Source of the DNA: Cytophagales bacterium
GTDB taxonomy: Bacteria > Bacteroidota > Bacteroidia > Cytophagales > Thermoflexibacteraceae
Reading direction: 5' to 3'
DNA length: 39,571 nt
NCBI GenBank assembly: GCA_947457925.1
Contig: CANGYA010000013.1
Location: 1-39,571 of the forward strand
How positions within the stretch are numbered: the first letter of the stretch is position 1; every line of letters begins with the position of its first letter. A program made the position numbers and the translations under genes. Below are positions 1 through 39,571 of the stretch, one piece after another. A model generated the notes under the pieces. The model did no database searches. It was not told the DNA's origin and worked only from the letters and a program-made list of their open reading frames with translations.

Positions 1-193
1 ATTCAGGCATGATACCCGCCTCCGAAGGCACTCCCGGACCAGGGGACAACAAAATTTTTTCAAACTCATTGACTTCCTCTAAGGTGATTTGGTCGTTTCG
101 GCGAACAAGCACCTCTGCCCCTAATTCTTTGAGTAAGTGTACCAGATTATAGGTAAATGAATCGTAATTATCTAAGACTAAAACTTTTTTCAT
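1..193 (-). CDS. trpG: Anthranilate/aminodeoxychorismate synthase glutaminase component, partial
   Basis: Glutamine amidotransferase subunit (TrpG/PabA family) that supplies ammonia from glutamine for anthranilate or aminodeoxychorismate synthesis in the cytoplasm. Translating the minus strand from ATG at 193 gives a start [20 protein letters not shown], which is the classic N-terminus of this family, and further on [13 protein letters not shown], the conserved PGPG loop. Only about the first 64 residues are in the window; the catalytic Cys-His-Glu triad lies beyond position 1. TrpG and PabA cannot be told apart from this piece; the missing neighbours (trpE or pabB) would decide. The symbol is therefore a best guess. 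Confidence 0.85.
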
Positions 194-245
194 GGGGATA
201 TGACTTGTGCTTCAATAAGAGAATAGTATGTTATCAGCTTTTCAT

Positions 246-1379
246 TTATTCAGTTGCTACATTGTACTTTTGTAATATTGTTGTCCACTTTTCTAAATGA
301 AAGTTTTTAATTTCAGTAGAAATTTGAGCATCTTTAATCAAGTTTTTTGTATAAACGTCTATAAAGTCTTGATAGTCGTCAATAAAACGCAAGTAATATT
401 TTAGTGTGCTAATAATACCATTAGCTATGATGTCGATGTTTTGCTTTTTCTTGAGGTCTAAAATATATGCTGTAACTTCTTTTTCGCTGTCCTCATTTGC
501 AAAACTATTGACAAAAGTAGTTAAAATGTAGTACCTATCTATTTTGATATGTTGCGTTTTCTTGGCAATATCAAAAATTAAATACTTTTCTATTGGAATG
601 TTATGTTTAATTTCTACAATTTCAAACGGTTGATTATCGGTTGTATAGATTTCAATATCTCCAAAACTGTGTTTATCTGATGAGGTATGAACTTGTAGAG
701 GAACTAACTTTTTATTTTTATACCTTTCAAATTTTGGTAACAGCATTTCATAAATGGCATAAATAGCCACCACAGGTAAACGTGAACTTTGTTTGGTATC
801 AAAATGTTCTTGTAACATTTTGATAATCAAATGAATATTCAAAGTTTCTAAATGCTCACTTTGCAAACTTGTACTTTTAAAAAGTGCTTGTTCTATTTTA
901 GAAAGTGCTATTAGTTTTGCCAAAATGTAATTCAGATAATCTTTTGGATTGACTTTATGAACCTGAACTTGCTCAAAAATATTTAAAAATGGTTCTTTTA
1001 GTATTTTAGGTTGTATTTTTAGTTTTTCCCCGTCTTTCTTGTTCCATTTTATATTTGCCCTTAGTGATAAAGTAAGAAAAGCACTTTCTTTATTGGCGTA
1101 TTTAGGAAAATTATCTTTGAAAAAAGGCGATGTAACTTGTGTGTCTAAAACTCGTGCTGAATAACCATTTTTAAACTCTTCTCTGTGTAAACGAATGTCT
1201 TGTTTAGGCTCGTGAATTTTCTTTACAAGGCTTGTTACCAATGCCGAAACTAATGATTTATTGCTATCTATTTTGTCAATGAGTACATCAACATCTTGTT
1301 GTATCAAGTTTGAAACGGTGCTAAAATCTAAGTTTTCAGCAACTTTATAGGCTTCTTCCAAAATTTCCTTTTCTGTCAT
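246..1379 (-). CDS. Type II restriction endonuclease (PD-(D/E)XK), unknown specificity
   Basis: 377 residues. I infer a restriction endonuclease from two things. It directly follows a DNA methyltransferase gene with a 4-base ATGA overlap (1376-1379), and its C-terminal half has a plausible PD-(D/E)XK active site: SFGDIEIY with Asp241, then EIVEIKHN with Glu256 and Lys258 on the next predicted strand. The N-terminal part holds the segment GYSARVLDTQVTSPFFK, of a kind I associate with other large type II endonucleases, but I do not recognise the exact subfamily or its target site. No signal peptide or membrane segment; it would act on unmodified incoming DNA in the cytoplasm. Both genes are A+T rich, as is usual for mobile defence genes. 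The endonuclease call rests on context plus motif, not on a full family match. Confidence 0.72.
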   Translation of the reverse strand: MTEKEILEEAYKVAENLDFSTVSNLIQQDVDVLIDKIDSNKSLVSALVTSLVKKIHEPKQDIRLHREEFKNGYSARVLDTQVTSPFFKDNFPKYANKESAFLTLSLRANIKWNKKDGEKLKIQPKILKEPFLNIFEQVQVHKVNPKDYLNYILAKLIALSKIEQALFKSTSLQSEHLETLNIHLIIKMLQEHFDTKQSSRLPVVAIYAIYEMLLPKFERYKNKKLVPLQVHTSSDKHSFGDIEIYTTDNQPFEIVEIKHNIPIEKYLIFDIAKKTQHIKIDRYYILTTFVNSFANEDSEKEVTAYILDLKKKQNIDIIANGIISTLKYYLRFIDDYQDFIDVYTKNLIKDAQISTEIKNFHLEKWTTILQKYNVATE

Positions 1380-2407
1380 AAAAACAACTCTTGGGTAAAA
1401 TCTGTTTGTTTTAGTCTTTCAAGTGCCAAATTTACATAATCGGGGTTAATTTCAATACCTAAATAATTGCGTTTTAGGTTTTTAGCTGCAAGACAAGTTG
1501 TACCACTTCCACAAAACGGGTCTAAAACCAAATCATTTTCTTTGCTCAATAGCTTGATTAACTCTTGCACAATATACAGAGGATAAACCGCAGGGTGAGC
1601 ATTATCTTTGGTAATTTCTACGGGGCTTTCTATCAAATCTTTTTTGAGTTTATTCCCTAAAATCTTGATAACTGTAAAACCATTGTGGCGTATTTGGTTA
1701 TTTCTACCGCCTTCCATGCCTCCATAAGCCTCTTTATGAATACCCTTTATTTTCATTCTAAAACTATCTATCTCACCATTTTGCACCAATAGAATTGCCT
1801 CTTGCAGGGCTTTTCGGGCATTTTCTTTTTGTATGTCTGTCAAATCAGACTTGGCTATTAACTCAAAATATTGCTTACCTAACTTGTCAGTAGGTTTATT
1901 CCGATTACTTTTATTTTGGTCGTCTAAGTGTTTAAGGTAATTTTCTAAATTGAAGTGATAATTTTTAGACTTTGCAAAAATAAAAAAAGGCTCTGTGGCT
2001 TGTATCAATTTACGTTTATCTTGTCGTGGTGTTGGGTTTAACTTTGACCAAACCACTTGATTAATGAGGAAAACCGACTTACTTTCGATTGCCTTAATCG
2101 CAAACTTATAAGGAAGTAAAGACAAAGCCCCATTGATATATTTGTCGCCCAAATTAAAAACTATTGTGCCTGTGGGTTTCGTAACTCGGACACATTCAAA
2201 AAAAATAGCTAATACATTATCTAAATAGGCTTCTTCTGTGGCTTCATTACCTACTCCTAATGTTCCATTTCCGTAATCTCTTTGTTGAAAATAAGGTGGC
2301 GAGGTAATCGTTAAGTCAATAGTTTCGTTGTCCAATTCTTTCAAGACTGCCAAACTATCTCCAATAACTACCTTGTTGTTTATTATATTTTGTTCAAAAA
2401 CTTCCAT
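1376..2407 (-). CDS. DNA methyltransferase, beta class (likely N4-cytosine), type II R-M
   Basis: 343-residue amino-methyltransferase that protects host DNA from the endonuclease encoded just downstream. Motif IV is TSPPY (residues 35-39) near the N-terminus, and the AdoMet-binding motif I is DPFCGSGTT near the C-terminus, so the motif order IV - target recognition - I defines the beta class. A Ser in SPPY is typical of N4-cytosine enzymes, whereas DPPY/NPPY favours N6-adenine; the m4C assignment is an inference. The middle section (about residues 150-250) would hold the target recognition region. Start is ATG at 2407, about 26 bases from a good -7 box (2433-2440). It is transcribed first, so methylation can precede cutting. 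Confidence 0.9.
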   Translation of the reverse strand: MEVFEQNIINNKVVIGDSLAVLKELDNETIDLTITSPPYFQQRDYGNGTLGVGNEATEEAYLDNVLAIFFECVRVTKPTGTIVFNLGDKYINGALSLLPYKFAIKAIESKSVFLINQVVWSKLNPTPRQDKRKLIQATEPFFIFAKSKNYHFNLENYLKHLDDQNKSNRNKPTDKLGKQYFELIAKSDLTDIQKENARKALQEAILLVQNGEIDSFRMKIKGIHKEAYGGMEGGRNNQIRHNGFTVIKILGNKLKKDLIESPVEITKDNAHPAVYPLYIVQELIKLLSKENDLVLDPFCGSGTTCLAAKNLKRNYLGIEINPDYVNLALERLKQTDFTQELFL

Positions 2408-2432
2408 TTTTAGTTTTTTATTATTTTTATAG

Positions 2433-2440
2433 CAAAGTTA
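2433..2440 (-). promoter_or_regulatory. Probable -7 box for the R-M operon
   Basis: On the minus strand this reads TAACTTTG, an exact match to the Bacteroidota -7 consensus TAnnTTTG, placed about 26 bases before the methyltransferase ATG. I see no clear TTTG at -33, so this is a half match. Confidence 0.45.
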
Positions 2441-2466
2441 ATCATTTTTTACTATAAAAAACCTTT

Positions 2467-4578
2467 TTAATACAACGTCAAAACAATTCTATCTCCTCTA
2501 TGCACCTTCGTTCCTATACGCAGAGATTGGTGTTTTACTTTGCCTTTGCCATGAAAAACGACTTGTAAACCTCTGTTTTCCAAGACATACAAAGCATCTC
2601 GCAAGGACATTCCTGTAACATTGGGTACTAAGGCATTCAGCATTTTATTATTAGCAAACAACAAACTGTCGCCACGCACACGTCCCAATAACCAATCTGT
2701 ATTTTCATCACTACTTTTTGGCAATTCGTATTGAAAACCTAATTCATTGCTAATCAACTGAATATCGGGTTTGTAAGCAGCACGAATCAAGGCAGGTTTG
2801 TTAATAGTTACCGTCTTTTTAAACTCGTTGTTCATCAAATAAGATTTGTAGGCAAAATCTGCCACTTCTCTAAACACAGGGGCAGCCACCAACGCACCGT
2901 ATTGACTACTTGTTTTTGGGTTGTCTATGACTACAATACAACTGTACTTCGGATTGTCCGAAGGGAAATAACCCACAAAAGACGAGTAGTGTTTTTCTGT
3001 ATAAACTCCTTTTTCTACTTTTTCGGCTGTACCCGTTTTACCTGCAATTTTGTATTCTTTGGTGCGAATATTCGTAGCTGTACCTTTTTCTACTACACCT
3101 TCCATAAGGGTACGCATAGTTCGCAAGGTTTTTTCAGAGGCAATTTGTGGCACTAAGGTTTTTGTATAAAATTCTTGTACAGTCTTATTGCCTTTTTTTA
3201 CGGCTTTCACAATGATAGGCTGTATCAACTTGCCATTATTTGCCAAAGCATTGCAAAAAGCTAAGGTATGAATAGGGGCAACTTTTAGCTCATAACCCAC
3301 AGACATCCAAGGCAATGTGGTGTTACTCCATGTTTTATCACTTGGTTTTTTGATAAAAGGCGTAGGCTCACCCGCCATTTGGAAGTTAAGAGGTTGTGTC
3401 AAGTGAAATTTCTCCAAATATTCATAATATTTCTGCGGTTTGTCCCTGAAATACTTGAACACCATTTTGGACGTACCAATATTAGACGACCTTTCAAATA
3501 CTTCTTTTACCGAAATTTTGCCATAACCACCTTCTTTTACGTCTGTCATTACCGCATTTTCGGCAAATTTATACGTGCCATTGCCTGTTTGTACGGTGTC
3601 TTCCAAAGAAACATCTGCCTCCTCTAACAATGCTGTAAAAGTGGCTAATTTGAAGGTAGAACCCGGTTCTGCCATGCCTATTTCGCCTGTTGCAAAGTTG
3701 TTAATTTCGCTGTATTCGCCGTTTTCATCTTTGCCCAAGTTTGCCATTGCCTTAATTTCGCCTGTTTGTACCTCCATCAAAATCACACTGCCGTTGTCTG
3801 CGTTGTGTTGTATCAAGGCTTTGCGTAAGGCTTTATCTACAATTTCTTGTAAATGAATGTCTATGGTCGTAACAACGTCTAAACCGTCTTCGGGACGTAT
3901 CTGTTCGCCATCTCCTACGGGTTTCCATGCACCGCCAGCCATGCGTTGGAACAAAGCCTGTCCGTTTGTACCCGCCAGTTGGTCGTGGAAAGAAATTTCT
4001 AAGCCTCTGCCTCGCACCACGCCACCAGTATCTTCTTGAATAAAACCAACGGTACGTTTGGCTAAGTCGCCAAAAGGTCTTAGGCGTTGTTGTGTTTTTT
4101 CTAAAATCAATCCGCCTTTGCGTTTTTCCCTCAAAATAGGGAATGTAAGAGCTATATTGCGTTGTTGGAAAGTGATAGGCTCATTGACCAAAATCTTGTA
4201 CCTTTTTTTCTCTTGGCGTGCCAATAGCAATTCGGTTTTAATTTCTTTGGCTTGTTTTTCCTTGAAATGTTTAGCCAAAAGCATAGACAAAGAATCTATA
4301 CCTTTGTTAAAAACTTCGTCTTCGGCTACGGTAGGGTCTATGGCTAATTGAAAGAAGATAGTAGAAGTAGCCAATAAACTGCCGTCCTCTGCCGTAATAT
4401 TTCCTCGCATAGCAGTTACCGACTTGAAAGCCAAGCCATTAGCTTGTGCCTTTTTCCGCCATTTATCTCCTGTCAGAACTTGTATATATAAAATTTTTGC
4501 GACCACAGCCAAAGAAATAGCTGCCATGCACAAAAAGGCAATGCGTACTCTAACTAAAATAGATTGACGAATACTCAT
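2467..4578 (-). CDS. ftsI: Penicillin-binding protein, FtsI/PBP2-like transpeptidase with PASTA domain
   Basis: 703-residue class B PBP that cross-links peptidoglycan at the division septum. Order: short cytoplasmic N-terminus, one membrane helix (about 12-33), PBP dimerisation domain, then the transpeptidase with SxxK at 307-310 (STFK, catalytic Ser307), SxN at Ser364-Asn366 (SSN) and KTGT at 514-517. A single PASTA domain closes the protein (about 645-703, start VPNVTGMSLRDALYVLENRG). All catalytic motifs are intact. In many bacteria ftsI sits in the dcw cluster between ftsL and murE. Here it stands alone between a restriction system and a toxin-antitoxin system, so it may be a second PASTA-bearing copy rather than the only ftsI. 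The symbol is by family; paralogue status cannot be judged from this window. Confidence 0.88.
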   Translation of the reverse strand: MSIRQSILVRVRIAFLCMAAISLAVVAKILYIQVLTGDKWRKKAQANGLAFKSVTAMRGNITAEDGSLLATSTIFFQLAIDPTVAEDEVFNKGIDSLSMLLAKHFKEKQAKEIKTELLLARQEKKRYKILVNEPITFQQRNIALTFPILREKRKGGLILEKTQQRLRPFGDLAKRTVGFIQEDTGGVVRGRGLEISFHDQLAGTNGQALFQRMAGGAWKPVGDGEQIRPEDGLDVVTTIDIHLQEIVDKALRKALIQHNADNGSVILMEVQTGEIKAMANLGKDENGEYSEINNFATGEIGMAEPGSTFKLATFTALLEEADVSLEDTVQTGNGTYKFAENAVMTDVKEGGYGKISVKEVFERSSNIGTSKMVFKYFRDKPQKYYEYLEKFHLTQPLNFQMAGEPTPFIKKPSDKTWSNTTLPWMSVGYELKVAPIHTLAFCNALANNGKLIQPIIVKAVKKGNKTVQEFYTKTLVPQIASEKTLRTMRTLMEGVVEKGTATNIRTKEYKIAGKTGTAEKVEKGVYTEKHYSSFVGYFPSDNPKYSCIVVIDNPKTSSQYGALVAAPVFREVADFAYKSYLMNNEFKKTVTINKPALIRAAYKPDIQLISNELGFQYELPKSSDENTDWLLGRVRGDSLLFANNKMLNALVPNVTGMSLRDALYVLENRGLQVVFHGKGKVKHQSLRIGTKVHRGDRIVLTLY

Positions 4579-4688
4579 GGGTGTTTGCTTGGGTTTGGAA
4601 GGTCATCATTGGCTATTCTTTTGTAGCACAATCACTTCGCTAAGATACATGAAAGTAAAGCTATAACATTCTTTTGAGAGTTGAAAAA

Positions 4689-5075
4689 TTAGTAAGACCT
4701 TTTTTTAATCTCCTCTTTTAAAAAGTCTATTAAACCTTTTAGATAATCTACTTGCTCTTTCAATTCCTTTATTTGTTCAGTATATAGTTGCCTTTCATTA
4801 TTATCTAAGCCATTTACAAACACAACACCATTATTACCACTGTTATTATTAACATTCTCTACTAAACTTTTCATTGTACCTAAATCGGCTAAATCACCTA
4901 TTTTAACTTTTAGTAAAGAGGCTATTTGTTGAAGGCGAGAAAATGGAATATCTGTTTCATCTCTTTCTATTTTTCCATAACCAGAAGCAGACATATTTAA
5001 TTGTTCCGCTAAATCTTCTTGTGTAAGATTTAGTTTTTCTCGATAAATTTTAATTTTTGTTCCAATACTTTCCAT
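4689..5075 (-). CDS. XRE-family HTH regulator with C-terminal coiled coil
   Basis: 128 residues. Residues 6-62 form a Cro/C1-type helix-turn-helix: IKIYREKLNLTQEDLAEQLN, then a recognition helix in MSASGYGKIERDE and a closing RLQQIASLLKVKIGDLADL. After an Asn-rich linker (about 76-93), residues 94-126 look like a coiled coil (Lys/Glu/Leu rich), probably for dimerisation. It is divergent from darT, with 119 bases between the two ATGs, and both -7 boxes lie in that gap. The natural inference is that it represses the DarT operon and itself. It is A+T rich like the operon it faces. The target is inferred from position only. Confidence 0.88.
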   Translation of the reverse strand: MESIGTKIKIYREKLNLTQEDLAEQLNMSASGYGKIERDETDIPFSRLQQIASLLKVKIGDLADLGTMKSLVENVNNNSGNNGVVFVNGLDNNERQLYTEQIKELKEQVDYLKGLIDFLKEEIKKRSY

Positions 5076-5194
5076 AATAAGGTAGATTTATATTATTAGC
5101 AACAAAAATACTACTATTAGTGTTTTTATGAAAGATAAATGTATTTTATTTTTGAGATAAATTAGTCCAAACAACTTAAAAAAACATTTAATCT
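5076..5194. promoter_or_regulatory. Divergent promoter region of xre and the darT operon
   Basis: Two -7 boxes matching TAnnTTTG lie back to back. Plus-strand CAAAAATA (5103-5110) reads TATTTTTG on the minus strand, 27 bases from the xre ATG. On the plus strand TATTTTTG (5147-5154) lies 40 bases before darT. Between them is the small palindrome ACTACTATTAGT (5110-5121), which touches the xre box and is a candidate operator for the XRE protein. No clear -33 boxes are seen. Confidence 0.5.
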
Positions 5195-5860
5195 ATGATT
5201 AAAGTAAATAAGAATAATGAAGACTTTGAATTGCACTATTTAGAGCATATGCTTCATCATAAAAATTTAGAAAATGTCTTTCAATATGGTATTTTATCTC
5301 ACAATGAAGTATATAGACGAGGCATAATTAAAGAAGATATTTCTATGAGCGAAGTACAAAAAATAAGACAAGAGAAAGAGCTAAAAATTAATAATGACTT
5401 AACTCTTGGTATTCATGATTTTGTGCCGTTATACTTTAATTCTAAAAATCCAATGCTGTACAAACGTAGAGAGTTACAACCTGAATTAGTTATATTATTA
5501 GTTAGTGCAGATATAATTCACTATAGTACATTAACAGATGATAAGTTTACCATTTTTTCTGATGGTAATGCTGGTAGTAAAGATACTCGTTTTTTTAGTG
5601 GCGTAAATAAACTTTTTAATGTTGATTTTGAGCTTCTATTTAGTGGCTCTTGGAATGATGAAGACCCAGATATTAAACGAGAAAATGTACGAAAAATGTG
5701 TTCAGAAGTATTAGTTTATCCTTCTATTTCAGTACAAGAAATCATTAAAATAATCTGCCCTAATGATGATATGTATGAGTATGTTACAAACCTACAAAGT
5801 AGTCTTGGTAGTAAAATAGCACATATAAATGTAGAGGTACAAGATTCCTATTTTTTCTAA
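5195..5860 (+). CDS. darT: DarT toxin, DNA thymidine ADP-ribosyltransferase (DUF4433)
   Basis: 221 residues, the usual length for DarT, which transfers ADP-ribose from NAD+ to thymidine in single-stranded DNA and blocks replication (known for the family, notably in phage defence). Seen here: the family start LHYLEHMLHHKNLENVFQYG followed by ILSHNEVY; the signature HDFVPLYFNSKNPMLY (residues 74-89); FSDGNAGSKDTRFF (121-134); and CSEVLVYPSI with the likely catalytic Glu171. So the NAD-binding and catalytic elements look intact and the toxin is probably active. It is the first gene of a three-gene operon: one base separates its stop from the next ATG. Strongly A+T rich compared with the flanking housekeeping genes, suggesting transfer. 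Confidence 0.93.
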   Translation: MIKVNKNNEDFELHYLEHMLHHKNLENVFQYGILSHNEVYRRGIIKEDISMSEVQKIRQEKELKINNDLTLGIHDFVPLYFNSKNPMLYKRRELQPELVILLVSADIIHYSTLTDDKFTIFSDGNAGSKDTRFFSGVNKLFNVDFELLFSGSWNDEDPDIKRENVRKMCSEVLVYPSISVQEIIKIICPNDDMYEYVTNLQSSLGSKIAHINVEVQDSYFF

Positions 5861-5861
5861 A

Positions 5862-6524
5862 ATGATGACACTACAAGATATATTATATAAAACTCCATTT
5901 CAACCACATGAATTAATTAACTTTCTAAAGTATAGTTTGTCATTAAAAGATACTTATGAGCAAAAAATAAGACATTATACCTTAGAAAAACATACATTAT
6001 TGGTAATGAATGAGTTTGAAAAATATTTTTTTCAGATTGATTTACCCATCAAAAGAGCAACGTTTCGTTTATTATTAGCTCTTCATGATATTGGTAAACC
6101 GCAAGCAATGAAACAAGGTAATATAAAGCACCAACATCAATATACGCCTGTAATTATTCAAGAACTTAATCATAAATTGCCTATTGAAGCAGCTGAAAAT
6201 AACATTATCATTAATTTAGTAAATAATGATATTTTGGGCTTATATATGCAAAATAAAATTACTTGTGATAAAGCTAAAAACGAAATAATAAATCTTGTTA
6301 GTAAAACTAATTTATCAATCGTTGCGTTTTTCAAGTTAATGACTTTATACTATCAATGTGACGTGGGTAGTTACACAGCAGATGCAGGTGGTTTGAGATA
6401 TTTAGAATATTTATTCGAATATCAAAATAATATTAAATTTTTAGATGTAGTTGAAGAAAGACTACGGTTTTCTCGATTACTTGAAACAAAGTTTATTACT
6501 CTCAAAAAACTATTACAGCTATGA
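5862..6524 (+). CDS. HD-domain phosphohydrolase-like protein inside the DarTG operon
   Basis: 220 residues with no named family that I recognise beyond an HD fold. The metal-binding pattern looks complete: His44 in LEKHTLLVM, the His75-Asp76 doublet in LLALHDIGKPQA, His90/His92 in IKHQHQYT, and a late Asp167 in YQCDVGSYT. The stretch around HDIGKP resembles the HD subdomain that follows the catalytic head in CCA-adding enzymes, but no nucleotidyltransferase head is present. It starts one base after darT (ATG at 5862; the next codon is also ATG) and its stop overlaps the macrodomain gene by the four bases ATGA (6521-6524). That implies translational coupling and a shared job. Possible roles, all inferred: processing a nucleotide or ADP-ribose product of the DarT/DarG cycle, or an added effector. 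Cytoplasmic; no signal peptide. Confidence 0.8.
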   Translation: MMTLQDILYKTPFQPHELINFLKYSLSLKDTYEQKIRHYTLEKHTLLVMNEFEKYFFQIDLPIKRATFRLLLALHDIGKPQAMKQGNIKHQHQYTPVIIQELNHKLPIEAAENNIIINLVNNDILGLYMQNKITCDKAKNEIINLVSKTNLSIVAFFKLMTLYYQCDVGSYTADAGGLRYLEYLFEYQNNIKFLDVVEERLRFSRLLETKFITLKKLLQL

Positions 6525-7474
6525 ACGAAATTACATTTATTAAAGGCAATATCTTTACATCAAAGGCACAAACCCTTGTTAATACTGTAAATTGTATGGG
6601 TGTAATGGGGGCAGGTATTGCATTAGAATTTAAATATCGTTATCCTGCAATGTTTGAGCAATACACAAAGTATTGCGAGGAAAAATACATTCAGATAGGA
6701 AAACTTTGGATTTATAATGTTCCTGAAACCAACACCAAAGTTCTTAATTTTCCTACTAAATTCAATTGGAAACAACCAAGTAAATATGAGTATCTGGAAA
6801 AAGGTTTGAATAAGTTTGTAGAAACTTATAAAGAAAAAGGTATTACATCTGTAGCTTTTCCTTTATTGGGGGCATTAAATGGCGGTTTGCAGCCTGAAAA
6901 AGTCATAATTTTAATGGAAAAATACCTAAGTGCTTGTGAAATACCAATTGAAGTTTACGAATATGACGGACAAGCTCAAGATGATTTGATAGAGAATTTT
7001 CGTTATGCTTTTATGTATGAATCTTTGAAAAGTCTTACTTCTTTGACTGGGTTAAAAACTAATACTTTAAAAAGAATAAAAGCTATTTTAGAAGAAGAAA
7101 ATATACATAACCTTATTCAATTTCATAAAGCTAAAGGCATTGGCGAAGAAACTTTAAAAGTTTGTTATCAATTTGCTATGAAGTTAAAAGCAAAATCACA
7201 AGAACAAATAGTAATTAAACAAACAATGTTTACTACTAATCAATCATTTAATAAAGGACTACCTAAAACCCCAAAATTGCCCACTATTAATACAGCTATT
7301 AATGGTTTTGGATTATCAGAAAAGGTTTTATTAACGGGATTAGATGTGCAAACCATAGAAAGAATAGAAAATAAAGAAGAAGATGTTAGCATTAAGGCTA
7401 TTAAAATTTATTGTTCAGCCCTCAATATTAACTTCAAAGAGTTTATTGTTAATAACTATATAGGTATTTCTTAA
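6521..7474 (+). CDS. darG: DarG-type macrodomain antitoxin with XRE-like C-terminal domain
   Basis: 317 residues. Residues 1-150 are a macrodomain of the DarG kind: FIKGNIFTSKAQTLVNTVNC, GVMGAGIALEF (27-37), VLNFPTKFNWKQPS (74-87) and PLLGALNGGL (114-123). Lys80 in FPTK matches the lysine known to be needed for de-ADP-ribosylation in characterised DarG. So it should remove ADP-ribose from thymidine and neutralise DarT. The rest differs from what I expect. After a helical middle, residues 264-310 (GLSEKVLLTGLDVQTIERIE onwards to ALNINFKEFIV) look like a Cro/C1 helix-turn-helix. Known DarG proteins carry a different C-terminal domain that blocks the toxin. Here the tail could bind DNA and autoregulate. 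Last gene of the operon, followed by a strong hairpin. Confidence 0.9.
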   Translation: MNEITFIKGNIFTSKAQTLVNTVNCMGVMGAGIALEFKYRYPAMFEQYTKYCEEKYIQIGKLWIYNVPETNTKVLNFPTKFNWKQPSKYEYLEKGLNKFVETYKEKGITSVAFPLLGALNGGLQPEKVIILMEKYLSACEIPIEVYEYDGQAQDDLIENFRYAFMYESLKSLTSLTGLKTNTLKRIKAILEEENIHNLIQFHKAKGIGEETLKVCYQFAMKLKAKSQEQIVIKQTMFTTNQSFNKGLPKTPKLPTINTAINGFGLSEKVLLTGLDVQTIERIENKEEDVSIKAIKIYCSALNINFKEFIVNNYIGIS

Positions 7475-7482
7475 AATAAAAA

Positions 7483-7527
7483 GTACAAGATTTTAACTTA
7501 TTTATCGTTAATTAATCTTGTACTTAT
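7483..7527. terminator. Hairpin terminator after darG
   Basis: AAGTACAAGATT (7483-7494) pairs perfectly with AATCTTGTACTT (7516-7527); inside it TTAAC (7495-7499) pairs with GTTAA (7509-7513). The stem sits nine bases after the darG stop, between convergent darG and the TPR-Ppx gene. No long T tract follows. Confidence 0.7.
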
Positions 7528-7549
7528 CCATAAAAACTTTCATTCAAAC

Positions 7550-9304
7550 CTACTCCTCCACTTCCTTCAACTTCTTGTACCCGTCTGTAATGTACTGAAC
7601 GGCATAGCCCGAAATCCATGCAGACAAGCCACTGCGAGCAAAAATAAATTTTTTGTCGGTAGCCGTACCGTTGAGGTTGTTGGCAGCAGTAGCCAATAAC
7701 AAAGCACCTGTAGCCAAACTCTCTTTGTCAAAAACCTCTTTTACTTGTTGAATATCGGCAGTAGCTTTTTGTTTGACGGCTGCATCTGTGATTTTCGAGA
7801 GGTCGGGGTTGGTCAGTTTGTCATAGAGCAAGGTCGACATATCTCTAAATTTTCCAATGTCGGCAGTGGTCAGGGTAATTGTGGCTTGGTCGGCTTGTTG
7901 TGGGTATAAGTACGTAACCAATGCCCACGCAGCACCGCCTAACAAATAAATTTCCTTGCGACTTTTGAGGGCTGCACTTTTTGCGATATAGTTCACTATT
8001 TCGGGTTCTACTTTGGTGCGAATAGTCGTTTTGGCAAGGTTATTAAAATCTCCACCTTTTTTCTGTTCTTCTTTCACTAAGGCACGCAGATTTTCTGCCC
8101 CATACGGCACAGCAAAATAATTCACTCTTTTTTCGCCTTCTGGCAACAAACAACCTACTTCGGTATTGCCACTGCCTACATCTATAACGGCAGACTGAAA
8201 AAGCATATTATCTGGCACTACGCCCAAAATATCGTATTCCGTTTCTTTTTCGGTAGTTGTAAAATTCACCGTAGGCGAAATGTCTGCCACTGTAAAAGCT
8301 GCCAATATTTTTTTGCGTAAAGCCTCTGCATTTTTGGCAGCAGCCACCGAACTACTTGCTACCACAAAAATTCTGTCCGCAGTTACGCCTTGTTCTGCCA
8401 TCAATTTGTCATAATAGAACTTAACTGTATTCGCTGTTTTGTCTAATTTTTCCGCAGCTAACATATCGCCTGTATGCAAAATAGATAGATTGGTGTTATT
8501 ATCTACTTCTGTGTACTTTACTTTCACTTTATAGTCGCCTTTTTTGGTCAAAACAATACCAATAACGTTGGCTTTTATGCCTTTTGCTCCTATTTCTATA
8601 CCGCCATATACTTCTTCTGTTTCTTGTACGGCTTTGAGCAAGTGCCGAACTAAGGCTGCACTAATGAAATTTTTATTTTTTTCAAACCGACTTTGTGCCA
8701 TATTGTAATATTGGGCAGCCATTTGGTTATTGTTTTTGTCCCAACCCAACATACCCAAATATTCGTAGGCTGTTGCCTCCCAATACAGGTTTTTATCTTT
8801 GGCATAGACAAGGGCTTTTTCTATACAAGCCTGTGCCAAATCGTACTGTTTGGCTTCTACCAATACAGCCCCTGTTTTCATCAAAATAAAGGCATCTCTG
8901 GCGTGGGCAGGCGTAGGCACTTTTACATCTGAAAAGAGGGCAGTGTTCGGGTTGTCCCCTTCCAAAATATCACTCAAGGCTTTTTCTGCCAAGACATTTT
9001 TTTCTGCCACGTATAAATTGAGGGCATCTAAGAAAAATTTTTGGGATAATTCTTCTACACCTATGTTTTTATAGACCAAGCCTAAGGCTTCGTAGGCAGA
9101 GGCTTCCCAAAATTTGTCTTTCCCTTTGACCAAAGGCAAACCTTTTTTGATGTAGTATTCGGCTAAGGTGTGCTGGTGTCCTCGCCTCAATAAATTGCCC
9201 AATTTGATATAAATAACCCCATGATTTTCGTTTTCTACTTGTGCAAACAGTGGCACAGCCGAAAATAAAGCATAAAAAATAGCTATCAAAAACAGTCTTT
9301 GCAT
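7550..9304 (-). CDS. Exported TPR protein with Ppx/GppA-like ASKHA domain
   Basis: 584 residues. A signal peptide (about 1-21, ending AVPLFA-Q) predicts export. Residues 30-225 are helical TPR-like repeats, with duplicated YEALGLVYKN and YEYLGMLGWDK units. From about 233 there is an actin/Hsp70-like ATPase fold of exopolyphosphatase/GppA type: phosphate-1 motif GGIEIGAKGIKANVIGI (234-250), phosphate-2 motif VIDVGSGNTEVG (373-384) and a later adenosine-type segment EIYLLGGAAWAL. Ppx/GppA enzymes split polyphosphate or pppGpp in the cytoplasm, so a version exported to the periplasm is unusual; its substrate is unknown. The Ppx assignment rests on these loops and is an inference about fold, not proven activity. 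It ends close after the darG terminator and is probably a single-gene unit. Confidence 0.75.
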   Translation of the reverse strand: MQRLFLIAIFYALFSAVPLFAQVENENHGVIYIKLGNLLRRGHQHTLAEYYIKKGLPLVKGKDKFWEASAYEALGLVYKNIGVEELSQKFFLDALNLYVAEKNVLAEKALSDILEGDNPNTALFSDVKVPTPAHARDAFILMKTGAVLVEAKQYDLAQACIEKALVYAKDKNLYWEATAYEYLGMLGWDKNNNQMAAQYYNMAQSRFEKNKNFISAALVRHLLKAVQETEEVYGGIEIGAKGIKANVIGIVLTKKGDYKVKVKYTEVDNNTNLSILHTGDMLAAEKLDKTANTVKFYYDKLMAEQGVTADRIFVVASSSVAAAKNAEALRKKILAAFTVADISPTVNFTTTEKETEYDILGVVPDNMLFQSAVIDVGSGNTEVGCLLPEGEKRVNYFAVPYGAENLRALVKEEQKKGGDFNNLAKTTIRTKVEPEIVNYIAKSAALKSRKEIYLLGGAAWALVTYLYPQQADQATITLTTADIGKFRDMSTLLYDKLTNPDLSKITDAAVKQKATADIQQVKEVFDKESLATGALLLATAANNLNGTATDKKFIFARSGLSAWISGYAVQYITDGYKKLKEVEE

Positions 9305-9337
9305 ACCCTAAAAAATTAGAAAGTGGAAATAAGTAGT

Positions 9338-9420
9338 GGAGTTTATGAATATTTTTTTGTTATGACCTCACCCTACCCTCTCCATTTGGAGAGGGTTTTA
9401 TGGAATTATTCATAAACTCC
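9338..9420. repeat. Nested inverted repeat between divergent genes
   Basis: Outer arms GGAGTTTATGAAT (9338-9350) and ATTCATAAACTCC (9408-9420) are perfect. Inside lies CCCTCTCC-ATTT-GGAGAGGG (9376-9395), preceded by CCTCACCCTA. The inner piece is much more G+C rich than its surroundings and resembles short CCTCACCC...CTCTCC repeats I have seen in intergenic DNA of unrelated bacteria. It falls in the 291-base gap between two divergent genes; the rest of that gap holds the 9478-9507 hairpin and a promoter box. Confidence 0.7.
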
Positions 9421-9477
9421 AGTGGAATATCTATTTTTTGGGCTTAAAAAGCAAGTTTTTTCTATAAAAAGCCCTGC

Positions 9478-9507
9478 ACCTATAAAGTTTTTCAAAACCT
9501 TATAGGT
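9478..9507. repeat. CCTATAA(A/G)G hairpin, copy 1
   Basis: ACCTATAAAGTTTT (9478-9491) pairs with AAAACCTTATAGGT (9494-9507) with one mismatch. Nearly the same hairpin recurs at 35144-35176. It ends nine bases before the likely -7 box of the downstream SpoIIE gene. Confidence 0.65.
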
Positions 9508-9515
9508 TGGCTAAT

Positions 9516-9523
9516 TAACTTTG
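9516..9523 (+). promoter_or_regulatory. Probable -7 box of the propeller-SpoIIE gene
   Basis: TAACTTTG matches TAnnTTTG exactly and lies 72 bases before the ATG at 9596. The -33 position falls in the preceding hairpin and does not read TTTG. Confidence 0.4.
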
Positions 9524-9595
9524 CAACTTTTAACAGCCTACCGTTGTCTTTTAGTGTAATATTTGCGTATTTACATTGTCTTATGCTTACCACAG

Positions 9596-12500
9596 ATGAA
9601 AACAAAACTACTTTTAGCCCTTTCTATTTTTTTAGTTTCCTTACAGACTTTTGCACAAGGAAGTTTGCCTGTCAAAAAGTTTTCTTACCAAGACTACCAA
9701 GCTCCTGCCAATGTTTGGAGTTTTACACAAGACCGTAATGGCTTTTTATACATGGGTACATCTGGCTCATTGCTACAGTATGACGGCAAAACGTGGAGGA
9801 TAGCTAAAACAGAAGACAGTGTACAGATAGGTCTTACAGCAAGGCATTTTTACGAAGATAACAATGGCAAGGTCTATGCCTTTGGAGATGGCACGTTGGG
9901 CTATTTTTCTTCTAACCAAAATAATGAATTGATTTTCAAATCTCTTATTCCACAACTTCCAGAAAAAGCACGCCGTTTTGCCATAGGTACACGCATTATG
10001 AAAACGGCAGATGGATTGTACTTTGCTTCTACGGATTGGTTGGCTCGTTGGAATGGCAAAGAGTTCAGATTATGGTATCCTCCCAAAAGTAATTTCACTC
10101 GTGGTTTTGAGGCACATGGAAAAGTATATATGCGTGAAAACAATACAGGTCTTTATGTATTCAAGAATGAAAAACTTGAATACATAAAGGGTAGCCAGCA
10201 ACTTTTTGGTATAGAACGAATTAGTTTTATGTTGCCCATTTCAAAAGGCAATATCCTCGTTGGTACTCGTAGCAAAGGCATTTGGTTATATAACCCCACG
10301 ATACAAGATAGTACAAAGGCTTTTACACCTTTACGCACCTCTATAGATGTTACGTTTTATACCAATAGTATTTATGATGCAACTACGCTACCCGATAAAA
10401 CTATTCTGATAAACTTATTTACAGGAGGCGTTGCACAACTAACTCCAGAAGGTCAGTTTATGCGTTGGGTGTACCAAACTTCTGAATTTGTTACCACTTG
10501 TTATTTGGACAAAACAGGGCAGTTGTGGTTAGGCACAAGCCAAAACGGAGCTATTCGTTTAAATATTAGCTCACCTTATAAACAATGGACTTTAAATGAA
10601 TTGGACAATCAAATGCCTAATTGGTTACATAGATTTGAAGGAAAACTGTATGGGGGCGGTGTGTCCAGATTAAGTATTTTGAAAAATGGTGTTTTTGAAA
10701 AAATACCTAATTCGCCTATCCAACCTTTTTCTTTTGTGGAAATGAACATAGAAGGGCAAAACAAATTCTTAGTGGGTGCTTTCGATGGCGTGGTAGAGGT
10801 AAAAGGTGAAACAACAATACCTATTTCACAAGGGCAGCCTATTTATCAAATTTTTAAACACCCAAAATTTCCTAATAATTTGTTTGTTTTTGATAGAGGT
10901 GGATTTACACTACTTACCTACAGTCAAGGCAAATGGATAAAAGACAATACTTCTCTCAAAACTTTGTCAGAGGCAAAATGGAATAATGGTTTGGGGCGTG
11001 GCTTTATTTATGAACCTATGAGTGGTGTGTTATGGGGAGTAAAACCGAATGAAGGCGTTGATATGATTACGTGGGCAACTCAAGCCATTAATAAGCCTAC
11101 TATTACACAAGTGCCAACAAGTGAAAAATTGAAAATAAGTTTTATAAATTTTTTATATGAAGGAAAAGTAGTTTTTCAGAATACCACTAATCAATTTTTT
11201 ACCTATAATCATCAAAAAGGAGAATTTGAGCCTTTTAAACCTCTGCAAGCCTATCAATACAGAAAATTAATCATTGGTGCAGTGCAAACAGACACTATTA
11301 ACAAACAATTTTTTGTGCCTATTAGTGCGAGAAAAGGACAAATAAATAATTTTTTACGGTTTGATGTGATTAAAATGTTGCCTAACCAAACCATTAGCAT
11401 AGACTCTACCACACACCAATATTTCCCTAAACAATTACTTTTGAGTACTTCTTTGGAACAAGATAGTACAATTTGGGTGTCCATGAATGATTATTTATTG
11501 CATTATGACCTCAAAAAACAAACGGTATTGCCTGCGGATTTCAAGGCGTACATTCGTGAGTTGCGAAATAATCAGACTTTGGTTTGTGGCGTTACCTTTT
11601 GCAAAGAGGACTCAATAGCCCAATACCTACAAGACGAACACGCCAAAATGGTCTTGCCTTATAGCCAAAACGACCTTACATTTAGGTTTGCAGCCCCGTA
11701 CTTTATAGATGAAGAAGCTACACAATTCAGTTATTTTTTAGAAGGTTTTGACAATACCGAATGGTCTGCATGGACAGCCGAAAGTAAGAAAGAATATACC
11801 AACTTGCGAGAAGGTACTTACACCTTTAAAGTAAAAGCCCGCAATGTATTTGGTAGAGAAAGTAACATAGTTGCGTACCAATTTACGATTTTACCACCGT
11901 TTTATCGGACTTGGTGGGCTTATACAGGCTATACTTTGGGGGCAATTTTTGTCGTTTTGGGTTTGATTTATGCCAACTCACGCCGTTTGTTAGCAGCCCA
12001 AAGACGTTTGGAGGAAATGGTTGTGCAACGTACTGCCGAAATAGAAAAACAAAAGACAGAAATAGAAGCCCAACGTGATAATTTGGCAGAAATGAATGAA
12101 GAAATTAATATGCAAAGGGAAGAAATTTTGATAACGGCAGAAAACTTAAAAGTAGCCAACAATGAAATTTCTAAGAAAAACGAGGACATTGTAGCCAGCA
12201 TCAACTACGCCCAACGTATTCAGTTTGCTATGTTACCTTTTGAGGGGCGTATTGCGGAGAGTATAGGCAAAGAAAATTTCTTTATTTTGTATAAGCCCAA
12301 AGACATCGTGTCGGGAGATTTTTATGTTTTTGAGGAAATAGACAACAAACTCTTTGTAGCCGTAGCAGACTGTACGGGGCATGGCGTACCGGGTGCTTTT
12401 ATGAGCATGATTGGCAACCAACTTTTACACGAAATTATTGTGCGTGATGCCGTTCATCGTCCAGACCTTGTGCTAAACAAACTGCACATTGAAATACGGA

Positions 12501-12964
12501 GAGTGCTGCAACAAGAACAAACAGGCACACAAGACGGCATGGACATCGCCTTAGTGGTAATTTACCGCCAAGAGGCTTATTTTGAATATGCAGGGGCAAT
12601 GAACCCAATGTATTATGTACAAGGAGAACAGCCTACTTTACACGAACTAAAAGCTACGAAAAAGCCGATTGGGGGCAGAACTTTTGACAATGAAACTGAA
12701 AGAATTTTTGCATACCACACCGTACATTTTGCCCAACAAGCCCCCACACTGTACTTGTTTTCAGACGGTTATTGCGACCAATTTGGCGGGCAGCAAAACC
12801 GTAAATTCATGGCTAAGAGGTTCAGAGAAACCCTACTTGCTATTAACCATCAACCTTTGGCACAGCAAAAACAAGTTTTGGATACCACCATTACCGATTG
12901 GATAAAAGAGGGTGATGAAAAACAGATTGATGATATTTTGGTGGTGGGGTTAAAGCTGAAATAA
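9596..12964 (+). CDS. Propeller sensor - Y_Y_Y - SpoIIE (PP2C-type) phosphatase
   Basis: 1122 residues from ATG at 9596 (an upstream in-frame TTG at 9563 is possible, but the ATG gives a clean signal peptide MKTKLLLALSIFLVSLQTFA). Order: periplasmic beta-propeller of two-component-regulator type (WSFTQDRNGFLYMGTSG, later GQLWLGTSQNGAIRLN) to about residue 650; Y_Y_Y domain (FSYFLEGFDNTEWSAWT to YTFKVKARNVFG); one membrane helix (WWAYTGYTLGAIFVVLGLIY); coiled coil; and a C-terminal SpoIIE phosphatase with YKPKDIVSGDFYVF, DCTGHGVPGAFMS and LFSDGYCDQFGGQ. The metal-binding Asp residues are present. It likely senses an outside signal and dephosphorylates a cytoplasmic partner such as an anti-sigma-factor antagonist; no such partner is encoded in the window. 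It is convergent with a second SpoIIE gene across a 68-base gap. Confidence 0.9.
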   Translation: MKTKLLLALSIFLVSLQTFAQGSLPVKKFSYQDYQAPANVWSFTQDRNGFLYMGTSGSLLQYDGKTWRIAKTEDSVQIGLTARHFYEDNNGKVYAFGDGTLGYFSSNQNNELIFKSLIPQLPEKARRFAIGTRIMKTADGLYFASTDWLARWNGKEFRLWYPPKSNFTRGFEAHGKVYMRENNTGLYVFKNEKLEYIKGSQQLFGIERISFMLPISKGNILVGTRSKGIWLYNPTIQDSTKAFTPLRTSIDVTFYTNSIYDATTLPDKTILINLFTGGVAQLTPEGQFMRWVYQTSEFVTTCYLDKTGQLWLGTSQNGAIRLNISSPYKQWTLNELDNQMPNWLHRFEGKLYGGGVSRLSILKNGVFEKIPNSPIQPFSFVEMNIEGQNKFLVGAFDGVVEVKGETTIPISQGQPIYQIFKHPKFPNNLFVFDRGGFTLLTYSQGKWIKDNTSLKTLSEAKWNNGLGRGFIYEPMSGVLWGVKPNEGVDMITWATQAINKPTITQVPTSEKLKISFINFLYEGKVVFQNTTNQFFTYNHQKGEFEPFKPLQAYQYRKLIIGAVQTDTINKQFFVPISARKGQINNFLRFDVIKMLPNQTISIDSTTHQYFPKQLLLSTSLEQDSTIWVSMNDYLLHYDLKKQTVLPADFKAYIRELRNNQTLVCGVTFCKEDSIAQYLQDEHAKMVLPYSQNDLTFRFAAPYFIDEEATQFSYFLEGFDNTEWSAWTAESKKEYTNLREGTYTFKVKARNVFGRESNIVAYQFTILPPFYRTWWAYTGYTLGAIFVVLGLIYANSRRLLAAQRRLEEMVVQRTAEIEKQKTEIEAQRDNLAEMNEEINMQREEILITAENLKVANNEISKKNEDIVASINYAQRIQFAMLPFEGRIAESIGKENFFILYKPKDIVSGDFYVFEEIDNKLFVAVADCTGHGVPGAFMSMIGNQLLHEIIVRDAVHRPDLVLNKLHIEIRRVLQQEQTGTQDGMDIALVVIYRQEAYFEYAGAMNPMYYVQGEQPTLHELKATKKPIGGRTFDNETERIFAYHTVHFAQQAPTLYLFSDGYCDQFGGQQNRKFMAKRFRETLLAINHQPLAQQKQVLDTTITDWIKEGDEKQIDDILVVGLKLK

Positions 12965-12977
12965 GTATCCATGTAAA

Positions 12978-13007
12978 TTTGTCCGACAATTCATTGTGTC
13001 GGGCAAA
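12978..13007. terminator. Bidirectional hairpin between two convergent SpoIIE genes
   Basis: TTTGTCCGACA (12978-12988) pairs with TGTCGGGCAAA (12997-13007), with one pair off perfect (a G-U in RNA on one strand). It starts 13 bases after the upstream stop and serves both converging genes. Confidence 0.65.
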
Positions 13008-13032
13008 TAAGTGATTACTTTTTAAAGTTCAA

Positions 13033-15330
13033 CTAAATTTCCACTGCCATTATCGTAATATCATCTCTTTGTGGGAAATCCTCTTGGAAAGTCGTCAAGA
13101 AATGCTCTATGGCTTGGCGTTGCTTCATCAGTGTTACCTCGTGTTGTGTTTGTATGAGGTTGGCTAAACGGTCTATGCCTATTTTGTCATGGTTAGGGTT
13201 ACATTGGTCTACGTAGCCATCTGTCATCAAATACAACCGACTACCCGCCTCCAATACCAATTCTTGATTCGTAAAATCGGCTTGTTTTTTCTGTAAACCA
13301 CCAATAGACTTTCTATCTCCTTTTACGGCAAACAGCGTAGGCTCATCTTTTTTCACGAAAAACAGAGGTCTTTTTGCCCCTGCAAACATGACTTTTGGTT
13401 GTCCATGCTCATATTCCAAACGGCACAAGCAAATATCCATGCCATCATCATTAGACTTGTCTTCTTGGTGCAAAGCTAATTGAATATTGGCGTGTAGGCT
13501 GTCTAAAATCATAGAAGGTTCAAAAATACGGCGGTGGCTCACTATTTCATTCAGCGTATTTACGCCTACCATAGACATAAATGCACCCGGTACACCATGC
13601 CCCGTACAATCTACTACGGCAAAGAAAGTAAAGTCTTTGACCTTTGACACCCAATAGAAGTCGCCAGAAACAATGTCTTTGGGTTTAAAAATAATAAAAT
13701 AGTCTTTGAATGACTTTTGTAAGTCATTGGTACTTGGTAAAATAGCTAACTGAATCGTCTGTGCATACCGAATACTGTCTGTAATACTGCGTGTAGATTC
13801 TTGAATAATATCGTAGGCTTTTTCTATTTCCTCTTTGGCTTTTTCCAAAAACTTATTTTTACTTTCAATTTCGTTGTTTTTAGAGTTAATTTCTTCGTTT
13901 TTATTCGCCAATTCATTGTAAACCTCCTCCAAATAGTCCCTTTGGGCTTTTATTTCTTCTTTTTGCTGTTCTATTTCGGCAGTTCTTTCTTTTACTTTCT
14001 TCTCAAGGCGAATATTCTCTTGTTGTTGTTGTGCCAATAGTTGGTCTTGTACTTTTTTACGTTCTGTACGCATCAAAGCATATTTGTCTGCCAATGCTAA
14101 GGCTAATAAGATAACTTCTAAAACAGAGCCTACTTCTGCCCCATGCGAAGTAACAAAGTTATTAGGAAATAAACCTATAGTTTTTAGCCCCAAAGAAACT
14201 AAACCTAATACATAGAAAGTCCAAGCCATGACAAAATATTTGGCAGAACGGACTCCTCTGTATAACATATATACGCCTGCTGCTATCAATACGACACAAC
14301 ACAAAATAGTAATGACCGTAAAAGCCCTAATCATAATGTTATAATCTACCCCAAAAATGAGGGCAAACATTATAAAACCTACCACCAAGGTAACATTGAA
14401 AGTACGGTGGAATAGTTTGGAAGAACGGCGTGTTTCCAAAAAATTACGGGCAAATAACGAAGAACCAATGATGAATAATGCCATAGACATATTAATCATG
14501 TTCATGGCTACATTGACTTGGTTCGGGAAGATGTGCTGAAAAATATGCCCCGTAATAGTCGCAATAAAGAGGGTTGAACCTAAAATAGAGAGTACATAGT
14601 ATAAATAATTGGAGTCGTTTAGAGCAAAATACAAGACAGTGTTATAAAATATCATGACTATCATGATACCATAAAACAAACCGTAGAGCAGTTCAGAAGT
14701 TGCATTTTGCTTGTAAAAATCCCTTGCCTTAATAATTTCCATAGGCACTTGCAAAGCTCCTTTGGTGTAAGCCTTCACGAAATAAGTACGGGTGAGGGTA
14801 TCGTCTTGGTGGAGAGGAATAATAAAATTACGGTAGTTAATTTCACGTTCTCCAAAAGACTGCATATCACCTAATTTTATCATTGCCCAAGTGCTGTCGG
14901 GCTTTTGGCTATAAAACTCTATGTGGTCTAATAGAGGGTAACTAATTTCTAAAAACCATGCTTCTTCGGGTTGTAAGTTTTTAACCTGAAATTTAAGCCA
15001 AAAGGCAGAAGTGGTATAACCGAAATTAATAGTTTTTTTGGGATATGGCTCGAATCTATGTTGATAGTTGGGCTTTTCTACTTCATCTACAATCAATGTT
15101 TTTTCTTTGTCTTCCAAGAAAAAAACTTGTTTTGCCAATTTGTATGTTTTGTATTCAGGACTAAGCACAATTAAATGCGGATTTCCATAGTCTAAAGTAT
15201 CTCTTTCCTCATCGCCTTCCTGTTGTGCTTGCACTTTTTGCCCCCAGAGCCATAAGCATAAGAACATCATAAGAAAAAGACAAGAAGAAGTCAGCAACTT
15301 TTTAGCGTATAAAGAAATAGCAATGTGCAT
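13033..15330 (-). CDS. 7TMR-DISM receptor with SpoIIE (PP2C-type) phosphatase
   Basis: 765 residues. Order: N-terminal hydrophobic segment (about 12-35), a periplasmic 7TMR-DISM extracellular domain (about 60-190, with FGYTTSAFWLKFQVKNL and WFLEISYPLLDHIEFY), seven membrane helices (about 205-410), a long Lys/Glu coiled coil (about 415-520), then SpoIIE phosphatase (about 535-765) with FKPKDIVSGDFYWV, DCTGHGVPGAFMS and LYLMTDGYVDQCN. Metal-binding Asp residues are kept. The sensory domain often resembles carbohydrate-binding modules, so a sugar-like ligand is possible but not shown. Same output domain as the gene it converges on and as the broken gene at 35272-37881, so the three form a paralogous family with swapped sensors. 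Transcribed on its own. Confidence 0.92.
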   Translation of the reverse strand: MHIAISLYAKKLLTSSCLFLMMFLCLWLWGQKVQAQQEGDEERDTLDYGNPHLIVLSPEYKTYKLAKQVFFLEDKEKTLIVDEVEKPNYQHRFEPYPKKTINFGYTTSAFWLKFQVKNLQPEEAWFLEISYPLLDHIEFYSQKPDSTWAMIKLGDMQSFGEREINYRNFIIPLHQDDTLTRTYFVKAYTKGALQVPMEIIKARDFYKQNATSELLYGLFYGIMIVMIFYNTVLYFALNDSNYLYYVLSILGSTLFIATITGHIFQHIFPNQVNVAMNMINMSMALFIIGSSLFARNFLETRRSSKLFHRTFNVTLVVGFIMFALIFGVDYNIMIRAFTVITILCCVVLIAAGVYMLYRGVRSAKYFVMAWTFYVLGLVSLGLKTIGLFPNNFVTSHGAEVGSVLEVILLALALADKYALMRTERKKVQDQLLAQQQQENIRLEKKVKERTAEIEQQKEEIKAQRDYLEEVYNELANKNEEINSKNNEIESKNKFLEKAKEEIEKAYDIIQESTRSITDSIRYAQTIQLAILPSTNDLQKSFKDYFIIFKPKDIVSGDFYWVSKVKDFTFFAVVDCTGHGVPGAFMSMVGVNTLNEIVSHRRIFEPSMILDSLHANIQLALHQEDKSNDDGMDICLCRLEYEHGQPKVMFAGAKRPLFFVKKDEPTLFAVKGDRKSIGGLQKKQADFTNQELVLEAGSRLYLMTDGYVDQCNPNHDKIGIDRLANLIQTQHEVTLMKQRQAIEHFLTTFQEDFPQRDDITIMAVEI

Positions 15331-15524
15331 ACAGTTGAAAGAATTAACAGAATTGGTGGTTAAGGTTGATGCTTTAGGGTTTCAATATAAACACCTTTGA
15401 ATAATTATACAACTTATTTTCCAAAAATAATCTCTACACCTGATTTGGCTGTATGAATACTGTAAGGTATGAATACTTTGTGTAAATTTGCACAAAAATT
15501 TATACAACTATAATCTTTGAAGAT

Positions 15525-16211
15525 ATGAAACAAACATTGCTTAGCCTCTGTTGTGTAGCTTTATTATGGGGCTGTGCCGAAGACGAAAAAACCATTAACA
15601 ACAAAGTAGAAAGGGCTTTTCGCCAACAACTGAAAGACCAATTAGGGCTGGAATGTACTACGGTGAAAATAACGAAAGAAAAAGACAAGCAGTATTTTGT
15701 GGAGGCAGACATTGTGGGGAATCCACCCAGCCACGTTCAGGCTGTTTTTTTAGGCGAACCCGAAGAAGGCAAATTCAATATCCAAGAAACATTGAACTCT
15801 GTAACGGGTCGTTACGTCCAAGACTTTGTGGGGGTACAATGTACTGATGTTGTACTTAAGCAAAAGGATAGTGTGTATTATGACGGAAAAATTATGTTGA
15901 AAACAGGTGAGCAACTCAATTTAGTGGTGCATAAAGACAATGGTTGGTATCCAGAAAATGATACAACGACATTGGGCGTATTGGTAAAACGTAATATAGC
16001 CAAAGGGCAACGGTGGAAAAACGTGGCTATTCGTATGATACCTCTCTCTAAGTTTGAGTATTATGCCGTAGTAGATGGTGATAGTGGCAAATATGCAGTC
16101 CTCAAAATATCGCATACAGGCACAGCTTTTAACTTCAAAGAAGTGCCTAATCCTACCGAAATTTTGGCAGAAATAGATAAAAAAACTAAAACCGTAGCCA
16201 CTACAAAGTAA
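15525..16211 (+). CDS. Predicted lipoprotein, unknown function
   Basis: 228 residues. The N-terminus MKQTLLSLCCVALLWGC is a type II signal peptide with lipobox LLWG-C and acylated Cys17; the next residues AEDE are acidic. The rest is soluble, alternating strands and charged segments, without a family that I recognise. A repeated layout (VQAVFLGEPEEGKFN in the first half, YYAVVDGDSGKYAVLKI in the second) hints at two similar beta-rich halves. It is likely anchored in the outer or inner membrane facing the periplasm. Divergent from the 7TMR-DISM gene and convergent with arsR, so it is a single-gene unit. TAAATTTG at 15483-15490 is a possible -7 box, 35 bases before the ATG. Confidence 0.8.
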   Translation: MKQTLLSLCCVALLWGCAEDEKTINNKVERAFRQQLKDQLGLECTTVKITKEKDKQYFVEADIVGNPPSHVQAVFLGEPEEGKFNIQETLNSVTGRYVQDFVGVQCTDVVLKQKDSVYYDGKIMLKTGEQLNLVVHKDNGWYPENDTTTLGVLVKRNIAKGQRWKNVAIRMIPLSKFEYYAVVDGDSGKYAVLKISHTGTAFNFKEVPNPTEILAEIDKKTKTVATTK

Positions 16212-16220
16212 GAAATAGCA

Positions 16221-16262
16221 AAAGACAGTCTAAAGGCTAACGGATACCTTTACACTGTCTTT
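16221..16262. terminator. Bidirectional hairpin terminator between lipoprotein and arsR
   Basis: AAAGACAGT (16221-16229) and TAAAGG (16231-16236) pair with CCTTTA (16247-16252) and ACTGTCTTT (16254-16262), leaving one C-C mismatch and a ten-base loop. It lies between convergent genes. Confidence 0.75.
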
Positions 16263-16265
16263 GTA

Positions 16266-16652
16266 CTATTTTGCAATATATTGTTTATTGACTATTTTGT
16301 TAGCAGCTAATTCTCTGTTAGATTGGAGAGTATTGTAAGTTTCTAAATCTTTTTGCAGTGTGGCATCTTTGCTCAAATAACTGAACATACTGTTAGAAAA
16401 GTCCTCTACTTCTTCCTTCAAACTATAAAATGTCCATTGGTCTATTTTACGAGAATTGACTAAGCCTGAGTTTTTGAGGTAAATCAAATGTCTTGAAATT
16501 TTGGTTTGTGTATATTCCAAAATCAATTCTAAGTCTGAAATACACATTTCTTTTTTCTTGTAAATTAGGTGTAAGATACGAATCCGAGCCTCCTCCGAAA
16601 ATGCCTTGAAAATCTGCGTACCTACAGTCAAGTTAAAATTTTTGAGTTTCAT
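16266..16652 (-). CDS. ArsR-family winged-helix repressor
   Basis: 128 residues from the ATG at 16652. The frame is open further upstream (to a TTG-type start near 16700), but the internal start MKLKNFNLTVGTQIFKAFSE fits the family better and lies downstream of the likely promoter. Winged-helix HTH: ARIRILHLIYKKKEMCISDL, a recognition helix in EYTQTKISRHLIYLKNSGLV, then the wing NSRKIDQWTFYSL. The only Cys visible is in KKEMCISDL, so a classical multi-Cys metal site is not obvious and the inducer is unknown. A 38-bp perfect palindrome overlapping its likely -7 box suggests autoregulation. It is divergent from mdh, which may share control. Confidence 0.88.
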   Translation of the reverse strand: MKLKNFNLTVGTQIFKAFSEEARIRILHLIYKKKEMCISDLELILEYTQTKISRHLIYLKNSGLVNSRKIDQWTFYSLKEEVEDFSNSMFSYLSKDATLQKDLETYNTLQSNRELAANKIVNKQYIAK

Positions 16653-16700
16653 AAGATAAATAGATGATACAAAAATAGGTGTTGTATGTGAGTAATTCAA

Positions 16701-16738
16701 TTTGTAGAAATAGTTGTTGCAACAACTATTTCTACAAA
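16701..16738. promoter_or_regulatory. 38-bp perfect palindrome at the arsR promoter, candidate operator
   Basis: The half-site TTTGTAGAAATAGTTGTTG (16701-16719) is followed directly by its exact complement (16720-16738), with no loop. Plus-strand CAAAGGTA (16735-16742), read on the minus strand as TACCTTTG, matches the -7 consensus TAnnTTTG and overlaps the palindrome's outer end. The arsR start site would fall inside the palindrome, as expected for a repressor-binding site. Confidence 0.6.
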
Positions 16739-16743
16739 GGTAT

Positions 16744-16765
16744 GTAATATTAGGTTAAATATTAC
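16744..16765. repeat. Short A+T-rich inverted repeat upstream of the arsR -7 box
   Basis: GTAATATT (16744-16751) and AATATTAC (16758-16765) with a six-base spacer. Its AATATT-type arms resemble ArsR/SmtB-family operators, and it lies just upstream of the proposed -7 box. The remainder of the 276-base gap up to mdh shows nothing else clear. Confidence 0.4.
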
Positions 16766-16928
16766 TATTTTTGGGTGTAAAATATACAATATGCGAATAC
16801 AAGAATATGCTACCAAACACGATAACGCACTTAGTTTTACAAATTATGCTTTGTATTTATACAATCCTTCGTATATTCGCAGCATCAAATTTAGTTTTCT
16901 TTCCTCAACCCCTTAACACATAAATCTC

Positions 16929-17864
16929 ATGAAAGTAACCGTAGTAGGTGCTGGTAATGTAGGAGCAACTTGTGCCGATGTATTGGCGTACAAAGAAATT
17001 GCTAATGAAATCGTATTAGTAGATATCAAAGAAGGTTTGTCTGAAGGCAAGGCTTTGGATATTTGGCAAAAAGCCCCTATCGACTTGTATGACACAAGAA
17101 CTATAGGCTCTACTAACGACTATTCTAAAACAGCTAACTCCGACATTGTGGTTATCACTTCAGGCTTGCCTCGCAAACCGGGTATGACCAGAGATGACCT
17201 TATCTCTACCAATTCTCAAATCGTTACGGGTGTAGCAGAAAATATCATCAAGTATTCGCCAAATGCCATCATCATTGTGGTTTCTAACCCTCTTGACGTA
17301 ATGACGTATGCAGCACACTTGACTACCAACCTTCCTCGTACAAGAGTAATGGGTATGGCGGGCATCTTGGATACAGCTCGTTATCGTGCATTCTTGGCTA
17401 CGGAATTAAACGTATCTCCAAAAGACATTCAAGCTATGATTTTGGGTGGTCATGGTGATACAATGGTGCCACTTCCTCGTTACACAACTGTAGGCGGTAT
17501 CCCTGTTACAGAGTTAATCGCAAAAGATAAATTAGATGCTATCGTACAACGCACTATCAATGGTGGTGGCGAATTAGTGAAATTAATGGGTACTTCGGCT
17601 TGGTATGCACCCGGTTCGGCTGCTGCCCAAATGGTAGAAGCCATAGCGAAAGACCAACGCCGCATATTGCCTGTATGTATCAACTTGGAAGGCGAATATG
17701 GTATTAAAGATTGCTACTTAGGTGTACCTGTTATCTTAGGTAAAAATGGCGTAGAAAAAGTAATTGAATTACAACTAAATGACGCTGAAAAAGCCTTGTT
17801 AGAAACTTCTCGCAAGCACGTAAAAGACGTAATGGACGCATTTGATAAAATGCGAAAAGCATAG
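16929..17864 (+). CDS. mdh: Malate dehydrogenase (LDH-like type)
   Basis: 311 residues, NAD-dependent oxidation of malate to oxaloacetate in the TCA cycle. The Rossmann start is MKVTVVGAGNVGATCADVLA (GAGNVG at 7-12), with Asp32 (VLVDIKEG) expected to hold the NAD ribose. The active-site loop LPRKPGMTRDDL has Arg82 and Arg88, which select malate over lactate. VSNPLDVMTY (118-127) and ILGGHGDTMVP with catalytic His175 follow. The protein is full length. It starts right after the long intergenic region shared with arsR and is followed by a hairpin, so it is monocistronic. Typical of Bacteroidota and of bacterial LDH-like MDHs rather than the E. coli type. Confidence 0.97.
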   Translation: MKVTVVGAGNVGATCADVLAYKEIANEIVLVDIKEGLSEGKALDIWQKAPIDLYDTRTIGSTNDYSKTANSDIVVITSGLPRKPGMTRDDLISTNSQIVTGVAENIIKYSPNAIIIVVSNPLDVMTYAAHLTTNLPRTRVMGMAGILDTARYRAFLATELNVSPKDIQAMILGGHGDTMVPLPRYTTVGGIPVTELIAKDKLDAIVQRTINGGGELVKLMGTSAWYAPGSAAAQMVEAIAKDQRRILPVCINLEGEYGIKDCYLGVPVILGKNGVEKVIELQLNDAEKALLETSRKHVKDVMDAFDKMRKA

Positions 17865-17912
17865 TTGTTCTCTTCAGCTATTCATACAAAAATTTCTTAT
17901 TATCTTAAATTA

Positions 17913-17949
17913 CAAAAATAGAAGACTTGCACAAAGTTTTCTATTTTTG
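17913..17949 (+). terminator. Hairpin after mdh, overlapping a tspO promoter box
   Basis: CAAAAATAGAAGACTT (17913-17928) pairs with AAGTTTTCTATTTTTG (17934-17949) with one mismatch. The right arm ends in TATTTTTG (17942-17949), an exact TAnnTTTG -7 box for tspO, so one sequence may end mdh transcription and start tspO. Confidence 0.55.
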
Positions 17950-17996
17950 CTTTAGGTTGGTTCTTGTACCAATTTCTTGTAAACCCTCTTGTAACT

Positions 17997-18494
17997 ATGA
18001 AAACCTATCTGTCAAGTACGCAAATCATTCCTCTGTTATTCTGCGTCTTTTTTTGTTTGAGTGTAGGAGGCTTTTCGGGCTATCTTAGTAGCAATGAAGT
18101 ATATGGCTGGTATCTAACTATTCAAAAACCTTCTTGGAATCCACCCAACTGGTTGTTTGGTCCCGTGTGGATTTGCCTTTATATTTGTATGGGTGTTTCC
18201 TTGTTCTTAAATTGGACAAATAAAAATCCCGAAGCACCTAAAAAATTACTACTTAGCCTCTTTTTTATACAGTTATTCCTCAATGGTTTGTGGTCTATTG
18301 TATTTTTTAGATGGCACGCCATAGGTTGGGCTTTGGTCGAAATCATGGCTTTGTTAGCTACCATGATTGCCTATACATTAATATCCTATAAAACGCAAAA
18401 ATGGGCAAGTTTACTATTTGTTCCGTATATCTTGTGGGTAAGTTTTGCAAGTTTTCTTACCTTCACTATTTGGCAACTGAACAAAGGGCTATAA
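17997..18494 (+). CDS. tspO: TspO/MBR family membrane protein
   Basis: 165 residues from ATG at 17997 (an in-frame TTG at 17964 lies upstream, inside a poor start context). Five membrane helices and the family signature are visible: FSGYLSSNEVYGWYLTIQKP, SWNPPNWLFGPVWICLY, and MGVSLFLNW; later WHAIGWALVEIM and PYILWVSFASFLTFTIW. TspO binds porphyrins and cholesterol-like ligands and affects tetrapyrrole or stress responses in bacteria; the ligand here is unknown. The 3' end overlaps the convergent small gene by about 29 bases, so transcripts from the two strands meet there. Confidence 0.93.
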   Translation: MKTYLSSTQIIPLLFCVFFCLSVGGFSGYLSSNEVYGWYLTIQKPSWNPPNWLFGPVWICLYICMGVSLFLNWTNKNPEAPKKLLLSLFFIQLFLNGLWSIVFFRWHAIGWALVEIMALLATMIAYTLISYKTQKWASLLFVPYILWVSFASFLTFTIWQLNKGL

Positions 18495-18732
18495 GGTCAT
18501 GTTTGCGTACAAATGTCAAAGGCTTGCTGACTTTGAGTATTTCTGTGGCTAAGTTTTCGTGAAAAATACTAATCACTGTTTCTATATGTGGACATTGGTC
18601 GCCACAACAGTTTAGCTCCACAACGCTGATTGTGGTGTCTGCGGACAAGCCTTTGAGTGCTACCAACCATTGTTTGATAGCCTGCCGAATGGCTTTGTTA
18701 TCGGCATCATTAGGATTTTTGAATAACATCAT
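18466..18732 (-). CDS. Small conserved-looking protein with Cys cluster, unknown function
   Basis: 88 residues from ATG at 18732 (a TTG one codon earlier is also in frame). It contains ISVVELNCCGDQCPHIETVI, a CC-x3-C-x-H cluster that could bind a metal or an iron-sulfur cluster, and KVSKPLTFVRKHDL near the end, a pattern that suggests a compact alpha/beta fold. I do not recognise the family. The start lies just downstream of the hsp20 terminator, so it has its own transcript, and the end overlaps the tspO 3' end on the other strand. Codon use and protein character look real rather than a shadow, because the strand opposite holds no gene over most of it. Confidence 0.65.
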   Translation of the reverse strand: MMLFKNPNDADNKAIRQAIKQWLVALKGLSADTTISVVELNCCGDQCPHIETVISIFHENLATEILKVSKPLTFVRKHDLIALCSVAK

Positions 18733-18753
18733 CAATGATTTTCATAAAATAAT

Positions 18754-18790
18754 AAAAAAACATTCCAAGCCGAAACTTGGAATGTTTTTT
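18754..18790. terminator. Bidirectional intrinsic terminator after hsp20
   Basis: A run of seven A (18754-18760), CATTCCAAG (18761-18769), loop CCGAAA, CTTGGAATG (18776-18784), then six T (18785-18790). It ends hsp20 on the minus strand and would also stop plus-strand reading from tspO. Confidence 0.85.
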
Positions 18791-18792
18791 AC

Positions 18793-19188
18793 TTACAACA
18801 CAGGAATCTCAATATTAGTTTGAAAAGGAATAACTTTTGGTACGTTCAACTCCAAAATTCCATTTTCATATTTTGCCGTAATTTGTTGTTTATCTGTATT
18901 TTCGGGCAAAACAAATTTTCTGCTAAACTTACCATACAGAAACTCTTGATGCGTAAAATTCAATTTGTCGTCTGTTGCGGTGGGTGCTGCCGAAACCACT
19001 AAATTATTTTTGTCTATTGAAATTTTAAAGTCTTCTTTACGAAAAGCTGGTGCTGCCAACTGCACTACATAAGCCGTAGTGGTTTCTATAATATTGGCTG
19101 CTGGACGGGTGAAAGAAGTAGCTGTTTCGTATGCCCAATGTCTGTAGGCTGGCTGTGTTACGCCTGTGTTACAATTTGAATGTTTCAT
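18793..19188 (-). CDS. Small heat shock protein, Hsp20/alpha-crystallin family
   Basis: 131 residues, a holdase chaperone that binds unfolding proteins under stress. The alpha-crystallin domain spans about residues 32-122, starting PAANIIETTTAYVVQLAAPA and running through FKISIDKNNLVVSA, FLYGKFSRKFVLPENTD and the hallmark YENGILELNVPK. The C-terminal NIEIPVL contains the IxI/V-type tail motif used in oligomer assembly. The upstream gap (19189-19394) should contain the stress promoter; I see ATTGTT-ttcag-AACAAT (19227-19243) and CATGA-ttat-TCATG (19315-19328) there but no convincing consensus promoter. Ends at a strong terminator. Confidence 0.95.
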   Translation of the reverse strand: MKHSNCNTGVTQPAYRHWAYETATSFTRPAANIIETTTAYVVQLAAPAFRKEDFKISIDKNNLVVSAAPTATDDKLNFTHQEFLYGKFSRKFVLPENTDKQQITAKYENGILELNVPKVIPFQTNIEIPVL

Positions 19189-19394
19189 AACCGAAAAAAG
19201 TTTAACGTTTTTGTTTGTAGTGCTGAATTGTTTTCAGAACAATACTAACAAGCTATGTACCAATCCGTATAGGTAAGAAAAATGCGACAAAATGACATTT
19301 TTATAGGCTTTTTACATGATTATTCATGCTTTTTTAAGACAAAAAGTCATATTCAAAGCATAAGCCTTTGTTTTTTATGTGGTATGCCCAAGTA

Positions 19395-19459
19395 ATGATA
19401 CAATAGACTTAGAGATGTAATCTTTTGAAAAGATTACATCTCTAAGTCTATTGTATCAT
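19395..19459. repeat. 65-bp palindrome, family with core GTAATCTTTT-G-AAAAGATTAC
   Basis: The 32-base left arm (19395-19426) is matched exactly by the right arm (19428-19459) around a single G at 19427. The central 23 bases recur at 23188-23220 and 32403-32437, where the outer arms differ yet remain self-complementary. Lies between rpsA (minus, end 19517) and hsp20 (minus, start 19188), in a 328-base gap; the rest holds the rpsA terminator and the hsp20 upstream region. Confidence 0.85.
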
Positions 19460-19470
19460 ATTAACACAAA

Positions 19471-19496
19471 AAAGGCACTCTAAAAAGAGTGCCTTT
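19471..19496 (-). terminator. rpsA intrinsic terminator
   Basis: AAAGGCACTCT (19471-19481), loop AAAA, AGAGTGCCTTT (19486-19496). Read on the minus strand, the stem is followed by further T residues, fitting termination of rpsA 20 bases past its stop. Confidence 0.85.
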
Positions 19497-19516
19497 CGTT
19501 TATTTATAAAGTCAAA

Positions 19517-21298
19517 TTATTTGCCTTCGTTTTCTTTCAATTTAGCCAAAGCCTCAGAATCACCCAAAGAAGTAGTAGTTTCAGAAGCAGGTTCTAATTG
19601 AACATCTGATTCGTCATCTTTTCTCTTTGTTGTTTTCTTTTCTTCTTTTACTTCTTTGAAAGTAGCTGTGTGCGAAATAATGATTTTCTTTTCTTCTTTA
19701 GAAAACTCAATTACTTTGAAATCTAAGTTTTCGCCAGCTTCTATTTTACCGTTATCTGCCTTAATCAAGTGTTTAGGAGTCGCAAAACCTTCAACGCCAT
19801 AAGGTAACTCTACGGTAGCACCTTTATCGTTTTTAGTGTTTACTGTACCTTTGTGAATTGAGCCGATAGTGAAGATAGTTTCGAAAGTATCCCAAGGATT
19901 TTCTTCTAATTGTTTATGCCCCAAAGCTAAACGGCGTTGTTCAACGTCTAACTCCAATACTCTTACGTCCAATTTATCACCAACTTTTACAAATTCAGAT
20001 GGGTGTTTGATTTTTCTAGTCCAAGACAAGTCTGAAACGTGAACCAAGCCATCAACACCTTCTTCTAATTCTAAGAACAAGCCGAAGTTAGTCAAGTTAC
20101 GTACTGTACCTGCGTGCTGTGTACCCACTCCGTATTTTGTAACGAAGTCGTTTTTAGTCCAAGGGTCTTCAGTTAATTGTTTGATACCTAAAGACATTTT
20201 TCTTTCTGTACGGTCAATCATCAAAACAACTGCTTCGATTTCATCACCTACTTTCATAAAGTCTTGTGGGTTACGCAAGTGCTGTGACCAAGACATTTCA
20301 GAAACGTGGATAAGTCCTTCTACACCCGGTATTACCTCAATGAAAGCACCATAATCTGCTACGTTTACTACTTTGCCACGTACTTTAGAACCTTGTTGAA
20401 TTTCTACAGGTAGGCTGTCCCAAGGGTGAGCTTGTAATTGTTTCATACCCAAAGAAATACGTTTTTTATCTTCGTCGAAGTCTAAAACAACTACTGTTAC
20501 TTTTTGGTCTAATTTCAATACTTCTTCTGGGTGAGTTACTCTGCCCCAAGAAATATCTGTGATGTGCAACAAACCATCAACGCCACCTAAGTCGATGAAC
20601 ACGCCGAAGTTAGTCATATTCTTGATAACACCCTCCAATACTTGACCTTTTTCGAGGTTATTCAAGATTTCAGCTTTTTGCTGTTCTAAGTCTTTTTCAA
20701 TCAATACTTTGTGAGAAACTACTACGTTGTCATTAGCATAGTTGATTTTCACTACTTTTACTTCCATTTTCTTACCAACAAAGATGTCAAAATCTCTGAT
20801 TGGCTTCACGTCTATCTGAGAACCCGGTAAGAAAGCCTCTAAACCGAAAATATCTACAATTAAACCGCCTTTTGTTCTGCGTTTTACAACACCTTCAATA
20901 ATTGTGTCATTTGCTAAGGCATCTTCTATAGCTTTCCATGCTTTTACGATACGAGCCTTTCTGCGAGATAACGCAAGCTGACCGTTAGCATCTTCTACTC
21001 CTTCTACATACACTTCTACGCTATCACCTATTTTCAAATCCACTAAATCTCTAAATTCAGACAATGGCACTAAACCATCTGATTTTGAGTTGATATTTAC
21101 TACTACTTCTCTTTCTGTGATACTTACTACAGTACCTGTAATTACTTCATTCTTAACTGCTTGAGATTGTGCTTGTGCATACAAAGAAAGCAAAGTGTTT
21201 TTTTCTGCTTCGTTGTAGCCATCACCAAAACCTTTAGAACCTTTTTTCTTTACGCTGAATTTGCTCCAGTCGAACTCTGGGAATTGAGAATTACTCAT
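19517..21298 (-). CDS. rpsA: 30S ribosomal protein S1
   Basis: 593 residues with six S1 (OB-fold) RNA-binding repeats starting near 51, 136, 221, 308, 395 and 482. Recognisable units include VITGTVVSITEREVVVNI, VLEGVIKNMTNFGVFIDLGG, KVRGKVVNVADYGAFIEVI and AGTVRNLTNFGLFLELEEG, each ending in a DGLxHxSDxSW-like stretch in repeats 3-5. S1 brings mRNA to the 30S subunit; in Bacteroidota, where Shine-Dalgarno sites are weak, it is thought to matter especially. The C-terminal tail is acidic and Lys/Glu rich. A consensus promoter lies about 100 bases upstream and an intrinsic terminator follows. Full length. Confidence 0.97.
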   Translation of the reverse strand: MSNSQFPEFDWSKFSVKKKGSKGFGDGYNEAEKNTLLSLYAQAQSQAVKNEVITGTVVSITEREVVVNINSKSDGLVPLSEFRDLVDLKIGDSVEVYVEGVEDANGQLALSRRKARIVKAWKAIEDALANDTIIEGVVKRRTKGGLIVDIFGLEAFLPGSQIDVKPIRDFDIFVGKKMEVKVVKINYANDNVVVSHKVLIEKDLEQQKAEILNNLEKGQVLEGVIKNMTNFGVFIDLGGVDGLLHITDISWGRVTHPEEVLKLDQKVTVVVLDFDEDKKRISLGMKQLQAHPWDSLPVEIQQGSKVRGKVVNVADYGAFIEVIPGVEGLIHVSEMSWSQHLRNPQDFMKVGDEIEAVVLMIDRTERKMSLGIKQLTEDPWTKNDFVTKYGVGTQHAGTVRNLTNFGLFLELEEGVDGLVHVSDLSWTRKIKHPSEFVKVGDKLDVRVLELDVEQRRLALGHKQLEENPWDTFETIFTIGSIHKGTVNTKNDKGATVELPYGVEGFATPKHLIKADNGKIEAGENLDFKVIEFSKEEKKIIISHTATFKEVKEEKKTTKRKDDESDVQLEPASETTTSLGDSEALAKLKENEGK

Positions 21299-21373
21299 AA
21301 TTGTTAAATGCGTCTATTATACGCCCTCTCGTCTGACGCATGACAAGAAGTCGATGGGTTAAAAATAACAAAG

Positions 21374-21390
21374 CCTTTCACCATGAAAGG
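21374..21390 (-). promoter_or_regulatory. Hairpin at the 5' end of the rpsA leader
   Basis: CCTTTCA-CCA-TGAAAGG: a 7-bp stem with a three-base loop at 21374-21390. Given the promoter at 21395-21425, the rpsA transcript would start at or just beside this hairpin. S1 is known to autoregulate through its leader in other bacteria; a role here is inference. Confidence 0.4.
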
Positions 21391-21394
21391 ACTG

Positions 21395-21425
21395 CAAAGT
21401 TACGCCAATGTTTCAGGTTTTCAAA
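21395..21425 (-). promoter_or_regulatory. Bacteroidota-type promoter of rpsA
   Basis: Minus strand: TTTG (plus CAAA, 21422-21425), then 19 bases, then TAACTTTG (plus CAAAGTTA, 21395-21402). This is an exact match to TTTG-N19-TAnnTTTG, predicting a start near 21389 and a leader of about 90 bases. The rest of the 410-base gap to the POT gene shows no gene that I can support. Confidence 0.75.
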
Positions 21426-21708
21426 ACCTAACTCTATTTTTTTAAGTCCTCAACGCCTTTTTTTTACCTAAAAAGGCGAAAATATAGCTTGTTTGATAAA
21501 AAAAGTAAAAAGTCCTTTTATTTTAGTAGCTACCAAGACTCGATAGCTAAAAGGAATTTCGTTACGAAAAACAAGTTGTATAGGTTGCGTTAAAGTGATT
21601 AATTTTTGTGATTGTTTTATTGCAGCGTAAATATATTTTGTAAATTGACAAAGTTTTTTCACAACCTAATAGTTTTCAATGTTTTAACCTTAATCAAATC
21701 ATATAAAT

Positions 21709-23157
21709 ATGTCGGTAACATTAGACAAACCAACGACACAAGAAGGACAACCGAAAGGGCTTTACCTACTTTTCTTTACAGAAATGTGGGAAAGATTCAG
21801 TTATTATGGTATGAGGGCATTATTAGTCTTGTACCTTGTGAGTCAATTCAAATTTGAAAGAGCAGCAGCCTTAGAAATTTATGCAATTTTTACTGGCTTG
21901 GTATATGTTACGCCTATCATTGGCGGTTTATTAGCCGATAAAGTGTTGGGGCAACGAAAAGCTATTTTCATTGGCGGTATTTTGATGGCATTAGGGCAGT
22001 TTGCATTGGCAGCAAGCACCGAAACCTTCTATTTGGGCTTAGGGCTACTTTGTGTGGGTAACGGCTTTTTCAAACCCAATATTTCTACGATTGTGGGGGC
22101 TTTATACAGAGAAAATGACCCTCGTCGTGATGGCGGTTTTACTATTTTCTACATGGGTATCAATTTAGGGGCTTTCTTCTCTCCTTTGATTTGTGGTTAT
22201 TTAGGTGAAAAAGTTGCTTGGAGTTATGGTTTTGCTTCGGCAGGCGTGGGTATGTTGGTTGGTACAGCTATTTTCTTTTTTGGCAACCATATCTTAAATA
22301 ATGCAGGTATGCCGCCAACTGTAAAAGATAGAAATACATTAGTAGCCAAAGATTTTATAGATATTGTGGTATATATAGCTGTGTCCGCAGCCTTAGTTTT
22401 TGGTATTATACAGTTTTGGACGGCTATTTCCGATAGTATCAGAGGCATCATCAAAGTTATTTTAGCTGTGGGTGGGGTTGGATTCTTGATTTATACCTTA
22501 GCAACTAATACAAAAGGTAATGACGAATGGAGTAGAGTTGCCGTTATTTTTATCTTGCTGTTTTTCAACGTATTCTTTTGGGCTGGTTTTGAGCAAGCTG
22601 GTGGTACATTCAACCTTTTTGCGTCAGAGAATACAGACCGTATGGTTTTTGGCAATGAGATTCCTGCTGCATGGTTTCAGTCTATCAATGCTATGTATAT
22701 TTTTACAATAGCCCCTTTATTTGCAGCTATGTGGGTGTCCTTAAATAAAATAGGAAAAGAACCTAACATTCCTTTGAAATTCACATTGGCTTTGGCACTA
22801 TTAGGCGTAGGTTTTCTAATTATGCACTTTGGCGATGTCAATGCAAAAGATGGTTTGGTAAGCCCTATGTGGTTGGTAATGGTGTATTTATTCCATACGT
22901 TGGGTGAGCTTTGTTTATCTCCTGTAGGGTTGTCAATGATTACCAAATTATCTCCGCCTCGTATCGTATCTTTGATGATGGGTATGTGGTTTGCAAGTAT
23001 AGCTTTTGCTCAATACATGGCGGGTATTTTAGAGGCTGTTTTACACACATTTAATTTGCCTTTGTTCCCATTCCTTACAGGTACTTCTGTCATAGGTTCT
23101 TTATGTTTATTAGCTCTTTCGCCTTGGTTGAAAAAAATGATGAAAGGCGTAGCATAA
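21709..23157 (+). CDS. POT-family proton-dependent oligopeptide transporter
   Basis: 482 residues, inner-membrane major-facilitator protein that imports di- and tripeptides with protons. The family start is GLYLLFFTEMWERFSYYGMR (the ExxERFxYYG motif used for proton coupling), followed by ALLVLYLV. GNGFFKPNISTIVGALY matches the second PTR2 signature, and FTIFYMGINLGAFFSPLICG follows. About 12-14 membrane helices are visible. Later HTLGELCLSPVGLSMITKL is also typical. It probably works with exported peptidases such as the DPP-IV-type enzyme at 29987-32170 to use peptides. Monocistronic; a palindrome follows 30 bases after its stop. Confidence 0.95.
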   Translation: MSVTLDKPTTQEGQPKGLYLLFFTEMWERFSYYGMRALLVLYLVSQFKFERAAALEIYAIFTGLVYVTPIIGGLLADKVLGQRKAIFIGGILMALGQFALAASTETFYLGLGLLCVGNGFFKPNISTIVGALYRENDPRRDGGFTIFYMGINLGAFFSPLICGYLGEKVAWSYGFASAGVGMLVGTAIFFFGNHILNNAGMPPTVKDRNTLVAKDFIDIVVYIAVSAALVFGIIQFWTAISDSIRGIIKVILAVGGVGFLIYTLATNTKGNDEWSRVAVIFILLFFNVFFWAGFEQAGGTFNLFASENTDRMVFGNEIPAAWFQSINAMYIFTIAPLFAAMWVSLNKIGKEPNIPLKFTLALALLGVGFLIMHFGDVNAKDGLVSPMWLVMVYLFHTLGELCLSPVGLSMITKLSPPRIVSLMMGMWFASIAFAQYMAGILEAVLHTFNLPLFPFLTGTSVIGSLCLLALSPWLKKMMKGVA

Positions 23158-23187
23158 AGTTTAAGGCAGTGGTAAAAATATGATGTC

Positions 23188-23220
23188 AAAGGTGTAATCT
23201 TTTGAAAAGATTACACCTTT
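23188..23220. repeat. 33-bp palindrome, second copy of the GTAATCTTTT family
   Basis: Arms of 16 bases (23188-23203 and 23205-23220) are perfect around G at 23204; the left arm begins AAAGGTGTAATC. Follows the POT gene and may terminate it (T run to 23222). See 19395-19459 and 32403-32437. Confidence 0.85.
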
Positions 23221-23264
23221 TTGCATATTTAGGGTCAAAATTTATTGATAAAGGTGTATTAGAC

Positions 23265-23367
23265 ATTATTAAAATTTTGTAGCATAGACTTTAGTCTGTG
23301 TAGTAATTACTTGATTAGCAATATATTACAAGCACAGACTAAAGTCTATGCTACAGACCTTAATAAT
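23265..23367. repeat. Inverted-repeat element, family with GCATAGACTTTAGTC ends, copy 1
   Basis: Arms of 23 bases at 23278-23300 (TGTAGCATAGACTTTAGTC then TGTG) and 23333-23355 are exact complements, with a 32-base middle. Outside them ATTATTAA (23265-23272) pairs with TTAATAAT (23360-23367). About 103 bp, in the 320-base gap between the POT gene and rlpA, which otherwise holds the palindrome at 23188 and the rlpA upstream region. No ORF inside, so it is not an insertion sequence; MITE-like or REP-like. Confidence 0.8.
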
Positions 23368-23477
23368 CTTTATTTAGTTTCTATTTTTTACAAAAACAGT
23401 CTTTTACTTGCTACAAACCTACAAAAATTCCTATATTGCCATTTATCAAATCGACAACTACTCAATCCAATAGCTTT

Positions 23478-24533
23478 ATGACAGTTCAGGCTTTTATTTT
23501 TTTGTTGTTATCGGCTCTTTTTAGTTTCGAACCCAGCTACAATAAAGTCGGGTATGTGCAGAAAGGAGTAGCTTCTTATTATGCAGAGGAGTTTCATGGC
23601 AAAAAAACCGCCAACGGAGAGAAGTTTAACATGAATGATTTTACGGCTGCACACCCTCGTATCCGTTTCAATACTTTATTAAAAGTAACCAATTTGGACA
23701 ATGGCAAAGAAGTTACAGTGCGTGTCAATGACAGAGGTCCCTATGTGGGCGGGAGAATTTTGGATTTGTCGAGAGCAGCAGCCCAAAAAGTAGATATGGT
23801 AAAAAACGGTACGGCAAACATTAAGGTAGAGGTAATAGCTGTGGAGCAGTTTGGTAAAACTACACGCATAGAGGACGTAGCAAAACGACCTGATATTCGG
23901 AAAGAAGACAACAACAAAGAGAAAAAACAAAGCAAAATAGGTGGTTTATTGTCAAAGATAGCTGATGCTTTGGGTGGGCGTAAGAAGACCACCGAACCTG
24001 TGGAAGAACCCAAAAACACACCGCCACCTGTAGTTACACCTAAGCAACAAGAAAAAACGCCAGATAAACCTTTGGTTATTGAGCCTAAACGCAGAGAAAC
24101 CATAGAGAATAAAACAGATAATTTACCTAAAAAAGATACAAAACCACAAGAAAAACCTTTGGTAGTAGAACCTAAAAGACCTACGCAACTACCCACAGAC
24201 GACAATAATGTAACTCCCACACCAACGCCTACTCCTATTGGAGAAGAAAAATTTGAGGCAATGAGTACCTATACTATTTGGGCAACCGAAAAATTCCCTG
24301 ATGGCTATGGCGTGCAGATTGGTTCTTTTACAGATTTTTCGGTGGCAATAGGCAAAGCCAAAGAACTACAAAGTCATAAAATAGCAACAGCTTATTTACA
24401 AGTAGGGGCGAAAGACGGTAAAAAAGTTTATAGAATTTTATTAGGTGAGGGAGATGTAAGTGTGGCTCGGAGTTTAATTCCTATTTTACAATCAAAAGGT
24501 TATAGTGGAGTTTTTGTGAAACAACATTATTAA
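23478..24533 (+). CDS. rlpA: RlpA-family septal lytic transglycosylase with SPOR domain
   Basis: 351 residues from ATG at 23478 (an in-frame TTG at 23436 would add 14 residues and spoil the signal peptide). Signal peptide MTVQAFIFLLLSALFSFEP, then a double-psi beta-barrel: GVASYYAEEFHGKKTANGEK, DFTAAHPRIRFNTLLKVTNL and VRVNDRGPYVGGRILDLSR, with the His and Asp residues expected for the active site. A long Pro/Lys/Glu linker (about 135-270) with repeated KPLVIEPKR/KPLVVEPKR blocks follows, then a SPOR domain (YGVQIGSFTDFSVAIGKAKE to the end) that binds denuded peptidoglycan at the septum. It cuts glycan strands lacking stem peptides and helps daughter-cell separation. The final codons and stop lie within a dispersed inverted repeat (24526-24640). 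Confidence 0.92.
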   Translation: MTVQAFIFLLLSALFSFEPSYNKVGYVQKGVASYYAEEFHGKKTANGEKFNMNDFTAAHPRIRFNTLLKVTNLDNGKEVTVRVNDRGPYVGGRILDLSRAAAQKVDMVKNGTANIKVEVIAVEQFGKTTRIEDVAKRPDIRKEDNNKEKKQSKIGGLLSKIADALGGRKKTTEPVEEPKNTPPPVVTPKQQEKTPDKPLVIEPKRRETIENKTDNLPKKDTKPQEKPLVVEPKRPTQLPTDDNNVTPTPTPTPIGEEKFEAMSTYTIWATEKFPDGYGVQIGSFTDFSVAIGKAKELQSHKIATAYLQVGAKDGKKVYRILLGEGDVSVARSLIPILQSKGYSGVFVKQHY

Positions 24534-24640
24534 GTTCTGTAGCATAGACTTTAGTCGGGGACACCTAGTCTGTGCCTAATAAATTGAAAGTCAATGTATT
24601 ATATACACAGACTAAAGTCTATGCTACATTCCTTAATAAT
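24526..24640. repeat. Inverted-repeat element of the GCATAGACTTTAGTC family, copy 2
   Basis: Left end ATTATTAA (24526-24533) and TGTAGCATAGACTTTAGTC (24538-24556); right end CACAG...GCTACA (24606-24628) and TTAATAAT (24633-24640). The left arm is split by 14 extra bases: TAGTC (24552-24556), GGGGACACC, then TAGTC again (24566-24570). The outer repeat supplies the last two rlpA codons and its TAA. It fills the gap between convergent rlpA and kdsA and may end both transcripts. Confidence 0.8.
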
Positions 24641-24654
24641 ATCTATTACTTAAA

Positions 24655-25491
24655 CTATTTCTTGCGGTACTTCACTTCTACTGCGTGTAGTTCCAACAAT
24701 GGTTTCATAAATTCTTCTAAATCATACACACAAAGTTGGCTGGCAGCATCGCACAATGCTTTGGCGGGTTCTGGGTGTGTTTCTATGAACAAACCATCTA
24801 TGCCCGAAGCCACACCTGCCCGAGAAAGCACAGGCAAATATTGTCTTGCACCGCCATTCGGGTCTGCACTTGGAATACCGTACTTGCGAATAGCATGAGT
24901 AACGTCAAAAACTACAGGGAAACCCGTTTGGTTCATGTGGTAGAAACTACGAGGGTCGACAATCAAGTCATTGTAACCAAAAGAATAGCCTCTTTCTGTC
25001 AAAATCACTTGGTCATTGCCTGCATCTACACATTTTTGAGCAGGTTTAGCCATGTTTTCAGGGGCTAAAAACTGTCCATGTTTCAAATTTACTACTTTTC
25101 CCGTTTTGGCAGCCTCTACAACCAAAGTAGTTTGCATACACAAATACGCAGGAATTTGGATAATATCCAACACTTCGGCAGCAGGTTTTGCTTGCTCTGG
25201 GTAGTGAATATCTGACAAAATAGGAAAACCGAAGTCTTTTTTAATGCGTTGCAATAACTTCAAACCTTCCTCTAAGCCAGGTCCCTGATAGAATTGGGCG
25301 GTGCTACGGTTATCTTTTTGGAACGAAGATTTATAAACAATTTTGATTTTTAGTCTTTCTGAAACAGTTTTAAGCATTTCTGCCGTCTTAAGCATAATGC
25401 TTTCTTCTTCTATGACGCAAGGACCAGAAATAAGGAATAACTCATCTGCTCCGCAGTCTATATTACCAACTTTAACAATCTTTTTTTGCAT
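24655..25491 (-). CDS. kdsA: 3-deoxy-8-phosphooctulonate (KDO 8-phosphate) synthase
   Basis: 278 residues from ATG at 25491 (a TTG two codons earlier is also open). Condenses phosphoenolpyruvate with arabinose 5-phosphate to KDO-8-P, the first committed step to the inner-core sugar of lipopolysaccharide. Family segments: LISGPCVIEEESIMLKTAE, VYKSSFQKDNRSTAQFYQGP, FPILSDIHYPEQAKPAAEVL, IIQIPAYLCMQTTLVVEAAK, FDVTHAIRKYG with DPNGGARQYLP, and GLFIETHPEPAKALCDAASQ. The TIM-barrel core is complete. Cytoplasmic. Its presence shows an LPS-bearing outer membrane. Separated from the large surface protein upstream by a 68-bp palindrome, so probably a separate transcript. Confidence 0.97.
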   Translation of the reverse strand: MQKKIVKVGNIDCGADELFLISGPCVIEEESIMLKTAEMLKTVSERLKIKIVYKSSFQKDNRSTAQFYQGPGLEEGLKLLQRIKKDFGFPILSDIHYPEQAKPAAEVLDIIQIPAYLCMQTTLVVEAAKTGKVVNLKHGQFLAPENMAKPAQKCVDAGNDQVILTERGYSFGYNDLIVDPRSFYHMNQTGFPVVFDVTHAIRKYGIPSADPNGGARQYLPVLSRAGVASGIDGLFIETHPEPAKALCDAASQLCVYDLEEFMKPLLELHAVEVKYRKK

Positions 25492-25604
25492 ATTCAATGT
25501 AAAGCTAAATGAAATGAGGCTGCAATTTACGATTTATGTGCTTGTTATGGTAGGTTTTGGGTGGCAAATATTTTCTATGCTACTTAAGTGTTTACAATTT
25601 ACGC

Positions 25605-25672
25605 AAAAAGCTATGTATCTATGTTACTATGTGGTTAATTAACCACATAGTAACATAGATACATAGCTTTTT
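25605..25672. repeat. 68-bp perfect palindrome between kdsA and the surface protein gene
   Basis: Left arm 25605-25638 (AAAAAGCTATGTATC...GGTTAA) is exactly complementary to 25639-25672, with no spacer (centre TTAA|TTAA). In RNA it would be a very long hairpin ending in five U on the minus strand, so it probably terminates the surface-protein transcript 19 bases past its stop. Internal CTATGT/CATAG units repeat within each arm. Confidence 0.85.
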
Positions 25673-25690
25673 AAATTTAGTTTTAGTAAT

Positions 25691-28600
25691 TTATTCGCCT
25701 CTCAACAAAGTTACCGTACCTTTTACTTGTTTGTTTTTGAAAAGAATGTGGTAGAAATAAGCCCCCGGGGGGAAACCAGCCCCGTCCCAAGAGAAGTTTC
25801 TATCATTACTTTCATAAACCAAAGCCCCCCAACGGTTGTAGATAACAATTTTGATGAAACTATCTTGGCAATTATCCACAGGAATATCTTGTTTGAAAGT
25901 ATCATTTTTGCCATCTCCATTTGGCGTAAAGACATTGTAAGGTACAAAATCTTTTGGTGCTGAAATATCTATGAGTTTGAACACCACAAAAATTTCATCT
26001 GTTTGTGGATTACCACAAGGATTTTGGTCGACTACCGTAAATTTCAACCTAAACTCACCTTTGCGTTTCAAAATTTCGCAGTCGGGTTGCCATTGCAATT
26101 TGGCAGTTTGTGGGGCTACGCCTGTTACCTCGTTGAACACAAAACGGTAATCTTGTAAACTAAAGTCTGTACCAACCCCTGTAATTTTGATAATGTCTTT
26201 GTCTATGTCTTCCGCCTTAATGTCCATGTTAATTACTTCGCCCAATGTTACGGTACGAGTATATTCACGTTTAGCAGCATCATATTGCAGATTACCAGTT
26301 ACATCTGTAAAAATTCTTGGCTTGTTAGGATTTGGTAGAGGTATCAAACGCAAATTAACCCTTACTGTATCTTTAATCGGCAATCCACAACCTTTATAGT
26401 CTTGGAATACCAATAACACCATATAATCTTTTGGCGTTTGGCTGCCTCTTAGCAACGAACAATCTGTTTTCCAATTAAAATCGGACTGAATAGGAGCTAT
26501 GCCTTTTACCGTACTGAAAGTCATGCCATCTGCCAAACCTACTGCCATAATGCTTACGCTGTCTTTATCTGCATCATCTACAGTTGCTCTGAAAGTCAAT
26601 GCTTCGCCTGCTGTAATGGTTCTTGAATACACTTTGCTACTGTTTTGTGTCAAATTATTGGCAGTAGCTACAGGTCTTGCGTTAGATTTGTTGTCATAGT
26701 ACAAAATCAAACGTAGTTTAATGGTATCTCTCAAACTACGTTGGCAATCTCTAAAATCATTGCCTACAAATTGTATTTCAAAAGTACGGCTCAACTGTCC
26801 CCCTGCTATATTCAACATACTACAGTTGGTTTGCCACACAAACGGCGACCTTAGTAGAGGTCTGCCCCTGCGAGGTGTGAAGTTCATGTTAAAATCTGCC
26901 AAACGGAAACCAACGCCAGCCCCATTTAAGAACAAACTATCTCTGTTACGGTCATCTGCCAAAATATCTACTTGGTACAAACTGCCTACTTTTACAGAAT
27001 CTGTATAAGTACGAGTAGTTGCATTGTAACGAGGTAGCAAGGTAGAAACCACAGGGCGGAAATTTACCTCTGGGTTTGGTAATACTCTTAACCGAACTTG
27101 TATGGTATCATACTTTTTATTTCCACAAAAATCAAAGTCATTCACAATAAAACGGACAAAATAATCGGCAGCTTTTACCGTATCGGGCAAGAAAGTACAG
27201 TTGGTTTGCCATAAAAACGTGCCTGTTTGTGGGGCTTTGCCATTGCGAGCCGTAAAACGCATACCCAATGCCGAAGGCACTAAGTTGATGCCTTGTAAAG
27301 CTAAAATTACCGAATCTTTTTCAGGGTCATCTCCCGTTACGGTAAAGTTAAAGGCTTGCCCAACAACCACAGAATCATAGTAGATTTTGTTTCTTATATC
27401 ATAGGCTAAACTTGCCGTAATACTTGGTTTCAAATTGCTACGAGGCAATACTCTTAGTCGTACAGTTACGGTATCAAATTTTTTATTGCCACAAGCATCA
27501 AAATCATTTACCAATACTCTTAAATCGTATGATTTGGCAGTGGTGTTATTTGTCAAGTGGGTACACAAAGTTTGCCAACTCAACGTGCCTGTTTGTGGGG
27601 CTTTTCCACTTTGCGGACTGATACGCATACCTAAACCTGCTGCATCAAAACCTTGTCCCAATAGCGTAAAGGCAATAGAGTCATTTTCGGGGTCTGTACC
27701 TCTGAACGGAATAGTAAAAGTATTTCCTACCAAAATAGAGTCATAATAAACCTTTTTGGCAGTGTCAAATGGCAGTGTACTTGTAATAGCTGGTTTTTTA
27801 TTGTCCACAGGTTTTACAAAAATTTCAAAATATGTAGTGTCAAACGTAGGGTTGCGACAAGTACCTCTGTCTTGTACTATCATACTGAACCTAAAATTTT
27901 TGCCGTTTACGTCTGTAGCACTTAGCACATTACAAGGTGGTGTCCAAGAAAATTTGGCGGTTTGCGGGGCTTTTCCTACGGCATTGGTAAATCTTACGCC
28001 CAAAGTTGTTGGATTAAAACCTGTACCTGACAAACTAAAACTAATTGTATCACCATTTATGTCTGTTCCCAAACCATCAAAATTGATAGTTTTACCTACA
28101 AAAACAGTATCATAGTACGTCTTATTAGTAGCATTAAATTTAGGTAAAGAAGTCGTAATTTTTGGTGGTGCGTTTTCTGTTTGTGGGTTAATCACCTTAA
28201 TACGCACTGTAATAGAATCTCTTAAACTTACCTGACAACGGCGAGTATCTACCGAAGTAAATTTCAATTCATACGTTTTTTCTTTTTCAGTAGGTAGCAA
28301 AAGATTACAGGCAGGTGTCCAAGAAAATTGTCGAGTCAAAATAGGATTGCCTGAAGTTGTAGGAAAACTAATGCCGATTGTTGCAGGATTAAAGCCGATG
28401 CCTTGCATAGCCATTGTAATCACGTCTTTGTTGGGGTCATCGCCTGTCAATGTAAAACTAATAGGTCTGCCTGCTTGTATAGTCGTGTCATAGGTTCTTA
28501 TGGTAGTTCTGGGCATATTTGCCACTATGGTAGGGGCTTGGTTAGGGGCTGGTAAAATTTTTACGTTAATGCGTGTAGTGTCTAACAAGGGTACTGCACA

Positions 28601-29797
28601 ACTATTGTCTTCTACAATAGCATCAAAAATATAAGTAGCTGGCAGACTTGAAGGACATTCATTGAAACACAAAGGCAACACTAAACGACCATTGACCAAT
28701 GTACCTGATAATGGGGCAACTGATGGCGGTAAAGTGCTGGGAGCTACAGCTCTGAAACGTACACGAGCTTGTGTATTGGGGTCTCTGTCTGTAATCACAA
28801 TGTTAGCACAACGATTCGCATCTGATACTAAAAATTTTAAAGTATCTGAAGCACCTAAATTAACACCCGCAGTCGTTTGTGCAACAATATTAGGTGGAGT
28901 TGTGCTAGGGCAGTTCAAGACCATTAATTGAAATTCTCTACGTACTTCACCTATTTTGATACCATTTCTAAATTCTTCACAACGCACCGCAAAAACGTGC
29001 AAACCACTACGGCTGGCTGTCAAATTCAAAACACCTGTAGTAGAACTCACTGTTAATGGTGGTGTACCCGGTACCATGTTGTTTACCCCAATACCTGCCG
29101 TAAATTGTACTAAAGGATATGGAGCAGGTCTTGGATTTACAGGGGCAGGTTCGTTAGCTGTACTAAAACCGTTAAGTGGGGTGGTTAAAGAATAACGTAA
29201 TTCATCTCCGTCTGGGTCTCTACCACTAAAATCGAAGAAGAAAGGTTGATTTACACACGCATAATCACTCAAAGGTGGAAACAGTGTGGGCGAAGAATTA
29301 AAAAATGGTTGTCCGTTACGTACTACAGGCGGAAACTCTAAATAAAAGGTTTGCCCTGCTCCCCCTGGATTAGTGATATTATTGATGACACCATTTCTAC
29401 AGCATCTTTCCCAAACCATATAATAACCACCTGCATCATTATAAACATTAGCATTAAGAGCTATATCTAAACTGTAACCAATCCGCCGAGTACGCAGTTG
29501 CCCCGTAGCACAGGCAGGATTGGTATAAGGTACATTGTCATCTGAAACTCTTGGTAGTGTAAATGTCTGCATAAAAGCATTATTAGACTTTTGAAAGACA
29601 TGAACACGAATGGTAGGGTCTATAGCATCTACATTTCCATTCACAGCATCAAAATACATGACTAAACTTAGTCTATACTGATTATTGACACGCAAGTATT
29701 GTAAGTTAAATTCGCCACCTACAATATGGGTAGCTTGTGTTATGAAAGGCAGCAGCAAACATAACACGACAAAGAGCCGAAAGATAGGTTGTATCAT
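25691..29797 (-). CDS. Large repeat surface protein with T9SS type B sorting domain
   Basis: 1368 residues, secreted and likely cell-surface. Signal peptide about 1-22 (LFVVLCLLLPFITQATHIVG). The N-terminal domain opens with HIVGGEFNLQYL, as in many Bacteroidota gliding-associated proteins. Then come at least seven Ig-like repeats of about 110 residues, each with YYDTVFVG-like and DPEKDS-like strands, a GKAPQTGTFLWQTNC-like turn and a Cys before LKF/VRF-type strands. The C-terminal 85 residues (VPYNVFTPNGDGKNDTFKQD, FIKIVIYNRWGALVYES, FPPGAYFYHILFKN) form the gliding-motility-associated C-terminal domain that directs export through the type IX system. Probable role: adhesin or matrix component; the ligand is unknown. 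Paired Cys per repeat suggest disulfide bonds. Confidence 0.92.
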   Translation of the reverse strand: MIQPIFRLFVVLCLLLPFITQATHIVGGEFNLQYLRVNNQYRLSLVMYFDAVNGNVDAIDPTIRVHVFQKSNNAFMQTFTLPRVSDDNVPYTNPACATGQLRTRRIGYSLDIALNANVYNDAGGYYMVWERCCRNGVINNITNPGGAGQTFYLEFPPVVRNGQPFFNSSPTLFPPLSDYACVNQPFFFDFSGRDPDGDELRYSLTTPLNGFSTANEPAPVNPRPAPYPLVQFTAGIGVNNMVPGTPPLTVSSTTGVLNLTASRSGLHVFAVRCEEFRNGIKIGEVRREFQLMVLNCPSTTPPNIVAQTTAGVNLGASDTLKFLVSDANRCANIVITDRDPNTQARVRFRAVAPSTLPPSVAPLSGTLVNGRLVLPLCFNECPSSLPATYIFDAIVEDNSCAVPLLDTTRINVKILPAPNQAPTIVANMPRTTIRTYDTTIQAGRPISFTLTGDDPNKDVITMAMQGIGFNPATIGISFPTTSGNPILTRQFSWTPACNLLLPTEKEKTYELKFTSVDTRRCQVSLRDSITVRIKVINPQTENAPPKITTSLPKFNATNKTYYDTVFVGKTINFDGLGTDINGDTISFSLSGTGFNPTTLGVRFTNAVGKAPQTAKFSWTPPCNVLSATDVNGKNFRFSMIVQDRGTCRNPTFDTTYFEIFVKPVDNKKPAITSTLPFDTAKKVYYDSILVGNTFTIPFRGTDPENDSIAFTLLGQGFDAAGLGMRISPQSGKAPQTGTLSWQTLCTHLTNNTTAKSYDLRVLVNDFDACGNKKFDTVTVRLRVLPRSNLKPSITASLAYDIRNKIYYDSVVVGQAFNFTVTGDDPEKDSVILALQGINLVPSALGMRFTARNGKAPQTGTFLWQTNCTFLPDTVKAADYFVRFIVNDFDFCGNKKYDTIQVRLRVLPNPEVNFRPVVSTLLPRYNATTRTYTDSVKVGSLYQVDILADDRNRDSLFLNGAGVGFRLADFNMNFTPRRGRPLLRSPFVWQTNCSMLNIAGGQLSRTFEIQFVGNDFRDCQRSLRDTIKLRLILYYDNKSNARPVATANNLTQNSSKVYSRTITAGEALTFRATVDDADKDSVSIMAVGLADGMTFSTVKGIAPIQSDFNWKTDCSLLRGSQTPKDYMVLLVFQDYKGCGLPIKDTVRVNLRLIPLPNPNKPRIFTDVTGNLQYDAAKREYTRTVTLGEVINMDIKAEDIDKDIIKITGVGTDFSLQDYRFVFNEVTGVAPQTAKLQWQPDCEILKRKGEFRLKFTVVDQNPCGNPQTDEIFVVFKLIDISAPKDFVPYNVFTPNGDGKNDTFKQDIPVDNCQDSFIKIVIYNRWGALVYESNDRNFSWDGAGFPPGAYFYHILFKNKQVKGTVTLLRGE

Positions 29798-29986
29798 GGT
29801 TTTATACGAATATTATTGTGTAAAGATAACTACATTTAAGGAGTAAAGCCAATAGGGTATAAGTTTTAAGGTACTTTTTAAGTAAGTTTCATGTTAAAAA
29901 CCCTTAAATCCTTTTAAATGCCTGCAATAAACTGTAATCTTTGTGAGTGCCTATTTTTGGGCTAAAACTTTAAGTCTATAACCACA

Positions 29987-32170
29987 ATGAAGTCATTTTA
30001 TTACGCCTTTATTTGCTTGTTGGCTCTGACCATTACGCCATTACAAGCTCAAAAGCAACTTACTCTCGAAGACATTTATAAATTTGGTGTCTTTCGCGAA
30101 AAATCCGTTCAGGGGATTAATTGGACAAAAAACGGGCAATTTTACACCTCTTTAGAGCAAAACGGAGTGGTCAAATACGACATTACTACGGGCAAAGCTG
30201 TGGAAACTGTCGTAGATTTTGGGACATTGAACCCACGCATAGACGTAGATGATTATGCGTTTAGTAGTGATGAAAAAAAACTATTGTTCACCACTAACAC
30301 CGAGCCGATTTACCGCCGTTCTTTTCGGGCAGATTATTATGTGTATGACCTCACAAGCAAGACTTTACAACCTTTGGCAGCAGAAGGTCGCCAATCGTAT
30401 GCTACTTTTTCGCCAGACGGCAGCAAAGTGGCTTTTGTAAGAGAGAATAACTTATTTGTAGTAGATTTGGCAAATAACAATGCCCTTACACAAGTTACTA
30501 ATGATGGCAAATTTAACCACATCATCAACGGCAGTACGGATTGGGTGTATGAAGAAGAATTAGGTTTTGCACAAGCCTTTTTTTGGTCGCCAGACAGCAA
30601 AAAAATTGCCTTCTACAAATTTGATGAAAGCAATGTGAAAGAATACAATATGCAGTATTGGGACGAAAAACAGTTGTACCCTGTGGATTACCGTTTCAAG
30701 TACCCCAAAGCTGGTGAAGCTAACTCAGTAGTCAATATTTTTGTCTATCAAATAGAGGGCAAACAAACCGTAAAAATGGACACTGGCACAGAAACAGACA
30801 TTTATATTCCAAGAGTAAAATGGACTTTAGACAGCAATGTCTTGTCTATCCGCCGCATGAACCGCCTACAAAACCGTTTGGAAATTCTGCACAATAACGC
30901 CACCACTGGAGCAGCTACCGTAATTTGGAAAGAAGAAGACAATGCCTATGTAGATGTGGAATATGCAGACGACTTGATTTATTTGAAAGATGGCAAACAG
31001 TTTATTTTGACTTCTGAAAAAGATGGCTACAAACATTTTTATTTATACAACATCAATGGCAGTTTGGTAAGCCAAATTACTTCGGGAAATTGGGAAGTAG
31101 CTGATTTTGTGGGTATTAACGAAAATACAAAACCTGCCACTATTTATTTTACTTCTACCGAAGATTCACCTTTGGACAGACATTTTTATAGCATTGGCTT
31201 AGATGGCAAAAAGAAAACAAAATTGACTACGCAAAAAGGCACGCATACCGTAAATATGAGTCCAGATTTTAGTCATTACATTTTGTTTCATACCGCAGCC
31301 GACAGCCCAACAACGGTAAGTATTTTCAAAACCGCCAAAAACACATTGGTTACAGTAAGAGAAGACAACAAAGCCTTGCGTGAACAAATTGCAGCCTACC
31401 AACTTCAACCCAAAGAGTTTTTCAATTTCCAGACTACAGACAAGCAAACTTTGTACGGCTATTGGATTAAGCCCAAAAACTTTGATGCGACGAAAAAGTA
31501 CCCTGTCATTATGTATGTGTACGGAGGTCCCGCCTCACAATCTGTAAAAAATTCTTGGGCAGATGGACACTTGTATTTCCACCATTATTTGGCACAACAA
31601 GGCTTCCTCGTTGCGTGTGTGGACAACAGAGGCACAACCGCCAGAGGTGCAACTTTCAAAAAATCTACCTATGCTAATTTGGGTAAATACGAAGTACAAG
31701 ACCAAATAGCAGCAGCTAATTTTTTGGGCAGTCAGGCGTATGTGGATAAAAGCAGAATAGGCATTTGGGGCTGGAGCTACGGCGGTTACATGACTTCTTT
31801 GTCTATGATGCTGGGGGCAGATGTGTGGAAAGCAGGCGTGGCAGTAGCCCCAGTAACTACTTGGCGTTTGTACGATACGATTTACACCGAAAGATTTTTG
31901 AAGAAACCTTCGGAAAATGCAGGAGGATACGACCTCAATTCGCCTATCATGCACGCCGACAAACTCAAAGGCAATTTCTTTTTGATACATGGCACAGGCG
32001 ACGACAATGTGCATTTCCAAAATGCCGTTTACCTACAAAATGCCCTTATCAAAGCCAATAAACAGTTTGAGTCTTTCTATTATCCTAACCGCAATCATGG
32101 TATTTATGGAGGCAACACTCGTCTGCATTTGTACCAAATGATGTTTGATTTTTGGAAGAGAAAATTGTAA
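29987..32170 (+). CDS. Dipeptidyl peptidase IV-type serine peptidase (S9B)
   Basis: 727 residues, exported (signal peptide MKSFYYAFICLLALTITPLQA). It removes dipeptides from peptides with Pro or Ala at position 2. N-terminal eight-bladed propeller to about residue 475, containing the DWVYEEELGF segment whose Glu pair binds the substrate N-terminus. C-terminal alpha/beta-hydrolase domain with nucleophile Ser597 in GIWGWSYGGYMT, the Asp of GTGDDNVHF (residues 672-673) and His704 in RNHGIYGG. Catalytic triad complete. Works in the periplasm or at the surface, feeding dipeptides to transporters such as the POT protein at 21709. Monocistronic; TATTTTTG at 29952-29959 is a possible -7 box. Confidence 0.95.
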   Translation: MKSFYYAFICLLALTITPLQAQKQLTLEDIYKFGVFREKSVQGINWTKNGQFYTSLEQNGVVKYDITTGKAVETVVDFGTLNPRIDVDDYAFSSDEKKLLFTTNTEPIYRRSFRADYYVYDLTSKTLQPLAAEGRQSYATFSPDGSKVAFVRENNLFVVDLANNNALTQVTNDGKFNHIINGSTDWVYEEELGFAQAFFWSPDSKKIAFYKFDESNVKEYNMQYWDEKQLYPVDYRFKYPKAGEANSVVNIFVYQIEGKQTVKMDTGTETDIYIPRVKWTLDSNVLSIRRMNRLQNRLEILHNNATTGAATVIWKEEDNAYVDVEYADDLIYLKDGKQFILTSEKDGYKHFYLYNINGSLVSQITSGNWEVADFVGINENTKPATIYFTSTEDSPLDRHFYSIGLDGKKKTKLTTQKGTHTVNMSPDFSHYILFHTAADSPTTVSIFKTAKNTLVTVREDNKALREQIAAYQLQPKEFFNFQTTDKQTLYGYWIKPKNFDATKKYPVIMYVYGGPASQSVKNSWADGHLYFHHYLAQQGFLVACVDNRGTTARGATFKKSTYANLGKYEVQDQIAAANFLGSQAYVDKSRIGIWGWSYGGYMTSLSMMLGADVWKAGVAVAPVTTWRLYDTIYTERFLKKPSENAGGYDLNSPIMHADKLKGNFFLIHGTGDDNVHFQNAVYLQNALIKANKQFESFYYPNRNHGIYGGNTRLHLYQMMFDFWKRKL

Positions 32171-32250
32171 GGGTTTAATAATGCCACTTACTTCATAATC
32201 AAGCATTAACAGTTCCCAAAGAATTGTTAATAAGTAATTGGAAAAATAAA

Positions 32251-32317
32251 TGTGCCACAGACTTTAGTCTGTGCGTCTTTGATTATCAAGAGATTACAGA
32301 CTAAAGTCTGTGGTACA
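32251..32317. repeat. Variant copy of the ACTTTAGTC inverted-repeat family, copy 3
   Basis: TGTGCCACAGACTTTAGTC (32251-32269) plus TGTG, and on the right ACAG...ACTAAAGTCTGTGGTACA (32296-32317), complementary except one base. Shares the core CAGACTTTAGTCTGTG with copies at 23265 and 24526 but has CCAC where they have GCAT, and the outer ATTATTAA boxes are lost. In the 288-base gap between convergent peptidase and prfA genes. Confidence 0.75.
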
Positions 32318-32402
32318 ATATTATCAATTAATTAGTTACTCTTACTTACCAATTAATAATTGTGCATTAGCACTTACTTGTTCTTTGGATAGATATAGTG
32401 TT

Positions 32403-32437
32403 AAACGGTGTAATCTTTTGAAAAGATTACACCGTTT
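32403..32437. repeat. 35-bp palindrome, third copy of the GTAATCTTTT family
   Basis: Arms of 17 bases (32403-32419 and 32421-32437) are perfect around G at 32420; the left arm is AAACGGTGTAATCTTTT. It lies 22 bases past the prfA stop (minus) and 233 bases past the peptidase stop, so it could end both. Confidence 0.85.
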
Positions 32438-32458
32438 CTAATTATGTAACATTATTTA

Positions 32459-33532
32459 TTAGTTTTCTCCGCCAGCCTGCAATCTTTCTGCATTTTCTGC
32501 CAAACGCAACTGTTCTATAAACTCACCAATATCTCCGTCCATTACGGCATTCAGGTTGTAAACCGTATAGTTGATACGGTGGTCTGTAACCCTACTTTGT
32601 GGGTAGTTGTAAGTACGAATCTTGTCCGACCTGTCGCCACTGCCTACCATACTTTTGCGTTGTTGCGTAATTTCGGCTTGTTGTTTTTGCAACTCAATTT
32701 CATACAATTTAGCACGTAACATACGCATTGCATTTTCTCTGTTGCCCAACTGTGTCCGTTCTGTTTGGCACATCACGACCAAACCCGTGGGTCTGTGTGT
32801 CAAAATCACTTTGGTTTCTACCTTGTTTACGTTCTGTCCACCAGCACCACCACTTCTTGATGTTTGTAGGTCTATATCACTTTCACGCAAATCCACGTCA
32901 ATTTCTTCTACTTCTGGCAATACCGCCACAGACGCAGCCGAAGTATGCACACGACCTTGTGTTTCGGTAGCAGGTACACGTTGTACACGGTGTACGCCAG
33001 CCTCATACTTCATTTTTCCGTACACATCTTCGCCTGTGATAGACAAAATGACTTCTTTGTACCCACCAGCTGTCCCCTCTGTTTCTTCCATCACCGACAT
33101 TTTCCAGCCTAATCTTTCTGCATAACGGAGGTACATACGGTACAAATCTCCTGCAAATAGCGAAGCCTCGTCGCCACCTGTCCCAGCACGAATTTCCAAG
33201 ATGATATCTTTGCTGTCGTTGGGGTCTTTTGGAATCAACAAGTCTTTCAAAATGGTTTCCAATTCCTCTTTTTTAGGCTCTAACTCCTCCAATTCAGCCT
33301 TTGCCATGTCCCTAAAATCCGCATCTTTTTCGGTTTTCAGTACCTCTTTGGCATTGTCGATATTACTTAAAATATTGCTGTATTGGTGATAATAGCCCAC
33401 TATTTTCCCCAAATCTTTATATTCTTTGTTCAGTTTCGCATAACTTTTCATATTAGCCATTTGTTCGGGCTGTGCGATAAGTTCTGCTACTTCGTCGTAT
33501 CTTTGCTTTATAGCTTCTAATTTTTCTATCAT
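32459..33532 (-). CDS. prfA: Peptide chain release factor 1
   Basis: 357 residues from ATG at 33532; the frame is open to 33589 but the start [20 protein letters not shown] is the normal RF1 N-terminus. RF1 reads UAA and UAG and releases the peptide. Seen: [20 protein letters not shown] with the PAT tripeptide that recognises the stop codon (P-A/V-T marks RF1, RF2 has SPF), and [16 protein letters not shown] with the GGQ loop that enters the peptidyl transferase centre. The usual length is about 360. Because RF1 decodes UAG, it is the factor expected to terminate at the in-frame TAG in the broken SpoIIE gene nearby. 66 bases separate it from the upstream GH3 gene; possibly co-transcribed. Confidence 0.97.
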
Positions 33533-33598
33533 ACCAAAAATTTTTCCGCAAAGGTAAGTAATTCTTTGGAAATGAAGGCATTTTTTCAAAGATGTATT

Positions 33599-35122
33599 TT
33601 AACGCATCACCGCTAAAACCTCCTCTATATACTCCCGACTATTGGATAAACGAGGGACTTTGTTTTGACCACCCAATTTATTTTTGCGTTTGAGCCATTC
33701 AAAAAATGTTCCTTTGGGGGCTGCGTGTACCAACGGAGCTACTAAGGCAATATCTTGGTATCTCTTGGCATCATAGTCCGCATTGAGTTGGCGGAGGGTT
33801 TCGTCGAGAATTTGGGTAAAGGTGGTTAGGTTTTCGGGTTGTTTTTCAAACTCTATTACCCATTCGTGTCCGCCTCTGTTGTAGCTGCCGTTTTTGTCCG
33901 AACTTAAGTAGATAGGGGCAGCCGTAAAGTTGTTGATAATAGCATTCGTAGCTTCGCAAGCCGTTGTAATAGCTATTTCGGCATTTTCTACCATGACCTC
34001 CTCGCCAAAAGCATTGATAAAGTGCTTGGTACGTCCCGCAATTTTGATGCGGTAAGGCGAAATGCTGGTAAATTTTACGGTATCGCCAATATTATATCGC
34101 CAAAGTCCTGCGTTGGTGCTTATCAAAACGGCATACGTTTTCCCCAATTCTACTTGGTCTAAACCTATGGCTTTGGGCTGTTCTTTGTCCCATTCTTCTA
34201 CGGGCAAAAACTCAAAATACACACCGTAATCCAATAATAACAGCATTTCATCACTGTTTTTCTGGTCTTGCAAGCCAAAAAAACCTTCGGAAGCATTGTA
34301 AACCTCCAAATAGTGCATTTTGTCCGAAGGAATTAGCTGTTTGAAAAGTTGGCGGTAAGGGTGAAACGCCACTGCCCCATGAAAAAATACTTCCAAATTT
34401 TCCCACACTTCACAAATATTACTTTTGCCTGTAATGTCCAAAATTCTTTGCAACAAAACCACCGTCCATGTAGGTACGCCTGCCATACTTGTTACATTCT
34501 GGCGGAGGGTTTCTTGTGCCATTGCCTCTATTTTTTCTTCCCATTTGTCCATCAGGGCAGTTTTCAGGCTGGGAGTTCTTAAATATTCCGCCCAAAAAGG
34601 TAAATTTTTCATCAAAACTGCCGAAACATCTCCGTAGTAGCTGTTGGGGTTCAGGTGATTGGGGCTAAGACTACCGCCAATAGACAAAGTTTTCCCTGCC
34701 AAAACCTTTGTATCAGGGTAATTGTCTATGTAAAGGGCTAACATATCTTGCCCACCTCTGTAATTACACTCCTTTAAGGCTTCGTTGGACACAGGAATAA
34801 ACTTACTACGGGCATTGGTCGTACCTGAAGACTTCGAAAATTTGTCGATGTGTGAAGCCCATAATACATTTTGTTCTCCGCGTAGCATACGTTCTATGTA
34901 TGGATACAACTGTTCATACGCCGATACAGGCACTCTTTGGCGGAACTGTTCGGGGTTTTTGATACTACTGTAGTCGTACAACTTGCCCCACTCCGTATTT
35001 TTGGCACTTTGAATAAGCCCTTGAAACTGTTGGGCTTGTACGTCATGCGGAAACAATCTGAATTGGTCTATTCTTCGCATTCTTTGGCGAAAAAACAGAT
35101 TGGCAAGTGTGGTAAATATCAT
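33599..35122 (-). CDS. GH3-family acyl-acid-amido synthetase-like protein
   Basis: 507 residues. GH3 enzymes adenylate a carboxylic acid and join it to an amino acid; the plant members act on auxin and jasmonate, while bacterial substrates are mostly unknown. Family features: DYSSIKNPEQFRQRVPVSAY near the start, ATP-binding KFSKSSGTTNARSKFIPVS, the mid-region LEVYNASEGFFGLQDQ, ISTNAGLWRYNIGDTVKFTS, and IKIAGRTKHFINAFGEEVM at the hinge. It lacks a signal peptide and is cytoplasmic. Full-length. Common in Bacteroidota chromosomes; function in this group is not settled. Upstream of prfA on the same strand and preceded by the CCTATAAGG hairpin. Confidence 0.93.
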   Translation of the reverse strand: MIFTTLANLFFRQRMRRIDQFRLFPHDVQAQQFQGLIQSAKNTEWGKLYDYSSIKNPEQFRQRVPVSAYEQLYPYIERMLRGEQNVLWASHIDKFSKSSGTTNARSKFIPVSNEALKECNYRGGQDMLALYIDNYPDTKVLAGKTLSIGGSLSPNHLNPNSYYGDVSAVLMKNLPFWAEYLRTPSLKTALMDKWEEKIEAMAQETLRQNVTSMAGVPTWTVVLLQRILDITGKSNICEVWENLEVFFHGAVAFHPYRQLFKQLIPSDKMHYLEVYNASEGFFGLQDQKNSDEMLLLLDYGVYFEFLPVEEWDKEQPKAIGLDQVELGKTYAVLISTNAGLWRYNIGDTVKFTSISPYRIKIAGRTKHFINAFGEEVMVENAEIAITTACEATNAIINNFTAAPIYLSSDKNGSYNRGGHEWVIEFEKQPENLTTFTQILDETLRQLNADYDAKRYQDIALVAPLVHAAPKGTFFEWLKRKNKLGGQNKVPRLSNSREYIEEVLAVMR

Positions 35123-35143
35123 GGCGAAATGTCTGTATAGTTG

Positions 35144-35176
35144 AAACCTATAAGGTTTTTTAAACCTTATAGGTTT
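35144..35176. repeat. CCTATAAGG hairpin, copy 2
   Basis: AAACCTATAAGGTTT (35144-35158) and AAACCTTATAGGTTT (35162-35176), perfect, loop TTT. Near-copy of 9478-9507. Between the SpoIIE fragment's stop and the GH3 start on the minus strand; a likely terminator for the upstream gene. Confidence 0.75.
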
Positions 35177-35271
35177 TAGTTATCTTCAAATGTTACAAAT
35201 TACTATAATTTCTACCCTATCACACAATTTTAAGCTACAAAATTGTAGTTTTTCATTTAACCAATTCTTTA

Positions 35272-36249
35272 CTATGCAATGCGTATGCCTATGAGTGTTA
35301 TATCATCTGTTTGCGGTTCGTTGGCTTCAACTTGCCATTCTGTAATGGTTTTTACAACTATTTTTTCTTGTGTCGCCACGTCTTGATGAGCAATAGACTG
35401 TAACAATTCACGTAATTGCTTTTTCATAAATCTGCGGTTGTCTTTGCCCCCAAATTGGTCTTGGTAGCCGTCTGATGCCAAATAAATCATAGTTGGTTTA
35501 TCTATCATTAATTCATGTTTGGTATAAGCAAAGTCTTTTTCAATACTCAAACCTATCGGCATTTTATCGGCTTTTATTTCATTAAACTCTTGATTTTGAA
35601 TATAATATAAAGGAAACATAGCTCCTGCATACTCTATTTTTACTTCTTTCACGTCTGTTAATTGCAGTGCCGTTTTAGGTGCTTTCAGTATTCGTAGCAC
35701 CGCCAAATCCATACTGTCCCTTACCTTTCCGTCATTGGCAGCCAAAATTTTAGTCAATAATACAGGCACTTGGTTAATAATGGTATTAGGGGCAGTAATG
35801 CCTTGTTCTTCAATGATTTGGTTCAAAATAGTGTTGCCAATCATTGTCATAAAAGCCCCCGAAACGCCGTGTCCTGTGCAGTCCACTGCTATCAAAATGG
35901 TGCAGTTGGGCAGTTCTTTGAACCAATAAAAATCACCACTTACAATATCACGAGGTTTGTAAAACACAAAACTTTCTGGAAACACCTCCCTAATTTGCGT
36001 AATAGTAGGCAAAATGGCTTTCTGAATACGCAGAGCATAGTTGATAGAAGCCACAATATCGTCATTCTTCTTCTCAATAATCAATTTTTGTTCTTGTACT
36101 TGCCCCAAAGTAGCCGATAAACTTTCATTCATTTCGACCAATACATCAGAGTTTTGCCTTAATTCTTCTTCGGAGGCTTGTAATTCAGCATTTTTTTCCG
36201 CAATTTCTATTTGTTGTTTTCTTAGTAATTTGTTTTGTTGGTGGTTTCG
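35272..36249 (-). pseudogene. C-terminal half of a TPR-SpoIIE phosphatase, cut off by in-frame TAG
   Basis: Continues the upstream TPR gene in the same reading frame after a single TAG at 36250-36252. The 36 codons between that stop and the first usable start (TTG at 36141, or ATG at 36132) read as ordinary coiled coil (RNHQQNKLLRKQQIEIAEKN), so the two halves were one gene of about 870 codons. Domains here: rest of the coiled coil, then SpoIIE phosphatase with VFYKPRDIVSGDFYWF, DCTGHGVSGAFMTMIG and IYLASDGYQDQFGGKD. Metal-binding Asp residues are present, so the phosphatase itself is undamaged. Without readthrough or a restart it is not made as part of the sensor. A restart at 36141/36132 would give a soluble phosphatase of about 286-290 residues. 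Confidence 0.8.
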
Positions 36250-37881
36250 CTATGCAGCCACCGCCACAATGAGTACAATCAAAAAAGCTGCTATGATAAT
36301 CCAATACGCCAACTGTTCACGATTTTTTCCCTCTTTTAGCTCCAAATCTTGGACTCTTTTGTTGGTTTCTAAGAGTTGATTACGGTTTTTCTCTAACTCC
36401 AATGCCTTTTTCTGCTCCTCTTGTTGAGCTTGTTTCTTTTCTATTTCAAGGCTTTGTAATTGTTTTTGTTGTTCTAAACTTGCAATTTCTTGGTTTTTTC
36501 TTTCTGTTTCTAGTCGTTGTTGGGCAAGTTTTAGTTGCTGTTCAGTAGCTTCTTTAGCTAATTGTTCATTTTTTAACTTAACAGCTTGTAAGTTTTTTTC
36601 TTGTTGCAAAATTTGCAAAGTTTGTTCTTGCTTTTGTGCCTCCAAAGCCATTTGTTTCAAAGTTAAATTTTGTTTTTCTTTTTCTGCTAAACCTAATAAC
36701 AAATCATTTTCAGTTTGTTGTACGTTTGCTTGTGCTTTTTGGGTTTCTTCTTTCTGTTTTGCTATTTGTTGTGATAATAATTGACGATATTCCTCCGATT
36801 TTTTGAAGTTTTCTTGTGCTTGCTTAAAATCACTTTGTTGCGTATAAGCATTATTCAAAACCAAATAAGCATCAGCCAAAGCCTTGTAAGCATTGATAGG
36901 CGTAGCCACTTCAATAGCTTTTTCAGCTAATGCAATCGCATTAAAACTGTGTTTACGAAGCAACTCATTTCCTGCCAATAAATTATAAGCCGTTGCAAGG
37001 TCTTCTGGATTTTTGCTTTTACTGCTCAAATCTATTGCCTTGTTATAGTAAGTTTCGGCGGCTAGAAAATTACCCAACATAGAATAAGTAACCGCCATAT
37101 TATTGATAACAGCAAGATTTTCTTGATTTAGCTTACTAAATTCCTCAATAGCTTTGTTCAGATAAAGGGCAGAATTTTTTAAATCTCCTTGTTGGCGGAA
37201 CAAATAGCCTGTATTTTGATAGGCAAATGCTAAATTTTCGGTGTTTTTTGCGTCTTTGCTGTTCGGATTACTTGCCTTGACTTTTTCGTATTCAGCACTC
37301 AATTTTTGGGCATAATCTAAGGCTGCAACATACTTTTTTTGTGCCGAACAAAGACTAAGCAAATTAGACAAAGCCAAAGTTTCGGTAGCAAGGTCTTTAT
37401 TTTGCAAAGCTATTTGCAGTAAGTCAGCATAATTTTTTTCGGCATTCGCATAATTTTTTTGCAAAGCATAACATTCTGCTATTTCCTTTGTCCATTCTGT
37501 TGGCTTGGAAATTTGGTAAAAAGGTTGTGCTTTTTGCAAATGCACAATACTTTGTGTATAAGCCTTTTGATTTTTATAGATTTTAGCTAACAAAAAATGT
37601 ATAGTTGCTGCTTTTTTATCATTTTCAGGTTCATTTTTCAGATTTTCAGCACTCTTTAAGGCAGTCAAAGTATAGGGCAAGGCAGTAGCGTAGTCGTTTT
37701 GCTGCACATAAAAAACAGCTAATTGATGGGCAATATCAGCCGTTTGGCTGTTATTACCTTGTTTTTCGGCTTCGGCTAAGGCTTGTTTCCATTGGGTAGG
37801 GTTGTTTTGTTGTGCCAGCCCTTTGGAAATTGTGATGAAACAAAGCCCGAAAAGTAAGAGATATGGTAAGAGTTTTTTCAT
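36250..37881 (-). CDS. TPR sensor half of a split SpoIIE phosphatase gene
   Basis: 543 residues ending at TAG (36250-36252). Signal peptide MKKLLPYLLLFGLCFITISKG, then about seven TPR units (LAVFYVQQNDYATALPYTLT, LAFAYQNTGYLFRQQGDLKN and similar) to about 375. A long Gln/Lys/Glu coiled coil (about 375-520) and a membrane helix (LAYWIIIAAFLIVLIVAVAA) follow, right at the end. Family members continue past this helix into a cytoplasmic coiled coil and output domain; here that part follows in frame after the stop (35272-36249). So this product would be a periplasmic TPR protein anchored by a C-terminal helix with no output. Alternatives: recent nonsense mutation, sequencing error, or programmed readthrough. 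Confidence 0.85.
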   Translation of the reverse strand: MKKLLPYLLLFGLCFITISKGLAQQNNPTQWKQALAEAEKQGNNSQTADIAHQLAVFYVQQNDYATALPYTLTALKSAENLKNEPENDKKAATIHFLLAKIYKNQKAYTQSIVHLQKAQPFYQISKPTEWTKEIAECYALQKNYANAEKNYADLLQIALQNKDLATETLALSNLLSLCSAQKKYVAALDYAQKLSAEYEKVKASNPNSKDAKNTENLAFAYQNTGYLFRQQGDLKNSALYLNKAIEEFSKLNQENLAVINNMAVTYSMLGNFLAAETYYNKAIDLSSKSKNPEDLATAYNLLAGNELLRKHSFNAIALAEKAIEVATPINAYKALADAYLVLNNAYTQQSDFKQAQENFKKSEEYRQLLSQQIAKQKEETQKAQANVQQTENDLLLGLAEKEKQNLTLKQMALEAQKQEQTLQILQQEKNLQAVKLKNEQLAKEATEQQLKLAQQRLETERKNQEIASLEQQKQLQSLEIEKKQAQQEEQKKALELEKNRNQLLETNKRVQDLELKEGKNREQLAYWIIIAAFLIVLIVAVAA

Positions 37882-37887
37882 TTTAAG

Positions 37888-38757
37888 TTACGTAATTGTA
37901 AGCTGTAACTGCACCCCAAAAGTATTTTTCACTGTCTTTTTATTGTCAAGATTAAAGTTTGTAATAAAAAGTTCTTTTCCTAATTGACGAGATGCTCCAT
38001 TTGAATTTTCTGCTTGATTACGCATTCCATACATTAAATCCCATTCCACAATATTTGCAAACGAGAATAAATCCTTTATATATTCACAATTATCATAAGT
38101 AATCAACCATTTATGATTACAATTTTTCATTACTTCCGCAAATCTTTTGTGGTCAAAACCTTTATGTAACTTACCTTTTTTTCCATAAAGGGCAGATTTT
38201 GTTGCAGAAAAGTACGGTGGGTCAAGAAAAATAAATACATTTTCGCCTGTTGTGCCTACAACTTCTTCATAGTCTAAATTTGTAATTGTTGTGTTCTTTA
38301 CTACGTTTTTTAAAAGCTCTAATCGTTGGATACTACTTTCTGTAAACCGTTTTTGAAAGGCTTGCTCCGAAAACCCGCCTGCTTCGGTTGTACCAGAAAA
38401 AGTAATTCGATTAAAAACGAAAAAGGCACTTGCTTTTTTCAAATCGTCAAAGCTATTTATATTTTCGCCCAAGAATTTGTGTAATGCTTTACCATTTTCA
38501 AATTCTTTTTTCCAGACATTTACTTGATTGATAAGACCTTGTAAATCTTTTTGTGAATATTCCCAAAATTTGTATAACTCAAAATACAAGTCATTTATCC
38601 AATATTTTCTATGAGGATAAAGTTGTTTCAATGCTAAAAACACTGAACCGCCACCCACAAAAGGCTCTCTAAATTCTTCAAAATGAGGGATTAAGGGCAA
38701 AATTTGCTCTAATGCCTTACTTTTTCCGCCAGGGTATCTTAATGGGCTTTTTATCAT
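37888..38757 (-). CDS. D12-class (Dam-like) DNA adenine methyltransferase
   Basis: 289 residues, alpha-class N6-adenine methyltransferase. The start MIKSPLRYPGGKSKALEQIL is the typical D12 N-terminus, followed by motif I EPFVGGGSVFLAL (31-43) and motif IV FLDPPYFSA (177-185), with KHKWLITYD-like motif VI/VII (HKWLITYDNCEYI) and MRNQ...GKELFITNF near the end. Target unknown; Dam itself acts at GATC, but members of this class have various sites. It lies four bases after a short gene with a PD-(D/E)XK-like motif, which suggests a type II system whose nuclease may be reduced. The pair is A+T rich compared with the core genes. Confidence 0.92.
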   Translation of the reverse strand: MIKSPLRYPGGKSKALEQILPLIPHFEEFREPFVGGGSVFLALKQLYPHRKYWINDLYFELYKFWEYSQKDLQGLINQVNVWKKEFENGKALHKFLGENINSFDDLKKASAFFVFNRITFSGTTEAGGFSEQAFQKRFTESSIQRLELLKNVVKNTTITNLDYEEVVGTTGENVFIFLDPPYFSATKSALYGKKGKLHKGFDHKRFAEVMKNCNHKWLITYDNCEYIKDLFSFANIVEWDLMYGMRNQAENSNGASRQLGKELFITNFNLDNKKTVKNTFGVQLQLTIT

Positions 38758-38761
38758 TGTT

Positions 38762-39262
38762 TTATCTTTCTTTCAAAATTACCATAAATCCATTTGTTTT
38801 AGCTTCTTCAAATAAGGTTTTCAGATAATTTTGTTGTGCCTGCTTTAATTTATTTTCCTTACAAAAATGTTCAAATTCTGTTTCATTTGCCACTGAATTG
38901 ATTACTGATTTGAGTTTTGAAGAACTCAAAAGTAAAACAGGAATTGCATTTTTGGGTATGTTATTTACTACTGTATTTTTCAAATTGGTGTATAAAATCA
39001 TTTTTAGTAAGCCGTCTTTTATATCACTATTATTTGGTAAAATACTTGAATTTTTGGCTATACTCCCAGCGTGTTTTCCTTCTATCAAATAAATTTTATC
39101 ATTTTCTAATTTGACTTCATCTACAGTTAAAAAATATTCGCCACCTAAAAAGTTCGTGATAGTAATTTTTGCCTTTGTCAAAGTTGCTAAGACTTCTTTA
39201 GGTTGTATGGTTACAAATTCCCTACTCTGTGCTTCTTTTGCTTTTTTGCGTGAAAACTCCAT
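38762..39262 (-). CDS. Short PD-(D/E)XK-like protein, probable (truncated?) restriction endonuclease
   Basis: 166 residues from ATG at 39262. A nuclease-like core is visible: YFLTVDEV with Asp48, then KIYLIEGKHAG with Glu61 and Lys63, i.e. D-x12-E-x-K spaced as in PD-(D/E)XK enzymes. It directly precedes a D12 methyltransferase (four-base gap), as endonucleases often do. No family recognised. Oddity: the frame stays open for 23 sense codons above the ATG, up to TAA at 39332-39334, and that stretch (RDYGSLLHNFQEVISKS) reads like protein but has no ATG/GTG/TTG start. So the true N-terminus may be lost, or translation may begin at a rare start. Could be an inactive remnant or an orphan small nuclease. 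Confidence 0.55.
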   Translation of the reverse strand: MEFSRKKAKEAQSREFVTIQPKEVLATLTKAKITITNFLGGEYFLTVDEVKLENDKIYLIEGKHAGSIAKNSSILPNNSDIKDGLLKMILYTNLKNTVVNNIPKNAIPVLLLSSSKLKSVINSVANETEFEHFCKENKLKQAQQNYLKTLFEEAKTNGFMVILKER

Positions 39263-39571
39263 AAATTCTTTTGTACTTTTACTAATGACTTCTTGAAAAT
39301 TGTGTAGTAAACTACCGTAATCCCTTAAACTTTATGTATTGATTTTCAATAAGTTAGGTTCTTACTACCTATGTATCTGTGATAAACCTTTTTTTCAAAA
39401 GTACCCTAAAAATACGTAAAAACAGCCTATTGTAAGGTTTTTTACTATTTTTTCCCTAATACTTTAAAAAAAGTTTATCAAAGTAGTAAGGTGTACGAAT
39501 TTCAAAGAACTAAGCAAAAGAAAAAATAGTGCAATTTTTTTAAAGACTTTCTAAGCCCTTTTCAGACTTAG
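39263..39571. other. Intergenic region with a loose inverted repeat, no gene seen
   Basis: 309 bases up to the window edge. Apart from the 23 open codons described for the preceding gene, no coding sequence is apparent. CTTACTAC (39361-39368) and GATAAAC (39381-39387), followed by a T run and AAAGTA, recur inverted at 39461-39490 (GTAGTAAG 39483-39490, GTTTATC 39473-39479). The copies differ by a nine-base spacer. Purpose unknown: could be paired promoter-like sites or worn element ends. Confidence 0.4.

Follow-up and report, generated by a model that had tools for sequence, protein, structure and literature searches.

A lone in-frame TAG between the sensor and phosphatase halves of a TPR-SpoIIE gene is most probably a recent nonsense mutation

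Introduction

Does a single stop codon that lies exactly between the sensor and the output domain of a signaling gene mark a regulatory switch, or an ordinary loss? The question is raised by a gene on the minus strand of a 39,571-nucleotide stretch of a draft Cytophagales genome (hereafter the window), in which a tetratricopeptide repeat (TPR) half and a SpoIIE half share one frame and are separated by one TAG. An earlier sequence-only reading of this locus offered three options, namely a very recent mutation, a sequencing error, or a readthrough switch that yields sensor-only and full-length forms. Here we weigh these options by comparison with relatives, with paralogues of the same genome (G000), and with the translation machinery that the genome encodes.

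Results

Layout of the interrupted gene

Translation of the minus strand from 35272 to 37881 gives 543 residues, then the TAG at 36250-36252, and then another 325 residues up to the terminal TAG; no further stop or frameshift is present in this interval. The positions that had been proposed for the TAG and for both halves are therefore right. The features of the gene are:

36253..37881, minus strand: N-terminal half, 543 aa, with a probable signal peptide, TPR repeats, a long coiled coil and a membrane helix (TPR by Pfam; signal, coil and helix by eye)
36253..36312, minus strand: hydrophobic stretch LAYWIIIAAFLIVLIVAVAA, the presumed membrane helix, abutting the stop (translation, read by eye)
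36250..36252, minus strand: in-frame TAG; the aligned codon of the same-genus ortholog is TGG (Trp) (translation, alignment)
36130..36141, minus strand: nearest ATG/GTG/TTG re-initiation candidates past the stop, TTG at 36139-36141 and ATG at 36130-36132, 108 and 117 nt downstream
35272..36249, minus strand: C-terminal half, 325 aa, with a linker coiled coil and a SpoIIE (PP2C-type) phosphatase domain (translation, Pfam)
35278-35904, minus strand: SpoIIE domain (profile match)
35272-35274, minus strand: the gene's own terminal TAG (translation)

Both domains of the interrupted gene score above their Pfam cut-offs. The sensor half has matches to Pfam TPR families, with TPR_12 at 1.5e-21 and 76.8 bits (cut-off 30.1), and the second half matches SpoIIE (PF07228) at 1.3e-16 and 61.5 bits (cut-off 25) over residues 116-324 of 325. 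In the window copy, sensor and output are thus not in one uninterrupted frame, since the TAG at 36250-36252 divides them, and it does so at the sensor/output boundary directly past the hydrophobic stretch, as the sequence-only reading had observed. When stops flanked on each side by 80 or more open codons were ranked by two-sided coding character in 839,271 bases (40 stretches of G000 plus the window), this stop ranked 4th of 76.

The interval 37888-39262 of the window, the contig of which ends at 39571, holds a gene for a D12-class type II DNA methyltransferase and, beside it, a 166-aa frame that matches a type II restriction enzyme model C-terminally only (profile positions 210-351 of 371).

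An intact ortholog carries a tryptophan codon at the site

We next searched 59 genomes (the genome itself and 58 relatives, with the best 16 candidates scored per genome) for homologues of the interrupted gene. The sole same-genus genome, G001, has an intact full-length ortholog of 866 aa with 74% identity and no stop, which is located on contig JAAFKA010000010.1 of a Cytophagales metagenome bin (identical ORF translation). As this ortholog is one uninterrupted frame that aligns end to end with the interrupted gene, the two halves in the window are one gene, and the proposal of a gene split by a single in-frame TAG with no frameshift is borne out by both the translation and the ortholog. The TPR plus SpoIIE (PF07228) sensor phosphatases of the order share with the window gene the domain order signal-TPR-coil-TM-coil-SpoIIE, which is uninterrupted in the sister genome, whereas the window copy is broken by the TAG. 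The motifs GDFYW, DCTGHG, SDG and TDD, which we take to be the acidic metal-site motifs of the SpoIIE phosphatase, are identical in the window gene and the G001 ortholog; a more distant homologue, in genome G006, has TDG and IDD in place of SDG and TDD, with the Asp kept.

The context of the site is well matched, reading VAVAL-W-RNHKQNK in G001 and VAVAA-stop-RNHQQNK in the window, and the Trp codon in G001 is TGG, so that one G-to-A substitution is enough to account for the TAG. That one base change suffices had been anticipated, although the ancestral codons then guessed (CAG, or TAC/TAT) do not fit the TGG of the ortholog. The direction of change was presumably from TGG to TAG, as judged from one ortholog because one same-genus genome was compared; the G006 homologue has Arg at this position. 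The G001 ortholog likewise ends in TAG.

The genes that flank the sensor gene in 31000-39571 match other G001 contigs, and synteny is therefore of no help. No plasmid records matching the TPR half were found. In G001, the intact sensor gene directly follows PtuA/PtuB-like (Septu) defense genes (L061:3994-5991).

The stop is not shared by homologues

If the stop had been retained for a function, a TAG might be looked for at the same place in homologues, a check that the sequence-only reading had called for. We therefore aligned relatives and paralogues by tBLASTn with the stop entered as X. Among relatives, 41 loci (29 best loci, one per genome, plus 12 flagged ones) gave 46 alignments (one duplicate dropped); 40 of these cover the site and none has a stop there, with 39 showing a residue and one a gap. 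The same is true for paralogues, where 54 loci of the genome itself gave 48 alignments (nine duplicates dropped, three loci without a match) and the 27 that cover the site show 25 residues, two gaps and no stop. Overall, the 67 covering alignments, a set that leaves out SpoIIE loci collected later, comprise 64 residues, three gaps and no stop, and with TGG in the ortholog the check came out negative.

Recurrent stops in homologues were also considered as a candidate pattern and rejected. At least 13 matches had been flagged for stops, and upon re-examination none had an internal stop inside its alignment; the flags fit terminal stops, which were reached as the read-through query ended in Q. 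In all, 16 loci were re-examined (13 flagged plus three others), and the sole internal stop was a TGA on contig C8, in a locus taken from the SpoIIE profile search, which is described below.

Age of the stop and selection on both halves

Identity to the sister gene is 425 of 543 aligned residues upstream of the stop and 217 of 321 downstream. The NG86 dN/dS values are 0.141/1.243 upstream and 0.244/1.769 downstream, with dS near saturation. When unique amino-acid changes were polarized with G006, the upstream half had 19 on the window branch versus 23 on the sister branch, and the downstream half had 19 versus 13; no contrast reaches significance (binomial p 0.38 for the downstream half, Fisher p 0.25). 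A simple model that assumes no constraint since the stop arose places the unconstrained period of the downstream half at ~7% of the window branch, with an upper bound of ~31%. The SpoIIE domain scores 61.5 bits relative to 71.5 in the sister, inside the range of the genome's other SpoIIE matches, and the translation contains no second lesion downstream of the stop. These data fit a young stop, and they also fit a downstream half that continues to be made. As in a pseudogene, the reading frame is disabled.

Reading of UAG by the cell

Release factor 1, which we take to be the factor that reads UAG, is encoded in the window itself:

32459..33589, minus strand: prfA, peptide chain release factor 1 (TIGR00019, 500 bits, cut-off 423)

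The prfA product contains the PAT motif, and prfB, the gene for release factor 2, is on contig C124. No CUA anticodon was found among 42 tRNA matches (ARAGORN; 150 of 324 candidates scored in the draft genome); the three of these that ARAGORN left uncalled gave none either in an intron-permitting rerun and with Rfam models. As no tRNA-Ala was reported among the matches, this survey is incomplete and a tRNA may possibly have been missed by it. Terminal stops of 411 sampled frames longer than 250 codons comprise 300 TAA, 84 TAG and 27 TGA, so TAG is not avoided as a terminator, either in these long frames or in the sensor gene itself. A TAG-recoded genome or suppressor strain is disfavored by the presence of both prfA and prfB, by the lack of a CUA tRNA in the survey and by this normal use of TAG. 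Regarding a stimulatory RNA structure, none stands out in the one 121-nt stretch at the stop that was folded, with pseudoknots left aside, as 195 of its 200 shuffled versions reach an equal or better fold (z +1.6).

These results bear on the possibility of a functional split, in which UAG suppression would supply full-length protein in addition to a sensor-only product, or re-initiation at the TTG or ATG 108-117 nt downstream would supply a separate soluble phosphatase. The position of the stop exactly between sensor and output speaks for such a split, as do the existence of in-frame starts past it and the intact downstream half with its low dN/dS, which a translated half would likewise show. 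Belinky et al. (2021, PMC7918605) further argue that in-frame stops are widespread in bacterial genes and that purifying selection acts on many of them. However, the stop is absent from the ortholog and from all 67 covering alignments, release factor 1 is present and no CUA tRNA was found, the RNA around the stop has no better fold than its shuffled versions, the first ATG/GTG/TTG is more than 100 nt away, and the same paper calls most such stops short-lived. We thus consider a functional split or readthrough to be quite improbable, and the readthrough switch of the sequence-only reading found no support. Among the papers listed by literature searches, none describes a readthrough switch in TPR/SpoIIE sensor genes in its title or abstract opening.

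A second way to restore the full-length protein would be A-to-I editing of the mRNA, by which UAG would become UIG and be read as Trp, regaining exactly the residue of the sister. The known bacterial target of TadA has UACG in a hairpin loop, whereas the sequence here is ATAGCG and folding gave no significant local structure. We know of no case of such a stop being edited in bacteria, and we give this explanation next to no credence.

Other isolated stops in the genome

The expansion of SpoIIE domains in this genome is striking, with 83 matches in 4.86 Mb, some of which are gene pieces. We followed 84 distinct SpoIIE frames in-frame past each bounding stop, excluding sides where an open frame ran to the end of a stretch. 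In addition to the window gene, this revealed one clear and one probable case of an isolated stop among the 83 matches. The clear case is an in-frame TGA inside the phosphatase domain of a second SpoIIE sensor gene (L075:1932-1934, contig C8). The probable case is a TAA between a frame that ends in PAS and a GAF/PAS/SpoIIE frame (L129:4319-4321, contig C46). The evidence for it is this arrangement, in which the first Met of the downstream frame is its residue 51, together with a single paralogue alignment that spans the junction at 24% identity. Neither gene has a close G001 ortholog, as the best matches, at 35-38% and 46% identity for the C8 and C46 genes, respectively, are distant paralogues. 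Of 15 listed SpoIIE entries with an open same-frame neighbor, four belong to the three cases above, one (L135) has 52 aa downstream of its terminal TAA with a weak paralogue match, and the rest have none.

Outside of the SpoIIE genes, the 839-kb scan, in which seven of the 76 candidates were looked at closely, yielded one clear case, a TAA that splits a TonB-dependent receptor between plug and beta-barrel (L144:772-774, contig C3). The SpoIIE search and the scan are unequal in sensitivity, and we therefore claim no enrichment of stops in SpoIIE genes. Three different stop codons occur at unrelated places, a pattern that resembles sporadic point lesions, either genuine or introduced by the assembly, and not a recoding system.

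That such lesions might be assembly-made leads to the main rival explanation, in which the TAG stems from an error in sequencing or in the consensus, or is present in only some members of a mixed population, and most cells keep a sense codon. In its favor, the source is a draft assembly (329 contigs) and the TAG is one base apart from the sister codon; the other isolated in-frame stops of the assembly would also suit a low background of errors. Against this, the change is a substitution outside a homopolymer, and a lone substitution of that kind is an uncommon type of consensus error. We consider error or a mixed allele to be unlikely, and favor a real and recent mutation.

tRNA-like genes interrupted in the anticodon arm

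The tRNA screen also revealed tRNA-like genes whose anticodon arm contains an insert:

L116:120-238 (contig C115) and L118:139-257 (contig C47): complete copies in G000
L268 (contig C125): partial copy in G000
L262-L275 and L299-L310: copies in other genomes

A pattern taken from the insert occurs in five of 291 genomes of the order, with no instance of the reversed control pattern among the matches listed. A model built from five copies, the conserved inserts of which span 46-62 nt, has 10 covarying pairs out of 31 (eight in the tRNA arms and two in the insert); two pairs of the insert are each broken in one copy. When this model was searched class-wide (395 genomes, best eight candidates scored per genome), there were at least nine long matches (112-127 nt) among those listed, of which G000 has two and six other genomes together have seven; the other listed matches are ~75 nt, like ordinary tRNAs.

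Of 31 long copies tested (one 73-nt match was left out), 28 could be scored, and once the insert is taken out, 18 of the 31 regain a five-pair anticodon stem together with U33, relative to about 3% in a shuffled-middle control on the 28 scorable copies; the scoring scheme is our own, and the cut positions were optimized in the same way for the data and for the control. Of the 18 restored copies, 14 have the 5' strand of the stem split by the insert, and the other four have the insert after the stem. The inserts measure 43-131 nt. Oddly, ATG is the anticodon in three of the 18 restored copies.

A RING-protein gene lies downstream on the same strand at six of 13 distinct places (14 loci). This protein is related to NF041916, with three proteins scoring 50-54 bits, far below the 600-bit cut-off, and a search with it matched 13 of 59 genomes. 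Long model matches occur in 10 of 12 RING loci, with up to six per locus, where L305 includes a copy used in the model; the RING locus of G000 itself (contig C138) is one of the two without them. Rfam 15 reports both complete G000 copies only as tRNA, and among the papers listed by searches that mostly did not reach subscription journals, none describes such genes in its title or abstract opening. They may be tRNAs with small introns or tRNA-derived regulatory RNAs. Separately, at L121:50-330 (contig C228) a strong hairpin occurs together with a partial match to tmRNA (26.3 bits, below the gathering score of 47), and these are followed by a stretch like a tRNA 5' half, the first bases of which are complementary by eye to the preceding acceptor end.

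Discussion

The explanation that we favor, and consider highly probable, is an ordinary one: a single gene of a redundant sensor-phosphatase family has recently acquired a nonsense mutation. Of the three options that the sequence-only reading had offered, a very recent mutation fits best, given the intact TGG ortholog and the absence of the stop from homologues. The ancestral gene would have coded for a sensor with a periplasmic TPR region, a transmembrane helix and a cytoplasmic SpoIIE phosphatase, as predicted for its topology. The Trp codon located where the membrane helix ends on the cytoplasmic side would then have become TAG in this lineage through one G-to-A substitution. Translation would be expected to end at 36250, leaving a membrane-anchored TPR sensor that lacks an output domain. 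The phosphatase half would be untranslated, or translated at a low level from a start located over 100 nt past the stop, as the distance of 108 and 117 nt to the first in-frame TTG and ATG suggests that re-initiation is probably weak. The net effect would presumably be a loss of function. That the downstream half still looks intact is explained by the lesion being recent, and the lesion is probably tolerated because there are ~80 other SpoIIE-domain genes in the genome.

The case fits an already known kind, the isolated in-frame stop in a bacterial gene. Belinky et al. (2021, PMC7918605) report that in-frame stops are widespread in bacterial genes, with dN/dS <1, and are mostly short-lived. 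Like their cases, the window gene is conserved and, apart from one in-frame stop, intact, with dN/dS <1. It differs in that their large-scale set required stops common to orthologues of at least two species, whereas the sole same-genus ortholog here has a sense codon.

It is also conceivable that expression of the split gene has been tuned in this lineage, such that the membrane-anchored TPR sensor would serve as a decoy or titrating subunit beside full-length or free phosphatase made at a low level by readthrough or re-initiation, which we regard as very improbable. Were translation past the stop to occur, this would be a signaling protein in which the ratio of sensor to output is set by termination. 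The finding as it stands has little weight, being one broken copy among many paralogues, and serves as a caution against taking a lone in-frame stop for a regulatory switch.
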